Assembly (NCBI RefSeq): GCF_004348985.1 | Contig: NZ_SMKW01000022.1 | Span: 1-64,000, forward strand | Length of the DNA: 64,000 bases | From: Saccharopolyspora elongata | GTDB taxonomy: Bacteria > Actinomycetota > Actinomycetes > Mycobacteriales > Pseudonocardiaceae | Reading direction: 5' to 3' | In this document: positions 1 through 64,000 of the stretch, piece after piece | Layout: each line of letters starts with the position of its first letter | Numbering within the stretch: position 1 is the stretch's first letter | The notes under the pieces: model-generated | What the model saw: only the letters and a program-made list of their open reading frames with translations | What the model was told of the DNA's origin: nothing | The model's database searches: none | Made by a program: the position numbers and the translations under genes

Positions 1-74
1 CGCGACCAGGTCTGGATCCATCGAAAACCCTGTTCCGCCCACCACTGATGATCACAGAAAGCAGGCCAGCCAGT

Positions 75-117
75 GTTCACGAGGTCCTGAGACACAAACT
101 GTTCACGAGGTCCTGAG
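75..117. repeat. Tandem 17-bp direct repeat, period 26
   Basis: GTTCACGAGGTCCTGAG occurs at 75-91 and again at 101-117 without a mismatch. Repeated short boxes of this kind are common at the ends of IS21/IS481-type elements or as regulator sites. No transposase is visible in the window beside it, so the role is open. Confidence 0.6.
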
Positions 118-168
118 CGAGGACAGGCCGTCATAGCAGCCATGACCACTCACGACCCGATGCCCCTC

Positions 169-216
169 GGTCGTGAGTGCCTATGGTCGTCATAGCAGCC
201 ACAGGCACTCACGACC
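169..216. terminator. Long stem-loop with 18-bp arms
   Basis: Left arm 169-186 pairs with right arm 199-216 at 17 of 18 positions, with a 12-base loop. The right arm plus loop is repeated in degenerate form at 129-159, which shares CGTCATAGCAGCCA and CACTCACGACCCG. There is no clear T-run, so it is either a bidirectional terminator-type hairpin or a repeated intergenic element. Confidence 0.5.
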
Positions 217-255
217 CGGAGGCACAGGCATCCCGCACAGAGCATGGAAAACGCT

Positions 256-283
256 CATTGAAATCGAAGGTTCGATTTCAATG
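256..283. repeat. A/T-rich perfect palindrome, copy 1 of a family
   Basis: Arms CATTGAAATCGAA and TTCGATTTCAATG are separated by GG. The following bases, GGAAATTGCGG, continue into the same sequence as the right arm of the palindrome at 31747-31800, sharing TTTCAATGGAAATTGCGG. It stands out against a 70% GC background. Confidence 0.7.
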
Positions 284-626
284 GAAATTGCGGCAACATC
301 GGCGATGATCCCGAGCAGGCGACCGGAAAGGGTGGGAAAATCGCCATGGCGTGCCGTCGTTTCTAGACGTGTTCCGACGTGCATTCAAGCCGGGTTCAAG
401 GGTGAACTTGACCGATCAAGTCGCTGGCTGGTGCTGTGTCCAGCGAAAAAAACGGTGGTCCCCAATGTTGCGTCGGGGAGCGAGGTGTACTCCGGGCCAG
501 GCACATCGCGTTCAGCGCGGACGCACGCATGCTGTCCGAGCTCCTCACCAGTACTTTCGCCGGCGACGCTCGCGCCAGCCAGCCGAACTGAACCTCGGGA
601 CGACGCCGACGTGCCTCGGTGGGGCA

Positions 627-2261
627 CTAGACGTCCTTGCGGACCGCGGTTCGGATTACCTTGCCCGTGGCGTTGCGCGGCAGCCGGTCGTGGGTGATCC
701 GCCACCGCGAGGGCACCTTGAAGTAGGCCAGCTGGTCCCGGGCGTAGTCGCGCAGCTCCTCCTCGGTGAGCCCGCAGCCGGGATCCGTGACCACCACCGC
801 GAACACCTCTTGGCCGAGGTCGGCGTGCGGGACGCCCAGCACAGCGCACTCCTGGACCTGCGGGTGCTCGGCGAGGACGCCCTCGATCTCCGCCGGGTAG
901 ACGTTCTCCCCGCCGCGGATGATCAGGTCCGAGCGCCGGCTGCTGAGCCGGAGCCTGCCCCGCTCGACCACCCCGATGTCGCCGGTGTGCAGCCACCGGT
1001 CTTCCCGGATGGTGTTGCTCGTCGCCTTCGGGTCGTTCCAGTAGCCGAGCATGTTGTAGGCGCTGCGGACGCACACCTCGCCCTCTTCGCCGTCCGGCAA
1101 GGGGATTCCGAGCGGGTCTCGGATCTCGAGCTGGACGCCGACGATCGGCCGGCCGAGGGTGCCCGGCGCCTCGGCGAGGTCCGCCGGGCTCGCGGCGGTG
1201 AGCGCCGTGCAGGTCTCGGTCATCCCGTAGCTGTCCACAAGGGACTTCTCCGCGAAGGGGAGCTTCTCCCGCAGGCGTTGCTTGAACGCCGTGGACGACG
1301 GCGCGGAGGCGAGGGAGAACGCGGTGAGGGCCGAGAGGTCGTACTTCGACACGTCGCCGTGCTCCAGCAACCGGTGGGCCTGGGTCGGCACCGCGCCCCA
1401 GTTGGTCACCCGCTCCCGCGCCACCAGGCCGAGCACCGCGTCCACGTCGAAAGCGCCCTGGTGCATGACGACGGTGCTGCCGGTCGCGAGTCTCGGCACC
1501 GCCAGGTTGTGCAGGCCGGCGATGTGGAACAGGGGCAGCGCCAGCAGGTATCGCCGGTCCTGCGGGGCGACCGGGTCGCGGAGCGCCGCGGCGAGGGCGT
1601 CGTTCATGCGGTGGTACTCGACGACCGAGCACACGTTGCGGTGCGAGTGGACGGCTCCCTTGGGGCGGCCGGACGTCCCGCTGGTGAACAGGACGATCGC
1701 GGGGTCGTCCTCGGCCACTTCCACGGCGGGCAGCGGCGCGCCCGCGTACCGCTGGACCAGGTCGCCGACCTGCCGCTCCATGCGGAGCAGCGGCACGGAG
1801 CCGCTCTCCAACAGGGCGGCGCGCTTGGCGTCGGCGACGATCACGCGCGGCTCGACGAGGCCGACGCCGTGGTCCAGCTCGCGGGCCGACCACCAGGCGT
1901 TGAACCCGACGGCGATGCCGCCCACGGCCATCGTGGCCCAGAACGCGAGGATCCATTCCGGCGTGTTGGCGGCGGCGATCGCGACCCGGTCGCCCTTGCC
2001 GACGCCGTACTCCTCGCGCAAGGCGGCGGCCAGCGCGGCGACCTGCTCGGCGTGCTCGCGGAAGGAGATCCGCCGGTCGGCGGTGACGATGTAGTCGCGG
2101 TCGCCGTGCGCGGCGGAGCCGGCGAGGATCTCGGCGAGCGACCCGGCCCGGTTCTTGAACACCGGCAGCCGCGCGCCGAGCACGTCTTCTTCGGCGAGTT
2201 CGAAAGCGCCGCCAGGCCCGGTCAGGGCGGTCATGACGGCAGCAGGTTCGGTCGTGCTCAT
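627..2261 (-). CDS. Acyl-CoA synthetase (AMP-forming)
   Basis: A 544-residue class I adenylate-forming enzyme that should activate a carboxylic acid to its CoA thioester through an acyl-AMP. The P-loop-like A3 motif [10 protein letters not shown] is at residues 193-202, YGMTE near 347, the LHTGD motif near 430 and the catalytic C-terminal lysine in RNATGK near 531. The ATG at 2261 is preferred over upstream starts because GGAGG lies a few bases before it and the homology starts there. It is divergent from the SDR at 2468 and shares a promoter with two operator-like repeats. Its closest relative in the window is the ligase at 17830. The substrate is probably a steroid side-chain or other branched acid, given the neighbours; this is inference. 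Confidence 0.88.
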
Positions 2262-2342
2262 GTGTGGCGTTCCTCCAGCTGCTGACCGGGACGTTGAGCG
2301 CATCAAATCGTGCGGCGCCCGGTGCGGACAACAGGCGCAGGT

Positions 2343-2389
2343 TTCCGTTCATCGGGACCCTCGCTTGCCCGTCCTCCCGCTGAGCGGGA
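2343..2389. promoter_or_regulatory. Pair of operator-like palindromes in divergent promoter
   Basis: TCCCGCTGAGCGGGA (2375-2389) is a perfect 7-bp inverted repeat around one base. An inverted, two-mismatch copy lies at 2343-2357; its complement reads TCCCGATGAACGGAA. The centres are 32 bp apart, about three helical turns. A third copy sits at 3238-3252 before the OYE gene. The layout suggests one regulator controlling the ligase, the SDR and the downstream operon. Confidence 0.55.
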
Positions 2390-2467
2390 CGGTCCGCTCG
2401 GCTCCGCCGCGATCCGCCCCACTGTGTGCGGGGCAGGCGCAGCACACGTCGATCTGGGAGTCGCCGC

Positions 2468-3229
2468 ATGGGCATCTTGCACGGCAAGGTCGCACTGGTC
2501 ACCGGGGCAGGGCAAGGCGTCGGGCAGGGCATCGCGCTCGCACTGGCCGGGGAGGGCGCGTCCGTGGCGGTGGTCGGCCGCACCGAGGCGAAGCTGAGCG
2601 CCACCTGCGAGCTGATCCGCGAACGCGGCGCCGAGGCCACGCCGTTCACGGTCGACGTGGCGGACACCGCCGCCATCCCGCCGCTGGTGGAGCAGGTCGT
2701 CCGCACGCTGGGCGGCGTCGACGTGCTCGTCAACAACGCCTACACCGGACACTTCGGGCCGCTGCTGTCGATGAGCGACGACGACTTCCAGCGGGGTTTC
2801 CGGACCGCGCCGTTCGCCGCCTTCGCCTTCATGAAGGCGTGCCACCCGCACATGAAGGCCCGCGGCGGCGGCTCCATCGTCAACCTCGTCACCTCCGCGA
2901 TGGTGCGCTGGGATCCCACGACCTACGGCGCGTACGCCGCGGCGAAGCAGGCCCTCCGCTCGCTCACCCGGACCGCGGCGGCGGAGTGGGGGCGCGACGG
3001 GATCCGCGCGAACTCCATCGCGCCCCACGCCCTGTCCCCGGGGCTGGAGGCGTGGGTGGCGAGGAACCCGGAGGAGGCCGCCGAATTCGTCAAGTCCATC
3101 CCGCTCGGCCGCATCGGCGAGTGCGAGGCGGACATCGGGCGCGCGGTCGTCGCCCTGGTCGGCCCGGACATGCGCTACCTGACCGGTGCCACCGTGCCCC
3201 TCGACGGCGGCCAGGCCTTCTTCGGGTGA
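2468..3229 (+). CDS. Short-chain dehydrogenase/reductase
   Basis: A 253-residue classical SDR. The TGxxxGxG cofactor motif is at residues 12-19, the NNA motif at 89-91, and the catalytic triad reads Ser143, Tyr156, Lys160. It should interconvert a hydroxyl and a ketone using NAD(P). The ATG at 2468 is chosen because the Rossmann fold begins directly after it; the ribosome site is weak. It heads a run of plus-strand genes of steroid side-chain degradation, so an hydroxyacyl-CoA or hydroxysteroid substrate is likely, though the residues do not show which. Confidence 0.85.
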   Translation: MGILHGKVALVTGAGQGVGQGIALALAGEGASVAVVGRTEAKLSATCELIRERGAEATPFTVDVADTAAIPPLVEQVVRTLGGVDVLVNNAYTGHFGPLLSMSDDDFQRGFRTAPFAAFAFMKACHPHMKARGGGSIVNLVTSAMVRWDPTTYGAYAAAKQALRSLTRTAAAEWGRDGIRANSIAPHALSPGLEAWVARNPEEAAEFVKSIPLGRIGECEADIGRAVVALVGPDMRYLTGATVPLDGGQAFFG

Positions 3230-3237
3230 CCAGGCCC

Positions 3238-3252
3238 TCCCGATGAGCGGGA
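3238..3252. promoter_or_regulatory. Third copy of the TCCCGMTGARCGGGA operator
   Basis: TCCCGATGAGCGGGA differs at one base from the perfect palindrome at 2375-2389. It begins eight bases after the SDR stop codon and 64 bases before the OYE-family start, so it could set a second regulated promoter inside the gene run. Confidence 0.5.
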
Positions 3253-3315
3253 CAGCCGGGGTGCGGGACCTCCCCGGCGACCTACCGTCCGCGCAGAAAC
3301 CGAACAGGAGCTTTC

Positions 3316-4548
3316 GTGACCACCACCGACAGGACCGTTCCGGACGTCTTCAGTCCCGGCAGGATCGGCCCCCTGACCCTCCGGAACCGGACCATCAAGG
3401 CCGCCACCTACGAAGGTCTCAGCCACAAGGGCAGGGTCACCCGGGATCTCGTCGACTTCCACGTCCGGCACGCGGCCGGCGGCGTGGGCATGACCACGGT
3501 CGCCTACTGCGCGGTGTCTCCCGAAGGGCGTACCGACCGGCACCAGATCCTGTGGACCCCGGAATCGCTGCCGGGCCTGCAGAAGCTCACCGCCGCGGTC
3601 CACGCCGAGGGCGCCGCCGCGTCGGCGCAGATCGGGCACGGCGGCCCGGTCGCAAACCCCAAGGGCAACGGCGCGCCCGCGCTGTCGCCGAGCCGGCACT
3701 TCCACAAGACCACGCTCAGCTTCGCCAAGGAGGCCACGCGGGACGATCTGCGCCGCATCGTGCGGGATCACGCCCGGGCGGCGCGCATGGCCATCGAGGC
3801 GGGCTTCGACGCGGTCGAGGTGCACCTGGGCCACAACTACCTGGCCAGCTCCTTCCTGAGCCCGAAGCTCAACCACCGCACCGATTCCTACGGCGGGAGC
3901 CTGGAGAACCGGGCGCGGTTCGCGCGGGAGATCATGACGGCAGTCCGCGAGGCCGTCGGCGACCGGATCGCGATCATCGCCAAGATGAACATGGAAGACG
4001 GCGTGCCGGGCGGCTTCTGGCTCGACGAGGCGATCGCGGTGACCCGCTGGCTGGAGTCCGACGGCACGGTCGACGCCCTGGAGATGACCGCGGGCAGCTC
4101 GCTGAGCAACCCCATGTACCTGTTCAAGGGCGACGCGCCGCTGGAGGCGTTCGCCGACGTCATGCCCCAGCCCATCAAGCTCGGCGTGAAGCTCGTCGGG
4201 AACAAGGTGCTGCGGGAGTACCCCTACCGGGACGGTTACCTGCTCGAGGACGCCCGCCAGATCCGGGCCGCCGTCGAGCTGCCGATGATCCTGCTCGGCG
4301 GCATCACGAACCGGGGGATCATGGACCAGGCGATGGCCGAGGGCTTCGAGTTCGTCGCGATGGCCCGCGCCCTGCTCCGCGAGCCCGACCTGGTGAACCG
4401 GATCGAGGCCGACGCCGGCGTCCGGTCGCTGTGCAACCACAACAACCGTTGCATGCCAACGAACTTCACCGGCACACGCTGCGTCCTGGTCGACCGGAGC
4501 ACCACGCGCTCCGCGACCTGGGGCACCGAGGCCGGTTACGTCTCCTGA
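3316..4548 (+). CDS. OYE-family NADH:flavin oxidoreductase
   Basis: A 410-residue TIM-barrel flavoprotein of the old yellow enzyme / 2,4-dienoyl-CoA reductase family, single barrel domain only. The FMN-binding start (FSPGRIGPLTLRNR, about residues 12-25), the HxxN-type pair in HLGHNYL and the SPKLNHRTDSYGGSLENR family signature (about 190-207) are all visible. The fused Fe-S and NAD domains of the long dienoyl-CoA reductases are absent. It starts at GTG with CAGGAG eight bases before it. It should reduce or isomerise an activated double bond. Placed between an SDR and a steroid-CoA ligase, it probably acts on an unsaturated ring or side chain; this is inference. Confidence 0.85.
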   Translation: MTTTDRTVPDVFSPGRIGPLTLRNRTIKAATYEGLSHKGRVTRDLVDFHVRHAAGGVGMTTVAYCAVSPEGRTDRHQILWTPESLPGLQKLTAAVHAEGAAASAQIGHGGPVANPKGNGAPALSPSRHFHKTTLSFAKEATRDDLRRIVRDHARAARMAIEAGFDAVEVHLGHNYLASSFLSPKLNHRTDSYGGSLENRARFAREIMTAVREAVGDRIAIIAKMNMEDGVPGGFWLDEAIAVTRWLESDGTVDALEMTAGSSLSNPMYLFKGDAPLEAFADVMPQPIKLGVKLVGNKVLREYPYRDGYLLEDARQIRAAVELPMILLGGITNRGIMDQAMAEGFEFVAMARALLREPDLVNRIEADAGVRSLCNHNNRCMPTNFTGTRCVLVDRSTTRSATWGTEAGYVS

Positions 4549-4562
4549 AGCGGCGAGGACCG

Positions 4563-6224
4563 ATGACCGAGCGACGAGAGACCATCGCCGACCTGCTGCT
4601 CGACCGGATCGGCGACCACCGTCCGGGGCTTCGCTCCCGGGAGCGGACCTGGACCTGGGACGAGGTCGTGCGGGACAGCGCCGTCCGCGCCGACCTGTTG
4701 CGGCGGCTGCGCGACGAGGACCGGCCGTTCCACGTCGGGATCCTCCTGGACAACGTCCCGGAGTTCATCCTCTGGCTGGGCGCCGCGGCGCTCAGCGGGG
4801 CGACGGTGGTGGGCATCAACCCCACCCGCCGCGGCGCCTACCTGGAGGAGGAGGTGCGCAACACCGATCTCCAGCTGGTGGTGTCCGACGCGGCGGGGCT
4901 GGAGATCCTCGACGGCCTCGACATCGGCGTGGCGCGGGACCGCTTCCTGCTCGTGGATTCGGCGGAGTACGCCGAGCAGCTCCCGAGCCGGCCCGAACCG
5001 GCCAAGGACCCGTCGGTCACGGCCGCGACCCGGATGCTGCTGCTGTTCACCTCCGGGACCACCGGCGCGTCGAAGGCCGCGATCTGCTCCCAGGGGCGGC
5101 TCGTCGGGCTGGCGTACCAGAACACCGCGAAGTACCGCATCGGCCGCGACGACGTCTGCTACTGCTGCATGCCGCTGTTCCACGGCAACGCGCTGATGGC
5201 CCTCTGGGCGCCCGCCCTGCTCGCGGGGGCGTGCGTCGTGCTCACGCCGAAGTTCACCGCGTCGGGGTTCCTGGACGACGTTCGCCATTACGGCGCAACG
5301 TACTTCACCTACGTCGGCAAGGCGCTGGGCTACATCCTCGGCCAGCCGGAACGACCGGACGACGCCGACAACACGCTGACGCACGGCTTCGGCACCGAGG
5401 CGTCGCCGGAGGACCAGGCCGAGTTCAAGCGCCGCTTCGCGGCGACGCTGTACGAGGGCTACGGGTCCAGCGAAGGCGCCGGGATGATCAACCAGGCCCC
5501 GGACGGGCCGCCCGCGGCGCTCGGGGTGCCCGCGCACGCGGGAGTCCGCGTCGTCAACCCGGAGACCCGCGAGACCTGTCCGCCCGCGAATCTGGACGAG
5601 CACGGCAGGGTGCTCAACGCCGAGCTCGCCATCGGCGAGATCGTCAACACCGAGGGCGCCGCGAAGTTCGAGGGCTACTACAAGAATCCGGCGGCCAACG
5701 CCGAGCGGGTGCGCCACGGCTGGTACTGGACCGGCGACCTCGGGTACGTCGATCCGGCGGGCTACTTCTACTTCGCCGGCCGCTCGGGCGACTGGATCCG
5801 GGTGGACGGCGAGAACATCTCCGCGCTGCTGACCGAGCGGATCCTGCGCCGCCACCCCGATGTCGTCGCCGCCGGCGTCTTCGCGGTGCCCGACCCGCGC
5901 TCGGGCGACCAGGTGATGGCGGCCGTCGAGATCCCCGAGCGGATGAGCTTCGAGGGCCTCGGACTGCCGGATTTCCTCGCGGGGCAAGAAGATCTGGGCG
6001 CCAAGGGCGCGCCGCGCTACATCCGCGTGTCGCACCAGCTGCCCACGACCGGCTCTAACAAGCTCCGCAAGAAGGAGATGCAGGCCGACGGCTGGCGGAC
6101 CACCGACGACGTGTACTGGTGGGCCGGTCGCGGCGAGCCGTCGTACGAGCTGATGACCGCGGCGGACAAGGAATCCCTCCGCGAGCAGTTCACCGCGAAC
6201 GGCCGGCTGCGCTTCCTGCCTTGA
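4563..6224 (+). CDS. Steroid-type acyl-CoA ligase, FadD17-like
   Basis: A 553-residue AMP-forming ligase starting at the ATG 14 bases after the OYE stop, although the frame is open far upstream. The ATP motif TSGTTGASK is near residue 162, GYGSSE near 300 and TGDLGYV near 388. The N-terminal half, with its LLDNVPEF and GINPTRRG motifs, is close to mycobacterial FadD17, which activates steroid acids with five- to eight-carbon side chains. Its place directly before FadE29-ChsH2-FadE28-ChsH1-Ltp2 homologues supports side-chain activation of a sterol or bile-acid-type compound. The family match is by recognition, not a search. Confidence 0.82.
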   Translation: MTERRETIADLLLDRIGDHRPGLRSRERTWTWDEVVRDSAVRADLLRRLRDEDRPFHVGILLDNVPEFILWLGAAALSGATVVGINPTRRGAYLEEEVRNTDLQLVVSDAAGLEILDGLDIGVARDRFLLVDSAEYAEQLPSRPEPAKDPSVTAATRMLLLFTSGTTGASKAAICSQGRLVGLAYQNTAKYRIGRDDVCYCCMPLFHGNALMALWAPALLAGACVVLTPKFTASGFLDDVRHYGATYFTYVGKALGYILGQPERPDDADNTLTHGFGTEASPEDQAEFKRRFAATLYEGYGSSEGAGMINQAPDGPPAALGVPAHAGVRVVNPETRETCPPANLDEHGRVLNAELAIGEIVNTEGAAKFEGYYKNPAANAERVRHGWYWTGDLGYVDPAGYFYFAGRSGDWIRVDGENISALLTERILRRHPDVVAAGVFAVPDPRSGDQVMAAVEIPERMSFEGLGLPDFLAGQEDLGAKGAPRYIRVSHQLPTTGSNKLRKKEMQADGWRTTDDVYWWAGRGEPSYELMTAADKESLREQFTANGRLRFLP

Positions 6225-6284
6225 CCGCAAGGACTTCCGCCGCTGCACCACCGGCCGCACAGAGCCCAGGAACGAGGACTCCCG

Positions 6285-7451
6285 ATGGATTTGCGCGAGA
6301 CACCCGAGCAGCGCCGGCTCCGGCAGGAGCTGCGCGGCTACTTCGCAGGGCTGCTGCCCGCGGACCAACGCAGACGAGTGGGGGAGGAGGGCGTCGGCGG
6401 GGACAGGTTCCGGAAGGTCGTCAAGATGCTCGGCCGCGACGGCTGGCTGGGCATCGGGTGGCCGCGCGAGTACGGCGGCCAGGGCCGGTCGGTCGAGGAG
6501 CAGTACGTCTTCTTCGACGAGGTGCAGCGCGCCGGGCTGCCGTTCCCGTTCGTCACGGTGAACACCGTCGGCCCGACGCTGATGGAGTACGGCACGGAGG
6601 AGCAGAAGAAGGCGTACCTGCCCGGAATCCTCAGCGGCGACGTCGTCTTCGCCATCGGCTACACCGAACCCGACGCGGGCACCGACCTCGCCTCGCTGAA
6701 GACCCGGGCGGTGCGCGACGGCGACGAGTACGTGGTCAACGGTCAGAAGATCTTCACCTCGGGCGCGAACACCGCGGACTACGTCTGGCTCGCGGCCCGC
6801 ACCAATGCGGAAGCGCCCAAGCACAAGGGAATCTCGATCCTGATCGTGCCGACCAGCGCCCCGGGCTTCTCCTGGAGCCCGATCCAGGCCGTCGGCGGCA
6901 TGGTGGTCACCGCCACCTACTACAGCGACATCCGCGTCCCGGCCGGCGACGTCGTCAGCGCGGTCGACGGCGGATGGCGGCTGATCACCGCCCAGCTCAA
7001 CCACGAGCGCATCGGCCTGGCCGCGCTCGGCGGGCGGATGATCCAGCTCTGGGAGCAGGTGCTGGCCTGGGCGAAGCGCACCGGGGTCGCCGAAAAGCCC
7101 TGGGTGCGGCGGGAAATGGCCCGGACCTACGCCAAGCTCGAAGCGATGCGCCTGATGAACTGGAAGATGACCACGGCCGTCGCGGAAGGCGCGCTGACCG
7201 GCGCGACCGCCGGTGCCGTGAAGGCGTACGGCACCGAGACCCACATCGACGTCCAGCGGACGCTGACCCAGGTGCTCGGCGCGGCCGGCCGGATCCGCCC
7301 GGATTCGCCGGCGGCCGTGCTCGGCGGGCAGATCGAGCAACTTTCCAGGCAGGGCATCGTCAACACCTTCGGTGGCGGCGTGAACGAGGTGCTGCGCGAC
7401 ATGGTCGCCACCCAGGGCCTCGGCCTGCCCCGGGCGAAGAGGGGCGCATGA
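6285..7451 (+). CDS. Acyl-CoA dehydrogenase, ChsE2/FadE29-like
   Basis: A 388-residue acyl-CoA dehydrogenase with the family's FAD/substrate motif YTEPDAGTD (about 125-133) and the NGQKIFTSG segment. In Mycobacterium FadE28 and FadE29 form an alpha2-beta2 enzyme (ChsE1-ChsE2) that dehydrogenates the three-carbon side chain of 3-oxo-4-pregnene-20-carboxyl-CoA. Length, order and the second dehydrogenase at 8426 match that arrangement. The stop overlaps the next start (ATGA). It probably works only with its partner. Which subunit carries the catalytic base was not resolved here. Confidence 0.82.
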   Translation: MDLRETPEQRRLRQELRGYFAGLLPADQRRRVGEEGVGGDRFRKVVKMLGRDGWLGIGWPREYGGQGRSVEEQYVFFDEVQRAGLPFPFVTVNTVGPTLMEYGTEEQKKAYLPGILSGDVVFAIGYTEPDAGTDLASLKTRAVRDGDEYVVNGQKIFTSGANTADYVWLAARTNAEAPKHKGISILIVPTSAPGFSWSPIQAVGGMVVTATYYSDIRVPAGDVVSAVDGGWRLITAQLNHERIGLAALGGRMIQLWEQVLAWAKRTGVAEKPWVRREMARTYAKLEAMRLMNWKMTTAVAEGALTGATAGAVKAYGTETHIDVQRTLTQVLGAAGRIRPDSPAAVLGGQIEQLSRQGIVNTFGGGVNEVLRDMVATQGLGLPRAKRGA

Positions 7452-8401
7452 GCGACGAGCAGATGACCCCGGAGGCGGCGTACGAGCAGCGCCTCCAGGC
7501 CTACGAGGGGCGCGTCCTCGTGCCGGGCAGGCCGGGCCAGGACCCGGTCAACGTGCCGATGATCCGTCACTGGGTCGAGGCGATGGGCGACGCCAACCCG
7601 GTCTACCTCTCGGCCGAGGCCGCGCGGGCCACGGGCCGCGACGGCGTCGTCGCCCCGGCCTCGATGGTGCAGGCGTGGACCATGCGGGGCTACGCCGCCA
7701 CCACGGCACCGGAGGCGAGCGATCCGACTCCCTTCGACGAACTCGTCGCCCTGCTCGCGGAGGGCGGCTACACCTCGGTGGTGGCCACCGACTCCGAGTT
7801 CGAGTTCCACCGCGAGCTCGTGCCCGGCGACGAGATCAGCACTGAGGAGGTCGTGGAGTCGATCTCCCCGGAGAAGCGCACCGGGCTCGGCGCGGGGCGG
7901 TTCGTCACCACGGTGCGCACCTACCGCGACGCGAGCGGAACCGCGGTGGCGACCCAGAAGTGGCGCACCCTGCGGTTCCGGCCCGCGGCGAAGAAGGCGC
8001 TGCGGCCCCGGCCCGCCGTGAACCAGGACAACGAGTTCTGGTTCGCCGCGGCGAAGGAGAAGCGGCTGGTCGTCCAGCGGTGCCGGTCCTGCGAGACCCT
8101 GCGCCACCCGCCCGGCCCGTGCTGCCCGCACTGCCAGTCCTTCGACTGGGACACCGTGACGGCATCCGGGCGCGGCACCGTCTACAGCTACGTGGTCGCG
8201 CACCACCCGCCGCACCCGGCGTTCGAGTACCCGCTGCTGATCGCGGTCGTCGAACTGGCGGAGGGCACCCGGCTGATCACCAACCTGGTGGGCGTGGCGC
8301 CGGACGATGTCGCCATCGGCATGCTGGTCCGCCTCGACTGGCTCGAAGCGGACCCGCAGCTGACGCTGCCCGTGTTCCGCCCCGCGACCGACCGGCCCTG
8401 A
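7448..8401 (+). CDS. chsH2: ChsH2-like MaoC/DUF35 fusion
   Basis: A 317-residue fusion: a MaoC-type hot-dog domain (about 1-175, with GDANPVY near 47) followed by a DUF35 domain. The DUF35 part has a rubredoxin-like zinc knuckle with two CxxC pairs, the first CRSC at about 214-217 and the second CPHC about fifteen residues later. In Mycobacterium ChsH2 pairs with ChsH1 to hydrate the C22 enoyl-CoA, and its DUF35 domain docks to Ltp2 to form the side-chain aldolase. Both partners follow within 2 kb. The ATG overlaps the preceding stop, so translation is coupled. Confidence 0.85.
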   Translation: MSDEQMTPEAAYEQRLQAYEGRVLVPGRPGQDPVNVPMIRHWVEAMGDANPVYLSAEAARATGRDGVVAPASMVQAWTMRGYAATTAPEASDPTPFDELVALLAEGGYTSVVATDSEFEFHRELVPGDEISTEEVVESISPEKRTGLGAGRFVTTVRTYRDASGTAVATQKWRTLRFRPAAKKALRPRPAVNQDNEFWFAAAKEKRLVVQRCRSCETLRHPPGPCCPHCQSFDWDTVTASGRGTVYSYVVAHHPPHPAFEYPLLIAVVELAEGTRLITNLVGVAPDDVAIGMLVRLDWLEADPQLTLPVFRPATDRP

Positions 8402-8425
8402 CCGGCAGGAGAAGGAGAACCCCGA

Positions 8426-9538
8426 ATGGACTTCCACCTCAGCGACGAGCTGGTCGCGGTCCAGGACCTGTCCCGCAGCATCTTCGCCGACCGGGCCGCC
8501 ACCGACCGGATCCGGGAGGTGGAGGCGTCGGAGACGCGCGTCGACGAGCGCCTCTGGGCGGACCTGGCCGGGGCTGGGCTGGTGGGCATCGCGCTGCCCG
8601 AGGAACACGGCGGAGCGGGCCTCGGCCTCGCCGGCCTGTGCGTGCTGCTGGAGGAGCAGGGCCGGTTCGTCGCGCCCGTTCCACTGTGGACGTCCGGGGT
8701 GGCGGCGCTGGCGGTCGCCACCCACGGCGACGAGGAGCAGCGCGGCCGGATCCTGCCGGCGGCAGCCGACGGGAGCCTGCGGCTGGCCCTGGCGCTGGAG
8801 GAGTTCGCCCCCGCCGAGCCCGGCGCACCGGAGTGCACCGCGACCGTCGACGGAAATGCCTGGCGGCTAACGGGAACCAAGGCGGTCGTGCCGTCCCCGC
8901 AGGGCGCCGACGCGGTGGTCGTGTCCGCGACCACGGACCGGGGACCGGGGTTGTTCCTGGTGCGAGCGGACGCCGAAGGCGCGCGGTGGGAACAGGCCGA
9001 GACCACGACCTGGGACCTCAGCGGGCACCTCCACCTCGACCGCACCGTCGGGCACGCGGTCGGCGATCCGGGCGGCGACGCGCTCCGCCAGACCCTGCGT
9101 CGCGCCACCGCCGCCCTGGCGGCGATCCAGGCCGGGGTCGCGCAAGGAGCCCTGGCGCTCGCCGCCGGCTACCTCGGCGAGCGGCACCAGTTCGGCCGCC
9201 CCCTGGCCACCTTCCAGGCGGTCCAGCACCAGTTGGCCGACTGCTACATCGACATCGAGGCCATGCGGGTGACGCTGTGGCAGGCGATCACCTCGCTCGC
9301 CGACGAGGCGCCCGACGCCGGCGCCGCCGTGCTGGTGGCCAAGTGGTGGGCGGATCAGGCCGGGCTGGACGTCGTGCACCGCACGCAGCACGTGCACGGT
9401 GGCATCGGCGTCGACGTCGACTACCCGGCCCACCGGTTCTTCCTGTGGGGCAAGCAGATCTCCGGCACGTTCGGCGGAGCCGAGGCCGCCCTCGCCGACC
9501 TGGGCGAGCACCTGGCCGTCGAGGAGGTGGCCTCGTGA
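8426..9538 (+). CDS. Acyl-CoA dehydrogenase, ChsE1/FadE28-like
   Basis: A 370-residue acyl-CoA dehydrogenase beginning MDFHLSDELV, with GAAVLVAKWW and the QHVHGGIGVD C-terminal motif (about residues 317-326) near the FAD site. The central region is more divergent than in the first dehydrogenase: the usual SEPxAGSD-type segment is replaced by EEFAPAEPGAPE, as is typical of one subunit in the heterotetrameric steroid enzymes. Two purine-rich stretches (GGAGAAGGAG) precede the start. It ends in a GTGA overlap with ChsH1. Role: partner subunit for C22-steroid side-chain dehydrogenation. Confidence 0.8.
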   Translation: MDFHLSDELVAVQDLSRSIFADRAATDRIREVEASETRVDERLWADLAGAGLVGIALPEEHGGAGLGLAGLCVLLEEQGRFVAPVPLWTSGVAALAVATHGDEEQRGRILPAAADGSLRLALALEEFAPAEPGAPECTATVDGNAWRLTGTKAVVPSPQGADAVVVSATTDRGPGLFLVRADAEGARWEQAETTTWDLSGHLHLDRTVGHAVGDPGGDALRQTLRRATAALAAIQAGVAQGALALAAGYLGERHQFGRPLATFQAVQHQLADCYIDIEAMRVTLWQAITSLADEAPDAGAAVLVAKWWADQAGLDVVHRTQHVHGGIGVDVDYPAHRFFLWGKQISGTFGGAEAALADLGEHLAVEEVAS

Positions 9539-9975
9539 CGATCCCGCCGACGCGGACCTTCGACGCGGTGCGCGTCGGGGAAGTCCTCCCGGAGCTGGAG
9601 ATCCCGCTGACCCGCACCCTCGTCGTGGCCACCGCGATCGCGAGCCGGGACTTCCAGGACGTGCACCACGATCCGGGGCTGGCGGCCGAGCGCGGCTCCC
9701 AGGACGTGTTCATGAACATCCTCACGACCAACGGCCTCGTGGACCGGTTCGTCACCTCCTGGGCCGGCCCGGCCGCGGTGGTCAAGGCCATCCGGATCCG
9801 GCTCGGGGTGCCCAACTACCCGGGCGACACGATGGTCCTCAGCGGCGCGGTGACCGGCAAGGACGAGCCGCACCGGCGCGTCCAGGTCTCGATCCGGGGC
9901 GAGAACGGCCTCGGCGCGCACGTCACCGGCACGGTCGACGTCCAGCTTCCCGGCACCCGCAAGGAGTCCGCATGA
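9535..9975 (+). CDS. chsH1: ChsH1-like MaoC hydratase subunit
   Basis: A 146-residue single hot-dog domain protein starting at GTG within the GTGA overlap. The hydratase motif DFQDVHHDP (about residues 40-48) supplies the catalytic Asp/His pair; ChsH2 lacks a good version of it, as expected for a heteromeric hydratase. It should hydrate 3-oxo-4,17-pregnadiene-20-carboxyl-CoA together with ChsH2. The stop overlaps the Ltp2 start (ATGA). Confidence 0.83.
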   Translation: MTIPPTRTFDAVRVGEVLPELEIPLTRTLVVATAIASRDFQDVHHDPGLAAERGSQDVFMNILTTNGLVDRFVTSWAGPAAVVKAIRIRLGVPNYPGDTMVLSGAVTGKDEPHRRVQVSIRGENGLGAHVTGTVDVQLPGTRKESA

Positions 9976-11162
9976 GCCCGGCCAGCGGCACCGCGCTGTC
10001 CCGTTCGGCCGCGATCGTCGGCATCGGCGCGACGGAGTTCTCCAAGAAGTCCGGCCGCAGCGAACTGCAGCTTGCCACCGAGGCGGTGCTCGCCGCCGTG
10101 GCAGATGCCGGGCTGACGCCCGCCGACGTCGACGGCATGGTGACCTACACCGCGGAGTCGAGCTCCGACATCCACGTCGCCCGCAACACGGGGATCGGCG
10201 ATCTCACCTTCTTCTCCCGCGTCGGCTACGGCGGCGGGGCGGCGTGCGGCACGGTCGCGCACGCCGCGGCCGCCATCGCCACCGGGCTGGCGTCGGTCGT
10301 GGTCTGCTGGCGGGCCTTCAACGAGCGGTCGGGGGAGCGCTACGGGCTGGGCCAGGCCGATCGCGCGATGGACACCAGCGCCGACCGGGCCGCGTACTCG
10401 TGGATGACGCCGTACGGCCTGAACACCCCCGCCCAGTGGGTGGCCATGTTCGCCCGCCGCTACCTGCACGAATACGGCGCCACCTCGGAGGATTTCGGGC
10501 GGGTCGCCGTGCTGGACCGCAAGCACGCCGCCACCAACCCCAACGCCTGGTTCTACGGGCGCCCGATCACGCTGGCCGATCACCAGGCGTCGCGGTGGAT
10601 CGCCGAGCCGCTGCACCTGCTGGACTGCTGCCAGGAAACGGACGGGGGCCAGGCGCTGGTGCTGGTCTCCGCGGAGCGCGCCCGGGACCTGCCGCACGCC
10701 CCGGTCCACGCGCTCGCCGCGGCGCAGGGTTCCGGTGCCGACCAGCACATGATGACGAGCTACTACCGGCCGTCGATCTCGGGCATCCCGGAGCTGGGAC
10801 TGGTCGGCGACCAGCTGTGGTCGCAGAGCGGGCTGCGCCCCGACGACGTGCAGGCCGCGATCCTCTACGACCACTTCACCCCGCTGGTGCTCCCGCAGCT
10901 GGAGGAGCTCGGCTTCTGCGCCCGGGGCGAGGCGAAGGACTTCATCCGGGACGGCCACCTCGAACTGGACGGCAGGCTGCCCACCAACACCCACGGCGGC
11001 CAGCTCGGCGAGGCGTACCTGCACGGGATGAACGGCATCGCCGAGGCCGTCCGGCTGGTCCGGGGCACCTCGGTCAACCAGCCGACGGGAGTGCGGAACG
11101 TGGTGGTCACGGCGGGAACCGGGGTGCCGACCAGCGGCCTGATCGTGGGAGCGGCGCGATGA
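9972..11162 (+). CDS. ltp2: Ltp2-like thiolase-fold steroid aldolase
   Basis: A 396-residue thiolase-superfamily protein of the lipid-transfer type. In Mycobacterium and Thermomonospora the homologue, bound to the ChsH2 DUF35 domain, performs the retro-aldol cleavage that releases propionyl-CoA and leaves the C17 ketone. The C-terminal segment NTHGGQLGEAYLHGMNG (about residues 341-357) includes a tyrosine in the region where the known enzyme has a catalytic tyrosine. The thiolase active cysteine is not in its usual context, consistent with an aldolase. It is the fifth member of the coupled operon. Confidence 0.84.
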   Translation: MSPASGTALSRSAAIVGIGATEFSKKSGRSELQLATEAVLAAVADAGLTPADVDGMVTYTAESSSDIHVARNTGIGDLTFFSRVGYGGGAACGTVAHAAAAIATGLASVVVCWRAFNERSGERYGLGQADRAMDTSADRAAYSWMTPYGLNTPAQWVAMFARRYLHEYGATSEDFGRVAVLDRKHAATNPNAWFYGRPITLADHQASRWIAEPLHLLDCCQETDGGQALVLVSAERARDLPHAPVHALAAAQGSGADQHMMTSYYRPSISGIPELGLVGDQLWSQSGLRPDDVQAAILYDHFTPLVLPQLEELGFCARGEAKDFIRDGHLELDGRLPTNTHGGQLGEAYLHGMNGIAEAVRLVRGTSVNQPTGVRNVVVTAGTGVPTSGLIVGAAR

Positions 11163-11974
11163 CGGCGGAAACGGCCCGCCCGGCGGGCGAATGGCGCGGC
11201 GTCGAGCTCGGCAGCCGCGTGGTCGACTACACCGAGCGGGACGCGATCCTCTACGCGCTGGCGGTCGGCGCCGCCGCAGCGGACCTGGACCTGGTCTTCG
11301 AGGAGCGGCTGCGGGTCCTGCCGACCTTCGCGCTGACGCTCGCGCAGTGGGCTCCCGACGCACTGGGCACCCGGGGCGCTTTCGACACCCGCACCGCCGT
11401 GCACGGCTCCCAGCGGCTCGAAGTGCTCGCCCCGCTGCCCCGCTCGGGTTCGCTGGCGATGACCGCGTCCGTGGCGGAGGTGTGGGACAAGGGCTCCGCG
11501 GCGATCTTCGAGGTGGCGGTGGAGAGCGACTACTTCGTCGCCACCTGGGCGCTGTTCGCCCCCGGCTGCGGCGGGTTCGGCGGCGAGCGCGGCCCGTCGA
11601 GCCCGAGGCGACCGGAAGCCGCGGCCGACCACCGGCTCGACGTCGCCACCGCGCCGAACCAGGCGGCGCTGTACCGGTTGCTGGGGGATCGCCACCACAT
11701 GCACATCGATCCCGCAGCTGCCGAGGCGGCGGGGCAGCCGCGGCCGTTCCTGCACGGCCTGTGCGCCCTGGCGGGCACGACCCTGGCGGTGGCGCGGCGC
11801 TACGGCGCCCATCCGGCCGACCTGCGCCGGTTGGAGGGTCGCTTCGCCGCTCCCGTCTTCCCCGGCGACCGGCTCTCGGTCGAGTGCTGGGGAGCCGACG
11901 CGAGCGCGGTCGCCTTCGGCGCCGCGGTCGCGGAGCGCGCCGTGCTGACCGGTGGGACGGTCTCGTTCGGCTAG
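11159..11974 (+). CDS. MaoC-family hydratase (Hsd4B/ChsH3-like)
   Basis: A 271-residue double hot-dog protein of the MFE2 C-terminal (hydratase 2) type. The N-terminal half has the YALAVGAAAADLDLVFE start. The C-terminal half has DRHHMHIDPAAAEAAG (about 178-193), holding the catalytic Asp/His, and the FLHGLCAL motif. Such enzymes hydrate longer 2-enoyl-CoAs, in steroid degradation the C26/C24 side-chain intermediates. It overlaps the ltp2 stop by four bases and ends the operon. Confidence 0.82.
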   Translation: MTAETARPAGEWRGVELGSRVVDYTERDAILYALAVGAAAADLDLVFEERLRVLPTFALTLAQWAPDALGTRGAFDTRTAVHGSQRLEVLAPLPRSGSLAMTASVAEVWDKGSAAIFEVAVESDYFVATWALFAPGCGGFGGERGPSSPRRPEAAADHRLDVATAPNQAALYRLLGDRHHMHIDPAAAEAAGQPRPFLHGLCALAGTTLAVARRYGAHPADLRRLEGRFAAPVFPGDRLSVECWGADASAVAFGAAVAERAVLTGGTVSFG

Positions 11975-12033
11975 CGCCGGCGCCTGCCGACCGGGGGCGT
12001 CCGGTCGGCAGGCGCATCGGAGGTGGCGGGCGG

Positions 12034-12447
12034 TCAGCCGACGATGGCCGTCACGCGGATCTCGACGCGCATCCCCGGGGCGCCGAGGGCCGGAACGCCG
12101 AGCTCGGTCCAGATGGGCGCGCGGTCGCCCATGCGCTCGCGGAACTGCTCCACCATGACGCGGTTGTGGACCTCTCCGATGAACTCGGCGGATTCGGGGA
12201 CGTGGTAGGAGTTCACGGAGATGACGTCGCGCCACGTGGCGCCGGCCGTGGCGAGGGTTCGCTCGACGTTCTCGAAGGCCTGCACGATCTCGTCCTCGAG
12301 GGATTCGGGGAAGTTCCAGTCGTCGTCCCAGCCTCCTTGGCCCGAGGTCTCGACGCGGTCGCCGATTCGAACCGCCTGGTTGTAGTGCATGTCGGTCAGC
12401 TGCCGCGCGCCGTACCCGGGCGTGGCGAAGAATTCCGGCTCGCTCAT
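12034..12447 (-). CDS. RidA/YjgF-family protein
   Basis: A 137-residue protein of the RidA family, whose members hydrolyse reactive enamines/imines or act as related deaminases. ETSGQGGWDD and the late VEIRVTAIVG strand fit the fold. The canonical catalytic arginine region (RxxVxxx near residue 105) is replaced by GVPALGAPGMRVEI, keeping one Arg. GAAAGGA precedes the ATG. It is divergent from the MarR gene and shares two perfect operators with it, so it is the likely MarR target. Substrate unknown. Confidence 0.8.
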   Translation of the reverse strand: MSEPEFFATPGYGARQLTDMHYNQAVRIGDRVETSGQGGWDDDWNFPESLEDEIVQAFENVERTLATAGATWRDVISVNSYHVPESAEFIGEVHNRVMVEQFRERMGDRAPIWTELGVPALGAPGMRVEIRVTAIVG

Positions 12448-12464
12448 GGGGTCCTTTCGTGATC

Positions 12465-12513
12465 ACTTCACGCGTGAAGTCAACGTAGCACGGTTTTACT
12501 TCACGCGTGAAGT
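12465..12513. promoter_or_regulatory. Two perfect MarR-type operators
   Basis: ACTTCACGCGTGAAGT, a perfect 16-bp palindrome, occurs at 12465-12480 and 12498-12513, 33 bp centre to centre. Both lie in the 91-base gap between the divergent RidA and MarR genes. The phasing of three helical turns and the identity of the copies argue for cooperative binding by the adjacent MarR protein and control of both genes. Confidence 0.85.
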
Positions 12514-12538
12514 CATGGCCGCTGGGTAGGGTGCCGCC

Positions 12539-13033
12539 ATGGCCACCACCGCAACCCCAGGCGCGGACGCCCCGGACGAGACGCCGTGGCTGAACGCGGA
12601 CGAGAAGGAGGCCTGGACCGGGCTGGTCTCGCTGGTCCTGCTGCTGCCGGGGCGGCTGGAGTCGCCGCTGCAGCACGAGGCCGGCCTGACCCTCTTCGAG
12701 TACCTGGCCCTCAGCCACATCTCGGAGGCCCCGGAGCGCCGCCTGCGGATGAGCGAGCTGGCCTACCTGGCCAACGGTTCCCTCTCGCGCCTGTCCAACG
12801 TCGTGAAGCGGTTCGAGCAGCGGGGCTGGGTGGCGCGTTCGCCCGATCCCGACGACGGCCGGTACACCGTCGCCGCGCTCACCGACGCCGGCTACGAGGT
12901 GGTCGTCGCCGCCGCGCCCACGCACGTGCGCGCGGTGCGGCGGCTCGTCCTCGACCCGCTCACCGACGCCGACCAGCAGGCGCTGGCCCGCATCGCAGCC
13001 AAGCTGCGGGTGCGACCGGTCGATCTGGCCTAG
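12539..13033 (+). CDS. MarR-family transcriptional regulator
   Basis: A 164-residue winged-helix regulator. The recognition region LRMSELAYLANGSLSRLSN (about 69-87) and the wing with SPDPDDGRY (about 99-107) are typical. It most likely represses itself and the divergent RidA gene through the two palindromes upstream, and loses binding in response to a small aromatic or lipophilic ligand. A decayed copy of its last 25 codons lies 1.4 kb downstream at 14417-14491. Its TAG stop falls in CTAG, which also provides the stop of the transposase relic on the other strand. Confidence 0.88.
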   Translation: MATTATPGADAPDETPWLNADEKEAWTGLVSLVLLLPGRLESPLQHEAGLTLFEYLALSHISEAPERRLRMSELAYLANGSLSRLSNVVKRFEQRGWVARSPDPDDGRYTVAALTDAGYEVVVAAAPTHVRAVRRLVLDPLTDADQQALARIAAKLRVRPVDLA

Positions 13034-13152
13034 AGGTAGGACGCCACGACGTTGGTGACACGCTGATCCAGCATGGCGGCGGGCGGTTGTCCGCCTGCTG
13101 CGCCGTGCGGGCGGTGATGGTTATAGTGCGCGTTCCACACGCAGAGGGCGTT
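13030..13152 (-). mobile_element. IS481-like transposase C-terminal relic
   Basis: About 40 codons read as the tail of an integrase-core transposase. YNHHRPHGAAGGQPPAA and RVTNVVASYL correspond to the HRPHxALGGRxP and NNV-x-G-x-Y end of IS481-family enzymes. Nothing upstream in the frame looks like the DDE core, so this is a remnant. The stop codon shares CTAG with the MarR stop. A second relic with the same RVTNV block lies at 33293, also at a CTAG regulator stop. Confidence 0.65.
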
Positions 13153-13177
13153 CGAGCGTTGCTGCTCTGAGGTTGTG

Positions 13178-13822
13178 TCACTGTCGATCTGCCCGGGCAG
13201 CACCGCCCTCACCCGGTTCCGCGGGTGCGCCCGGTGACGGCGGCAGAACACCAACATGCCCACCTCGCACCCCCGGCTGCTCGGCAAGGTCGACGATCGC
13301 GCGAGCGTGGTCGGCATAGGTGATACGTGCACTGAGGTCACCGACAGCCGTCATGGTGTAGCCGCCCTGAGGCGACCTGTGGGGGTCGAAATCTCCCGCT
13401 GGGCTCACGGCGGTCCATATCAGGTCCGATCCCGTGAACACCTCCAACGCCGCACGGTGTCCGAGTGAGAACGGACGGTACTCCGCCGGAAAGCCTTCGG
13501 CGTCAACCGGAGCAACTCCAGCGGCGTTCGGAAGCAATGACGCGATACTCACCCACACCAGACGATCAACGCCCGCTTCGACCAGGCCGGCCGCCAGGCT
13601 GCTTGCAGCGGCACGGTAGAACCCCGCCGGGTCGCCGTCAGCCGGTGCCACAGCACCGATTGCGACATCCTGACCGAAAGCTGCCCTGGCCACGGCCTGC
13701 GGGTTGGTGATGTCCGCGTCAGCCCTTCTCAACGCGGTCACGTGGTGTCCGCGCGCAGATGCCTCGATAACGGCAGCGGTACCAGCCTGGCCGCCAGCCC
13801 CAAAGATCGCGATCTTCAACAT
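13178..13822 (-). CDS. NAD(P)H-binding (NmrA/SDR-a type) protein, altered C-terminus
   Basis: A 214-residue protein starting MLKIAIFGAGGQAG, a clear GxGxxG Rossmann start. It has VGVDRLVWVS-type central strands and the ITYADHARAIVDLAE helix seen near the end of this family (NAD(P)-binding, atypical SDR). After about residue 190 the sequence turns into a Pro/Ala/Gly-rich tail (PPSPGAPAEPGEGG) that the family does not have. The native C-terminus was probably lost where the transposase relic begins. It is divergent from the HxlR regulator, its likely controller. It may still fold, but function is uncertain. Confidence 0.65.
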   Translation of the reverse strand: MLKIAIFGAGGQAGTAAVIEASARGHHVTALRRADADITNPQAVARAAFGQDVAIGAVAPADGDPAGFYRAAASSLAAGLVEAGVDRLVWVSIASLLPNAAGVAPVDAEGFPAEYRPFSLGHRAALEVFTGSDLIWTAVSPAGDFDPHRSPQGGYTMTAVGDLSARITYADHARAIVDLAEQPGVRGGHVGVLPPSPGAPAEPGEGGAARADRQ

Positions 13823-13876
13823 GCGCGTGACGGTAGGACAACGTCCGGTTCCCGATCGGGTACCTACGCTTGTCGT

Positions 13877-14245
13877 ATGCGCCCGCCGTCGCCCATCACC
13901 TTCGATGAGTTGTGCCCGTCCTCGATGCTTCCGGTTCGGATGCAGCACAAGTGGGGACCGCTCGTGTTGCGACTGCTCGACGACGGGGCCCAACCGTTCA
14001 GCCACATTCGGCGGGCACTACCGCGCCTCGGCCCCAAGGAGCTCACCCGCGCACTTCGATCGCTGGAACGCGATGGGTTCATCACCCGCGACCCAAGCGG
14101 CGGTTCGATCAGCTACAGACTCACGCCCCTCGGGCGGAGCCTGCTCGCACTGCTTCTCGATGTCTACGCCTGGACGGCGGAACACTGGGACGAGATCGTC
14201 GATGCGCGGGAGTCCGGTGCCACCCGCTACCCGAGCAAGCATTAA
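13877..14245 (+). CDS. HxlR-family transcriptional regulator
   Basis: A 122-residue winged-helix protein with the HxlR hallmarks: a cysteine near the N-terminus (DELCPSS), KWGPLVLRLL at about 26-35, LPRLGPKELTRALRSLERDG (recognition helix) and YRLTPLGRSL. These regulators often respond to electrophiles or oxidants and control a neighbouring NAD(P)-dependent oxidoreductase, which here is the divergent gene at 13822. The ATG at 13877 matches the family's usual length. Confidence 0.85.
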   Translation: MRPPSPITFDELCPSSMLPVRMQHKWGPLVLRLLDDGAQPFSHIRRALPRLGPKELTRALRSLERDGFITRDPSGGSISYRLTPLGRSLLALLLDVYAWTAEHWDEIVDARESGATRYPSKH

Positions 14246-14382
14246 CCGGCCGCCTCGACCCGCTTGTCGCACGAGAACAATGAATCCGGGGTACGGGTGG
14301 TGGACTCCCGCAGGAATTGCGGTCCGGACTCCGGGATCCCCGACTTGTGCTGACGCCGAATTCTGAGGCGGCCCAGGAAGAA

Positions 14383-14410
14383 GCGGTGCCCACTGTGTGG
14401 TGGGCACCGC
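14383..14410. terminator. Terminator hairpin GCGGTGCCCAC...GTGGGCACCGC
   Basis: Perfect 11-bp arms enclose the six bases TGTGTG. Almost the same stem, as a perfect 34-bp palindrome, occurs at 21875-21908. It probably ends HxlR transcription. Confidence 0.7.
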
Positions 14411-14416
14411 CTCCCG

Positions 14417-14491
14417 CTCACCGCTACCGACCAGCAGGCGTTGGCCGGCATCGTGGCCAAGCTGCGGGTGCGACCGGCCGACCTGGCCTGA
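14417..14491 (+). pseudogene. Decayed copy of the MarR 3' end
   Basis: Twenty-five codons ending in TGA read LTATDQQALAGIVAKLRVRPADLA. The functional MarR gene ends LTDADQQALARIAAKLRVRPVDLA. DNA identity is high and the reading frame with stop is kept, but no start or upstream body of the gene is present; a terminator hairpin sits directly before it. This is the remnant of a duplication, or of a second MarR gene lost by deletion. Confidence 0.8.
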
Positions 14492-14495
14492 AGGT

Positions 14496-14535
14496 TGTCC
14501 CGCAATCGCGGGTTCGGACCTGTGATTGCGGGACA
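14496..14535. terminator. Terminator hairpin, 12-bp arms
   Basis: TGTCCCGCAATC pairs perfectly with GATTGCGGGACA across a 16-base loop. It lies just past the stop of the minus-strand SDR at 14547 and right after the MarR relic stop, so it can serve both directions. Confidence 0.7.
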
Positions 14536-14546
14536 GCCGACCGAAA

Positions 14547-15305
14547 TCAGTGGACGCCGCCGTCGAGGCGGAGGATTGCTCCGGTGCAGAAGGAAGACGC
14601 GGCGCTGGCGAAGTAGAGAGCTGCTCCCACGACCTCGTCGGGCTCGCCTCCGCGGCCCAGCGCGATCGAGGTTCTGGCCCGTTCGGCGAAGGCGTCGAGG
14701 TCCCAGGCGTGGGAGATGTCGGTGAGGAACGGCCCGGCTTGGATGGCGTTGACCCGGACCTTGGGTCCGAAGGCGCGGGCGAAGCCTTCGGTGAGGGTGT
14801 TCAGGCCGGTTTTCGCCGCGGCGTAGGGGAGTTCGATCGGTGCCGGTCGGATCGCGGCTATCGACGAGATGTTGATGACCGAGCCGCCGTCGGCCTCGGC
14901 CATCCGGGTGCCGATCAGTGCGGTGAGCCGGAACGGGCCCTTGAGGTTGACGGCGAGCACCTTGTCCCACAGGGCTTCGCCGACCTGGTCGAGGCTGGGG
15001 TACAGGGGCGAGAGGCCGGCGTTGTTGACCAGCACGTCGACCCGGCCGAACTCGGCGTAGGCGCGTTCGACCAGGGCATCGCACTGGTCCCAGTGGCTGA
15101 CGTTGCAGGCCACGGGGAGTGCGCGGACGCTGTGCTCCTCCTCGATCTCACGTGCCGTGCTCTCGCAGGCTTCCAGTTTGCGGCTGGCGATGATCACGTC
15201 TGCCCCCTTGGCCGCGAAGGCGTGGGCCATCGCGCGGCCCATGCCTCGGCTGCCACCGGTGACGAGGGCGATCTTGCCGGTCAGGTCGAAGGTCGTGTCG
15301 GTCAT
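14547..15305 (-). CDS. Short-chain dehydrogenase (LvaD-like position)
   Basis: A 252-residue classical SDR: TGGSRGMG at about 15-22, NNAG near 95, Ser in INISSIAAI, then the Tyr-x-x-x-Lys motif in LPYAAAKTGL. It is the last gene of a minus-strand operon with the APH-type kinase and the acyl-CoA dehydrogenase. An SDR or 3-hydroxybutyrate-dehydrogenase-like protein occupies the same role (LvaD) in the Pseudomonas levulinate pathway, oxidising the 3-hydroxyacyl-CoA product. The start at 15305 is preferred because the five upstream residues add nothing conserved. Confidence 0.82.
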   Translation of the reverse strand: MTDTTFDLTGKIALVTGGSRGMGRAMAHAFAAKGADVIIASRKLEACESTAREIEEEHSVRALPVACNVSHWDQCDALVERAYAEFGRVDVLVNNAGLSPLYPSLDQVGEALWDKVLAVNLKGPFRLTALIGTRMAEADGGSVINISSIAAIRPAPIELPYAAAKTGLNTLTEGFARAFGPKVRVNAIQAGPFLTDISHAWDLDAFAERARTSIALGRGGEPDEVVGAALYFASAASSFCTGAILRLDGGVH

Positions 15306-15327
15306 GGGATCGCGCTCCAACCGGGGT

Positions 15328-16380
15328 TCATATCAGCGATCGGGCTTGGGTGAGCAGGCCGATGGCGTGCGCGTGCAGGCGGTCGCCGATGCCGGCCGGT
15401 GCCTTGCCCGCGCAGGCGCGGGCGTGGGTTCCTTCCAGGACGATGCCGAGCTTGAAGCAGGCCAGGACGCGGTACCAGATGATGGCGGCCAGGTCGCGGC
15501 TGGTGTGCTCGGCGTAGCAGGCGATGAGTTCGGCGCGGCTGGGCAGGCCCCCCGCGTCCGCGATCGCGGAGGGGCGGATCAGGCCGCCGTCGGTTTCCGG
15601 CCAGGTGGCCAGCAGCCACCCGAGGTCGAGCAGCGGGTCGCCGACCGTCACCATCTCCCAGTCGACGATCGCCGCCACCTGCGGTCCCGCGCGGGAGTAC
15701 ATGATGTTGGCCAGGTGGTAGTCGCCGTGCATGAGACCGGGGCGCCAGGTCGACGGGCGGTTGCGGTCCAGCCAGTCGGCGACTTCGGCGACGCCCGGGA
15801 GGTCCGGGCCGGGGTAGCCGTCGAACGCCGCGTAGGAGTCGAGCTCGCCCAGCCAGCGGCCGACCTGGCGGTCGAGGAACCCGGTGGGGTTCCCGACGTC
15901 GCCCAGGCCGACCGCGACGTGGTCGACTTCGCCGAGCGCGGCGATGGCCCTGGCGGCACCCAGTCCCATCTCGTGCCGGATGGCCGCATCAGCGGCGTGG
16001 CGGGACGGCAGCGATACCGTTGCGTTGAACCCGTCCACGTGCTCCATCAGGTAGAACACCGCTCCGCCGAGGACTTCCGGGTCGGGGCAGCCGGCGACGA
16101 TCGCAGGGGCGCGGACCGGTGTCGGTGCGAGCGCCGCGAGCACCCTCATCTCGCGGATCAGCGCGTCGTTGCTGCGCTTGCGCAGATGTCGTGGCGGGCG
16201 GCGCAACACGTAGACCTGGTCGCCTCTGCGCAGCCGCAGCATGACGTTCTGCGTGCCGCCGGTCAGTTCGGTGACTTCGGTGAAGTCGCCCGGCGGCAGG
16301 CCCTGGTCGTCCATCCACCGTGCTAGCGCGGTGAAATCGACCAGCGCGGGATCCACTGTGGATTGTCGGGATGTGCTCAC
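15328..16380 (-). CDS. APH-fold kinase, LvaA/ACAD10-11 kinase-like
   Basis: A 350-residue aminoglycoside-phosphotransferase-fold kinase. The Brenner motif HGDYHLANIM (about residues 220-229) and the metal motif VDWEMVTVGDPLLDLGW (about 240-256) are intact. Kinases of this group directly precede, or are fused to, acyl-CoA dehydrogenases of the ACAD10/11 type and phosphorylate the 4-hydroxyl of 4-hydroxyacyl-CoAs; Pseudomonas LvaA is the studied bacterial example. It starts at GTG overlapping the stop of that dehydrogenase. Antibiotic inactivation is much less likely than catabolism. Confidence 0.8.
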   Translation of the reverse strand: MSTSRQSTVDPALVDFTALARWMDDQGLPPGDFTEVTELTGGTQNVMLRLRRGDQVYVLRRPPRHLRKRSNDALIREMRVLAALAPTPVRAPAIVAGCPDPEVLGGAVFYLMEHVDGFNATVSLPSRHAADAAIRHEMGLGAARAIAALGEVDHVAVGLGDVGNPTGFLDRQVGRWLGELDSYAAFDGYPGPDLPGVAEVADWLDRNRPSTWRPGLMHGDYHLANIMYSRAGPQVAAIVDWEMVTVGDPLLDLGWLLATWPETDGGLIRPSAIADAGGLPSRAELIACYAEHTSRDLAAIIWYRVLACFKLGIVLEGTHARACAGKAPAGIGDRLHAHAIGLLTQARSLI

Positions 16381-17678
16381 GCCGGGAGCCGCCCGTGTCG
16401 CTTGAGCACGTCGGCGTACTTCTGGCGGGCTTGCTCGCGCAACTTCGGCTCGTGGCGGGTGGGGAACAGGTCGTCGGACGGCTCGTAGTCGTGCAGCACC
16501 TGCCGGGCCAGGGTGGCCTTGTGGACCTCGGTCGGGCCGTCGGCGAGCCCCATGTGAAAGGACTGGGTGACGTACCCGGCGAACGGCATCTCGTTGGAGA
16601 CGCCGAGCGAGCCGTGGACCTGCAGCGCGCGGGACGCCACATCGCGCAAGACGCGCGGCATCATCGCCTTGACCGCGGAGATGTCGGCGCGCACCTTGCG
16701 GTAGTCCTGGTACTTGTCGATGCGCCACGCGGTGCGCAGCACCAGGAGCCGGTAGGTCTCCAGGTCCAGCCAGGAATCCGCGATCATCTCCTGCACCATC
16801 TGCTTGCGCGCGAGCTGCTCGCCCTGGGTGGTGCGGGAGAGCGCTCGCTCGGCCATCATGTCGAGGCTCCGCCTGATCAGCCCGACGGTGCGCATGGCGT
16901 GGTGGATGCGCCCACCGCCGAGGCGGGTCTGCGCCACCATGAACGCCTCGCCGCGCGGGCCGAGCAGCGCGTCGGCCGGAACGCGGACGTTGCTGTAGCG
17001 GATGTAGGCGTGCGAGCCCGCGCCTTCGGGGTCACCACCGAGCCCGACGTTGCGGATGATCTCCACGCCCGGTGCGTCGGCCGGAACGATCAGCATCGAC
17101 TGCTGCCGGTAGGGCGGGTTGCCCGGGTCGGTGACCGCCATGACGATGAGGAACGCCGCGTAGCGGGCGTTGGAGGAGAACCACTTCTCCCCGTTGATCA
17201 CCCATTCGTCGCCATCGCGAACCGCGCTGGTGGTGAACACCTTCGGGTCGGCGCCACCTTGCGGCTCGGTCATCGAGAACGCCGAGACGATCTCGTTGGC
17301 GAGCAGCGGCTGCAGCCAGCGCTCCTTCTGCGCCGGCGTGCCGAAGTGGGCGAGGATCTCGCTGTTGCCGCTGTCGGGGGCTTGGGCGCCGAAGACGATC
17401 GGGGCGCAGCGCGCCCGGCCGAGGATCTCGTTCATCAGGGCGAGCTTGACCTGCCCGTACCCGGGTCCGCCCAGGTCCGGGCCGAGGTGGCAGGACCACA
17501 GGCCGCGTTCGCGGACCGTTTCCTGCAACGGCGGGATCAGCTCCGCGCGGATCGGGTCGTCGAGGTCGTAGGGGTGGTCGATGATGTGGTCGAGCGGTTC
17601 GATCTCCTCGCGGACGAACTCCTCGATCCAGTCGAGTTCCCGCTGGAACTCGGGGTCGGTCTCGAATTCCCAGGCCAC
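16377..17678 (-). CDS. Acyl-CoA dehydrogenase, LvaC/ACAD10-11-like
   Basis: A 433-residue acyl-CoA-dehydrogenase-family protein, longer than the usual 380. FSMTEPQGGADPK (about 139-151), WVINGEKWFSSNA and the C-terminal LQVHGSLGVSNEMPFAG and GPTEVHKATLAR are conserved. Dehydrogenases of this subgroup eliminate phosphate from 4-phosphoacyl-CoA rather than performing plain beta-oxidation. It is first in the operon with the kinase and SDR and divergent from the ligase gene at 17830, across a promoter with a CAAGCACTTG palindrome. Confidence 0.82.
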   Translation of the reverse strand: MAWEFETDPEFQRELDWIEEFVREEIEPLDHIIDHPYDLDDPIRAELIPPLQETVRERGLWSCHLGPDLGGPGYGQVKLALMNEILGRARCAPIVFGAQAPDSGNSEILAHFGTPAQKERWLQPLLANEIVSAFSMTEPQGGADPKVFTTSAVRDGDEWVINGEKWFSSNARYAAFLIVMAVTDPGNPPYRQQSMLIVPADAPGVEIIRNVGLGGDPEGAGSHAYIRYSNVRVPADALLGPRGEAFMVAQTRLGGGRIHHAMRTVGLIRRSLDMMAERALSRTTQGEQLARKQMVQEMIADSWLDLETYRLLVLRTAWRIDKYQDYRKVRADISAVKAMMPRVLRDVASRALQVHGSLGVSNEMPFAGYVTQSFHMGLADGPTEVHKATLARQVLHDYEPSDDLFPTRHEPKLREQARQKYADVLKRHGRLPA

Positions 17679-17740
17679 GGCGGTCTCCTCCGGTGCGGGT
17701 TTCGGTGCCGGGCGTCAACGTAATGCGACTGCCTTAGATG

Positions 17741-17755
17741 CACAAGCACTTGATT
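17741..17755. promoter_or_regulatory. Operator-like palindrome with KstR2-type core
   Basis: CAAGCACTTG at 17743-17752 is a palindrome apart from its centre. With its flanks it matches nine of the ten fixed positions of the AnCAAGnnCTTGnT pattern known for mycobacterial KstR2. It lies in the 151-base gap between the divergent dehydrogenase and ligase operons. The TetR protein encoded at 19549 is the nearest candidate binder. Confidence 0.5.
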
Positions 17756-17829
17756 TTCCGTTGCGGGCGAGGCAGATTCGAGCCGTCTCACGGAATGTTC
17801 GAGCCGGCGAGGGTGGGGACGTGGAAACG

Positions 17830-19539
17830 ATGAGGAACCACGAGGACATCCGTGCAGAGCTGACCGCTCCGGGCGCGCCTTTCGAGACCGTCGAGGTCGA
17901 CATCCGCGGTGTGCGAGTGCGTGCCTGGCGGAACGCGCCTGCCAGCTTGCGGGCCATGGTCGAGAGCTCGCGGGCCTTCGGCGAGCGGGATTTCCTCGTC
18001 CACGGCGATGAGCGGGTCACCTACCGCGAGCACTTCCAGCAGGTGGCCGGGTTGGCGGGGCAGCTCGTCGACGAGCACGGCATCCGGAAGGGCGACCGGG
18101 TCGCCATCGCCATGCGCAACTTCCCCGAATGGCCGGTCGCCTTCTTCGCCGCCGCGTGCGCAGGTGCTGTCGTGGTGCCGTTGAACGCTTGGTGGTCGGC
18201 GAGCGAGCTGGAGTTCGGACTGCGCGACTCCGGGGCGAAGGTGCTGATCGCGGACCAGGAGCGGATGGACCGGCTGCGGGACGTGCTACCGGGCCTCGGG
18301 ATCGCCGCGATCGTGGCGCGGCCGACCGGGCCGCTGCCCGCCGGCAGCCGCGACATCCGCGATGTGGCCGCCGCCGCGGAGCTTCCCGATGTCGACCTCG
18401 GCCCCGAGGACGACGCCACGATCTTCTACACGTCCGGGACCACCGGCACTCCCAAAGGCGCGTTCGGCACGCACCGCAACATCTGCGGCAACGTGACCAG
18501 CGTGGGATACGCGGCGGCCCGGGCTCTGCTCCGGCAGGGCGGGTCGCTCGCCGATCTGGCCGCGGCGCAGGCGGTGCCGGGGACGGCCCTGGTGGCGGTT
18601 CCGTTCTTCCACGGCACCGGCTGCCACTCGGTGCTGCTCGGTGCCTTCCACCGAGGTGCCACTTTGGTCCTCATGCACAAGTGGGACGCCGCCACCGCGC
18701 TCGAACTCATCGAACGGGAGCGCGTCACGCAATTCACCGGCGTGCCGGCGATGCTCGCGCAACTCTATGCGCACCCCGAGTTCGCGCGGCGCGACCTGAC
18801 CAGCCTGACCGCGGTCGGAACCGGAGGAGCGGCTGCGCCACCGGCGCTCGTGCAGCGCTCCGCCGCGCTCCTGCCCGGCGCGGCGCCGGCCAACGGCTAC
18901 GGCCTCACCGAGACGTCCTCGATGACCACGGCCAACCGCGGACTCGACTACCTGACCAAGCCCGACAGCATCGGGCTCGCGGTCGCGATCTGCGACGTCG
19001 AGGTGGTGGACCCGGTCACCGAGCAGCGGTTGCCCGCGGACGAGATCGGCGAGCTGCGGATCAAGGGCGCGAACGTGGTCAAGGGCTACTGGAACCGGCC
19101 GGACGCCACGGCCGACGCGATCACCGACGGCTGGCTGCGCTCCGGCGACCTCGCCCGGATCGACGAAGAGGGGTTCGTCTACATCGTCGACCGGGCCAAG
19201 GACATGCTGATCCGCGGCGGGGAGAACGTCTACTGCGCCGAGGTCGAGGCCGCGATCCACGAGCATCCCGCAGTGGCCGACTGCGCCGTGATCGGCATCC
19301 CGCACGACATCCTTGGCGAAGAGGTGGGGGTGCTGGTCCAGGCCCTCGCCGGCACCACCCTGACCGCCGAGGCACTGCGCGCGTTCCTGGACGGTCGGAT
19401 AGCGCGGTTCAAGATCCCCGCGCACGTCTGGCTGCAGGAGGACGAGCTGCCCCGCAACGCCTCCGGGAAGATCCTCAAGCGGCAGATCCGCACCGAGCTG
19501 ATCCGCGCGGTCACGGCCGGCGAATCGCGGCACGGATAG
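17830..19539 (+). CDS. Acyl-CoA synthetase (LvaE-like position)
   Basis: A 569-residue AMP-forming acyl-CoA ligase. TSGTTGTPKG is at about 201-210, GYGLTETSS near 358, GDLARIDEEG near 440 and the catalytic Lys in NASGKILK near the end. It has the NAWWSASELEFGL block shared with the ligase at 627, so the two are paralogues. It should charge the pathway's starting acid with CoA before kinase and dehydrogenase action. An in-frame GTG at 17821 with GAGGGTGGGG before it is an equally possible start, giving three more residues. Confidence 0.85.
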   Translation: MRNHEDIRAELTAPGAPFETVEVDIRGVRVRAWRNAPASLRAMVESSRAFGERDFLVHGDERVTYREHFQQVAGLAGQLVDEHGIRKGDRVAIAMRNFPEWPVAFFAAACAGAVVVPLNAWWSASELEFGLRDSGAKVLIADQERMDRLRDVLPGLGIAAIVARPTGPLPAGSRDIRDVAAAAELPDVDLGPEDDATIFYTSGTTGTPKGAFGTHRNICGNVTSVGYAAARALLRQGGSLADLAAAQAVPGTALVAVPFFHGTGCHSVLLGAFHRGATLVLMHKWDAATALELIERERVTQFTGVPAMLAQLYAHPEFARRDLTSLTAVGTGGAAAPPALVQRSAALLPGAAPANGYGLTETSSMTTANRGLDYLTKPDSIGLAVAICDVEVVDPVTEQRLPADEIGELRIKGANVVKGYWNRPDATADAITDGWLRSGDLARIDEEGFVYIVDRAKDMLIRGGENVYCAEVEAAIHEHPAVADCAVIGIPHDILGEEVGVLVQALAGTTLTAEALRAFLDGRIARFKIPAHVWLQEDELPRNASGKILKRQIRTELIRAVTAGESRHG

Positions 19540-19548
19540 GTTCTCGCC

Positions 19549-20235
19549 ATGACCCACACCTCGACGCGCGATGCCGAACCCGCGACGGACGCGCGTTCGG
19601 CGCTGATCCGAGCGGCCACCCGGCTCTTCGCCGAACGCGGGATCTACGCGGTGTCGCTGCGGGAGATCACCCGCGCCGCCGGGCAGCGCAACACCACCGC
19701 GCTGCAGTACCACTTCACCAACCGGGAAGGCCTGCTCCGGGAGGTGCTGATCGAGCACGGGCGGGACGTCGGGGCACGCCGCAACACGCTGCTCGACCAG
19801 TACGAGCTGACCGGCCGCGACGACCTGCGCACGCTGGCGTCCGCACTGGTCCTGCCCCTGATCGCGAAGCTGTCGGATCCCGCAGGCGGCCGCGAGTACC
19901 TGCAGATCACCGCGGAACTGCTCGGCCGGACCAACCGGATGGTGGAGCCGGGGGAACCTGCCGCGATCGTGCTCGACGACCCCGGGGGCAGCCTGGCCCG
20001 CTGGCTCGGACTGGTGGCACCGATGCTGCCGCCCGAGGCGGTCGGCCCGCCGCTGCACCGCCGATTCGCGGCCATCCACTTCGCGCACCTCGAACTGAGC
20101 CGCCGCGCCAAGGACGACCCGCGCAGCGAACAAACCCTGTTCACCCACTACCTCACCGACCTGGTGGCCGCGGTGCTCGCCGCACCGGTCTCCGACGAGA
20201 CGAAGCGGGTGCTCGCCACGCGGCAGCGATCCTGA
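19549..20235 (+). CDS. TetR-family regulator
   Basis: A 228-residue TetR protein: LIRAATRLFAERG (about 19-31), HTH SLREITRAAGQRNTTALQYHF (about 36-56), then a helical ligand domain. The NTTALQYHF turn is typical of TetR proteins next to acyl-CoA dehydrogenase and ligase genes, which sense CoA esters. It follows the ligase by nine bases and so is cotranscribed with it. It is the likely repressor of both divergent operons through the palindrome at 17741. Confidence 0.87.
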   Translation: MTHTSTRDAEPATDARSALIRAATRLFAERGIYAVSLREITRAAGQRNTTALQYHFTNREGLLREVLIEHGRDVGARRNTLLDQYELTGRDDLRTLASALVLPLIAKLSDPAGGREYLQITAELLGRTNRMVEPGEPAAIVLDDPGGSLARWLGLVAPMLPPEAVGPPLHRRFAAIHFAHLELSRRAKDDPRSEQTLFTHYLTDLVAAVLAAPVSDETKRVLATRQRS

Positions 20236-20260
20236 CGCCCGCCCGACCGGAAGGACATCG

Positions 20261-21040
20261 ATGTCCCGACTGACCAGATTGAGCCGTTCCGTCGCCGGCA
20301 GCGTTGCCCTCGTGACCGGAGCGGCGAGCGGGATGGGGCGGGCGACGGCCCACCTGCTCGCCGACGAGGGCGCCGCCGTCGGCATCGTCGACCGCGACGC
20401 CGACGGGCTGGCGGCGGTTGCTGAAGAGATCCGCGGCGCGGGCGCCGAGGTGCACGCCGTGGTCGCGGACGTCGCAGATCCCAGCGCGCCTGCGGCCGCG
20501 GTGTCGGAGGTCCGCGAGGCGCTCGGCCCGATCGACGCCCTGGTCAACAACGCCGGAGTCAGCATCCACGCCGGCTTGGCGGATGAGGGCTTCGACGATG
20601 CGTGGGCGACCACGCTCGCGATCAACCTGACCGCATATCCCGGGTTCGTCCGGGCGGCCCTTCCGGACCTGCGCCGCAACAGTGCGGGCCGGGTCGTGAA
20701 CATCGCCTCCACCGAGGGGCTCGGCGCGACGGCCGGGATCACGGCCTACACCGCTTCCAAGCACGGCGTGATCGGCCTGACGCGCTCGCTCGCCGTGGAG
20801 CTGGGGCCCAGTGGAGTCACGGTGAACTGCGTCTGCCCCGGCCCGATCAACACCGGCATGACCGCGCGAATCCAGGACGAGGACAAGGCCGTCTTCGCGC
20901 GGCGGCGCACAGCGCTGCGGCGGTACGGAGAGCCGGAGGAGGTCGCCCACGTCACGGTATCCCTGCTACTGCCCGCCGCCTCGTTTGTCACCGGCGCGGT
21001 GCTCGCGGTCGACGGCGGCCTGACCGTCCGCAACGCCTGA
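20261..21040 (+). CDS. Short-chain dehydrogenase/reductase
   Basis: A 259-residue SDR with TGAASGMG (about 20-27), NNAGVS near 94, serine in NIASTEG, and the YTASKHG motif carrying Tyr and Lys. GGAAGGA precedes the ATG. It closes the plus-strand ligase-TetR operon and probably supplies a second dehydrogenase step for the same pathway, for example 3-hydroxyacyl-CoA or alcohol oxidation. It is followed by a hairpin. Confidence 0.84.
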   Translation: MSRLTRLSRSVAGSVALVTGAASGMGRATAHLLADEGAAVGIVDRDADGLAAVAEEIRGAGAEVHAVVADVADPSAPAAAVSEVREALGPIDALVNNAGVSIHAGLADEGFDDAWATTLAINLTAYPGFVRAALPDLRRNSAGRVVNIASTEGLGATAGITAYTASKHGVIGLTRSLAVELGPSGVTVNCVCPGPINTGMTARIQDEDKAVFARRRTALRRYGEPEEVAHVTVSLLLPAASFVTGAVLAVDGGLTVRNA

Positions 21041-21073
21041 TCCAGGCGGATTGCGGAGGATCTTCCGCCTGGA
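21041..21073 (+). terminator. Terminator hairpin after the SDR
   Basis: TCCAGGCGGA and TCCGCCTGGA form perfect 10-bp arms around 13 bases, beginning at the first base after the SDR stop. Confidence 0.7.
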
Positions 21074-21098
21074 CCGGCGAATTCCGCGCGGTCAAGGT

Positions 21099-21120
21099 CG
21101 CAGTTTCAATTGAAACTGCG
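21099..21120. repeat. A/T-rich 22-bp perfect palindrome, copy 2
   Basis: The arm CGCAGTTTCAA is followed immediately by its exact complement, with no loop. It shares the TTTCAATTGAAA-type core with the palindromes at 256 and 31747. It lies 70 bases before the LysE-family start. Confidence 0.7.
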
Positions 21121-21190
21121 AGCTGGGCGCTCGAAGAGCGGCGAGACGCCCGGCTGGGGAAGGCGACTGACCGCCCGATACGTTCGCTGC

Positions 21191-21829
21191 ATGGAACTCG
21201 TACCGCTCGCCTCGTTGCTCGGCGTCGTGGTGGTGGAGTTGGGCATGGTGCTGACCCCCGGGCCCAACATGGTCTACCTGGCATCGCGAGCCATCTCGCA
21301 GGGGCGGCGTGCCGGACTCGTGTCGCTCGCCGGGGTTGCCCTCGGATTCGTCGTCTACCTCGTCGCGGCAGCCGCCGGTCTGTCCGCCCTCTTCGTGGCC
21401 GTACCCGAGGCCTACCACGTGGTGAAACTCCTTGGTGCGGCGTACCTCGCGTGGATGGCTTGGCAGATCCTGCGCCCCGGTGGCGGGTCGCCGTTCGAAC
21501 CGCGCGAACTGGTCCCGCACTCGGCGGCCCGCCTGTTCGGCATGGGGCTGCTGACGAACCTCTTGAATCCCAAGATCGCGCTCCTGTACGCCGCGCTGAT
21601 CCCTCAGTTCGTCGATCCCGCGCTGGGTGCGACGTGGTGGCAGTTCCTCCAGCTCGGAACCGCGCAGATCGTGGTCGGCGTGACCATCAATGGCCTCATC
21701 GTTCTCACCGCCGCTGCGCTCGCCGGGTATCTGGCCCGCCACCCCCGCGTGCTCCGGGCACAGCGTTTCGCATCCGGCACCCTGCTGGGCTTCTTCGCCG
21801 TCAAGATGGCCACCAGCCGGCCCAACTGA
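21191..21829 (+). CDS. LysE/RhtB-family amino-acid exporter
   Basis: A 212-residue inner-membrane protein with about six hydrophobic segments. The RhtB/LysE signature TPGPNMVYLASRAISQGRRAG (starting near residue 20) and the NLLNPKIALLY segment near 117 are present. The family exports amino acids, homoserine lactones or similar small compounds. No ribosome site is strong, but the ATG at 21191 coincides with the start of the first membrane segment. It is a single gene between two hairpins and unrelated to the catabolic operons around it. Confidence 0.85.
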   Translation: MELVPLASLLGVVVVELGMVLTPGPNMVYLASRAISQGRRAGLVSLAGVALGFVVYLVAAAAGLSALFVAVPEAYHVVKLLGAAYLAWMAWQILRPGGGSPFEPRELVPHSAARLFGMGLLTNLLNPKIALLYAALIPQFVDPALGATWWQFLQLGTAQIVVGVTINGLIVLTAAALAGYLARHPRVLRAQRFASGTLLGFFAVKMATSRPN

Positions 21830-21874
21830 ACTGCCCTGTCATGTCAGCAGGTCGGAATCCCGGAGCTGCTGAAA

Positions 21875-21908
21875 GAGGCGGTGCCCACTGCGCAGTGGGC
21901 ACCGCCTC
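21875..21908. terminator. 34-bp perfect palindrome terminator
   Basis: The arm GAGGCGGTGCCCACTGC is followed at once by its exact complement, and a TTTT run lies at 21912-21915. It separates the convergent LysE and IpdC genes. The stem repeats the one at 14383-14410. Confidence 0.8.
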
Positions 21909-21914
21909 CGGTTT

Positions 21915-22985
21915 TCAGAGCGCGTATTTCTGGGTCCTCCGCAGGCATTCGGCCGCCTCGGTGACCACCCGGTCGATCAACTCCTCGCAGGTCGGCAGGT
22001 CGTCCAGGACGCCGACCACCTGACCGGCGGCGAGCACGCCGGCGTTCGTGTCGCCGTCGACCAGGCCGGCCTTGAGCATCATCGGAGTGTTGGCCGCGAG
22101 CACCATCTGCGACCAGGAGCGGCCGCTGCCGTGCTTCATCGACCGGCCGTCGGCGGCGAGCCCGCGCCAGGTCATCCCGCTCAGCTTCTTGAACTTCAGG
22201 GTCCGCCGGATGGTCGGCCCCAGCCGCTTCAGGACGCTCGTCTCCTGCAGTTCCTCCACGAACCGGGTGCGCAGCATGCGGTGCGGCATGCCGTCGACCT
22301 TGTCGGTGACGACGGTCCCGTTGACGTCGTGGGAGAGGTACAGCCGCTTCACGGCATCGGGAACGGCGCTGTCCTTGGTGAGCAGGAAGCGGGTGCCCAT
22401 GCCGATTCCCGCCGCGCCGTAGGACAAAGCCGCCGCGAGGCCGCGGCCGTCGAAGAAGCCGCCCGCCGCGACGACGGGGATGTCGACGGCGTCGAGCACG
22501 CTCGGCAGGAGCAGCGTGGTGGGCACCGAGCCGGTGTGACCGCCACCCTCGCCGCCCTGGACCATGACCGCGTCGGCGCCCCACGCCGCCACCTTCTCGG
22601 CGTGGCGGGGCGCGCCGACCGAGGGCATCACGACGATGCCGTGGTCCTTGAGCTTGGCGATCAGCTCTTTCTTCGGCGCCAGCGCGAACGATGCGACCTT
22701 CACCCCGTGCTGGATCAGCAGGTCGACGCGCTGCGGCGCGTCGCCGGCGTCGGCCCGGAGGTTGACGCCGAAGGGCTGGTCGGTGCGGCGCTTGACCGCG
22801 ATGATCGCCCGCTCCAGCTCTGCCAGGCTCATCGTCGCGCTGGCCAGGATGCCCAGGCCACCGGCGTTCGCCGTGCCGCCGACCAGGCTCGGCCCGGCCA
22901 CCCAGCCCATGCCGGTCTGCACGATCGGATGCCGGATGCCGACCAGGTCGTTGAGCGGGGTGCGCAGGAGCTGCTCGGTGCTCAT
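21915..22985 (-). CDS. ipdC: IpdC-like FMN oxidoreductase (NMO family)
   Basis: A 356-residue 2-nitropropane-dioxygenase-fold flavoprotein. RHPIVQTGMGWVAGPSLVG at the start, VQGGEGGGHTG (about 146-156) and the FDGRGLAAALSYGAAGIGMGTRF phosphate-binding stretch are typical. In Mycobacterium the homologue IpdC acts on HIEC-CoA, generating the substrate of the IpdAB ring-D hydrolase. It is last in an echA20-ipdA-ipdB-ipdC operon and overlaps ipdB by four bases. Confidence 0.85.
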   Translation of the reverse strand: MSTEQLLRTPLNDLVGIRHPIVQTGMGWVAGPSLVGGTANAGGLGILASATMSLAELERAIIAVKRRTDQPFGVNLRADAGDAPQRVDLLIQHGVKVASFALAPKKELIAKLKDHGIVVMPSVGAPRHAEKVAAWGADAVMVQGGEGGGHTGSVPTTLLLPSVLDAVDIPVVAAGGFFDGRGLAAALSYGAAGIGMGTRFLLTKDSAVPDAVKRLYLSHDVNGTVVTDKVDGMPHRMLRTRFVEELQETSVLKRLGPTIRRTLKFKKLSGMTWRGLAADGRSMKHGSGRSWSQMVLAANTPMMLKAGLVDGDTNAGVLAAGQVVGVLDDLPTCEELIDRVVTEAAECLRRTQKYAL

Positions 22986-23749
22986 CGGGCGGCCTCCGGC
23001 TTGACCTCGCGGTCGCGCAGGTTCTTCGGGTCGATCACCTCGCGGATGAGGGTCAGCTCCGCGTCGGTGGGCGTGCGGGTCTCCGGAACGTCGTCGTCGG
23101 CGTGGATCTCGCACCCGCTGGCCGCCCGCACGTCGTCGACGGTCACGCCCGGGTGCACCGAGCGCAGCCGCAACGTGCGGTCGGGGCCGCCCAGGTCGAG
23201 GACCGCGAGGTTCGAGACGATGCGGTGGATGTCGTTGTACCGGGCCGCGGCCGGTCCGGCCTGCTCGGCCAGCTTCGGGCCGATGCCGGAGACGATGTCC
23301 ACCCGTTCCACGAAGACCCGGGTGGCGTGCTTCGGAACCCAGTACGAGGTGCGGTTGTTCGCGGTGTTGCCGGGGGCGCCGCGGGAACCGAGCAGCTGGC
23401 GCTTCGGCTGCGCGAAGTCGCCGATCGCGGAGATGTTCTGGTTGCCGTACCGGTCGATCTGGGTGGCGCCCATCATGACGTGCCGCTTGCCGTAGGCGAC
23501 CACGTCGAAGACCTTCCGGAACGGGATCCAGCCCTCCACCGCATCGGATCCGGCCCCGAGCGCGGGAACCTCGGCGAGGAAGCGGGATTCGCCGTCGGAG
23601 ATCACCAGATCGGGATTGCTCGTCAGCTTGGCCAGCCGCACGCCCAGGGTGGGCAGCAGTCCCATCGGGCTGCCGAAGATCTCGCCGTCGTCGGCGAACG
23701 CGTCGGCGATGGCCGCCGCGCAGATCTCGGCACGCGTCACGTCGGACAT
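22982..23749 (-). CDS. ipdB: IpdB-like CoA-transferase-fold hydrolase, beta subunit
   Basis: A 255-residue class I CoA-transferase-fold subunit. FGSPMGLLPTLGVRLAKLT near the N-terminus and VMMGATQIDRYGNQNISAIG (about 92-111) are characteristic. IpdA and IpdB form a heterotetramer that cleaves COCHEA-CoA, the last ring of the steroid nucleus, without acting as a true CoA transferase. It begins two bases after the ipdA stop. Length is close to the mycobacterial 250 residues. Confidence 0.87.
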   Translation of the reverse strand: MSDVTRAEICAAAIADAFADDGEIFGSPMGLLPTLGVRLAKLTSNPDLVISDGESRFLAEVPALGAGSDAVEGWIPFRKVFDVVAYGKRHVMMGATQIDRYGNQNISAIGDFAQPKRQLLGSRGAPGNTANNRTSYWVPKHATRVFVERVDIVSGIGPKLAEQAGPAAARYNDIHRIVSNLAVLDLGGPDRTLRLRSVHPGVTVDDVRAASGCEIHADDDVPETRTPTDAELTLIREVIDPKNLRDREVKPEAAR

Positions 23750-23751
23750 CC

Positions 23752-24642
23752 TCACGCCTCCTGTTCTTCGTGGAACGCCTTCACGGCGGCCTGGTAGTCG
23801 TCCTCGGTGCCGCGCAGGAAGCGCCGTTCGAAGGCTTCCCAGGCCGACGGGTCGGCGGCCGCGGCGGCGTAGGCGCACTGGAACTTCTCGTCCCGCTCGT
23901 AGTCCGGGGTGCACGTGGTGAAGTGGGCCCCGTTGGGCGTTTCGACGACGCCGTCGACCATCATCCGGCTGATCAGCAGGCGCTGGACGGCGGCTTCGCG
24001 GGTGAGCTCCGCGGTGTCGACGATGCGCTCGCAGGTCACGAACGCCTTGTCGGCCGCCATGCAGAACAGGTCGTCGAAGTAGGGATCCGGGCCGAGGTAG
24101 GTGGCGTTGCCGTGCGGGTCCGCGCGGTTCATGTGCACCAGCGCGGCGTCGAGGTGCAGCGCCGGAACGGCGACGAGTTCCTCGAAGACGCCGTCCGCGG
24201 CGGGGTACGGGCTGGTCACGGTGCGCAGGCCGGGGTTGTTCACCATGACGTCGGAGCCGAGCCCGGCGCGCATGGGCAGGAACGGCAGGCGCTGGGCGGC
24301 GGCGCGCAGTCCGGCCTGGAACATGCCCTCGTCGAGCTCGACGACCTCGGGGATCGTCCGGTTCTGCCGCGCCTGCTGGAAGTTCGGTTCGAGCGGCACG
24401 GAGTCGAGCGAGACGAACGCGTACACCAGCTTGCGGATCCGGCCCGCGCGGGCGAGGAGCCCGACGTCGGCGCCGCCCCAGGAGACCAGGGTGAGGTCGG
24501 TCAGGTTCGAGCGCAGGATCGCGCGGACCAGCGCCATCGGCTTGCGCCGCGGGCCCCAGCCGCCGATGCCGATGGTCATGCCGTCCTCGAGCCGGGCGAC
24601 CACGTCGTCCGCGGTCATGCGCTTGTCGCGGGGCTTGCTCAT
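23752..24642 (-). CDS. ipdA: IpdA-like CoA-transferase-fold hydrolase, alpha subunit
   Basis: A 296-residue partner of IpdB. TIGIGGWGPRRKPMALVRAI (about 23-42), the LTLVSWGGADVGLLARAG block and VHMNRADPHGNATYLGPDP (about 182-200) fit the alpha subunit, usually about 292 residues. Together with IpdB it opens the cyclohexanone ring derived from steroid ring C. Its ATG overlaps the echA20 stop. Confidence 0.87.
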   Translation of the reverse strand: MSKPRDKRMTADDVVARLEDGMTIGIGGWGPRRKPMALVRAILRSNLTDLTLVSWGGADVGLLARAGRIRKLVYAFVSLDSVPLEPNFQQARQNRTIPEVVELDEGMFQAGLRAAAQRLPFLPMRAGLGSDVMVNNPGLRTVTSPYPAADGVFEELVAVPALHLDAALVHMNRADPHGNATYLGPDPYFDDLFCMAADKAFVTCERIVDTAELTREAAVQRLLISRMMVDGVVETPNGAHFTTCTPDYERDEKFQCAYAAAAADPSAWEAFERRFLRGTEDDYQAAVKAFHEEQEA

Positions 24643-25397
24643 TCGCTCCTCGCCTTCTCGGTGCCGGCGAACCGGTCCCGGTGCTCGTCCGCCACCCCGG
24701 CGAGGTTGAGCTCCATGGTGAAGCCCTGCTCGAACCGGTAGCTGCGGTTGACGTCGACGGGGTCGATGCCGTTGATGGCCTCCTTGGCCATCCGGATGAC
24801 CCGGGTGTCCTTCGCGGCGATCTCGGCCGCGACGGCGAGGGCCGCCTCGTCGAGGCGGTCGCGCGGGACGACTTCGAGGACGGAGCCGTGCCCGACGAGG
24901 TCGGTGGCGGGGATGTTGCGGCCGGTGAAGTAGAGGGTGCGCTGCAGGTGCGGCGGGACGAGGCGGGCGAGGTGGGTCGCGGCGCCGAGGGCACCGCGGT
25001 CCACCTCCGGCACCCCGAAGTAGGCGTCTTCGGCGGCGACGATCGTGTCGGCGTTGCCGACCAGGCCGACGCCGCCACCGAGGCAGAACCCGTTGACGGC
25101 GGCGATGACCGGCACGGCGCACTCGTAGACCGCCTTGAACGCGGCGTGGCAGCCCCGGTTCGCGCCGATCAGGGCGTCGAATCCTTCGGTGTGCTGCATT
25201 TCCTTGATGTCGACGCCCGCGTTGAAGCCCTTGCCCTCCGCGCGCAGCACGACGACGTGGGTGTTCAGGTCCGCGCCCGCTTCGTCGAGCGCCGCGGCGA
25301 GGTCGAACCAGCCCCGAACGGGGAGCGCGTTGACAGGCGGGTAGTCGACGGTGACGACGCGGATGCCGTCGTCACGCAAGTCCGAGGTGATGCCCAT
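24639..25397 (-). CDS. echA20: EchA20-like enoyl-CoA hydratase family hydrolase
   Basis: A 252-residue crotonase-fold protein. NAGVDIKEMQH (about 63-73) and the NGFCLGGGVGLVGNADTIVA oxyanion-hole helix (about 107-126) are clear. In Mycobacterium EchA20 hydrolyses the ring of a HIP-derived CoA ester ahead of IpdC and IpdAB. The chosen ATG has GGAAGG before it; the longer frame is not supported. It heads the operon and is divergent from an SDR, exactly as echA20 and Rv3549c are in M. tuberculosis. Confidence 0.86.
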   Translation of the reverse strand: MGITSDLRDDGIRVVTVDYPPVNALPVRGWFDLAAALDEAGADLNTHVVVLRAEGKGFNAGVDIKEMQHTEGFDALIGANRGCHAAFKAVYECAVPVIAAVNGFCLGGGVGLVGNADTIVAAEDAYFGVPEVDRGALGAATHLARLVPPHLQRTLYFTGRNIPATDLVGHGSVLEVVPRDRLDEAALAVAAEIAAKDTRVIRMAKEAINGIDPVDVNRSYRFEQGFTMELNLAGVADEHRDRFAGTEKARSE

Positions 25398-25420
25398 GTG
25401 CCACCTTCCGGGGCTACTTG

Positions 25421-25457
25421 ACCTATCATTTGCTTGGTACCCTAACATCTGCTTGGT
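25421..25457. promoter_or_regulatory. Tandem repeat in echA20/SDR promoter, KstR2-like half-sites
   Basis: CCTATCATTTGCTTGGT (25422-25438) is followed by CCTAACATCTGCTTGGT (25441-25457), with two mismatches and a 19-bp offset. On the other strand each contains ACCAAGCA, the left half of the KstR2-type site, while the right half has drifted. The repeats lie 24 bp from the echA20 start and about 23 bp from the SDR GTG, where a repressor would block both promoters. Confidence 0.65.
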
Positions 25458-25479
25458 TCTCGACCCATCGGAGAGACGC

Positions 25480-26241
25480 GTGGCGGTTCAGCTGGACATG
25501 ACGGGACAGGTGGTCCTGGTGACCGGGGGCACCAAGGGCATCGGCCGGGCCATCGCGGCGGCCTTCGTCGCGGCCGGCGCGCAGGTGGTGACGTGCGCGC
25601 GGTCCGAAGCGGACGAGCCGGCCGCGGGCACGACGCACCTGCGGTGCGATGTGCGGGACGAGGAGTCGGTCCGGGCGATGATGGCCGACTTGCTCGCGCG
25701 GCACGGCCGGATCGACGTGGCGGTGAACAACGCCGGCGGCGCGCCGTACGCCCTGGCGGCGGACGCGTCGCCGCGCTTCCACGGCAAGATCATGGACCTC
25801 AACTTCTTCGGGCCGCTGCTGGTCGCCCAGGTCGCGAACGCCGCCATGCAGCAGCAGGACGCCGGCGGTTCGATCGTGAACATCTCCTCGGTCAGTGCCC
25901 TCCGGCCTTCGCCCGGCACGGCGGCCTACGGCGCGGCGAAGGCCGGACTGGACTCGCTGACCCGCTCGCTGGCCGTGGAGTGGGCGCCGAAGGTGCGGCT
26001 GAACTCCATCAACGTCGGCCTGTGCCGCACCGAGCTGACCGGCGGTCACTACGGCGACGACGGGAGCGTCGAGGCCATCGAGCGCACCATCCCGCTGGGG
26101 CGGATGGCGCGGCCGGAGGAGGTAGCCAACGTCGCGCTATTCCTGGCCTCGGACCTCGCCTCGTACGTCAGCGGCGCCTCGGTCGAATGCCACGGCGGGG
26201 GAGAGCCGCCCGCCTTCCTCTTCGCCACCCAGACCCTCTGA
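25480..26241 (+). CDS. SDR of the HIP-degradation locus (Rv3549c-like)
   Basis: A 253-residue SDR: TGGTKGIG (about 13-20), NNAGG near 83, catalytic Ser in NISSVSAL and the YGAAKAG Tyr/Lys motif. GTG at 25480 is preferred because CGGAGAGA lies just before it and the family starts at this point; an ATG 18 bases later is possible. It is divergent from echA20 across tandem operator repeats. Mycobacterial KstR2 controls the equivalent pair, so a role in steroid ring C/D degradation is likely, but the exact step is not known. Confidence 0.83.
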   Translation: MAVQLDMTGQVVLVTGGTKGIGRAIAAAFVAAGAQVVTCARSEADEPAAGTTHLRCDVRDEESVRAMMADLLARHGRIDVAVNNAGGAPYALAADASPRFHGKIMDLNFFGPLLVAQVANAAMQQQDAGGSIVNISSVSALRPSPGTAAYGAAKAGLDSLTRSLAVEWAPKVRLNSINVGLCRTELTGGHYGDDGSVEAIERTIPLGRMARPEEVANVALFLASDLASYVSGASVECHGGGEPPAFLFATQTL

Positions 26242-26379
26242 CGAGCGGGGCGCGCAACCCGCAGCGGTCGCGCCGGATTCCTGGCAAGGAGGGGCCGTAC
26301 TCGGCGAAGGAGGTCGCGGCGGCCCGGCCCGCGTCGGAGGAGCCGAAAGCGCAGCGGCGCAAGGCACCGATGCGACGGT

Positions 26380-27399
26380 TCACTGGTCGGTCGGGGTGTC
26401 CGGGTCTGATGCCTTGGTGCGGTGTGCCCGGAGGGAACCGGGGTGGGCCTTCGCCGACGGGTCCCGCCGGGTCTTGATCAGGCTCGCCACGGTCACGACC
26501 AGCAGCACCGCGATGATCACGCCGAGGCTGAGGGGCGTCGGGATCTCGGGGACGCGCTCGTCGATGTCCACGTGCAACCAGTGCAGGATCAGCTTGACGC
26601 CGATGAACGCGAGGATCAGCGACAGCCCCGCCGAGAGGTAGACCAGGCGCTCCAGCAAGCCCTTCACCAGGAAGAACAGCGCGCGCAGGCCGAGGAGGGC
26701 GAAGGCGTTGGCGGTGAAGACGATGTAGGGCTCCGCGGTGATGCCGAAGACCGCCGGGATGGAGTCGAGGGCGAACAGCAGGTCGACGCTGCCGATCGCG
26801 ATCAGCACGATGATCATCGGCGTGACCACCCAGCGCCCGCCGACGCGCGCCACGAGCTTGCCGCCCACGTACTCGTCCGAGACCGGCAGCACCCGGCGGG
26901 CCGCCTTGACCACGGCGTTGTCCTCGACGTCGGGATCCTCGTCGCGGTGCCGGAACAGCTGCACCGCGGTGTAGATCAGCAGCAGCCCGAAGACCAGGAA
27001 CATGAAGGAGAACAGCGACAGCAGCGCCGCGCCGACCGCGATGAAGATGCCGCGCATGATCAACGCCAGCACGATGCCGAAGGTCAGCACCTTGTGCTGG
27101 TGCTCCTCGGGGACCGCGAACGTCGTCATGATGATCACGAAGACGAACAGGTTGTCGACCGAGAGGCTCTTCTCGACGATGTAGCCGGCGAAGTACTCGG
27201 TGCCGGCCTGGCCGCCGTACTGCATCGCGAACCAGACGCCGAAGACGACCGCCGCCAGGACGTAGGCAACCGACCACGCGCTCGCCTCGGCGAAGCCGAC
27301 CCGGTGCGGGCGCGCGGCCGCCATGATCAGGTCGATCGCCAGCAGCCCGACGATCACCGCGATGGTGAGCACCCAGGTCAGCGTGGATATCTCGAGCAC
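26380..27399 (-). CDS. TerC-family membrane protein (Alx/MeeY-like)
   Basis: A 339-residue integral membrane protein with about nine hydrophobic helices. FVEKSLSVDNLF-type sequence (EKSLSVDNLFVFVIIM near residue 70) and DLLFALDSIPAVFGIT (about 201-216) carry the paired acidic residues of the TerC/Alx family, which are manganese exporters or help metal loading of secreted proteins. GTG at 27399 has GGAGGG before it and opens at a membrane helix; longer frames lack conservation. The C-terminal 30 residues are hydrophilic. A manganese-riboswitch-like leader lies upstream. Confidence 0.88.
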   Translation of the reverse strand: MLEISTLTWVLTIAVIVGLLAIDLIMAAARPHRVGFAEASAWSVAYVLAAVVFGVWFAMQYGGQAGTEYFAGYIVEKSLSVDNLFVFVIIMTTFAVPEEHQHKVLTFGIVLALIMRGIFIAVGAALLSLFSFMFLVFGLLLIYTAVQLFRHRDEDPDVEDNAVVKAARRVLPVSDEYVGGKLVARVGGRWVVTPMIIVLIAIGSVDLLFALDSIPAVFGITAEPYIVFTANAFALLGLRALFFLVKGLLERLVYLSAGLSLILAFIGVKLILHWLHVDIDERVPEIPTPLSLGVIIAVLLVVTVASLIKTRRDPSAKAHPGSLRAHRTKASDPDTPTDQ

Positions 27400-27479
27400 G
27401 TTCCCTCCGCTTGGAATCGTCGTGCGGCGCCGGCGTGCTGGTGCTGTGCGGGCGGTCGCGGCGGACGGTGGATCCGTCA

Positions 27480-27600
27480 CCTTCGGAACGCGGCGCCGCC
27501 GCACACCCGATCCCGGACGGGCGGGATCGCAACGGCCTCGTGCCAGGTGCGTGTTGTTGATCGGTCGCCGGTCAGGGTAATCGGACTCCCCGCGCATCGC
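27480..27600 (-). ncRNA. Probable yybP-ykoY (Mn2+) riboswitch
   Basis: Upstream of the TerC-family gene the minus strand has GGGGAGTCCG (27582-27591) followed about 20 bases later by the loop sequence TCAACAAC (27553-27560), then a GC-rich stem region. GGGGAGU and UCAACA-type loops are the conserved metal-binding parts of the yybP-ykoY class, which regulates TerC-family genes in many bacteria. Boundaries are approximate, no covariance fold was run, and the usual full UCAACAU spelling is off by one base. Confidence 0.5.
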
Positions 27601-27809
27601 CCGCTCGACACGCGCCGGACTCGCACCGATCCGACCGTCCACTGTGCAGCGCGGAATCCGATGCGCATGGACCGCGATCACCGTCTCTTGTGGACCAGAA
27701 GATCGGCACGGTGCCGAGAAGTCCTATCGCGACATTGGCCTCCGGACCGGCCGCGGGGCGATCCGCCGCCCGCTCATGCCCCCGAGGCGTCGTGCAGGCG
27801 GTGGGCGCG

Positions 27810-28067
27810 GCAGGCCCAGGCGGTTGCCGCGACGAGTGCCGGAGATCGCTTTTCCGTCCTTCGTCGCCACCACCTGGACGACGTGCACCCACACGCCCGC
27901 GGCTTCCAGAGTCGCCGAGGTCTGCACGAAGAAGCCCTTCTCCGTCGACGTGTAGGGGGAGTTGTCGGACTCGGGGAGCCTGCCGCGCACAGCTCGTAGA
28001 AGTCGTCGGCGTTCGACAGCGCGCGGATCCAGCCCTGGGCGAGTTCCTCGTTGGTCGTCTGCGGCAT
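27810..28067 (-). pseudogene. Broken SnoaL-like (NTF2-fold) gene
   Basis: From the ATG at 28067 one frame reads about 30 good residues (ELAQGWIRALSNADDFYELC). Then the coding signal continues in another frame with YTSTEKGFFVQTSATLEAAG and WVHVVQVVATKDGKAISG. Together they look like a small SnoaL/NTF2-fold protein with an internal deletion and frameshift around 27975-27990 and a decayed 3' end. Probably inactive. Confidence 0.65.
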
Positions 28068-28101
28068 GTCGTGGACGCTAGGGGAGATCGGGATTCCCGA
28101 C

Positions 28102-28119
28102 TGTCCAAGAAGTTGGACA
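28102..28119. promoter_or_regulatory. Operator-like inverted repeat TGTCCAA-N4-TTGGACA
   Basis: It lies 35 bases before the start of the broken SnoaL-like gene. A copy with one change occurs at 29950-29967 next to the relic of a Fis-type HTH regulator, within similar flanking sequence. Probably the site of that lost regulator. Confidence 0.5.
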
Positions 28120-28129
28120 CTCGACCGCG

Positions 28130-29053
28130 TCAGGCATCGGCTCGCATGTGCTCGTGCGCCCACCGTTCGAAGCCGGTGAGCGGGATGCCGAGGTCCCTCG
28201 CGTACTCGGGTCGGCCCGGCTGACCGGCCACGTTGAGCCACTCGTGCGAGGCGCCCATCGCCGGCATTCCGGCGGCGAGTGCCTCCTGTTCGGTCATGTC
28301 CGGCGCGGACAGCGGCTTGCCCAGCGCGCGGGAGAGGGCCTCGGCGATCTCCGCCATCGACAGGTGGTCGCCGGCCAGTTCCAGCTCGACCTCGTGGAAC
28401 CGCTCCGGTGCTGCGATGGCTGCGGCGGCCGCCGCGCCGATGTCGTCCACCGCGACCAGGGACAGCCGGGTGTCGGGGTTGAGGACGCTCACCAGGCCGC
28501 CCTCGATGCCGCGCGGGAACAGGAATGCCGCGGACGGGAGGAAGTTCTCCATGAAGAAGCCCGGCTTGAGCAGTGTCCAGCGGGGGAAACCGGCCGCGCG
28601 GAGATGGTCCTGGATCGCGCTCTTGGCGCCCAGGACGGGTTCCATCGACGCCCAGCGGCCTTCGGCCCAGCCGGGAGTTCCGGTGTGCTGGCCTGCGCCG
28701 GTGACGGACGTGTGCACGAACTGCGGCACTCCGGCGGCCTTCGCGCCTTCGATGAGGTTGACGCCTTGGGCTATCTCCCCGTCGTAGTCGAAGCCTTCCG
28801 CGGTGATGCCGGGCATCTGGACGGAGAAGACGGCGCGGGCGCCCTCGGCTGCCCGGGCCACGGAATCGCGGTCGTGGAGATCGCCGGTGGCCAGTTCGGC
28901 GCCGAGCGCTTCGACGGCCTTGGCCCGGTCGGTTGCCGGGTCGCGCACCAGGGCGCGGACGGGAACGCCTGCCGCCAGCAGGGTGCGGGTGGTGGCGCCG
29001 CCCTGCCTGCCGGTGGCGCCGGTGACCAGGACGGGTGCGGAAGCTGCGGACAT
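28130..29053 (-). CDS. NmrA-family NAD(P)-binding protein
   Basis: A 307-residue NmrA/HSCARG-type protein. VLVTGATGRQGGATTRTLLAAG (about 9-30) is the cofactor motif, VRALVRDP follows strand 2, and LKPGFFMENFLP (about 175-186) is the hallmark of the family. The usual SDR Tyr-Lys pair is absent, as in NmrA, which senses the NAD(P) redox state rather than catalysing. Divergent from the TetR gene at 29151 and most likely repressed by it through two GGCGG palindromes. Confidence 0.85.
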   Translation of the reverse strand: MSAASAPVLVTGATGRQGGATTRTLLAAGVPVRALVRDPATDRAKAVEALGAELATGDLHDRDSVARAAEGARAVFSVQMPGITAEGFDYDGEIAQGVNLIEGAKAAGVPQFVHTSVTGAGQHTGTPGWAEGRWASMEPVLGAKSAIQDHLRAAGFPRWTLLKPGFFMENFLPSAAFLFPRGIEGGLVSVLNPDTRLSLVAVDDIGAAAAAAIAAPERFHEVELELAGDHLSMAEIAEALSRALGKPLSAPDMTEQEALAAGMPAMGASHEWLNVAGQPGRPEYARDLGIPLTGFERWAHEHMRADA

Positions 29054-29074
29054 GGTGCTCCTCGTTCGGAACTT

Positions 29075-29125
29075 AAACGGCGGGGTCCGCCGTTTTCGCT
29101 CGGGTACGATACGGCGGGGCCCGCC
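29075..29125. promoter_or_regulatory. Two TetR-type operators between NmrA and TetR genes
   Basis: AAACGGCGG-GGT-CCGCCGTTT (29075-29095) is a perfect 9-bp inverted repeat. A second site, GGCGGG-G-CCCGCC (29113-29125), has the same core with centres 34 bp apart. They fill the 97-base divergent promoter, so the TetR protein should control both genes. Confidence 0.75.
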
Positions 29126-29150
29126 ACTTAGCAAACATGGAGGTGACGCC

Positions 29151-29717
29151 ATGTCCGAGCGCCAGCGCGCGGACGCTCGGCGCAACTACGCGCGCATCCT
29201 CGCCGTGGCCGGGGAAGAGGTCGCCGCCCAGGGTGCCGGCGCCTCCCTGGAACAGATCGCCCGCACCGCGGGGGTCGGCTCGGCGACCGTGCGCCGGCAC
29301 TTCCCGACCCGCCGCGCACTGCTGGAGGCGGTCTCCCGGGAACGGATCGAGGCCCTGCGCGTCCGCGCCCAGGAACTGACCGGCGAGGGCGACAGCCGTG
29401 ACGCGCTGCTGGAATGGCTGGGTGAGGTCGTCGCCTACTGCGTCTCCGCCCGGGGGCTGGCGGCCGCGCTGGCCTACGACGGTGCCGGGGCCGACCCGGC
29501 GCACGAGAACAGCTGCTCGGCGGCGCTGGAAGAGGCGGCAGGTCCGCTGCTGAGCCGCGCCGTGCAGGACGGCGCGGTGGCGACCGACGTCACCGTCGCA
29601 GACCTGATCACGCTGATCGTCGGCATCGCCCTGGCCACCGAGCACTATCCGGATCCTGCGGCCCAAGCGGACCGGCTGTTCCGCCTCGCCATGGCGGGAC
29701 TGATCCCACAGGCGTGA
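29151..29717 (+). CDS. TetR-family regulator
   Basis: A 188-residue TetR protein: ARRNYARILAVAGEEVAAQG (about 9-28), HTH LEQIARTAGVGSATVRRHFP (about 33-52). The C-terminal domain resembles SbtR-type regulators. GGAGGTG precedes the ATG. Autoregulation and control of the divergent NmrA gene are expected from the operators between them. Confidence 0.88.
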   Translation: MSERQRADARRNYARILAVAGEEVAAQGAGASLEQIARTAGVGSATVRRHFPTRRALLEAVSRERIEALRVRAQELTGEGDSRDALLEWLGEVVAYCVSARGLAAALAYDGAGADPAHENSCSAALEEAAGPLLSRAVQDGAVATDVTVADLITLIVGIALATEHYPDPAAQADRLFRLAMAGLIPQA

Positions 29718-30314
29718 ACTGGTTGCTGCTCAAAGGGATTCGGGAAAGAGCCCGGGGTCGTCGTCAGGCGGTGGCCGTCGGACGACCCACCACGGCACGT
29801 CGCGAGCGTCGGGGATCGCTCGCGATCACTGGACTGCGGTCTCCAGCGGGCATCGTGTTGGCAAGGGCCGGGAAGGGTGAGCCGTTCATCCCCCGTCGGT
29901 CGTTTCTGCCGCGTCCCCGGCGACAGCAGGGGGATCTCCGGAATCGGCGTGTCCAAGAAGTTGAACACTCCGGGCGAAGGCGTTGTGGGGAAGGGTTTTC
30001 CGGTCGCCGCGACCCGGGTCGGCGGATGTGCAGCGCCCGCATCCGGTCGTAGAGCGTCGACCGGCTCGCGCCGAGGGCGCGTGCCGCCTGGAAGGTCTCC
30101 GGCGCGGTGGCCGCCCAGCCGTGGCTGCCGGACGGGCCGATCCCGCTGGACGTCACGTGGACCCGCGAGCCCGGCCCGGCGGTCCGCACGACCGCCTGAC
30201 CGCAGCCGGGCCGATCGGTCTTCCGGCTGGAAGACTCCGGGGCGGAGGGCGAAACCGGCCCGCCCTCCGCCCCGCCCAGGAAGCGCACGACACCGACCCC
30301 GGGAGGGAACCCCG
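29718..30314. other. Gene-free stretch with regulator relic
   Basis: No intact gene was found in these 597 bases. It contains a second copy of the TGTCCAAGAAGTTG(A/G)ACA site at 29950-29967 and, on the minus strand, a Fis-type helix-turn-helix remnant at 30004-30108. The rest has no coding signal that I can support. A ribosome site (GGGAGGGAAC) for the next gene lies at its end. Confidence 0.6.
30004..30108 (-). pseudogene. Relic of a Fis-type HTH (GAF/AcoR-like) regulator
   Basis: TFQAARALGASRSTLYDRMRAL reads as the C-terminal Fis-type helix-turn-helix found in GAF-domain activators of the AcoR type. The reading frame upstream holds no GAF or AAA domain, only about 35 codons are recognisable, and the surrounding sequence is non-coding. 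A deleted regulator gene whose likely operator copies survive at 28102 and 29950. Confidence 0.6.
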
Positions 30315-31730
30315 ATGAGCACCGCGATCGTGATCGGCAGCGGCCCCAACGGGCTCACCGCAGCCGCAGTCCTGGCCCGGGCGGGCGTTGAGGTCACCGT
30401 GCTGGAGGCGGCCGACGAGATCGGCGGCGGCACCCGCACAGCCGAGGCGATCGTGCCCGGCCTGCTGCACGACCACTGCTCGGCGATCCACCCGATGGCC
30501 GTCGGCTCGCACGTCCTGCGCGATCTGGGACTCGACCGCTACGGCCTGCGCTGGCGCCTGCCGGAGATCGACTGCGTGCACCCGCTCGACGACGGCACCG
30601 CCGGCGTCCTGCACCGCTCGGTGGCCGAGACGGCCCGCGGACTGGGGCCCGACGGCCGCCGCTGGCGCGCGCTGTTCGAGCGACCCGCCCGCGGCTACGA
30701 CGCGCTGAGCGAGGACATCCTGCGTCCGCTCCTGCGCCTGCCGCGACATCCGCTGCGGCTCGCCCGGTTCGGCATCTCGACGTTCTTGCCGGCCACGGCG
30801 CTGGCGAGGCTGTTCCGCACCGAGAAGGCACGGGCCTTGTGGCTCGGCTTGGCCGCGCACGCGTTCCGGCCGCTGGAGCTGCCGCTGTCCTCGGCGATCG
30901 GGCTCGGCATCCTGACCGCCGGTCACCGCAACGGCTGGGCGGTCGCCGAGGGCGGTTCGCGCGCCATCTCGGACGCGCTGGCCGCACTGCTGCGCGACCA
31001 CGGCGGGAAGATCGAGACCGGGGTCGCGGTCCGCTCTGCGGCGCAGCTCCCGCCGTCGGACGTCGTGGTGTGGGACGTCGCGCCGACCACGGTGGCCGAC
31101 GCGCTGGGCGACCGGCTGCCCGCGAGGATCTCCCACGCCTACCGCCGGTTCCGGTACGGGCCCGCCGCTTTCAAGGTCGACTTCGCGGTCGCGGGCGGCG
31201 TGCCCTGGACCGCCGAGCAGGCCCGGCGGGCCGGTTCGGTGCACGTCTGCGGCACCGCGGCCGAGGTGGCCGCGGCCGAGCGGGCGGTGCACGCCGGGCG
31301 GCTGCCCGACCGGCCGTTCGTGCTGACCGGCCAGCAGTACCTCGCCGACCCGACGCGCTCGGTGGGCGATGTGCATCCACTGTGGACGTATGCGCACGTC
31401 CCGCACGGGTACACCGGCGACGCGACCGAAGCGATCATCGCGCAGATCGAGCGGTTCGCCCCCGGGTTCCGCGACCGGATCGTCGGCACCGCGGTCCGCA
31501 CCCCGGCCGGATTAGCCCGGGAGAACGCCAATTTCGTCGGCGGCAACATCCTGACGGGCGCGATGGACGTCCGGCAGCTGACCTTCGGTCCCCGCACCAC
31601 CCTGCAGCCCTACGACGTCGGGCTGCCGGGCCACTTCCAGTGCTCGGCGGCGACCCCGCCGGGTCCGGGCGCCCACGGCATGTGCGGCGCGCACGCGGCC
31701 GCCCGCGCACTGCGCCACCTCCGCCGCTGA
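30315..31730 (+). CDS. Phytoene-desaturase-like FAD oxidoreductase
   Basis: A 471-residue flavoprotein of the CrtI/COG1233 group. The dinucleotide motif IGSGPNGLTAAAVLARAG (about 7-24) with VLEAADEIGGGTRT completes the FAD-binding start. The C-terminal LPGHFQCSAATPPGPGAHGMCG block (about 440-461) resembles the desaturase end motif. Non-carotenoid members act as uncharacterised dehydrogenases or isomerases, and there are no carotenoid genes nearby, so the substrate cannot be named. The start at 30315 has GGGAGGGAAC upstream. Confidence 0.82.
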   Translation: MSTAIVIGSGPNGLTAAAVLARAGVEVTVLEAADEIGGGTRTAEAIVPGLLHDHCSAIHPMAVGSHVLRDLGLDRYGLRWRLPEIDCVHPLDDGTAGVLHRSVAETARGLGPDGRRWRALFERPARGYDALSEDILRPLLRLPRHPLRLARFGISTFLPATALARLFRTEKARALWLGLAAHAFRPLELPLSSAIGLGILTAGHRNGWAVAEGGSRAISDALAALLRDHGGKIETGVAVRSAAQLPPSDVVVWDVAPTTVADALGDRLPARISHAYRRFRYGPAAFKVDFAVAGGVPWTAEQARRAGSVHVCGTAAEVAAAERAVHAGRLPDRPFVLTGQQYLADPTRSVGDVHPLWTYAHVPHGYTGDATEAIIAQIERFAPGFRDRIVGTAVRTPAGLARENANFVGGNILTGAMDVRQLTFGPRTTLQPYDVGLPGHFQCSAATPPGPGAHGMCGAHAAARALRHLRR

Positions 31731-31746
31731 CCCTCCGCCCGCACTT

Positions 31747-31800
31747 CTCCCGCAATTTCCATTGAAATTGAAGGTCCAATTTCAATGGAAATTGCGGGAG
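31747..31800. repeat. 24-bp-arm perfect inverted repeat, copy 3
   Basis: Arms 31747-31770 and 31777-31800 are exact complements around the loop AAGGTC. The core TTTCAATGGAAATTGCGG is shared with 276-293. It stands between convergent genes and can act as a strong bidirectional terminator, but arm length and A/T content are unusual for a terminator in this genome. Confidence 0.8.
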
Positions 31801-31947
31801 GACCGCACCCTGGGGGGCTCAGGGGATGCGGTGGGTGTTGGTGCGGGCCCGCCGCAGTGAGCGGGGGCGACCTCGGGAGCACGTCATGCTCCGAGCACAG
31901 TGCGAGGGTCGTCTCGCCTTGTCTGGAGAAGTCGTCCGCAGGGAAAG

Positions 31948-32631
31948 TCAGGCGGGCACGCGCGCCGGCGCGAGGCGGATGAGCGTGACGCCGTAGAGGA
32001 CGATCCAGCCGACCCACATCAGCCACCCGGCCAGGCCGAGCAGGGCGAGCGGGCCGCCTTGGGTCATGATCACCGGCGTGAGGCTCGCGGAGCTGAACAG
32101 CAGTGCGGCGGACAACAGGCCCAGCGCCCCGTGCCAAGGCCGGACGAGGCCGGCGCGCAGCCCGGCGATGGACAGGCCGACCAGCCCAAGCGCCAGGAAG
32201 GTGCCGTTGAGGGTGAACAACGCGTCGTGCAACGCCCAAAGCCCCGAGTTGGCCGTGCTGTCCTGCGCGGTTGTCGCTCCGAGCGCGAGGCGTATCGCTA
32301 TAACGCCGGCGAACGTGGCGTTCTGCAGGATCAGGCCGGCCAGTCCGACCAGTGACCAGGCTTCGCCCCGGTCGTGCTCGGACCGACGCAGTGCAGCGAC
32401 CACGCTCGCGCCGAACAACGTGGCCAAGACCCAAGCGGTGGGCGTGAGCGCGGACGAGATCCCGACGATGCCGGTCTTCGTGCCGAAGAACGCGTTGACC
32501 TCGCCGATGTCGGCGCCGGTCAGCGGCAGGCCGGCGGGCGCGGCGATCGCATTGCTGCCAACGATGGTGGCAGCGAAGCCGATGCCTGCGACGCCGCCGA
32601 CCCGTGCGAACGAATTGGTTTTACGCAACAT
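31948..32631 (-). CDS. Multi-pass membrane protein, DUF4386-like
   Basis: A 227-residue hydrophobic protein with about six or seven membrane segments, beginning after a short hydrophilic start (MLRKTNSFARVGG). Motifs such as VNAFFGTKTGIVGISSAL and LWALHDALFTLNGTFLALGL are suggestive of small actinobacterial integral membrane proteins without known function. Divergent from a TetR gene 38 bases away and probably its target. No enzymatic motif is visible. Confidence 0.75.
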   Translation of the reverse strand: MLRKTNSFARVGGVAGIGFAATIVGSNAIAAPAGLPLTGADIGEVNAFFGTKTGIVGISSALTPTAWVLATLFGASVVAALRRSEHDRGEAWSLVGLAGLILQNATFAGVIAIRLALGATTAQDSTANSGLWALHDALFTLNGTFLALGLVGLSIAGLRAGLVRPWHGALGLLSAALLFSSASLTPVIMTQGGPLALLGLAGWLMWVGWIVLYGVTLIRLAPARVPA

Positions 32632-32669
32632 ATAATCAATATAGACAGCGACAAACGACGAGGGCCACC

Positions 32670-33296
32670 ATGGATGCAGAACCAGGCCGGCGCCGGTACG
32701 ACTCGTTGCGCCGCACCGCGCAAGCGCACGAGACGCGGGCCGAGATCGCGCGCGCCGCACGCAGGCTGTTCGTCGCCCGCGGCTGGGCGGCGACCACCGT
32801 GCGGGACGTGGCGCGCGAGGCGGGAGTCTCAGCGCCGACGGTCTATTCGGCGTACGGGAACAAGTCCGGGCTGACCCGGGCCCTGGCGGATGCGGCGGAC
32901 ATGTCGGCCGACGTGGGGCAGATGGTCGCCGAGCTCGAAGCCGCCGGGGAGGATTCCGCACGGCAGCTCGCGGCGATGGCGGCGTACGACAGGCGGCTGT
33001 TCGAGCGCGCGGGCGACGTCATCGTGCTGCTGCGCGAGGCGGGACGCACCGAACCCGAGCTGGCGGAGGCCTACGGAGAGGGGCGCCGGCGCGGAGACGA
33101 GACCCGCATCCAGGCGTTCTCCGCCTGGCCGGACGGCACCCTTCGGCAGGGCCTGGACGTGCAGTCCGCCGTGGACGTGTACGGGGCCCTGTGCAACGTC
33201 GACGTCTACATCACGCTCACCGCGGAACGCGGCTGGTCGCCCGATCAAGTCGAGCAGTGGTGGGGTGGAGTGCTGGCCAGGGAGCTCCTGGCCTAG
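32670..33296 (+). CDS. TetR-family regulator
   Basis: A 208-residue TetR protein: ARAARRLFVARGWAATTVRDVAREAG with the turn SAPTVYSAYGNKSGL (about residues 28-68). The A/T-rich ATATAATCAATATAG stretch between it and the divergent membrane-protein gene is the probable operator and -10 region. Its TAG stop lies in CTGGCCTAG, directly against a transposase relic on the other strand. Confidence 0.86.
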   Translation: MDAEPGRRRYDSLRRTAQAHETRAEIARAARRLFVARGWAATTVRDVAREAGVSAPTVYSAYGNKSGLTRALADAADMSADVGQMVAELEAAGEDSARQLAAMAAYDRRLFERAGDVIVLLREAGRTEPELAEAYGEGRRRGDETRIQAFSAWPDGTLRQGLDVQSAVDVYGALCNVDVYITLTAERGWSPDQVEQWWGGVLARELLA

Positions 33297-33370
33297 CCGC
33301 ATGGGGTCGCGACGTTGGTGACGCGGGCGTTCTCGGTGACGGTGCGGGTCGTCGTTCTGTTGTAGCGCAC
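33293..33370 (-). mobile_element. Second IS481-like transposase tail relic
   Basis: About 25 codons read VRYNRTTTRTVTENARVTNVATPCG ahead of a stop in CTAG. The YN(H)R-type start and RVTNV block match the relic at 13030. The DNA also shares CGACGTTGGTGAC with that copy. More decayed than the first, and no other part of the element remains. Confidence 0.5.
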
Positions 33371-33490
33371 CACTTTTCGTCGTGGCGTGGTGTGCGGGGC
33401 GTGACGCGCTGCTGCAGCGCCGCTCGAGCTCACGGGAGACCTGGCACACGGCGCCGTCCGGCGCCGCGCGCTCACCCCTGGGGTGCCGGT

Positions 33491-34134
<644 letters not shown>

Positions 34135-34138
34135 TCCT

Positions 34139-34175
34139 GACCGGTTCAGCCCGTCTCCGGCGAGCTGAACCGGTC
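34139..34175. terminator. Hairpin after katG remnant, 12-bp arms
   Basis: GACCGGTTCAGC pairs perfectly with GCTGAACCGGTC around 13 bases, five bases past the remnant's stop. Confidence 0.7.
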
Positions 34176-34186
34176 CGAAGAGGACA

Positions 34187-34218
34187 GCGAGACCCCGTCC
34201 ACCAGGACGGGGTCTCGC
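34187..34218. terminator. Terminator hairpin, 14-bp arms
   Basis: GCGAGACCCCGTCC and GGACGGGGTCTCGC enclose ACCA. It lies between the katG remnant and the convergent amidohydrolase and can stop transcription from both sides. Confidence 0.8.
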
Positions 34219-34229
34219 CGTTTCCGGCG

Positions 34230-35504
34230 CTACCGCTGGGATTCCAGGGCGCCCGACATGAGGCGGTGGATCACCTCGGTCAGCAGGTCGGTGCCCGCGC
34301 AGATGTCGTGATCGGGGGTGAATTCGCCTTCGTTGTGGGAAATGCCGTCGGCGCTGGGGACGAAGAGCATGACCGCGGGCGTGACGTCCTTCATGTTCAC
34401 CGAATCATGACCGGCGATGGTCATCATGGTCCGGTGCCGGAGCCCCAGCTCGTCGGCCACCTCGGCGGCGAGGTCCACCCCCGCACGTGGGAAGGGTGCT
34501 ACGCCCCATCCATGCGTCTGCACCACCTCGATGTCGACCGCCGCGCGCTCCTCGATGCCGGGGATGGACTCGGCGAGCTCTTTGGCCGCGTCTTCGAGGA
34601 ATGCCTCGTCGGGGGACCGCAGGTCGACGTGCATCCGCACCTCGCGCGCCACCACCACCGGCGAGTTGGGCTCGATGTACATCTCGCTCACCGAGGTGTG
34701 CAGCGGGACGGCCGCGGACCTCTCCGCCAGTTCGCGCACGGCCACGACCAGGAGGGAAGCGCCGAACAGCGCGTCGCGCCGGTCCGTCATGATCGTCGAT
34801 CCGGTGTGCGACTGCTCGCCGCGGACGATCACCTGGTACTTGCGTGCCGCCCAGGTCGAGCCGACGAGGCCGATCGTGGTGCCCGCGTTCTCGAGTTCTC
34901 GCCCCTGTTCGATGTGGATTTCCGCGTATGCGGCCAAATCCGGCCCGGCGTAGTCGCCGATCGTCCCGATCTCGCGGAGCGCGGCCCGCACCGAGGTCCC
35001 CGCCGGGTCGGTCGTGGCGAGCGCGGTCTCGGCGGGCAGCTTCCCGGCGAAGACCGCGCTGCCCATCATGCTCGGCTTGAACCGGGAACCTTCCTCGTTG
35101 AACCAGTTGACGACGGCGACGTTGTAGCGCGGGGAAGCGCCGGAGGCCCTCCAGCGCTCGACGGCTCGGTGCGCGGCGTGGGCTGCCGCCAGAACACCGT
35201 AGGCACCGTCGTAGCGGCCCCCGAGCGGCTGGCTGTCCAGGTGCGAACCGCTGAGGACGTACGGCGCGCCCGGCGTGAAGGTGAACAGGCCGAACTGGTT
35301 GCCCACGCCGTCGTAGTGCACTTCGAAGCCGTGGCCGGTCAGCCACCGGTGCAGCCAGGCGCGCTGTTCGCCGTCGGCAGCGGTGGCGGCCTGGCGATCG
35401 ACTCCGCCGCCGGGTGTCGCTCCGAATGCGGAGAGCGTCGCGAAGTCCTTCAGCAGTGCGGTGTTCTGCTCGTCCGGGGCCGGCGAGGCGGAGGCGCTTC
35501 TCAT
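34230..35504 (-). CDS. M20 Zn amidohydrolase (N-carbamoyl amino acid / ureidopropionase type)
   Basis: A 424-residue dizinc peptidase-fold enzyme of the hydantoinase/carbamoylase family. SGSHLDSQPLGGRYDGAYG (about 84-102) supplies the first His and bridging Asp, FNEEGSRF the Glu pair, EIHIEQG the third His region, and QSHTGSTIM the lid-side motif. It should hydrolyse an N-carbamoyl amino acid, ureidoglycolate-type or allantoate-type amide. AAGGACC before the ATG at 35504 decides the start. The PucR-type regulator gene just upstream, same strand, suggests nitrogen or purine/hydantoin regulation. Confidence 0.86.
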   Translation of the reverse strand: MRSASASPAPDEQNTALLKDFATLSAFGATPGGGVDRQAATAADGEQRAWLHRWLTGHGFEVHYDGVGNQFGLFTFTPGAPYVLSGSHLDSQPLGGRYDGAYGVLAAAHAAHRAVERWRASGASPRYNVAVVNWFNEEGSRFKPSMMGSAVFAGKLPAETALATTDPAGTSVRAALREIGTIGDYAGPDLAAYAEIHIEQGRELENAGTTIGLVGSTWAARKYQVIVRGEQSHTGSTIMTDRRDALFGASLLVVAVRELAERSAAVPLHTSVSEMYIEPNSPVVVAREVRMHVDLRSPDEAFLEDAAKELAESIPGIEERAAVDIEVVQTHGWGVAPFPRAGVDLAAEVADELGLRHRTMMTIAGHDSVNMKDVTPAVMLFVPSADGISHNEGEFTPDHDICAGTDLLTEVIHRLMSGALESQR

Positions 35505-35687
35505 GATCAGGTCCTTCTGGCGGGTTCGCGGCTCCTCGGATCCTCCGGTCGGCCGGATCCCAGTCGTCGCTGTTGTCGTGATCGTCGTGCCGTCCATTCG
35601 ACCCGAACCCGGGTCCGTGGGGAATTGCTGCCCGCCGCCGGAATCGGCGATTTCCTTGGGCGTATGCACAAGTCGCGGTGCAGCCGA

Positions 35688-36869
35688 TCAACCGGGGGCG
35701 ACCGCGCCGTCCGCGCGTTCTCGGCAGGCCAGGGCGACCAGGACCGCGGCGGCGTGCTCCGGCCGGGTCACGTCGTGCCCGGTGAGCTCGGCGAACCGGT
35801 GCAGCCGGTTGAGCACGGTGTTGCGATGGCAGAAGACCTCGTTCGCGACCGCGTTGATCGAACCGGACCGGAGATATGCCCGCACGGTCTCCAGCATGCG
35901 AGCCCGCTCATGCGGCGTGCCGGCGGCCGGTGCGGGGAGCACCTCGTCCCGCAGGGCTGCCGCGACCTCGCCCAGGCGGGCGCCGACGACATGCGGCCAC
36001 CGTTCGACGAGGTGGTGCGGCCGGCCGTCCTCGCCGCTGATCGTCGCGGCCACTTCCACGCTGATCCGCAGCGCCCGGGGCACGTCGGCGAGCCCGTTCG
36101 CGATCGGCCCGACGCCGCACGGCACGGAGTCGAGCCACGGCCCCGGTGTCCCCGGCGCCCGGTTCGGCAACTCGGCGATGAGCACCTGGCGCCGGTCGAC
36201 GTCCTGCAGATGGGCCGGAACGGGCGTGGCCCGCAACCGGTCGGCCGCCTGGCGCAGCGGGCGCGGCGCGTCGACGGGGGCGGCCGCGACCAGGAAGTCG
36301 CCCTTCGTGTTCATGCCGAGCGCCTGCGCGACCTGCTCGACGACCTGCGGATCACGTCCCCCGGTGGCCAGCAGCGAATCCACCAGGCGGTTTCGTTCGT
36401 CGTCGCGTTCCCTGGCCAGCACGGCGGCCTCGTTCTCGTAGGCCAGGTGCACCCGGGCGCTGTACTCCTCGACCACGTCCCAGACGCGAACGGTGTTGTG
36501 CACGAGGAGCGGGAGTTCGGACCGGTCCACCCGGCGCAGAAAAGCCGACCACATCACCCGGAAGTCCAGTCGCACCGCGCGGAGCAGGACTTCCAGCGGG
36601 ACGCCGAGGTGCGCGCGCCTGCGCCCGATCCGTTCGCAGGTGTCGCCGAGCCGCTGCGGCACGGGCAGGCCCGCGGCGGTGCGCAGGAGCAGTTCGATGC
36701 TGGCTTCGGCGTCCTCGCGCAGCTCCTCGTTCGGCACCGCGCCGCTGGCGTAGGGCTCGATCGCGCTCAGCTCCGCGATGAAGTCGTCGACCAGCTCGTC
36801 CAGGTCGTCCAAGCACGCATGCACCAGGCCGCGCAGCGGGCCGCCCGGCGCGATATCGACGTCCGCCAT
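35688..36869 (-). CDS. PucR/CdaR-type regulator
   Basis: A 393-residue regulator with the PucR C-terminal helix-turn-helix: ETVRAYLRSGSINAVANEVF, then CHRNTVLNRLHRFAELTGHD (about 328-370). A central GGDEF-like domain and an N-terminal helical sensor region (about 1-170) precede it, with no PucR N-terminal purine domain evident. Such proteins activate purine, sugar-acid or amidohydrolase genes, and the M20 enzyme starts about 180 bases downstream in the same direction. Confidence 0.83.
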   Translation of the reverse strand: MADVDIAPGGPLRGLVHACLDDLDELVDDFIAELSAIEPYASGAVPNEELREDAEASIELLLRTAAGLPVPQRLGDTCERIGRRRAHLGVPLEVLLRAVRLDFRVMWSAFLRRVDRSELPLLVHNTVRVWDVVEEYSARVHLAYENEAAVLARERDDERNRLVDSLLATGGRDPQVVEQVAQALGMNTKGDFLVAAAPVDAPRPLRQAADRLRATPVPAHLQDVDRRQVLIAELPNRAPGTPGPWLDSVPCGVGPIANGLADVPRALRISVEVAATISGEDGRPHHLVERWPHVVGARLGEVAAALRDEVLPAPAAGTPHERARMLETVRAYLRSGSINAVANEVFCHRNTVLNRLHRFAELTGHDVTRPEHAAAVLVALACRERADGAVAPG

Positions 36870-37157
36870 GTGTATGCGCCCATTCCGTCGCGATCTTCCA
36901 GGTCGTCCGCCTCATTGTGCGGGGCGGGGGAGTGCGCATCGGCGCCTGCGTGACGATTCGGGGCGATCACCGGCCGCTGCTCGTGTGCATTTGCCCGAGC
37001 CGCTCCGGGGAAGTAGCGGCATTTCGTCATTGTGCCCGGGTGTCGGTGCGAGCACGCTGTCCGCACAGGATCACCGGGTTCCCACTTGGACATGCGAGAG
37101 CCCACGCACCGATACGGGTACATCCCGGTCGATGCGGGGCTCTCTTTGTGTCTGGCC

Positions 37158-37697
37158 CTAGGCGATGGCCGCACGCACGTGGTCGCGGAGCGGGTTCGGC
37201 AGGGCATCGACGCTGAGCCAGTCGGCTCCGGTCACTTCTTCGGTCTGCAACGCACCAACGTCGCCGCTGGTGCGGAACAGGAACCGGAAGTCGAAGTGGT
37301 GGTGGTCGGGTTCGCCCTTCGCTGGGTTGGCGGGGATCGGGTGAACGTCGACGTGGATCGGATCTTCCCCATCCACCGATACCAGCTCCAGGTCGAAGCC
37401 GGTCTCCTCGCGCAGTTCTCGCAGCGCAGCGCCGAGCAGCGACTCGTCATCGGGTTCGAGGTGACCACCAGGCAGGAGCCAGCGGCCGAGCCCCTTGTGA
37501 CGGATGTGCAGAACTAGTCCCTCGTCGTTGACGAGGACAGCGCCAGCCGTTGCGTGTCCACGGAACTCGGTGCGAGGCGTGATGTCCACGCCCGCGTCGA
37601 GTAGATCCGTGATCATCTTGAGTTCGTCAACGTACTCGGGCCGGACCGTCAGATAGGTCTTGACCGTCTGGGAGAGGTTTTCATGTGTGATCGGCAT
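37158..37697 (-). CDS. NUDIX hydrolase
   Basis: A 179-residue NUDIX protein. LLPGGHLEPDDESLLGAA followed by LRELREETGF (about 73-101) is the NUDIX box, with one residue more than the strict spacing, as is common in actinobacterial members. The N-terminal 45 residues form an extra helical region. It should cleave a nucleoside diphosphate linked to another moiety. It starts four bases after the SAH-hydrolase-like gene stops and its ribosome site (AGGTGA) lies inside that gene, so the two are cotranscribed. The pair suggests action on one nucleotide-derived compound. Confidence 0.87.
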   Translation of the reverse strand: MPITHENLSQTVKTYLTVRPEYVDELKMITDLLDAGVDITPRTEFRGHATAGAVLVNDEGLVLHIRHKGLGRWLLPGGHLEPDDESLLGAALRELREETGFDLELVSVDGEDPIHVDVHPIPANPAKGEPDHHHFDFRFLFRTSGDVGALQTEEVTGADWLSVDALPNPLRDHVRAAIA

Positions 37698-37701
37698 CTG
37701 T

Positions 37702-38820
37702 TCACCTGTTGAAGTAGTTCAGCCATGTTGCGGCGATCATGGGTCGGCAGTCGGCCACTTCGTGCATGCCGGGCTCCAGGTTGCGTTGGGAAAGCCTGGC
37801 AACGGCGGCAAGGATCTCGGCCTGAACCAGGAAGATGAACGGCCCCACGCTCGCGCCGTGGAGAAAGTTCACTGCGTTGCCCTTGTTCAGGAGATAGAAG
37901 TAGTGGCCGGTCGTCATGTATCGGGTGATGTCATCGGTGATCGGAGTCCGGTCGTACACCTCCGTGAGTCCGTCCATTTCCAGTTCGTCCTCGCTGCTCG
38001 TGACGGTGGCTACGTATGCGCCGTTCCTGAGCTGCGGGAAGTCTTCGCCGTGCAATGACAAGCGGCCGGTGGCGCAGAGCACGAGCCCCGCGTCCACGAG
38101 TGCGGACCGGCAATCTCGGGCCACCGTGAACCCCTGCGAGAGGCCCTGCGTTCGGCGTACGGGGTCGATGTCGTACACGGTGACGCGGACCCCCTTTACG
38201 TGGAGCAGCCGGGCGATGGAGCTCCCCAGCTTGCCAAAGCCGATCACCAGCGCGTTTCGCCCGTGCAGGATGTCGCCCCGGCTGCGCATGAGGGCTTCGG
38301 CGCTGAATACGACTGACTGTCCGACCAGGTAGTCTTCAGGGTCCTTGAGCGGTGACCGCGCCACCGAGACCACCGGGCACGGCAGCTTCAGATCTTGGTA
38401 TCGCTGGTGTCCGTTCTCGGTGTCCTCCACCACGCCGAGAACTTCCCCCGAGAAGCGGTCACACAACTCGGTGAGGACCGGCGCGAAGTACCCGCCGACG
38501 TCCAGTAAGACCACCGGCCTCCCAGCGGCTCGCGCTTCCAGGTAGTCGACGGCACGGTCTGCGTCACTGAAGAGATCACGCGAGAGTCGATCGCACACGT
38601 AGCCGTCCGCCTCGACCTGACGTGCCGCGACGTTGTCGATCGACTTCGGCTTGGGCAGCACAGCGCGCAGATCGGTCAGGTGGCCCACGGCCCGAACGAA
38701 CGCAGGGCGCTCGGGCAGCACGTGGGTGATCAAGAATGAGCTTGGCCGCTCGTCTGCGGGAACTTGAGCAACGATCCGGCCGAAGTAGGCATCGAGGTTC
38801 GCTCGCTCGAAAGCTTCCAT
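37702..38820 (-). CDS. S-adenosylhomocysteine-hydrolase-like protein
   Basis: A 372-residue protein with the SAHH NAD-binding domain: ALVIGFGKLGSSIARLLHVKG (about 188-208) and VYDIDPVRRTQGLSQGF. Also present are the TSSEDELEMDGL and LLNKGNAVNFLHG (about 314-326) segments, the latter like the GRLVNLxxG ending of SAHH. True SAH hydrolases exceed 430 residues and end in a conserved Lys-Tyr tail, which is absent, so substrate and activity probably differ. It is the first gene of the NUDIX operon. Confidence 0.78.
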   Translation of the reverse strand: MEAFERANLDAYFGRIVAQVPADERPSSFLITHVLPERPAFVRAVGHLTDLRAVLPKPKSIDNVAARQVEADGYVCDRLSRDLFSDADRAVDYLEARAAGRPVVLLDVGGYFAPVLTELCDRFSGEVLGVVEDTENGHQRYQDLKLPCPVVSVARSPLKDPEDYLVGQSVVFSAEALMRSRGDILHGRNALVIGFGKLGSSIARLLHVKGVRVTVYDIDPVRRTQGLSQGFTVARDCRSALVDAGLVLCATGRLSLHGEDFPQLRNGAYVATVTSSEDELEMDGLTEVYDRTPITDDITRYMTTGHYFYLLNKGNAVNFLHGASVGPFIFLVQAEILAAVARLSQRNLEPGMHEVADCRPMIAATWLNYFNR

Positions 38821-39262
38821 CTGCGAAACCTGTCCCTTTCGTGTCGGTACTACTTCTCAGCGGTCGTGCGTGGTTCGGTAGCTGGAGAGGGAAGCGCCCA
38901 GCGCTGGATGAAGCCGGTTGCGACGGCGGGTCGCTCGGCAGCCTTGTGCCGCGATTTCTCCGATCAGGTAGGCGGCTCCAGCGCTGGGCACTTCATCCCG
39001 GAAGAGAAAAATGCTGCGCCGTCGTGTCAGGGGGCGTGCACAACTGGGCAGCATCACCCGATGCTGCCTCGTGCTGATCAGCGCCAGCACGAGGGCATCG
39101 GGTTACCTCTGGCGGGGTTTTCCTGGTTCGTGCGGCGGATGGTTCGGGTTGCCGCAGGCGATACACTCCACGCTGGGACTGCCTCCCTTCTCAACTCGTC
39201 GGATTGGTGGCCCTGCTCGGTGTCCGGTGTGAGAGCTGCGAGCACCGGCAGGGAATCTGTAG
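38821..39262. other. 442-base stretch without a supported gene
   Basis: Open frames exist on both strands but none shows a ribosome site, conserved motif or actinobacterial codon pattern. It separates the NUDIX operon from the Cys-rich protein operon; promoters for the SAHH-like gene must lie in its left end. Confidence 0.5.
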
Positions 39263-39646
39263 TCAGGCGATGCGAGAAACCTCGGTAGCCTTCGCGGAAG
39301 TGGTTCCTGCCAGGTAAGGACTGGCAGGAACCACTTCTGAACGATCTACCTCTAGCGCTTCGGCCAAGATCCGCGCCCGATCGGTCTGCGGTGGGTCGTC
39401 GGGGTCGTCGAACGGCCACATGATTTCGTCGCCCTTGGAGGGCAGCGCTGGCAACCAGTTGACGATGTTCGCGCAGACCTGGCACACCGACCGGCGATCG
39501 ACGGGAGGGCCCTCTCTGATCCTGCGGTGCACAGGCCCATAGAGCCGGTGGCCGCAGGCAACAACGAACGATCCGCCGGAGTCGGTGACATCGCAGACGT
39601 GCCAACGAGCTTCGCGGGCGCTCGCGACCCAAGCGCGCTGACTCAC
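39263..39646 (-). CDS. Small Cys-rich protein of unknown function
   Basis: A 127-residue protein starting at GTG within the GTGA overlap with the 30-residue gene upstream. WHVCDVTDSGGSFVVACGHR (about 16-35) and VDRRSVCQVC (about 49-58) give four cysteines spaced like a small zinc-binding fold. The rest is acidic and without family resemblance. An extra GTG nine bases upstream is possible. The C-terminal coding region contains a 16-bp-arm perfect inverted repeat. I do not recognise a function. Confidence 0.6.
   Translation of the reverse strand: MSQRAWVASAREARWHVCDVTDSGGSFVVACGHRLYGPVHRRIREGPPVDRRSVCQVCANIVNWLPALPSKGDEIMWPFDDPDDPPQTDRARILAEALEVDRSEVVPASPYLAGTTSAKATEVSRIA
39298..39336. repeat. 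16-bp-arm perfect inverted repeat inside a gene end
   Basis: AAGTGGTTCCTGCCAG and CTGGCAGGAACCACTT enclose GTAAGGA. It falls within the last 25 codons of the Cys-rich protein gene. It looks like a terminator whose stem is translated, or evidence that the true gene end was extended. Confidence 0.7.
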
Positions 39647-39735
39647 GGTCGCCACCCCGTGTCGTCGCCAGCTCGCCAGGCGAGCCAGCTCAGCGCCAAC
39701 ACGATGATCGCCAAGACAACGGTGAACGGAACCAT
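39643..39735 (-). CDS. 30-residue single-pass membrane peptide
   Basis: The frame ATG...TGA encodes MVPFTVVLAIIVLALSWLAW followed by a short polar tail (RAGDDTGWRP): one membrane helix with a charged C-terminus. A perfect AGGAGG stands nine bases before the ATG. The stop overlaps the GTG start of the Cys-rich protein in GTGA, so translation is coupled. The strong ribosome site and coupling make it a real small gene. Confidence 0.65.
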   Translation of the reverse strand: MVPFTVVLAIIVLALSWLAWRAGDDTGWRP

Positions 39736-39871
39736 CAAGACGTGCCTCCTGGTTTTGACCCGGCCGAATCGTGTCTGCATTCCTCAATGAGGCAGCTAAG
39801 AAGATCGCGAAATGACACTGCCTGATCGACGGTCCATGTCGTGACTTGTGCGGGGGCCGGGGAGAGGATCT

Positions 39872-40258
39872 TTATTCCTCTTCCTCCTTCTGTTTTTTCG
39901 AGGAGCATTCGCCTGCGCTGTCTGGCAACATTGCATTCAGCACTGCGCCAGTGTTCAGAATCCAATCTGGGTACCTCGATCCCACTGATTCCCAATGGGC
40001 AAATAGATTCGCAATGAATTGACGCACGCATTCCCCGCAGAAATCGTGTCTGCTTGCGTCCAGTTGCGCGGGCGGTTCTGGTGGCAGTTGCATCTGCTCC
40101 CCGCATAGTCCGCCCAGGAGCCCGCCCTGGGAGCTCTCGGCCAGGCATCGCGTTGTGCCATGGATGACCACCGAGCCGACTGGGAGTACCCAGCGCACGA
40201 GTTCCTCGTTCGTACCAGCTGTCAGCTCGCCGAAAGTGGCGCGCTTGGTCATCGACAC
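39872..40258 (-). CDS. Small Cys-containing protein, unknown function
   Basis: A 128-residue protein (GTG at 40258, alternative ATG at 40252). Cys pairs occur in GTTRCLAES/GLCGEQM (about residues 38-56) and HDFCGECVRQF (about 71-81), a pattern suggestive of a zinc knuckle. It ends in a charged KKQKEEEE tail. The base composition is visibly less GC-rich than the flanking catabolic operons. Divergent from the XRE-TPR regulator; probably in the same regulated group as the membrane peptide and the Cys-rich protein downstream. No family recognised. Confidence 0.6.
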   Translation of the reverse strand: MSMTKRATFGELTAGTNEELVRWVLPVGSVVIHGTTRCLAESSQGGLLGGLCGEQMQLPPEPPAQLDASRHDFCGECVRQFIANLFAHWESVGSRYPDWILNTGAVLNAMLPDSAGECSSKKQKEEEE

Positions 40259-40280
40259 GATGACATCACTCCCCGTTGAT

Positions 40281-40306
40281 CGAGCACCTGATTACGAGCG
40301 TGCTCG
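40281..40306. promoter_or_regulatory. Inverted repeat in the XRE divergent promoter
   Basis: CGAGCAC (40281-40287) and GTGCTCG (40300-40306) are perfect arms around 12 bases in the gap between the Cys-rich gene and the XRE regulator. A TACACT -10-like box is at 40396-40401, facing the regulator. Confidence 0.4.
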
Positions 40307-40430
40307 CTGGGAGGGGGTCGCAAGAGGGAGAATTACAGGGAGCGCAAGGGGAGACTTCGGGGAGAGTTGCACCCCCCGCTGCGCGATCAGTCCATTACAC
40401 TGAGCGACACCCTGGTCCCAAGGAGTCGAC

Positions 40431-41687
40431 TTGTCTGAGCCGAACGACGCGCTGCGCGCCGCTCGCGAAAGCGTCGAATCGCCGTCGTCACCAGGGCAGC
40501 CCTTAACCCGCGAGGAGCTGGCTGAGGCGGTGAATGCGCAGGTCTTCCGCTCGACCGGGAAGGTCACGGCTATCGATGCCAACCACATTGGGAAGTGGGA
40601 GCGAGGCGTAATCAGGTGGCCGGCTGCGCACTATCGCGCAGCAATCCGAGCGGTCCTTGACGTTGCAACCGACGCCGACCTTGGGTTTAGAAGAGGCGGC
40701 AGCGGGTGTACCACTGAGGACGTGGACCGCAAAACATTCTTACGAAGCACCCTCGGTCTCGGAGCGGGTGCTGCGCTGGCACGCGCCACACCAGCCGTCG
40801 CCGCACTGGCAGGCGGGCAAGACGATCTCGTGTCAGCAGTCGCAGGCCCGACCCAGGATTACCGGCGCATGGAATCCAGCGTCTCGTCTCAGTACCTCGC
40901 TCCAGCCGCAGAAGGGCACCTGCGACTGGCCAAGCAGGTAGTGCATGAGAAAGTTCGCAGCAGCAAGGGCTTTTCAACGTTGAGCGAGATCGCGGGCCTC
41001 GCAGCGTGGCTTGCGGCAGATCGAGGTGACTCCGCGACGGCTCGCGCTCGCTACAAGGAGAGCATCCGCTACGCGGAATCGTCTCGAAATTCGCTGCTGG
41101 TCTCCTACATGACGGCCAGCTTGGGGCACTACGCCGTTGAGATGGGTGATCCCCGCCAAGGATTGCATCTGCTCGATCGCGCTGCGCAGTACCAGGACGG
41201 TCACACTCCTGCTGCTGCACGCGCCTGGCTGGCTTCCCTGCGTGCCGTCGCGTTCGGCGCGATGGGAGATCGAGCGCAAACGTTGGACGCGCTCCGAACA
41301 GCTCAGCGCAACACCGATCGCCAGACCAGCGACGCTCAATGGCCGTGGGTGTTCGCGTTTACTTCCGCCAAGGCGGCTCGATACCAGTCAACCGCGCTTG
41401 CCGCGCTGGGCGACTACTCGGGCTCCCGTGCTGCCTATACAGCCGCGATCCCCACGATCACCGCGCCAAAGCCACTGGCGCTTGCAAAGGTCGAGTTCGC
41501 GGATCTCATGGTGTCCATGCGCCAGGAGGATGAAGCGTGTCGTCTCGCAGTGGAGGCGCTTCAGGTCGGTAAGCAGTACGGCTCGGAAAAGATCGTCGAG
41601 CGCGTGCGTGATCTGCGTTCCCGGATGGGCACGATGTGCCGCGACGCCAAGTTGCTTGATCGTATGTTGATCGACCTCTACGACTGA
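40431..41687 (+). CDS. XRE-family regulator with TPR domain
   Basis: A 418-residue protein starting at TTG, decided by AAGGAG twelve bases upstream. The N-terminal HTH region (LTREELAEAVNAQVFRSTGK to WERGVIRWP, about 25-65) is followed by FLRSTLGLGAGAALARA, a hydrophobic twin-arginine-like linker found in many actinobacterial members. About 270 residues of TPR-like helices follow (for example LAADRGDSATARARYKESIR near 195-214). Such proteins are thought to bind a peptide or nucleotide ligand with the TPR part. It lies 10 bases before the SLOG gene, in one operon. Confidence 0.8.
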   Translation: MSEPNDALRAARESVESPSSPGQPLTREELAEAVNAQVFRSTGKVTAIDANHIGKWERGVIRWPAAHYRAAIRAVLDVATDADLGFRRGGSGCTTEDVDRKTFLRSTLGLGAGAALARATPAVAALAGGQDDLVSAVAGPTQDYRRMESSVSSQYLAPAAEGHLRLAKQVVHEKVRSSKGFSTLSEIAGLAAWLAADRGDSATARARYKESIRYAESSRNSLLVSYMTASLGHYAVEMGDPRQGLHLLDRAAQYQDGHTPAAARAWLASLRAVAFGAMGDRAQTLDALRTAQRNTDRQTSDAQWPWVFAFTSAKAARYQSTALAALGDYSGSRAAYTAAIPTITAPKPLALAKVEFADLMVSMRQEDEACRLAVEALQVGKQYGSEKIVERVRDLRSRMGTMCRDAKLLDRMLIDLYD

Positions 41688-41697
41688 AGGAGCGACT

Positions 41698-42174
41698 GTG
41701 ACGCGACTTGCTGTGACGGGACACCGAGGGCTGCCACAGCAGACCACAGAACTGGTGCAGCATGCGCTCCGTGTCGAGTTGGGGAAGTATGGCGACTCCC
41801 TGATCGGGCTGAGCTGCATCGCGGACGGCGCGGATACGCTCTTCGCACGAGCGGTCCTCGATCAAGGCGGGTCGCTGATCGTCATCGTTCCGGCAGCCAA
41901 CTACCGCGAGAAACTTCCGGAAGAGCACCACGCCGACTACGACGAACTGTTCAGCCGGGCCTCGGAGATCATCCGGCTCGACTTCCCCGATTCGACCTCC
42001 GAGTCCCACATGACGGCCAGCGTCAAGATGATCGAGCTGGCAGATCGCCTCGTTGCGGTGTGGGATGGCAAGCCTGCTCGGGGCTACGGGGGCACGGCTG
42101 ATGTTGTGGATGCCGCTCGTGAGCGTGATCTCCCGGTCACCGTCATCTGGCCGGATGGAGCCGAGCGCGACTAG
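41698..42174 (+). CDS. SLOG-fold nucleotide-binding protein
   Basis: A 158-residue Rossmann-like protein. LAVTGHRGLPQQTTELVQ at the start (TGHRGL, about 7-12), SCIADGADTLFARAVLDQGG (about 40-59) and VWDGKPARGYGGTADVV (about 120-136) match the LOG/DprA-like (SLOG, DUF1273-type) group that binds nucleotides or nucleotide-derived signals. GTG start, ten bases after the regulator stop. In SLOG-containing conflict systems the protein senses or makes a nucleotide messenger. Here the neighbours are a TPR regulator, a NUDIX and an SAHH-like enzyme, so a nucleotide-linked role is reasonable but unproven. Confidence 0.75.
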   Translation: MTRLAVTGHRGLPQQTTELVQHALRVELGKYGDSLIGLSCIADGADTLFARAVLDQGGSLIVIVPAANYREKLPEEHHADYDELFSRASEIIRLDFPDSTSESHMTASVKMIELADRLVAVWDGKPARGYGGTADVVDAARERDLPVTVIWPDGAERD

Positions 42175-42250
42175 CCTCGCTGCATGTTGGTGGCCAGTTG
42201 CAATTCCCCGCAGGCGAGCACCGAATGAGTCTGGGTTCCGGTCCGCGCTG

Positions 42251-43321
42251 CTAGAGCATCGGCTGCACGATGCCGTTCTCGTCCACGTTGCCGGCGAATT
42301 CCTCCCAGTCCATGTTCGCTATCGAGAGGTTGTTCTCGATCTCCTGGATCGCCGGTGGAGTGGCGCGGAAGGTCTGGCCGAGGTTTTCCTCGTCGAGATC
42401 GACGACCAGCACGTGGCGTTCGGGGGATTCCATGGTCGCCTTGTCGGCGACGACCAGCAACGCCCAGTCGGCGTCCGGCGGCACCAGCTGGACGAGTTGT
42501 GCGGCGGTCAGGCCTTCGAACCTGATGTCGTCGACGGGTTCCACGTCCGCGGTGAAGACGTCGTCGTCGAACACCTGGCGCGGTGCGGTCACCTGGCTGC
42601 TCGCAGCGGCCCACGCCTCGTCGTCGGAGAAATCGGTGCGCACCAGGGGCACCGACCCGATCAGCGGCAACTGCGGCGTGCCGGCCGGAACCTCCGCTGG
42701 CGCCACCGGTTCGCGCGCCTCCTCGAACAGCGGCGCTTCCGGGGGTTCCACGAGCGTGCCCCGGTAGGCGACCGGGGCTTGGCCCGCCGGTTGGCGGTAG
42801 CCGATGAAGTTGGCGCTGGATCGCTTGAGGGTCAGGCCGCTGACCACGAACTCCTCGGACTCGCCGGACCAGCCGGGCTTCCACAGCCCGACCGAGTACG
42901 CGTTGCCCGACCGGTCGCGCCACGCCGCCCACTGCAGCGGCGACTCCTCGCCGTCATCGATGAGGAACCGCAGCCGTCCCGCCGGGTGCCACCCCTTGCC
43001 CAGGGTTTCGGTGGTGAACTCGAACCCGTGGACACCATCGGCGTCCTCGAAGACCTCGTGGCCTTCGAGCTCGCCGCGAACCTGGACCAGATGGGCGCTG
43101 GCTGCTCGCCGGTGGCCGAAACAACTGCTCATGTCCGGCGCGAATGCGAGCGCGGACTCCGCGCCGTCCCGCGTGACCCAGGACAGCTGCTCCGGCACCG
43201 CGCTCCCGTCTTCGGCGAGGTGCACCAGCAGCCGAGGGCCTGGCTCCCACTCCACGGCCGCCAGATCACGCCGCCACATGCGAAAGACGAACACCGAAGC
43301 GTCGCCCGAAGCCGACTGCAC
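42251..43321 (-). CDS. Uncharacterised protein with DUF6924-like C-terminus
   Basis: A 356-residue protein. The start is GTG at 43321, chosen for GAGGAGA four bases upstream; GTG at 43294 is an alternative. The C-terminal 100 residues (LTAAQLVQLVPPDADWALLV, later ENNLSIANMDWEEFAGNVDE) resemble the DUF6924 domain of actinobacteria. The first half is beta-rich with many Trp and Gly (GLWKPGWSGESEEFVVSG) and no recognised motif. Cytoplasmic, no signal. Convergent with the SLOG operon. Function unknown. Confidence 0.72.
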   Translation of the reverse strand: MQSASGDASVFVFRMWRRDLAAVEWEPGPRLLVHLAEDGSAVPEQLSWVTRDGAESALAFAPDMSSCFGHRRAASAHLVQVRGELEGHEVFEDADGVHGFEFTTETLGKGWHPAGRLRFLIDDGEESPLQWAAWRDRSGNAYSVGLWKPGWSGESEEFVVSGLTLKRSSANFIGYRQPAGQAPVAYRGTLVEPPEAPLFEEAREPVAPAEVPAGTPQLPLIGSVPLVRTDFSDDEAWAAASSQVTAPRQVFDDDVFTADVEPVDDIRFEGLTAAQLVQLVPPDADWALLVVADKATMESPERHVLVVDLDEENLGQTFRATPPAIQEIENNLSIANMDWEEFAGNVDENGIVQPML

Positions 43322-43503
43322 AGAAGTCTCCTCGAAACCACGGCGCCGGGACACCCGGCCCGGCGGCACCTCACGAGCGAGACCCAACGTAGCCACGCCC
43401 CATGACAGGCAGCGCCACATCCAGCGAGGACTGTCCCTGCGGGCATGTTGCGAAGCCTGAAAGGGCAGCGGAATGCTCGACTGTCTCTTGTGGACTCCGG
43501 TGC

Positions 43504-44079
43504 TCAGCGGGTGTGGACCGAAACCGCGTAGTCGCCGTCGGTGAAGGGAGCCCGGTCCCAGGTGGCGAACCGGTCGGTCAGCGTGAGCCCGGCCGCCGCC
43601 GCGTGCGCGTCGTAGTCGGCGATCCGGTAACCGCGGTGGAGGCTGAAACCGGCGATGAGCAGTCCCGCGGGGCGCACGTGGCGGGCCACGCCGGCCACGA
43701 GCGCCGCTTGCGTGCCGGGCGGCGTGAACAGCGGGACGTTGCCGGCCATGACGACCACGTCGAAGGTCCGCCCGAGGTCGAGCCCGGCCAGGTCGGCTCG
43801 GACCCAGGTGATCTCCGGGGCCAGGCGGCGGGCGGTGGTCAGCATCGAGCCGTCGACATCGGCCCCGACGACCTCGATGTCGTGCCGGGCCAGTTCGATC
43901 GCCACGCGGCCCGTCCCGCAACCGGCGTCGAGGACGCTCGCGGGGGAGAAGGAGCGGACGAAGCCCGCTTCGCCGTGGACATCCGCCCCGGAAGCCGCCA
44001 ATGCGTCGAACCGCCGCTGGTAGTCCTCGCCGTCCCACCCGGCGGGTGCGGTGGTGGCGGTGTCGCGTCCTTCAGGCAT
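43504..44079 (-). CDS. SAM-dependent methyltransferase
   Basis: A 191-residue class I methyltransferase. SVLDAGCGTGRVAIEL (about 48-63) is motif I, VVGADVDGSML motif II, and RTFDVVVMAGNVPLFTPPG contains the post-II strand. The substrate-binding portion is short, as in ubiquinone/menaquinone-type or small-molecule methyltransferases. A single gene, separated from the exporter operon by a 13-bp-arm inverted repeat. Confidence 0.82.
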   Translation of the reverse strand: MPEGRDTATTAPAGWDGEDYQRRFDALAASGADVHGEAGFVRSFSPASVLDAGCGTGRVAIELARHDIEVVGADVDGSMLTTARRLAPEITWVRADLAGLDLGRTFDVVVMAGNVPLFTPPGTQAALVAGVARHVRPAGLLIAGFSLHRGYRIADYDAHAAAAGLTLTDRFATWDRAPFTDGDYAVSVHTR

Positions 44080-44104
44080 GGCTCGATCTTCGCATTCCCC
44101 GGAG

Positions 44105-44144
44105 ACCTGCGAGTACTACCGGCAGGCCGGCAGTACTCGCAGGT
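44105..44144. terminator. Inverted repeat with 13-bp arms
   Basis: ACCTGCGAGTACT pairs perfectly with AGTACTCGCAGGT around a 14-base loop that is itself nearly palindromic (CCGGCAGGCCGG). It lies between the exporter stop and the methyltransferase start and may be terminator, operator or both. Confidence 0.55.
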
Positions 44145-44149
44145 GGTGG

Positions 44150-46431
<2,282 letters not shown>

Positions 46432-46437
46432 CTCATA

Positions 46438-46469
46438 GTGCAGTATTGCACCCTCGGTTGCACAGTGCA
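46438..46469. promoter_or_regulatory. GTGCA/TGCAC operator cluster
   Basis: GTGCA-GTAT-TGCAC (46438-46451) and TGCACAGTGCA (46459-46469) are inverted repeats of the same TGCAC unit, just before the TetR start. A further TTGCAC lies at 46420. They are most likely the binding sites of the TetR protein. Confidence 0.65.
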
Positions 46470-46677
46470 TCAATACCCACTGTGCTCCCGGCCGCACCCA
46501 ACCGGGCGGCGGCTGACACGTCCGCGTTCCAGCGCCCTGGTCGGGAGCACTTCCGCGACGCGGAGTTCGTGACGGGCTTCGAGGTGCGCATGGAATCACG
46601 CCTTCTCTGCGGCGATGAGTGGCGGCGACGGCATGCGTGACTCGGCCCAGCGAGGGGGGTCGCTGGGCCGGTGGGTG

Positions 46678-47880
46678 TCAGGCGTTCCAGGTCAGGGGGA
46701 GCTTCTCCACTTCGTAGATGTTCGAGTTGGTGTGCATCGGCACTTCTTCCGCGGGTATCGCCAGGCTCAGGTCCGGGAACCGGGTGACGAGTGCCGGGAG
46801 TGCCGTTCGCAGCTCTATTCGTGCGAGGTGCTGGCCGAGGCACTGGTGGACGCCGTGGACGAAGGTGAGGTGTCCGGTCGCGTTGCGGCGCAGGTCCAGG
46901 GCGTCCGGGTTGGGGAACTTGCCCGGGTCCCGGTTGGCCGCGTCCATGGAGACGGTGACGCTTTCTCCCGCCTTGATCAGGCGGCCGTCGATTTCGGCGT
47001 CTTCCAGTGCGGCCCGAACCGTGCAGGGGCCGATTCCGGTGTAGCGCAGCAATTCCTCGACCGCTCCGTCGGCGAGGTCCGGGTCGTTGCGCAGAGCGGC
47101 GAGCTGGTCGGGGTTTATCAGGAGGGCGAAGGTGGCCATCCCGATCACGCTCGCCGTGGTGTGCAGGCCCGCGAACAGGAGGAAGGCGCCGAGTCCGAAC
47201 AGCTCCTCGTCGGTCAGGTCACTGGTGGTCAGTTCGCTGAGGACGTCGTCGGTGGGGTTGGCGCGCTTGGCCAGGACGAGCTCGCTGATGTAGTCCTGCA
47301 GCCCCTTCAGCGCGGCGATCTGGTCCTCCGGGGTGGTCCCGTCCCGCAGCACCACGCCGTCCGCGAGGTGCTGGAACTTCTCGCGATCGGTGTAGGGGAC
47401 GCCCAGCAGCTCGCAGATCACCAGCGCCGGAATCGGTCGCGCGTACAACTCCATGAGGTCGGCCGGAGACCCCTGCCGCTGCATCGCGTCCAGGCGCTCG
47501 GTGGTGAACTCCGCCACCCGATCCGCCAGCAGGCGGATGCGGCGCGGGGTGAACTTCCCGGCCAGCAGCCTGCGGTAGCGGGTGTGCTCCGGCGCGTCCA
47601 ACCCGAGGAAGTCCCCCGGCGATGCGGGAGGCGCCGGCTCGGTGATACCGGGCATCGGCATGTGCAGCAGCTCGTACCGGTTGCTGAACCCGGGATGCGC
47701 GAGCACGGCGCGGGCCTGGTCGTAGCCGGTCGCCAGCCAGCCCTCGTGCCCGTCCGGGTAGGTCATCTGCACGAGCGGCTGTTCCTCGCGCAGGCGAGCG
47801 AGCTCCGGTGGCAGGTGGAACGGGTGCTCGGGAGACCGCTGGAACAGCAGCTCCAGCTTGGTGAAAGGTTCTGCCATCAT
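46678..47880 (-). CDS. Cytochrome P450
   Basis: A 400-residue bacterial class I P450. The haem-cysteine loop FVHGVHQCLGQHLAR is at about 344-358, EELLRYT (ExxR) near 280, and the I-helix is FLLFAGLHTTASVIG (about 236-250). The usual acidic residue of the I-helix A-G-x-(D/E)-T pattern is histidine here, which may alter oxygen activation. The ATG at 47880 has AGGAGG upstream and overlaps the reductase stop. Its own ferredoxin and reductase genes precede it, so the chain is self-sufficient. Substrate unknown. Confidence 0.9.
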   Translation of the reverse strand: MMAEPFTKLELLFQRSPEHPFHLPPELARLREEQPLVQMTYPDGHEGWLATGYDQARAVLAHPGFSNRYELLHMPMPGITEPAPPASPGDFLGLDAPEHTRYRRLLAGKFTPRRIRLLADRVAEFTTERLDAMQRQGSPADLMELYARPIPALVICELLGVPYTDREKFQHLADGVVLRDGTTPEDQIAALKGLQDYISELVLAKRANPTDDVLSELTTSDLTDEELFGLGAFLLFAGLHTTASVIGMATFALLINPDQLAALRNDPDLADGAVEELLRYTGIGPCTVRAALEDAEIDGRLIKAGESVTVSMDAANRDPGKFPNPDALDLRRNATGHLTFVHGVHQCLGQHLARIELRTALPALVTRFPDLSLAIPAEEVPMHTNSNIYEVEKLPLTWNA

Positions 47881-49052
47881 CGAATTCCTCCTACTGGTAA
47901 GGGATTTCGCAGCATGCGGCGTGCGGTTCGGACGCCGCGGGGGTGGTTCCAGCCGATGGCGGCGGTGACCCCGTCGTCGCCTTCGGCCAGCGCGAGGAAG
48001 CGGCCCTCGCGGGGATTTCCTTCGGCGATCCGGATCCGCGCTTGCGGCGCGATGACGCCGTGCACCTGGATCTTGGTGTCGTACTGGTCCGACCAGAAGT
48101 ACGGGATCGGGCTGTACCGGCGGTCGCCGCCGAGGATGTTTTCGGCGACGACCAGGGCCTGTTCCGTGGCGTTGGTGCGGGTTTCCAGCCGCGCGGTGGT
48201 GCCGGTGCCGGGGTCGTGCCAGCGAGCGACGTCGCCGACCGCGTACACGTCGTCGGCGGCTCGCAGCGAGGCGTCGCAGCCCACCCCGTCGTCCAGGTGC
48301 AGGCCGCTGTCCGCCAGCCATCCGGTGGCGGGCGCGGACCCGGCGGCCAGCACCGCGAGATCGGCCTCGACGACCTCGCCCGAGGTCAGTTCCACCCCGG
48401 AGGTCTTGCCGTCGGCACCGATGAGCCGGGCGGCGCCGACGCCGGTGCGCAGCCGCACGCCGCGCGATTCGTGCAGTGCGGCGACGTGACCGCCGAGCTC
48501 GGCCCCGAGCTGCAACGCCATCGGCACCGGTCCCGGATCGATGAGCGTCACCTGCTTGCCGAGAGCGCAGCAGGCGGCCGCTACCTCGCAGCCGAGGACT
48601 CCCGCGCCGATCACTGCGACTCGCCGTGCGGCCTGGAGGTCCTGCTTGAGGCGGAGCGCGTCGTCCAGCGTCCGGAGGGTGCGCGCGTCGGCGAAGCCGG
48701 CCGGTCGGCACGGCACCAGGCCGGTCGCGATCACCAGCGCCCCGTACGACAGGGCCTTGCCCCGGTCCAGCACGACCGTGCGGGTGTCGAGCCGGAGCCG
48801 CTCGGCGCGGTGGCCGAGCAGCCAGTCCACCTGCAGTTCGTCCAGCCCGCCGGCGGGACGCAGGTGGACCGCCTCCGCGGACCACCGTCCGATGAGGACC
48901 TCCTTGGACAGCGGCGGCCGGTCGTAGGGCGGGCGAGGTTCTTCGCCGACGATCCTGATCCGGCCGGTGAATCCCTTGCGGCGCAAGGCCTCCGCCACGG
49001 TCAGGCCGCCCACGGACGCGCCGACGATCAGCACGTCGTCGGGGATGGTCAC
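47877..49052 (-). CDS. FAD-dependent ferredoxin reductase
   Basis: A 391-residue pyridine-nucleotide-disulfide-fold reductase of the putidaredoxin-reductase type. VLIVGASVGGLTVAEALRRKG (about 7-27) binds FAD, RPPYDRPPLSKEVL is the family's second motif, RVAVIGAGVLGCEVAAAC (about 144-161) binds NAD(P)H, and DVYAVGDVARW (about 264-274) the flavin end. It passes electrons from NAD(P)H to the ferredoxin encoded just upstream. GTG start overlapping the ferredoxin stop. Confidence 0.89.
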   Translation of the reverse strand: MTIPDDVLIVGASVGGLTVAEALRRKGFTGRIRIVGEEPRPPYDRPPLSKEVLIGRWSAEAVHLRPAGGLDELQVDWLLGHRAERLRLDTRTVVLDRGKALSYGALVIATGLVPCRPAGFADARTLRTLDDALRLKQDLQAARRVAVIGAGVLGCEVAAACCALGKQVTLIDPGPVPMALQLGAELGGHVAALHESRGVRLRTGVGAARLIGADGKTSGVELTSGEVVEADLAVLAAGSAPATGWLADSGLHLDDGVGCDASLRAADDVYAVGDVARWHDPGTGTTARLETRTNATEQALVVAENILGGDRRYSPIPYFWSDQYDTKIQVHGVIAPQARIRIAEGNPREGRFLALAEGDDGVTAAIGWNHPRGVRTARRMLRNPLPVGGIR

Positions 49053-49249
49053 GGCGTTTCCTCGATGCGGATCGCAGCGGCGGGGCACAGCATCGCGGCT
49101 TCCCGCACCGCATCGTGCAGGTCGGCCCGCGGTGCCGGGTCGAGCAGCACCACGACACCGTCCTCGTCGCGCTGGTCGAACACCTCCTCGGCGGCGAGCA
49201 CGCACTGGCCGCCGCCGGTGCACTTCACTTCGTCCACGGTGATCTTCAT
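49049..49249 (-). CDS. [3Fe-4S]-type ferredoxin
   Basis: A 66-residue ferredoxin beginning MKITVDEVKCTGGGQC. CysxxxxxCys (CTGGGQC) and the distal CPAAAI fit the single-cluster three-iron type used by actinobacterial P450s. TTGGAGC precedes the ATG; four extra upstream residues are not needed. First of the ferredoxin-reductase-P450 trio and 30 bases after the exporter gene. Confidence 0.88.
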   Translation of the reverse strand: MKITVDEVKCTGGGQCVLAAEEVFDQRDEDGVVVLLDPAPRADLHDAVREAAMLCPAAAIRIEETP

Positions 49250-49279
49250 GTTGAGCTCCAATGGGTTCGGGTTCGTACG

Positions 49280-50767
49280 TCAGACTTCTGCGGTGACCCG
49301 CTGAGGGGTGGGAGTGGTGCGGCCCTTCATGACGAGGCGGGCGAGCACGGCGGCGGCGAGCACGAGCGCGGCGGTGGCCCAGCAGGTGATCGCCATGCCC
49401 GAGCTGAACGCCTCGCGAGCGGCGTGCGCGAGCCCGGCATCGCCCAGCGCGAGCGCATCGCCGATCGAGGTGCGGGCCGGTTCTGGTGCGGTCGCGGGCA
49501 TCGCGGAGGTGTAGTTCGCGGCCAGGACGCTGCCGAGGATGGCGATCCCGAGGGCTCCGCCGGCCTGCTGCATCGTGTCGTTCACCGCGGATCCGACGCC
49601 CGCGTGCTCCGGCGGAACGGCGTTCATGAGCGCCGCGACGGCGGCTGGCTGCGCGAGACCGGCCCCGACGCCGAACACCGTCAGCGCCGATGCCACCGCG
49701 ACGACGCCGCTGTCCGGGGAAAGGCTTCCCAGCAAGGCGAATCCGACGGCCACCACGGTCAGCCCTACCGCGGTCATGGTCCGGTTGCCGATCTTGTCGC
49801 CGAGGGTGGCGCCGAGGGCGTTGGTCAGGATCGTGGCCAACGCGATGGGCACCATCATCGCGCCCGCCTGCGTCGGGGTGTAGCCGAGGACGAACTGCAG
49901 GTACTGGGTGAACACCAGGACCAGCCCGCCGAATCCGACCTGAGTCAGGACCAGCGCGAAGCTACCGCCGGAGAAATCGCGGTCCCGGTACAGCGCGAGC
50001 GGGACCATCGGGGACGCCGTCCTGGTCTCCCAGACCGCGAACGCGATCAGGACGACCACGGCCACCGCGAGCCGGGTCAGGGTGGCCGGGTGGGTCAGGC
50101 CGGTGACCGGGAGTTCGATGATCGCCCACACCAGCACGGTCAGCCCGACCATCGACAGGACCGCGCCGAGCGGGTCGGCCCGGCGGGCGGGCGCCCGGGA
50201 TTCGGGCATCAGGGCGAGCGCGGCGATGATCGCCAGGACCGCGATCGGGACGTTGATGAGGAAGACCGATCCCCAGCCGAAGCCGGTGACCAGCACCCCG
50301 CCGAGGATGGGCCCGCCGATCATGCCGACCATCAGCACCGACGACCAGACCGAGGTGGCCTTGCGCCGCTCCTCGTCGTCGAACACCGTGATCAGGATCG
50401 ACAGCGTGCTCGGCAGCACCAGCGCGCAGCCCACGCCCATCAGGGCGCGGTAGGCGATCAGCTCGCCCGAGCTCGCCGCGCCGGCGGCCAGCAGCGAGGC
50501 CAGCCCGAACAGGGCCAGGCCGATGATCATCACCCGCCGTCGCCCGTACCGGTCCGACAGGCTGCCCGCGGTGAGCAGCAGGCCCGCGGTGGTCAGGATG
50601 TAGGCGTCGCCGATCCACTGGATGTCCTGGGAGTCCGCCCCCAGGTCCTGGACCAGCACCGGGATCGCGACCGTGAGCACCTGGTTGTCGATCGTCAGGA
50701 CCAGGGTGCTCAGGCACAGCACGACCAGGACGAGCCAGCGTCGTGGGTTGGGTTGCGTTTTCGACAC
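49280..50767 (-). CDS. MFS exporter, DHA2 type
   Basis: A 495-residue transporter with about 14 membrane helices. STLVLTIDNQVLTVAIPVLV (about 20-39) carries the membrane-embedded Asp of DHA2 exporters and GSLSDRYGRRRVMIIGLALF (about 68-87) is motif A. It starts at GTG. It is first of an operon with the ferredoxin, reductase and P450, pointing to export of the compound the P450 modifies, or self-protection. Three 11-bp-phased repeats precede it, beneath the SARP gene end. Confidence 0.86.
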   Translation of the reverse strand: MSKTQPNPRRWLVLVVLCLSTLVLTIDNQVLTVAIPVLVQDLGADSQDIQWIGDAYILTTAGLLLTAGSLSDRYGRRRVMIIGLALFGLASLLAAGAASSGELIAYRALMGVGCALVLPSTLSILITVFDDEERRKATSVWSSVLMVGMIGGPILGGVLVTGFGWGSVFLINVPIAVLAIIAALALMPESRAPARRADPLGAVLSMVGLTVLVWAIIELPVTGLTHPATLTRLAVAVVVLIAFAVWETRTASPMVPLALYRDRDFSGGSFALVLTQVGFGGLVLVFTQYLQFVLGYTPTQAGAMMVPIALATILTNALGATLGDKIGNRTMTAVGLTVVAVGFALLGSLSPDSGVVAVASALTVFGVGAGLAQPAAVAALMNAVPPEHAGVGSAVNDTMQQAGGALGIAILGSVLAANYTSAMPATAPEPARTSIGDALALGDAGLAHAAREAFSSGMAITCWATAALVLAAAVLARLVMKGRTTPTPQRVTAEV

Positions 50768-50791
50768 GCCGGCAACAGTGCCGACCGGCGA

Positions 50792-50819
50792 TGACAGCCG
50801 TCTGACAGCGACCTGACAG
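50792..50819. promoter_or_regulatory. Three TGACAG repeats at 11-bp phase (SARP-type box)
   Basis: TGACAG is found at 50792-50797, 50803-50808 and 50814-50819, exactly 11 bp apart. Direct repeats with this phasing are the known binding mode of SARP/OmpR-type activators. They lie 25 bases before the exporter's GTG and just beyond the stop of a SARP gene, so activation of the exporter-P450 operon by that protein is likely. Confidence 0.75.
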
Positions 50820-50835
50820 CCCGGCCGCGCCGCTG

Positions 50836-53800
50836 TCAGGTCGTGTAAGCGGTCAGCCGGTCGAGCGCTTCATGGCGCGGCATTTCGGCGCCCCGGCGGT
50901 ACGCCTCGTCGTATTCGGCCTGGCCGAGGCGCCGCGCGAGTTCGGTGACGAGCTCGCGCAGTTCCGGGTCGCCGTGGTCGAACGCACCGCGGATGGTCTG
51001 GCTCATACCCAGCGCGGTGGCAGCACCGACCGGATCGCCCTCCAGGCGCAGCAGCATCGCGAGCTGCTGGGCGGCCGGCGCGATGTCCCGGTGGGCGAAT
51101 GCCGCCGTGACGGCGCTGGGGAGCAGCACGCGCGCCCCCGCGGCGTCGCCCGCTGCGAGCCGGTTCGCCATCCTCGCCGAGGCGATCCGGGCCTCGATCG
51201 ACTCGGCGGGCAGCGGCGTCTCGCGGGCCAGCAGCGCCATCCGGTCGAGCACCCGGTCCGCGCGGTCCGGATGTCCCGAGCGGCGGTGGAACTCGGCGAT
51301 GGCGACCAGGGTTTCGGCTTCCAGAAACCGCTGGCCGCGGTCCCGGGCCTCCTGCTCGGCGGCGTCGATGTCACGCCGGGCGCCGTCGAGATCTCCGCTG
51401 CGCATCCGTTCGGTGGCGAGCCCGATCCGGTACGAGAACGCGTCCTGCGGGGTCAGCGCGAGGCTCCGTTCGAAGGCGGCGATCGCCTCGTCGTGGTCGC
51501 CGTCGACGGAGCGCACCTGCGCCTGGCCGGACAGCACCATCGCCGTCCACAGGCGGTCACCGGTCTCCTCGAAGCCGCGCAACGCGTGCGCCAGCGCCGT
51601 CGAGCAGCCGCCCCAGTCGCCTTGATCGCGGTGGATGAACGCTTCCACCATGAACGTGCAGGCGGTGGCCCACCGGTCGGAGCGGGCGCGGACCTCCCGC
51701 ATCTGGCGTGCGACCAGCTCGTCCAGGCCGAGGAAGTGCCCCATCGGCAGGGTCGCCATCAGCAGCATCGGGTAGCGCTGGAGCGCTCCGGTGCGCGCGC
51801 AGTCCTCGATCAGCGCGTGAGTCCGCTCGGCGTCGGCCTTCGGCCCGCTGTCTCCGGCCAGCAGGTGGATCGCGGTGAACGCGGCGCGGGCGTCCTCGGG
51901 CAGCGCGTCGCCGAACTCGACCACCCTGGCCACGTAGTTGTCGGACCGCGCGTCGTAGCGCAGGGAGTTCCAGTACCAGTACAGCGGGCCGAGGATCTGG
52001 ACCGCGGTGCCCGGATCCTCGTCGTCGATGGCCGATCGCAGTGCGAACATCAGGTTGTCGTACTCGGCGTCGAAGATCAGCAGGGACTCCGGCTGCCGGG
52101 CGGAGCGCAGCAGCGGTTCGTGCTCCTCGGCCAACTCGGCGAAGTAGCGCGTGAATCTGCCCCGGACCGGCTCTTCTTCCCCGGCCTGCCGGAGTTTGTG
52201 CGCGGCGTGGGCCCGAATGCTCTCCAGCATCCGGTACCCGTTCCCGGTCTGCTCCACGATGGACTTCTCGACCAGCGCGTCGAGCACGTAGCCGACGTCG
52301 TCGGCAGGCAGGTCCGCCGCGTCCGAGCACACCGCCACCGCCGCGTCGCCACCGGTCGCGGCGGGGAACACCGACATCCGCCGTGCCAGCAGCCTTTCCT
52401 GCTCGGTCAGCAGGTCCCAGCTCCACTCGATCACCGCGTGCAGGGTGCGCTGGCGCGGCTGCGCCCCCCGGTTTCCCGTGGACAGCAACCGGAACCGGTC
52501 GTCGAGTCGCCGCTCGATCTGCTCGGGGCTCATCGCCCGCAGCCGTGCGGCGGCCAGTTCCAGGGCGAGCGGCAGGCCGTCCAGCCTGCGCACCACGTTC
52601 ACCACCGCATCCACAGTGGACATGTTCAGCTCGAAGCCCGGCCGCACGGCCGCCGCGCGGTCGACGAAAAGCCGCACCGCGGCGGACCCGGACGCATCCG
52701 CCGGGTCCGCGCGGTGCCGCGGCAGGTCGAGCGGCCCGAGGCGGCACAGCGCCTCGCCCATGACCTCCAGCGACTCCCGGCTGGTGGCGAGGATGGCCAG
52801 CTGCGGCTGGCGTTCCAGCAGCTGCCGGGCGAACTCCGCGGCGGCCCCGACGACGTGCTCGCAGTTGTCCAGGACGAGCACGGCCTCTCCGCCGCCGAGC
52901 AGCTCGACCACCCGGTCCAGCGGGTCGCCCGGGCCGCCGCCGGAGATCCTGCCGTCCGGGGAGCTGAGCACGCCGAGCACCGCGTCGGCCACGCTGCCCG
53001 GTCCGCTCACCCCGGCGAGCGGGACCAGCCACAACCGGCCGCGCCGGTGGGCCCGATGCCTGGACGCCGCCTCCACCGCCAGCCGGGTCTTGCCCACGCC
53101 GCCGGGCCCGAGGACCGTGACCAGCCGGGAGGTCTGCATCAACTCGGCGAGCAGCGCCAACTCGTCGTCTCGGCCGACGAACGTGGTCAGCGGCGCGGGC
53201 AGGCGGCCCGGTGCCGATTCGGGCCGTGCCGCCGGGCGGTTCGTCCCGCCGCGCAGCACGGCCAGGTGTGCTTCCCGCACCTCGGCGGAAGGATCGACGC
53301 CGAGCTCGTCGGCGAGCGTGCCGCGGAGTTCCTCGTGCACGGCCAGGGCGTCGGCCTGGCGGCCGGCCGCGTGCAGCGCGCGCATGCGCAGCGCGGCCAG
53401 CCGTTCCCGGAGCGGGTGCTCCGCGGAGAGCGTCTCCAGGTCGGCCAGGATCTCGGCGTGGTGGCCGAGTCGCAGCTCCGCATCGAAACGGTCTTCGACG
53501 GCGCCGATCCGGAGTTCCTCCAGGCGCACGCCGGCCCTGGTGGCGAACGGGGCGTCGAGCACGTCGGAGAAGGCGGTGCCCTGCCACAGGGCGAGCGCGG
53601 CGCCGAGCGATGCGGCCGCTTCGCGCGGCACGTCCGCTGCTAGTTCCCGCCTGCCCCGCGCGGCCATCTCCTCGAACCGGTGCGCGTCGACGTTCTCCGC
53701 GGGCACCGCGAGTCGGTAGCCCGTCCGCGTCGACTCCAGCGTCCCGGCGTCCCCCAACGCCTTTCGCAGCCGGTACACCACTGCGTGCAATGCGTTGACC

Positions 53801-53976
53801 GCGTCCGCCGGCGGATCGTCGTACCAGAGGTCGTCGATGAGCGAACCGGTCGGCACGATCTCGCCCGCGCTCAGCGCGAGCCTCGCCAGCAGCATGCGCG
53901 GCCCGGAACCCGGGACGCGGATCGGAGTCCCGTCCTCCGCGCAGGCCCCGACCGGCCCGAGCACTGTCACCCGCAT
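50836..53976 (-). CDS. SARP/AfsR-type regulator with NB-ARC and TPR domains
   Basis: A 1046-residue regulator. An OmpR-like winged helix is at about 1-90 (LLARLALSAGEIVPTGSLID to ALHAVVYRLRKALG), and a BTAD helical domain at about 95-245 (NVDAHRFEEM to ELGVDPSAEVREAHLAVLRG). An NB-ARC ATPase follows with P-loop GPGGVGKT at about 288-295 and VLVLDNCEHV Walker B near 367, then a TPR-like C-terminal half. The ATG at 53976 is preferred because the DNA-binding domain starts directly. It should be an ATP-dependent activator of the adjacent exporter-ferredoxin-P450 operon. Confidence 0.9.
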   Translation of the reverse strand: MRVTVLGPVGACAEDGTPIRVPGSGPRMLLARLALSAGEIVPTGSLIDDLWYDDPPADAVNALHAVVYRLRKALGDAGTLESTRTGYRLAVPAENVDAHRFEEMAARGRRELAADVPREAAASLGAALALWQGTAFSDVLDAPFATRAGVRLEELRIGAVEDRFDAELRLGHHAEILADLETLSAEHPLRERLAALRMRALHAAGRQADALAVHEELRGTLADELGVDPSAEVREAHLAVLRGGTNRPAARPESAPGRLPAPLTTFVGRDDELALLAELMQTSRLVTVLGPGGVGKTRLAVEAASRHRAHRRGRLWLVPLAGVSGPGSVADAVLGVLSSPDGRISGGGPGDPLDRVVELLGGGEAVLVLDNCEHVVGAAAEFARQLLERQPQLAILATSRESLEVMGEALCRLGPLDLPRHRADPADASGSAAVRLFVDRAAAVRPGFELNMSTVDAVVNVVRRLDGLPLALELAAARLRAMSPEQIERRLDDRFRLLSTGNRGAQPRQRTLHAVIEWSWDLLTEQERLLARRMSVFPAATGGDAAVAVCSDAADLPADDVGYVLDALVEKSIVEQTGNGYRMLESIRAHAAHKLRQAGEEEPVRGRFTRYFAELAEEHEPLLRSARQPESLLIFDAEYDNLMFALRSAIDDEDPGTAVQILGPLYWYWNSLRYDARSDNYVARVVEFGDALPEDARAAFTAIHLLAGDSGPKADAERTHALIEDCARTGALQRYPMLLMATLPMGHFLGLDELVARQMREVRARSDRWATACTFMVEAFIHRDQGDWGGCSTALAHALRGFEETGDRLWTAMVLSGQAQVRSVDGDHDEAIAAFERSLALTPQDAFSYRIGLATERMRSGDLDGARRDIDAAEQEARDRGQRFLEAETLVAIAEFHRRSGHPDRADRVLDRMALLARETPLPAESIEARIASARMANRLAAGDAAGARVLLPSAVTAAFAHRDIAPAAQQLAMLLRLEGDPVGAATALGMSQTIRGAFDHGDPELRELVTELARRLGQAEYDEAYRRGAEMPRHEALDRLTAYTT

Positions 53977-54171
53977 GGTCCCCAGTCCTTCGCATCGCCC
54001 GTCGTCCCCGAGGGTGGCGAGCCACACCGCGGGCGAACGAGATCATCGTAGGACCGGCCGCGGGTCCCTTTTGCGGGTGTGGGAAGTCGGCCTGGTCCGG
54101 CTGGCCGGGGAGCGGGGTGGGCGGGAGCGCCTGCGCAGGCATGGTCCACAGTGGATCAATAGGGTGCGCGG

Positions 54172-54957
54172 TCATTCCGTTGGGAGGCTGCTGAAGTACT
54201 GGGATGGGGGCTTGCCGAGGCAGCGGCGGAACATCGCGCTGAACGCGCTTGGGCTCTCGTAGGACAGCTGCGCCGACACCCGCGTGACCGACTCGCCCTT
54301 GGCGAGCATCTCGACGGCCGCCAGCAGCCGCGCCTGCTGGCGCCAGCGGCCGAACGTGCAGCCGACCTCGGCGACGAATCGGCGGGCCAGCGTCCGCTCG
54401 CTCATGTGCGCGTGGTGCGCCGCGTCGGCGGTGGTCCACGCGAGCTCCGGCTCGTCGATGAGGCGTCGGCACACCTGCAGCAGGGCGGGATGGCGGGGGA
54501 GGGGCAGTTGCAGGGGTACCACGGTCAGCGGCGCGAACTCGTCCAGCAGCAGCTCCATGACCAGCCCGTCACGGCCGCGCGGGTCGTAGTCGATCGGGAT
54601 CTTGGTCGCCGCGAGCAGCAGTTCGCGCAGCAACGGCGTGACCGCCACCACGGTGCACGACGTCGGTAGGTGCGGGCGTGCACCGGGCTCGACGTAGACG
54701 GTGCGCATCGGGACCGCGCCGGAGGTGCGCATCGCGTGCACAACCCCACCGGGGATCCAGACCGCCCGCTGCGGCGGTGCCACCCAGGTGCCATCCGGGG
54801 TGGTGACGGTGATCGCTCCGGACGTCCCGTAGATCAGCTGGGCCCGGCGGTGCGAGTGCTCCGGGATGGTGTGGCCGTCCGGCAGGTCGCGGGCCATCGC
54901 GGCGAGCGGCCGGGCGGTGCGCTGGTAGTCCTCGCGGTCCTCGCTCTTGCCGAACAT
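54172..54957 (-). CDS. AraC-family regulator with cupin domain
   Basis: A 261-residue protein: N-terminal cupin (HTIPEHSHRRAQLIYGTSG near 28-46, PPQRAVWIPGG near 61-71) and two C-terminal AraC helix-turn-helix motifs (TTADAAHHAHMSERTLARRF and VTRVSAQLSYESPSAFSAMF, about 174-193 and 223-242). The ARL-type PPSQYF end is typical. Ligand unknown. Between the SARP and a divergent hydrolase gene, which may be its target. Confidence 0.87.
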   Translation of the reverse strand: MFGKSEDREDYQRTARPLAAMARDLPDGHTIPEHSHRRAQLIYGTSGAITVTTPDGTWVAPPQRAVWIPGGVVHAMRTSGAVPMRTVYVEPGARPHLPTSCTVVAVTPLLRELLLAATKIPIDYDPRGRDGLVMELLLDEFAPLTVVPLQLPLPRHPALLQVCRRLIDEPELAWTTADAAHHAHMSERTLARRFVAEVGCTFGRWRQQARLLAAVEMLAKGESVTRVSAQLSYESPSAFSAMFRRCLGKPPSQYFSSLPTE

Positions 54958-55127
54958 TGGCAGCCCTTCGACGATGTATGACCGGTTCGCGCGAGACAGC
55001 CAGTGGTTGTCCGCCGGAGACTGTAGTCCGGCCGAACGACGGGCGTGATCGAGTGCCTGCGAGGCGTCGGAGGCAGGAGCGCTCGGGCCGGACCGTTGTG
55101 CAGGGACTACGCGGAGGATGTTGACCG

Positions 55128-55988
55128 ATGATCGTCGATGGGATCGAGCGTAGCCGGGAGTGGCTGGACGCCGAGTACAACGTGCGCGCCGGCATTCCGG
55201 ACCACGAGGAGATCTTCGCCCGGTGGACTGCGGAGAGCGAGCAGCTGCGCTCCACAGCGGACGTGCGGTCGGTCGGCTACGGCGACCATCCGAATCAGGC
55301 GTTCGACGTCTACCTGCCGGCGGACCCGACCGGGGCGGACCCGTTGCTGGTGTTCGTGCACGGCGGGTACTGGCAGTCGCTGGACAAGGAGATGTTCGGC
55401 TTCCTCGCCGCGCCGTACATGGCCCGCGGCATTTGCTTCGCCTCGCTGGACTACCGCCTCGCGCCCGAGGCGGGCATGGACGAGATCGTCGCCGACGTGC
55501 GCGCCGGTATCGCGGAGATCGCCAGGCGCGCCACGCAGTTCGGTGCCGACCCGGGGCGGATCTTCGTCGCCGGGCACTCCGCCGGCGGCCACCTCGCGGC
55601 CACGGCCATGGCCACGCCCTGGGAGGACTTCGGCCTGCCCGCCGACCTGGTGACCGGGGCGTGCGCGATCAGCGGCCTCTACGACCTCGAACCGATCCAG
55701 GCCTCCTACCTCAACGAGAAGCTGGGCATGACGCGCGAGACCGCGCGGCGCAACAGCCCGGTCCGGCAGCAGCCCGCCCACGCATCCCCGCTGATCCTGA
55801 CCTTCGGGGGCGCCGAGTCGTCGGAGTTCGCGCGCCAGCAGGCGGACCTCGTGCGCGCGTGGTCGGCGCACGGGGTGCCGTGCGAGGTGGTGGACCAGGC
55901 CGACGGTCACCACTTCGATGCCGTGGAGCGGCTCGCCACCGACGGCCCGCTGTGGGAGGCGGTGCTGGCCATGGTCCGCGGCGCCTGA
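55128..55988 (+). CDS. Alpha/beta hydrolase, kynurenine-formamidase-like
   Basis: A 286-residue esterase-fold enzyme. The oxyanion motif VFVHGGYWQ (about 74-82), the nucleophile elbow FVAGHSAGGHLAA (about 146-158), Asp in the late strand (ASPLILTFGGAESSEF) and DGHHFD (about 261-266) with the catalytic His complete the triad. HGGYW is typical of arylformamidases that open N-formylkynurenine. GGAGG seventeen bases ahead of the ATG is far but is the only ribosome site. No kynurenine genes are nearby, so another ester or amide is possible. Confidence 0.82.
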   Translation: MIVDGIERSREWLDAEYNVRAGIPDHEEIFARWTAESEQLRSTADVRSVGYGDHPNQAFDVYLPADPTGADPLLVFVHGGYWQSLDKEMFGFLAAPYMARGICFASLDYRLAPEAGMDEIVADVRAGIAEIARRATQFGADPGRIFVAGHSAGGHLAATAMATPWEDFGLPADLVTGACAISGLYDLEPIQASYLNEKLGMTRETARRNSPVRQQPAHASPLILTFGGAESSEFARQQADLVRAWSAHGVPCEVVDQADGHHFDAVERLATDGPLWEAVLAMVRGA

Positions 55989-56032
55989 AATTGAATCGCG
56001 CCGAGCGGCCTCCGGCAGCTACGGTTCGTGGC

Positions 56033-56908
56033 GTGTTCGTCGATCTTGCCCGCAAGCACGGGCTGCACGTTCGCGTGCTCGAAGTTGATGAGACGGGCTG
56101 GGATTTCCAGGTCGGGCACGCCGTGGATGCCGACGGCGCGCGGTGGGTGCTCCGCATGCCGCGGCGTCCCGAGGTCAGCGAGCTGATCGCGGGGGAGCGC
56201 CGGCTGCTGGAGTTTCTGCGTCCGCGGTTGGACGTCACGTTGCCGCAGTGGGAGGTGTGCACCTCCGAGCTCGTCGCCTACCGGCGGCTGCCCGGTTCGC
56301 CGTTGGGGCCGGAAGATCCGGTGACGTTGGACTACCAGTGGCGGATGGACGTGCCCGAGGAGCTCTTCGGGGTCCTCGGCGCGGTGATCGCGGAGCTCCA
56401 CCGCGCGTCGGCGGCGGAGGTCGCCGAGCTCGGTGTTCCGGTGTCGGAGCGCACGGCGTTGCGCGAAGAGGCCGACGACCACCTCCGCCGCGCGGTGTCC
56501 GAATTGGACGTTCCGGAGCCGCGGGCTCGCCGGTGGCGGGAGTGGATCGACGACGACCGGTACTGGATCGGCGAGTCCGCCGGGCTCCGCCTGGTGCACG
56601 CCGACCTGCACCCGGGGCACCTGCTCGTGGACGACTCCGGAACGCTGACCGGAATCCTGGACTGGACCGACGCCGCGGTCGACGATCCGGCGCTCGACTT
56701 CATCGCCCCGCGCCGGGCGTTCGGCGAAGCCGGTCTCGACCGGTTGCTGGCGGCCTACGTCGACGCGGGCGGGCGGCCGCGCGAGCACTTCCGCGCGCAC
56801 ATCGAGCAGCTGTCGGCGTTCTTGTTCAGCGTCTCGCTCGGCATCCACGGGATCGACACGGGCAACGACGGCTACGTGAAGATCGCCCAAGAGCGCCTGC
56901 AGGCGTGA
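56033..56908 (+). CDS. APH-fold phosphotransferase, macrolide 2'-kinase-like
   Basis: A 291-residue kinase starting at GTG. WDFQVGHAVDADGARWVLRM (about 24-43) with RRPEVSE resembles the nucleotide-binding start of Mph macrolide 2'-phosphotransferases. LRLVHADLHPGHLLVDDSG (about 183-201) is the catalytic loop and GILDWTDAAVDDPALDF (about 205-221) the metal motif. It may modify macrolides with GTP or another hydroxylated compound. It stands 44 bases after the formamidase-like gene and may be cotranscribed with it. Chromosomal actinobacterial members often have unknown substrates. Confidence 0.78.
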   Translation: MFVDLARKHGLHVRVLEVDETGWDFQVGHAVDADGARWVLRMPRRPEVSELIAGERRLLEFLRPRLDVTLPQWEVCTSELVAYRRLPGSPLGPEDPVTLDYQWRMDVPEELFGVLGAVIAELHRASAAEVAELGVPVSERTALREEADDHLRRAVSELDVPEPRARRWREWIDDDRYWIGESAGLRLVHADLHPGHLLVDDSGTLTGILDWTDAAVDDPALDFIAPRRAFGEAGLDRLLAAYVDAGGRPREHFRAHIEQLSAFLFSVSLGIHGIDTGNDGYVKIAQERLQA

Positions 56909-56956
56909 CGTGCGGCCTGGGGTTCGGCGGCGCGGGCCGCCGAACCCCGGGTTCCG

Positions 56957-58261
56957 TCAGAGCCAGCCGGGCAGCACGAAGATCGCCACCGACAATACGG
57001 GCGCGACCACGATCATGCTCATGCCCCACGTCATCAGCCGCTTGAACGTGGTGTCCCGCGCCTCCTCCGGGGTGCTGGCGATGACGAGCGCACCGCTGGT
57101 CGAGAACGGGGACGAGTCGACCACGGACGACGAGATCGCCAGGGCGATGATCAGGCCGACCGCGCCGACCTGACCGGTCAGCAGGAACGGCACCGCGAGC
57201 GGGATGAGCGCGCCGAGGATCCCGGTGGTCGACGCGAACGCGGACACCCCGCCGCCGATCAGGCAGATGACGAACGCGGCCAGCAGCGGGATCCCGATGC
57301 CGACGACGCCGTTGCCGAGGTACTCGATGGTGCCGACGCTCTCCATCAGGCTCACGTACGTCACCACGCCGCAGACCAGCAGCACGGTCGGCCACGCGAC
57401 CTCGGACACGCACTTCTTGGTGACATCGGGCCACAGCAGGATGATGATCGTGGCGATGCTCAGCGCGAGCAGGCCCACGTCGAACTCCAGCGCCAGCGCG
57501 CCGACGGCCAGCGCGACGAGCCCGACGAGCGTCACGATCCGCTGCACGTTCAAGGTGGTCACCTCGACGGCCGTGTTCGTCCGGGTCGCGGTCGCCGCAC
57601 CTCCGCCACCCACCGGCTCGTCGTCCTGCTGCGTCGGATCGGTGCTGACCCGCTTGCCGAGCAGTTGCTTCCCGCCGAACATGAAGAACACCGCGACGCT
57701 CAGCAGTGTGTTGAACAGCAGCAGGCTGATCCACAGCAGCACGGGATTTCCCGGCAGGCCGCTGCGTTCCACGACGCCGTTGGTGATGCTGCCGAAGATG
57801 CTGATCGGCGAGAAGCCGCCCGCGCTCGCGCCGTTGATGATGAGCAACCCCATGAGCAGCGGGTTGATCCGGTAGCGCGTCGCGAAGTTCATCCCGATGG
57901 GGGCCATCATCGCCACCGCGCCGGGCACCACGGCGCCCACCATCGTCAACAGGCTGGTGACCAGGAACATCACCCACGGGATGAGGGCTATTCGCCCCCG
58001 CACGGCCCGCACTCCGCTGTGGATGAGCCAGTCGACGGTGCCGTTCGCCTTGGCGATGGCGAACAGCAGGGTCACGCCGACCAGGGTGGCGAACAGGTCG
58101 CCCGGGAATCCGGCGAAGAGATCGTCGTTGGACTTGTCGAACACGAACGTGCCGAGCAGGAAGGCGCCCAGGAACGCGACCGCGCCCATGTTCACCGAGC
58201 GCACGGTCGCGAAGGCGAAGATCAGAACCAGGCCGATGATCGATATGACCTGTAAGGACAT
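56957..58261 (-). CDS. MatC-like dicarboxylate carrier
   Basis: A 434-residue membrane protein with about 11-12 helices and a hydrophilic loop at about 208-232. The N-terminal region (SIIGLVLIFAFATVRSVNMG, AFLGAFLLGTFVFD) is that of the MatC family, first linked to malonate/dicarboxylate uptake. ATG at 58261 has GAGGAG at a better distance than the GTG six bases upstream. Last gene of the minus-strand hydroxyacid operon, so it probably imports the acid that the operon degrades. Confidence 0.82.
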   Translation of the reverse strand: MSLQVISIIGLVLIFAFATVRSVNMGAVAFLGAFLLGTFVFDKSNDDLFAGFPGDLFATLVGVTLLFAIAKANGTVDWLIHSGVRAVRGRIALIPWVMFLVTSLLTMVGAVVPGAVAMMAPIGMNFATRYRINPLLMGLLIINGASAGGFSPISIFGSITNGVVERSGLPGNPVLLWISLLLFNTLLSVAVFFMFGGKQLLGKRVSTDPTQQDDEPVGGGGAATATRTNTAVEVTTLNVQRIVTLVGLVALAVGALALEFDVGLLALSIATIIILLWPDVTKKCVSEVAWPTVLLVCGVVTYVSLMESVGTIEYLGNGVVGIGIPLLAAFVICLIGGGVSAFASTTGILGALIPLAVPFLLTGQVGAVGLIIALAISSSVVDSSPFSTSGALVIASTPEEARDTTFKRLMTWGMSMIVVAPVLSVAIFVLPGWL

Positions 58262-58345
58262 CGACACTCCTCGAGGCTGACGTTGGCTCGCAGGGGTTGT
58301 GGATTCGTTGGTACGACGACGGAATCTGGCGGTCGGACGGCCGGG

Positions 58346-59098
58346 TCAGACCCGGTCGGCCACCGCGTTGCGCAGTGCGCCCACCCCGGAGACCTCGACC
58401 TCGACGACGTCTCCGGGCACCATCGGCCCCACCCCGGCAGGGCTGCCGGTGAGCAGCACGTCGCCGGGTTCGAGGGTGATCCAGCGGGTGGCGAAGGCCA
58501 GCAGTTCCCCGAGCCCGAACACCATGTCCGCGACCGATCCTCGCTGGACGACCTCCCCGGCCAGCCTCGTGGTGATCCGCAGGGCCGACGGATCGGGCAT
58601 CTCGGTCTCGATCCAGGGGCCCAGCGGGCAGAACGTGGCCGCGCTCTTCGCCCGCGTCCACTGGCCGTCGGCCCGCCAGTCGTCCGCGGTGACGTCGTTC
58701 GCGCACGTGTAGCCCAGCACGACGTCGGCGAAGCGATCGGCCCGCACGTTGCGCGCGGTGCGGCCGATGACGACGGCCAGCTCGCCCTCGTACTCCAGCC
58801 GCCGCACCTCGGGCGGCCGCAGCACCTCCGCATCCGGACCGGTGATCGCGTTGGGAGCCTTGAGGAACAGCGATGGCTGCTCCGGCCAGGGGCGGCCCTT
58901 CTCGGCGATCTGGTCGGCGTAGTTGCTGCCCGCGCAGACGATCACGCGCGGCTCGCACGGCGCGAGCAGCGTGACCTCCGACAGCGTCCCCAAGGCTCGG
59001 CCCGGGTTGTCGTTCCCGTCGGGCAGTTCGTGCACCAGGTCGCCAACGACGGCGCCGCGGCCGACCCGGTCGCCGAGGCGGTAGCGGACTATTCGCAC
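58346..59098 (-). CDS. Fumarylacetoacetate-hydrolase-family protein
   Basis: A 250-residue FAH-fold enzyme. VCAGSNYADQIAEKGRP (about 54-70) and the metal-binding YEGELAVVIG (about 103-112, with Glu ligands) and GYTCANDVTADDWR (about 128-141, Asp ligands) are intact, followed by GDVLLTGSPAGVGPM. Members hydrolyse C-C bonds of acylpyruvates or decarboxylate/hydrate dicarboxylic keto-acids. Its place between an FAD/Fe-S oxidase and a dicarboxylate carrier suggests an oxo- or hydroxydicarboxylate. Confidence 0.85.
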   Translation of the reverse strand: MRIVRYRLGDRVGRGAVVGDLVHELPDGNDNPGRALGTLSEVTLLAPCEPRVIVCAGSNYADQIAEKGRPWPEQPSLFLKAPNAITGPDAEVLRPPEVRRLEYEGELAVVIGRTARNVRADRFADVVLGYTCANDVTADDWRADGQWTRAKSAATFCPLGPWIETEMPDPSALRITTRLAGEVVQRGSVADMVFGLGELLAFATRWITLEPGDVLLTGSPAGVGPMVPGDVVEVEVSGVGALRNAVADRV

Positions 59099-59153
59099 GG
59101 TCCCTCCTAGCGGCTGTTTTGAATGTCGTGGTGTGAGGTGTGGTTACGCGGGG

Positions 59154-59347
59154 TTTTGTCTTTGAAGCGGCGCAGCCGCTTAGCCCACCTACGCAACTCG
59201 CACCGCCGCGGGTTCTCAGGTGTCTTCTCGCGAGGACAGCCCCGACGTGGTGAATTGGCATTCATGAGCCTGGGATCCCACAGCGAGAAGGCGCCTGAGG
59301 TTCCGCTACCCGCACCGCCACGCAGAGCAAGTTCGGAAACAGGCTCT
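59154..59347 (-). repeat. Repeat copy 1, directly behind the FAD/Fe-S oxidase
   Basis: About 195 bases similar to 62369-62580. A 29-base block (59230-59258) is identical, followed by near-identical stretches and, at the far end, the hairpin AAGCGGC-GCA-GCCGCTT. It begins at the oxidase stop codon on the minus strand, so it is part of the transcript as a 3' element. Not an insertion sequence: no open frame of its own and no terminal repeats recognised. Confidence 0.75.
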
Positions 59348-62290
59348 CTAGTCGACGGCCAAGGCCTCGCTCACGAGCTCCAGCGGGTGCCACGCGGTGC
59401 GGCCCGCCCCGTGGAAGATCTGCTGTCGGCACGAAACCCCGGTCGCGGCCACGACCGTGTCCTCGGGTTCCGCCGCCAGCGCCGGGAAAAGCCGGTCCCC
59501 GCCGACGGTCATCGACGTCTCGTAGTGCTCCGACTCGAAGCCGAACGAGCCTGCCATCCCGCAGCAGCCCGCGTCGATCTCCTCGACTTGCGTCCCCGGG
59601 ATCCGGCGCAGCAGGGCGACCGTGGCGGCGGTGCCGACTTCGGCCTTCTGGTGGCAGTGGCCGTGGAAGATGATGCGGCGCCCCGCGAGCCAGGAATCCG
59701 CGCGCAGGGTCAGCCGGTCCGCGTCGATCGCCTCGACGAGGAGTTCCTCCACCTGCTTGACCCGCTGCGCCACGGCGCGCACCGACGAGGAGTCGGGCAG
59801 CAGTGCCTTGTGCTCCTCGCGGAGCATCAGCACGCACGACGGCTCGCAGCCCACGATCGGCGAATCCGGCGCGGTGTCCCGCTCCAGCGAGGTGACCAGC
59901 GCCGTCGCCTTCTTCTTCGCGTCGTCGAGCATTCCCTTCGACAGGCTCGACCGCCCGCAGCAGCCGCCGCCCGCGAGATCCACCCGCCAGCCCGAGCGTT
60001 CCAGCAGCTCGATGCCCGCCCGGCCGATGTGCGGTTCGGTGTAGGTGGTGAACGAGTCCGCGAGCCAGGTGACCGCGCCCTGCGGCGCGGCGGGCGGCGC
60101 GGATGTGCGGCGGCGGAACCAGCGGAGCAGGCTGACCCGCTGGAACGTGGGCAACGGGCGGGCCGCCGCGATGCCGAGCGTGCGGTCCAGGATCCGGCGG
60201 AGGAAGGGGATCCGGCCGGGCAGGTTCGACAGCGGGGCGGTCGCCGAGCCGAGCCGGTTGAGCGCGCGGATCGAGGAGAACACGCGCGACCGGAGCGGAG
60301 TCCCGTGGATCTCGTGGTGGTGCGCGAGCGTTTCGGCCTTCAGCGAGGCCATGTCCACGCTCATCGGGCATTCGCTCTTGCACGCCTTGCACATCAGGCA
60401 GAGGTCGAGGATCTCGTGGAGGCGTTCGCCGCCCAGCGCCGCGTGCGGATCCGGTTCGGACAGCGCCTTCACCAGCGCGTTGGCCCGGCCGCGGGTGGAG
60501 TGCTCCTCGTTCTTCGTCGCGATGTAGGACGGGCACATCACGCCCACGCCTGCCTTCCGGCAGGCACCGATGTTCATGCAGCGGTCCGCGGCGCCGCGCA
60601 TGCCGCCGACGACCTCGAACTCCAGCATCGTCCGCAGCGGTGGCGCGGGTGGGAGCGCGTCGCGGTCGCGGAGGTTCTCGGTCATCGACGGCGCGTCGAC
60701 GATCTTGCCGGGGTTCATGACGCCGCCGGGGTCGAAGAGCCGCTTGACCTCGCGCATGGCCTCGTACAGCTCGTCGCCGAAGATCTCCCGGTTGAACTCG
60801 CTGCGGGCGAGGCCGTCGCCGTGTTCGCTGGAGTTCACCCCGCCGTACTCGGCAACGAGGTCCTTGACCGCTTCCGCGACGGCGCGCATTTTGGCGACCT
60901 CGTCGGGGTCGGTCAGGTCGACGAACGGGCGGATGTGCAGGCATCCCACCGAGCAGTGGCCGTAGAACCCGGCCTCCATCCGGTGCTCGTCGAGGATCTC
61001 CTTGAACCGCTTGGTGTATTCGGCGAGGTGCACCGGGTCCACCGCGGTGTCCTCGACGAAGGCCAGCGGGCGGCGGGTTCCCTCGCCGGCGGCCATCAGC
61101 AGGCCCAGGCTGGACTTCCGGACCTTCAGCAGCGCCTGCTGCTCGGCGGGCGTGACCGCGCGGAGCGTGTGGTAGCCGTGCCCGTTCTGCTGCCACCGCG
61201 CATCGAGCCGGTCGAGTTGGGCGACCAGGTCCGCTTCGTCGTCCCCGGTGAAGGAGACGAACAGCAGCGCACCCGGGTCGCCGACGAGCACGTTCCCGAG
61301 GTCTGCGAACTCGATCTTCTGCCGCGACAGGTCCAGGATCGTCCGGTCCATCAGCTCGACCTGGTGCGGATCGCAGCTCAGTGCGTCCGTGGTGGCCGAG
61401 ATGGCGCTCGCGGTGTCGGTGAAGTGGCCGACGGCGTAGACCGTCCGCCGGGGCTTGGGCACCAGGTCCACCAGCGCGCGGGTGGCAATGACCAGCGTGC
61501 CCTCCGCGCCCACCACGAACTTCGCCAGGTCGAACGGCTTTTCCGGCCCGAAACCGACGAGCCGGTCGAGCCGGTAGCCGCAGGCGCGGCGCCAGAACGC
61601 CGGCATCTTCGCCTCGATGACGTCCTCGTTGGCGGTGACCAGGCCCGGAAGTGCTTGGTAGATCCGGCCTTCGAGGGTCTCCGCCGACGCCCGGCGCGCC
61701 CGCTCGGCTTCGTCGACGGGCTCGAACCGGGTGCACGAGCCGTCGGCGAGCACCACGTCCAGCGCCCGCACGTGGTCGATCGTCATGCCGTAGGTCAGCG
61801 AGCCGCTGCCCGCGGAGTTGTTGCCGATCATCCCGCCGATCGTGGCGCGGTTGCTGGTGGAGGTGTCCGGGCCGAACATCAGCCCGTGCGCGGCGGCGGC
61901 CTGGTTGAGCTGGTCCTGCACCACGCCGACCTCCACCAGCGCCGTGCGGGCCACCGGGTCGATCTCCAGGATCCGGTTCATGTGCCGGGACATGTCGAGC
62001 ACCAGGCCGGGTCCCACGGTCTGGCCGACCAGGCTCGTTCCCGCGCCGCGCGGCACGACCGGCACACCGAGCTCGGCGGCGACTTTCACTGCCGCGGCGA
62101 CGTCGTCGTTGTGGCGCGGGAACGCGACGCCGAGCGGAGTGATCGAGTACATGCTGGCGTCGCGGGAGAAGAGGTGGCGGGTGTAGTCGTCGAAGGCGAC
62201 CTCGCCGTCCAGCGCGGCGCGGAGCGCGCGTTCCAGGCGCGAACCGAGGGTTTGCCGTGCGGCGGGAGCGTCAGTTGTCGGGACGGTCAT
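59348..62290 (-). CDS. FAD/Fe-S 2-hydroxyacid dehydrogenase (GlcD-GlcF fusion type)
   Basis: A 980-residue enzyme. The FAD-binding PCMH domain is at about 50-270 (VPVVPRGAGTSLVGQTVGPG, IGGMIGNNSAGSGSLTYGM), the substrate-cap domain at about 280-520 with HGDGLARSEFNREIFG, then a ferredoxin-type part with CLMCKACKSECP (about 627-638) and two CCG-type cysteine-rich domains (GGGCCGRSSLSKG, DAGCCGMAGSFGFE). This layout is that of D-lactate/D-2-hydroxyglutarate/glycolate dehydrogenases passing electrons to quinones. AAGGAATC precedes the ATG. With the downstream aminotransferase it fits glycolate-glyoxylate metabolism. Confidence 0.87.
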   Translation of the reverse strand: MTVPTTDAPAARQTLGSRLERALRAALDGEVAFDDYTRHLFSRDASMYSITPLGVAFPRHNDDVAAAVKVAAELGVPVVPRGAGTSLVGQTVGPGLVLDMSRHMNRILEIDPVARTALVEVGVVQDQLNQAAAAHGLMFGPDTSTSNRATIGGMIGNNSAGSGSLTYGMTIDHVRALDVVLADGSCTRFEPVDEAERARRASAETLEGRIYQALPGLVTANEDVIEAKMPAFWRRACGYRLDRLVGFGPEKPFDLAKFVVGAEGTLVIATRALVDLVPKPRRTVYAVGHFTDTASAISATTDALSCDPHQVELMDRTILDLSRQKIEFADLGNVLVGDPGALLFVSFTGDDEADLVAQLDRLDARWQQNGHGYHTLRAVTPAEQQALLKVRKSSLGLLMAAGEGTRRPLAFVEDTAVDPVHLAEYTKRFKEILDEHRMEAGFYGHCSVGCLHIRPFVDLTDPDEVAKMRAVAEAVKDLVAEYGGVNSSEHGDGLARSEFNREIFGDELYEAMREVKRLFDPGGVMNPGKIVDAPSMTENLRDRDALPPAPPLRTMLEFEVVGGMRGAADRCMNIGACRKAGVGVMCPSYIATKNEEHSTRGRANALVKALSEPDPHAALGGERLHEILDLCLMCKACKSECPMSVDMASLKAETLAHHHEIHGTPLRSRVFSSIRALNRLGSATAPLSNLPGRIPFLRRILDRTLGIAAARPLPTFQRVSLLRWFRRRTSAPPAAPQGAVTWLADSFTTYTEPHIGRAGIELLERSGWRVDLAGGGCCGRSSLSKGMLDDAKKKATALVTSLERDTAPDSPIVGCEPSCVLMLREEHKALLPDSSSVRAVAQRVKQVEELLVEAIDADRLTLRADSWLAGRRIIFHGHCHQKAEVGTAATVALLRRIPGTQVEEIDAGCCGMAGSFGFESEHYETSMTVGGDRLFPALAAEPEDTVVAATGVSCRQQIFHGAGRTAWHPLELVSEALAVD

Positions 62291-62368
62291 CGCGATTCCT
62301 TTCCACCGATTCGTCCTTGCAGCCGCCGCGCCCGGCCGGCGGACCAAGGCGCAGCGCTGATTTCCCTA

Positions 62369-62580
62369 GGTCGTGTTTTCTAAGCGGCGGTAGCCGCTTG
62401 CGGTGTGGGACTCAACTCGCACCGCCGCGGGTTCACGGTGCCCACTCCTCTGGAGTTCTCCCAGCGAGGACAGCCCCGACGTGGTGAATTGGTCATTCAT
62501 GATGTCGGGGATCCCACAGCGAGGGGGCATCTGAGGTTCCGCCGCCCGCACCGCCATGCAAACCAAATTCAAAACATTCC
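62369..62580 (-). repeat. Repeat copy 2, directly behind the aminotransferase
   Basis: The partner of copy 1, about 210 bases, again starting at the stop codon of a minus-strand gene. It keeps the 29-base identical block (62464-62492), the ACTCGCACCGCCGCGGGTTC block and the AAGCGGC...GCCGCTT hairpin, with small insertions. Conserved position in both genes argues for a 3'-UTR function or for duplication together with a gene end. Confidence 0.75.
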
Positions 62581-63744
62581 CTAGCCGCGCAACACCTCCA
62601 GTGCTGCTTGGAGACCGTTGGGGTCGATGGGCACCCCGGACAGTTCGAGTCCCATCTGGACGCCGGCGAGGGTGCCGGCCAGCGTCAGGTCGTTGAAGTC
62701 GCCGAGGTGGCCGATGCGGAACACGCGACCGGTGAGCTTGCCCAGGCCGGCGCCCAGCGACATGTCGAAGCGGTCCAGGATGACCTCGCGGACCTTGTTC
62801 GCGTCGTGCTCCTCGCCCAACCGCACGGCGGTCAGCGAGCTGGAGTGCTCGCGTTCGTCGGCGCACAGCACTTCCAGGCCCCAGGCCCGCACGGCTGCTC
62901 TGGTGGCCTCGGCGTGCCGGTCGTGCCGGGCGAAGACGTTGGGCAGTCCCTCGGCTTCGAGGAGGGACAGCGCTTCCCGCAGTCCGTAGAGGAGGTTGGT
63001 GGGCGGGGTGTAGGGGAAGAAGCTGCGCTCGTTGGCTTCGAGGATGGGAGTCCAGTTCCAGTACGACTTCGGCAGCCGCGCTCCTTCGGCGGCGGTGAGC
63101 GCCTTCTCGCTGATCGCGTTGAACCCCAGCCCCGGCGGCAGCATCAGGCCCTTCTGCGAGCAGCTGACCGTGACGTCCACGCCCCACTCGTCGTGCCGGT
63201 AGTCGATGGAGCCCAGCGAGGAGATCGTGTCGACCAGCAGCAGCGCGGGGTGGTTCGCTTCGTCGATGGCCGCCCGGATCTCCGGCACGCGGCTGGTGAC
63301 CCCGGTCGACGTCTCGTTGTGGACGACCATCACCGCGGCGATGCCGTGCTGTTCGTCCGCGGCCAGCCGCTCGGCGACGACGGCCGGGTCGACGCCTCGC
63401 CGCCAGTCCCCGGGGACGAAGTCGACGACCAGCCCGAGGCCTTCCGCCATGTCGCGCCACAAGGTGGCGAAGTGGCCGGTTTCGAACGCGAGCACGCGAT
63501 CGCCGGGGGACAGGGTGTTGACGAGCGCCGCCTCCCAGGCCCCGGTGCCCGAGGACGGGTAGATGACGACGGGCCGATCGGTGCCGAACACCGGCCGGAC
63601 CCTGCGCAGCACGTCCTGCGCGAGTTCCGCGAAGTCCGGCCCGCGGTGATCGATCGTGGGTTGCGCCATGGCGCGCAACACGCTGTCGGGGACGTTGGTC
63701 GGTCCGGGGATCTGCAGGAAATGCCGTCCGCTGTTGGCGGCCAT
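62581..63744 (-). CDS. Class V aminotransferase, serine/alanine-glyoxylate type
   Basis: A 387-residue PLP enzyme of fold type I class V. FLQIPGPTNVPDSVLRAM at the start, YPSSGTGAWEAALVN (about 67-81), DTISSLGSIDY (about 159-169) and the PLP lysine in CSQKGLMLPPGL (about 180-191) are those of serine- or alanine-glyoxylate aminotransferases. It would convert glyoxylate from the upstream oxidase step to glycine. AGAAGGG before the ATG. Divergent from the IclR gene. Confidence 0.88.
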   Translation of the reverse strand: MAANSGRHFLQIPGPTNVPDSVLRAMAQPTIDHRGPDFAELAQDVLRRVRPVFGTDRPVVIYPSSGTGAWEAALVNTLSPGDRVLAFETGHFATLWRDMAEGLGLVVDFVPGDWRRGVDPAVVAERLAADEQHGIAAVMVVHNETSTGVTSRVPEIRAAIDEANHPALLLVDTISSLGSIDYRHDEWGVDVTVSCSQKGLMLPPGLGFNAISEKALTAAEGARLPKSYWNWTPILEANERSFFPYTPPTNLLYGLREALSLLEAEGLPNVFARHDRHAEATRAAVRAWGLEVLCADEREHSSSLTAVRLGEEHDANKVREVILDRFDMSLGAGLGKLTGRVFRIGHLGDFNDLTLAGTLAGVQMGLELSGVPIDPNGLQAALEVLRG

Positions 63745-63774
63745 TGCACCAAACCCTTCTGAGCCGATCAGGTG

Positions 63775-63806
63775 ACGCTGTGCCGTGACGTGGTACGCTG
63801 TGCCGT
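63775..63806. promoter_or_regulatory. Tandem ACGCTGTGCCGT repeats, IclR-type site
   Basis: ACGCTGTGCCGT occurs at 63775-63786 and 63795-63806, a period of 20 bp, in the gap between the aminotransferase and the IclR gene. The second copy in context is TACG-CTGTGC-CGTA, a partial palindrome. Two helical turns apart on one face, as for an IclR dimer of dimers. Confidence 0.65.
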
Positions 63807-63853
63807 ATGAAAGCGCCGAGAGAGTAGGCACGGCGGACTGGGGAGTCAAGGCA

Positions 63854-64000
63854 TTGCGCAACGTCCTGAACACGCTGCGGGTACTGGAAGAGGTCGCCGC
63901 GCGGCAGCCGATCGGCGTCGGCGAACTGGCCCGCGCGCTGGACATGCCCAAGAGCTCGGTCCAGCGCGCGCTGCTCACCCTCGACGAGGCCGGGTGGATA
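63854..64000 (+). CDS. IclR-family regulator, N-terminal part
   Basis: Forty-nine codons run off the window end: LRNVLNTLRVLEEVAARQPI, then GVGELARALDMPKSSVQRAL, the IclR winged-helix. The start is uncertain: TTG at 63854 with GGGGAG ahead, or GTG at 63800, which would add 18 residues over the repeats. It likely controls the divergent aminotransferase-oxidase-FAH-carrier operon and itself. Confidence 0.8.
   Translation, partial: MRNVLNTLRVLEEVAARQPIGVGELARALDMPKSSVQRALLTLDEAGWI

Follow-up and report, generated by a model that had tools for sequence, protein, structure and literature searches.

Do the seven genes found in two opposed sets on contig NZ_SMKW01000022.1 of Saccharopolyspora elongata work as one system? 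They encode a protein resembling S-adenosylhomocysteine hydrolase (SAHH), a NUDIX protein, a membrane peptide, two Cys-rich proteins, an XRE-TPR regulator and a SLOG protein, and an earlier note on the window (the whole stretch of DNA analysed, 64,000 nucleotides) had proposed them as a possible nucleotide-linked module with gene types often found in signalling or conflict systems. This proposal is partly supported: the seven genes do not form one obligate system but comprise three conserved modules that usually occur apart, namely module A (SAHH-like and NUDIX), module B (the two Cys-rich proteins) and module C (XRE-TPR and SLOG).

Organization of the locus

The seven reading frames were all confirmed at the places and in the opposed arrangement first described (Table 1). 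The NUDIX gene begins 4 nt after the stop codon of the SAHH-like gene and the SLOG gene lies 10 nt after the regulator gene, but as 442 bp lie between the SAHH-like gene and the Cys-rich ORF a single operon for the minus-strand genes is only putative, and a separate SAHH promoter within this gap is possible. Promoters and terminators at the locus displayed no excess over shuffled sequences, and no known RNA family matched at the gathering cut-off over positions 36800-42400. As had been noticed, the stretch is less GC-biased than its surroundings, with a GC content of 62.9% in the 5 kb starting at 37501 against a median of 70.4%, and outside the low-GC region no 5-kb value falls below 68.4%. 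Genes were called with a home-made program based on codon GC bias, in which some genes are fused or missed; the gene called at 34092-36953 is probably an artefact lying antisense to a PucR-type gene and its neighbor.

Table 1. Features of the locus (positions in the window)
Feature	Position	Strand	Basis
NUDIX hydrolase, 179 aa, N-terminal extension, intact Nudix box	37158..37697	-	PF00293, box at residue 78
SAHH-like NAD enzyme of a divergent family, 372 aa, canonical C-terminal tail absent	37702..38820	-	PF00670, AlphaFold
442-bp gap, Cys-rich ORF to SAHH-like gene	38821..39262	.	18-nt inverted repeat (94%)
Cys-rich protein 1, 127 aa from probable GTG start at 39646	39263..39646	-	start by GTGA overlap
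Membrane peptide, 45 aa (30 aa from internal ATG at 39735)	39643..39780	-	
Cys-rich protein 2, 128 aa	39872..40258	-	alignment of 10 sequences
Candidate operator, GGGAG repeats	40309..40364	.	specific form 5' of 6 XRE-TPR/SLOG pairs
NsdA-family XRE-TPR regulator, 418 aa	40431..41687	+	NF053720
YpsA-like SLOG protein, 158 aa	41698..42174	+	AlphaFold fold, gene pairing

The SAHH-like and NUDIX proteins

The NAD-binding domain (PF00670, 57 bits) and the fold of adenosylhomocysteinases are both present in the SAHH-like protein, whose AlphaFold model (pLDDT 91.7) has only SAH hydrolases among its best 50 matches listed from the PDB (TM 0.62-0.78, 17-23% identity). Nevertheless, the canonical active-site set is not kept. 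In a profile alignment to three canonical copies from its own genome, K159 and D163 align with the catalytic Lys/Asp, the equivalents of Cys195 and His301 are changed and the C-terminal Lys/Tyr tail is absent (human numbering, in which the redox pair is Lys186/Asp190). Likewise, the protein scores 72 bits against NCBIfam ahcY, below the cut-off of 498, and a PF05221 search of the genome did not pick it up. The missing C-terminal end pointed out earlier is real, but it is a trait of the whole family and not a truncation at this locus. Since three canonical SAH hydrolase genes are found elsewhere in the genome, the SAHH-like protein is not a housekeeping enzyme; it belongs to a widespread family in which several textbook catalytic residues are altered, the redox core is kept and a NUDIX partner is usual.

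The partner is a NUDIX hydrolase by its domain (PF00293, 73 bits) and intact Nudix box, and it adjoins the SAHH-like gene in 71 of 80 loci, mostly actinomycete; on the three Streptomyces plasmids viewed, by contrast, NUDIX relatives occur with no annotated SAHH gene nearby. Regulators of the NsdA family are also associated with this pair: in 98 SAHH loci, a profile trained partly on proteins that it then counted gave 18 matches that are divergent and no more than 3.7 kb upstream, compared with 2 at other places in these loci, and nine of ten chosen upstream regulators exceed the NsdA cut-off by NCBIfam, which is independent of the trained profile. The genome of S. elongata harbors nine NsdA-family genes in 10.3 Mb. 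At many other SAHH loci a GntR protein, an XRE-DUF5753 protein or an HTH protein with DUF218 occupies the regulator's spot, and the NsdA label requires 8 changes on the SAHH-like tree; the regulators beside the SAHH-NUDIX pair have been swapped across the tree.

The XRE-TPR regulator, the SLOG protein and the GGGAG array

The XRE-TPR protein belongs to the NsdA family (NF053720, 175 bits against a cut-off of 75), and a SLOG gene adjoins its counterpart in 10 of 11 relatives. On its own the SLOG protein of the window had no Pfam match, and among its 29 relatives some have weak matches to DprA, YAcAr or Cap17-like models. Its predicted structure (pLDDT 94.6) has the Rossmannoid SLOG fold and is closest to YpsA of B. 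subtilis (2nx2, TM 0.81), followed by DprA, ShosA and, lower, LOG.

In the intergenic region shared by modules B and C, GGGAG occurs at 40309, 40326, 40338, 40349 and 40360, the last three copies being 11 bp apart. The specific form of the array (GGGAG[CT]GCAAGGGGAG) is found at six sites in 150 genomes of the family, all just upstream of XRE-TPR/SLOG pairs, and the cargos behind it comprise SAHH-NUDIX, a GFO/IDH oxidoreductase with DegT and another NUDIX protein, radical SAM-CYTH (in two congeners), an MFS transporter, and small ORFs. Of the 10 XRE-TPR/SLOG pairs, 4 do not have the exact array in front of them; it is degenerate in G145 and absent from G017, from G023 and from G003, the start of the last being extrapolated. 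The bare repeat pattern is unspecific, with 50 matches in 30 of the 150 genomes against 19 for the reversed control. Among 16 NsdA intergenic regions of SAHH loci, phased repeats were detected in six (at most 7 of 300 shuffles) and not in the other ten; three of the six are from Kitasatospora, and that of the window is the weakest, at 7. The level of at most 2 in 100 shuffles was reached by six of the 80 control regions, none of them with an 11-bp spacing, and a test for exact pentamer repeats singled out three regions, namely those of the window, L005 and L011. The array is a concrete candidate for the operator of an NsdA-type regulator, and the six sites offer a handle for finding the role of the SLOG partner.

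The Cys-rich proteins and the membrane peptide

Cys-rich protein 1, which displays the pattern WH..CGH..CxxC and is zinc-ribbon-like by eye, has matches at E <= 0.001 in 18 genomes of the family besides its own. Cys-rich protein 2 has matches in six, and H33, C52-G53, H71, C74 and C77 are invariant in 10 sequences. The two are paired at 11 of 15 places outside the window, all 11 in one genus. As the TGA of the membrane-peptide ORF overlaps the GTG of the Cys-rich ORF (GTGA), the translational coupling proposed earlier for a 30-residue peptide is plausible, with 45 residues as an alternative length, and the second ORF probably starts at 39646. In the five loci of one genus for which wide flanks were viewed, the genes divergent from module B are of the XRE/DUF397 type (DUF397 by eye). 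DUF397 had no match among the small proteins of the window or the relatives of Cys-rich protein 1, and an XRE-DUF397 pair was not found in the window.

Co-occurrence and origin of the modules

According to the earlier note, its proposal would fail if homologues shared no second member or if the small ORFs were not conserved; neither is the case, given the recurrence of NUDIX-SAHH (71/80), SLOG-XRE-TPR (10/11) and the Cys-rich pair (11/15). The expectation that four or more of the seven would be kept together in different genera and at different positions is borne out thinly. The SAHH-like, NUDIX, XRE-TPR and SLOG genes are together in Streptomyces spiralis (L012), the only one of the 98 SAHH loci examined with SLOG, and in a congener (G112) the same four lie between different flanking genes, this copy being damaged, with two genes truncated by deletion.

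The SAHH-like protein is rare in the family, with matches at E <= 1e-40 in its own genome and one other (37% identity) among 150, and it falls in a clade (100/98) with 21 rows, none from its family. On these grounds, together with the low GC content, the cassette was probably acquired horizontally. Among seven genomes (its own and six congeners) no clean empty site was found; for the left flank gene, G112 and G145 gave no match at E <= 1e-60, and for the right one the only genome with a match at E <= 1e-40 is its own. The island edges displayed no direct match of at least 9 bp and no inverted match of at least 10 bp. A phage origin was considered and rejected, as just 3 of 50,697 phage records match, all partially and below 30% identity, and likewise a viral structural kinship, the best match having a TM of 0.36 over the query.

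Proposed function and alternatives

With roughly even confidence, we hypothesize that the locus is an imported modular cassette, in which a two-enzyme unit modifying nucleosides or nucleotides is placed under a portable, autoregulated sensor module. Computation supports the gene families, their pairings, the swapping of regulators, the conserved array and the horizontal origin, and from these we infer DNA binding, direction of regulation, ligand, substrates and biological role as follows. On one side, the NsdA-family XRE-TPR and YpsA-like SLOG proteins would constitute a sensor-regulator pair, the former most likely binding the 11-bp-spaced array and controlling its own and the divergent genes. 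The cargo side would start with two zinc-ribbon-like proteins, for one of which a separate ORF would supply a membrane anchor, and continue with the two enzymes. The SAHH-like protein, using bound NAD, may oxidise a sugar hydroxyl (the 3'-OH) of a nucleoside-type substrate, which would permit an adjacent elimination or substitution, and the NUDIX protein may hydrolyse a diphosphate bond in this compound or in a linked one, their joint effect being to alter or remove a specific nucleoside or nucleotide. Release of the regulator would follow a nucleotide-type signal that the SLOG protein probably senses or produces. In a broader form, which we put forward as a doubtful proposal, XRE-TPR/SLOG might be a portable nucleotide-signal switch in which SLOG produces or reads an NAD/ADP-ribose-type ligand, the TPR regulator reacts to it, and the phased-repeat operator activates any enzyme cargo placed behind it, be it SAHH-like with NUDIX as here or, at other loci, oxidoreductase with DegT and NUDIX, or radical SAM-CYTH, each acting on the same class of small molecules; if true, this would be a cargo-swapping system of small-molecule signalling for which the literature searched gave no description.

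The SAHH-NUDIX pair may instead have been copied out of a larger cluster for a nucleoside natural product, as a stray piece of that pathway or for self-protection, with a regulator that only senses the product. In 36 of the 98 SAHH loci there are markers for a conserved cluster, of 13 genes in L048, which includes a thymidylate-synthase-like protein, a carbamoyltransferase, a methyltransferase, an APH-type protein, an epimerase and a cytidylyltransferase, and on a plasmid of L. plantarum the gene of a distant SAHH relative comes after an MFS transporter gene and one annotated as a phosphohydrolase. The SAHH homologue AgmF, a dehydratase in angustmycin biosynthesis, is also encoded in a cluster with a LOG homologue (PMC8599513). 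Nevertheless, the cluster SAHH proteins fall in a clade (100/99; 35 of 38 rows with cluster markers) apart from that of the window, whose members have their own regulators; 62 of the 98 loci have neither cluster marker, which a short contig explains in some; and AgmF reportedly retains key catalytic residues that the family of the window does not. We consider this reading unlikely.

For a conflict function, in phage defence or in mobile-DNA exclusion as by Pif, the NUDIX protein of pSAM2, where SLOG and NUDIX would act on NAD- or ADP-ribose-type signals, the nucleotide link is plausible from the families, but a conflict system found no direct support and we consider it improbable. The resemblance of the SLOG fold to YpsA, followed by DprA and ShosA among others, the sensing of cyclic ADP-ribose by some members with YpsA-like SLOG domains (PMC9503650) and the occurrence of SAHH-like genes on plasmids are consistent with it, as are the actinobacterial ICEs with an HD-hydrolase/NUDIX/XRE cluster and NsdA-like XRE genes, where Pif confers conjugal immunity (PMC3218068). 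Against a conflict role, no gene obviously kills or cuts, the set was not found in the accessible parts of the SLOG/NUDIX conflict-system literature searched, and the search of PADLOC-DB revealed no known anti-phage system, all matches being weak and the best being that of the NUDIX protein to the candidate model PDC-S07 (17.4 bits, E 6e-4).

That the three modules are accidental neighbors in a low-GC island, not working together, is likewise improbable. SLOG accompanies SAHH-NUDIX in only three of the loci seen (the window, S. spiralis and the damaged G112), and the divergence of module B from XRE/DUF397-type genes would fit such an accident. However, NsdA regulators face SAHH-NUDIX far more often than they occur elsewhere in the same loci, both S. 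spiralis and G112 repeat module A opposite module C, and the array is likewise followed first by Cys-rich ORFs in G079, G038 and G097. Finally, an RRNPP-like role (peptide signalling in which a TPR domain reads the peptide) for the membrane peptide as a secreted signal is very improbable. A short hydrophobic ORF does lie among divergent small ORFs in L012 and L162 (by eye), but the loci searched yielded no relative of the peptide and in three of five relatives viewed (L155, L157 and L159, by eye) the hydrophobic N-terminus is part of the Cys-rich-1 relative itself, which fits an anchor over a released peptide.

Comparison with known systems

In agreement with the earlier note, no published description of this set was found: the literature searched, which lacks most subscription papers, contained neither the SAHH-NUDIX pair, nor the larger cluster, nor a SLOG/NUDIX/XRE-TPR set. 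The modular cassette that we favor resembles the HD hydrolase-NUDIX-XRE cluster and Pif of actinobacterial ICEs in its NUDIX protein with an XRE gene, NsdA-like XRE proteins and mobile context, but the text of PMC3218068 names no SAHH ("homocysteine" does not occur) and no SLOG was seen in the passages viewed. Inspection by eye of the genes called in the window showed no integrase, replication or transfer genes, the profile scan reaching as far as the two nearest flank genes. With the angustmycin pathway it shares an SAHH-type protein put to other nucleoside chemistry and, in that cluster, a LOG homologue, whereas AgmF reportedly keeps the catalytic residues and "Nudix" is absent from the main text of PMC8599513. 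The XRE-DUF397 and WhiJ-BldB systems likewise combine an XRE regulator, small accessory proteins, a divergent target gene and repeats in the intergenic region, where WhiJ9 binds direct repeats (PMC10294661); the window differs in its lack of DUF397 matches and in its NsdA-type XRE-TPR regulator with SLOG. The overall fold, NAD domain and Lys186/Asp190 equivalents are those of S-adenosylhomocysteine hydrolase, from which the SAHH-like protein departs in its length of 372 aa, the absence of the canonical tail, the changed Cys195 and His301 equivalents and its NUDIX partner. Finally, the SLOG protein shares its fold with YpsA, DprA and LOG of the SLOG superfamily, but here it is a stand-alone protein of 158 aa co-encoded with an XRE-TPR regulator.

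A mosaic cassette

An earlier note had proposed seven genes of this locus as a single module, expecting at least four of them to occur together across genera. Such sets were found in S. spiralis, where SLOG and XRE-TPR genes stand opposite small ORFs, SAHH and NUDIX (4/7 members), and in a congener (G112) with NUDIX (90% identity), SAHH residues 308-372 (89%), XRE-TPR residues 314-418 (85%) and SLOG (91-92%) in the same gene order, but with the middle deleted and other flanking genes. On the basis of these two cases, the SAHH-NUDIX pair was observed opposite XRE-TPR/SLOG rarely, though in two lineages; the locus is a mosaic cassette, and a fixed seven-gene system is not supported.

The window is part of contig C137 of the S. 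elongata genome (10.3 Mb, 277 contigs). As the earlier note had claimed, the stretch is less GC-biased than its surroundings (62.9% GC in the 5 kb from 37501 versus a window median of 70.4%). Of its two opposed operons, the opposed gene sets stand, but the minus-strand set as one operon is only putative, because 442 bp separate the SAHH-like gene from Cys-rich 1. The SAHH-like and NUDIX genes are spaced by 4 nt and XRE-TPR and SLOG by 10 nt, and the membrane-peptide stop overlaps a GTG start of Cys-rich 1 (GTGA). Inside the 442-bp gap lies an inverted repeat that contains the palindrome CCAGCGCTGG twice.

Features of the locus and of the gene next to it
Feature	Coordinates	Strand	Content
Minus-strand set	within 37158-42174	-	Cys-rich 2, membrane peptide, Cys-rich 1, SAHH-like enzyme, NUDIX
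Plus-strand set	within 37158-42174	+	XRE-TPR, SLOG
Inverted repeat	38891-38994		18 nt, 94% complementarity
Gene next to the island	42251-43435		OAA-family lectin domain and DUF6924 in a single protein

The SAHH-NUDIX pair

Among the SAHH models of Pfam the SAHH-like protein matched PF00670 only, and it scored 72 bits against NCBIfam ahcY, below the cut-off of 498. Its predicted structure (pLDDT 91.7) resembles SAH hydrolases (TM 0.62-0.78, 17-23% identity, among the 50 matches listed). In a profile alignment to three canonical copies from the same genome, K159 and D163 align with the catalytic Lys/Asp, and Q168 and S275 occupy the canonical Cys and His positions. The alignment stops 31 residues short of the canonical C-terminus, in agreement with the claim that the usual C-terminal end is lacking. 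D133, T134, K159, D163, S275 and H321 are invariant in 34 family members. We infer that the enzyme would retain the NAD-dependent oxidation of a sugar hydroxyl, with later steps and substrate differing. The canonical genes (on C171, C147 and C77) may reflect duplication or a mixed assembly; the genome has 3.3% estimated contamination and is bigger than six sampled congeners. Another contig, C253 (L257, L258), carries a second cluster with several SAHH-domain ORFs and, by eye, phosphorylase-like, mutase-like, kinase-like and histidine-phosphatase-like neighbors, possibly a nucleoside pathway.

The NUDIX protein matches PF00293, and its Nudix box is intact. When 84,980 species were scanned, each represented by one genome, 111 stretches were found to encode a SAHH-like relative, and in the best 80 of these NUDIX adjoins the SAHH-like gene at 71 loci. 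At the other nine, NUDIX lies one gene off (L081) or overlaps (L070), the SAHH match is partial (L065, L074), or the locus falls within a larger conserved cluster (L030, L034, L036, L037, L046). Further carriers of the pair are Cupriavidus, a Nomurabacterium and a Flavobacterium, in two cases together with a transporter-like ORF (L076, L081; by eye), as well as a plasmid. Two Streptomyces plasmids (L201, L202) encode longer proteins whose N-terminal part is of the window's NUDIX type; the neighboring genes are for thymidylate synthase, MazG-like and radical SAM proteins, or for an FxLD methyltransferase.

At E <= 1e-40, a single one of the 150 family genomes besides its own encodes the SAHH-like protein (37% identity); for the class the count is 18 of 394 genomes, its own included. 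On the tree it groups with 21 rows (support 100/98), of which 15 are labelled Streptomycetaceae, one is a plasmid from that family, one is an actinobacterium without placement and four are genomes of other families. This pattern, together with the low GC, points to import.

Exchange of regulators

The larger cluster, recognized by a thymidylate-synthase-like or carbamoyltransferase marker in 36 of 98 loci, comprises 13 genes in L048, including glycosyltransferase-like, methyltransferase, APH-type, epimerase, SAHH-like, NUDIX and cytidylyltransferase genes. Conserved and nucleoside-like biosynthetic, it is almost exclusive to Streptomyces (L048 and 35 other loci), and in 10-16 loci it is followed, by eye, by genes resembling a mobile element; a literature search found no published account matching it.

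Outside this cluster, the most frequent upstream partner of the pair is an NsdA-family regulator. Across all loci, 18 matches lie within 3.7 kb upstream, all divergent, versus 2 elsewhere; these 18 include near-duplicates (L215/L216), one locus in the larger cluster's clade (L038) and four scores below 75 bits (L038, L206, L215, L216), and some of these proteins had also served to train the profile. Independently, NCBIfam placed 9 of 10 chosen regulators above its NsdA cut-off. Elsewhere the upstream spot is taken by GntR, by XRE-DUF5753 (at some loci accompanied by a probable DUF6879 protein) or by an HTH protein with DUF218, and some loci show none of these. Since the tree requires 8 changes of the NsdA label and 4 of each of the three others, the SAHH-NUDIX enzymes are constant and the regulators are exchanged.

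The XRE-TPR/SLOG pair and its array

The XRE-TPR protein belongs to the NsdA family (175 bits versus a cut-off of 75). The SLOG protein by itself has no Pfam match; at E up to 1, 15 of 29 relatives gave matches to DprA, 8 to YAcAr and 4 to Cap17-like models. Its model (pLDDT 94.6) is closest to YpsA (TM 0.81), followed by DprA and ShosA, with LOG lower. At E <= 1e-50, 11 XRE-TPR relatives occur in 10 of the 150 genomes (own counted), 10 of them adjoined by a SLOG match and the eleventh a fragment. Contig C201 (L255) of the S. elongata genome carries a second SLOG gene (48-49% identical) directly downstream of an NsdA-family regulator too distant to be among the 11.

The candidate operator GGGAG-N6-GGGAG-N6-GGGAG occurs once in the window (0/100 shuffles), but this bare pattern is unspecific, given 50 matches in 30 of the 150 genomes versus 19 for the reversed control. 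The form GGGAG[CT]GCAAGGGGAG accounts for six of the 50, all just upstream of an XRE-TPR/SLOG pair, and is missing or degenerate at 4 of 10 such pairs. At the SAHH loci, 6 of the 16 intergenic regions with an NsdA regulator showed phased repeats (<=7/300 shuffles), with a lag of 11 except in L005 (12) and with the window weakest of the six; control regions gave 6 of 80 (<=2/100 shuffles), none at lag 11.

Genomes with the specific array form and the cargo behind it
Genome	Cargo
G000	
G079	Cys-rich ORF, GFO/IDH oxidoreductase, DegT aminotransferase, another NUDIX
G038	Cys-rich ORF, radical SAM-CYTH
G097	Protein similar to the radical SAM-CYTH of G038
G010	Small ORFs, MFS transporter
G067	Small ORFs

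The Cys-rich proteins

Neither Cys-rich protein belongs to a Pfam family, but H/C patterns resembling zinc ribbons are kept across relatives of both. Cys-rich 2 matches 15 places outside the window, in 6 genomes; Cys-rich 1 adjoins it at 11, all in one genus. In the five of these pairs viewed with wide flanks (L154-L157, L159), an XRE gene and, behind it, a DUF397-type gene run divergently from the Cys-rich genes (by eye). The Cys-rich 1 relative begins with a hydrophobic segment in 3 of these 5, which suggests that the membrane peptide, encoded separately in the window, is a split anchor.

Comparison with known systems

A literature search covering few subscription papers found no published description of the SAHH-NUDIX pair or cassette. 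Four papers offer precedents for single parts: AgmF is a SAHH-type enzyme serving other nucleoside chemistry (PMC8599513), NUDIX-XRE clusters as well as NsdA-like XRE genes are known from actinobacterial ICEs (PMC3218068), some YpsA-like SLOG proteins are cyclic ADP-ribose sensors (PMC9503650), and the direct repeats to which WhiJ9 binds lie between divergent genes (PMC10294661).
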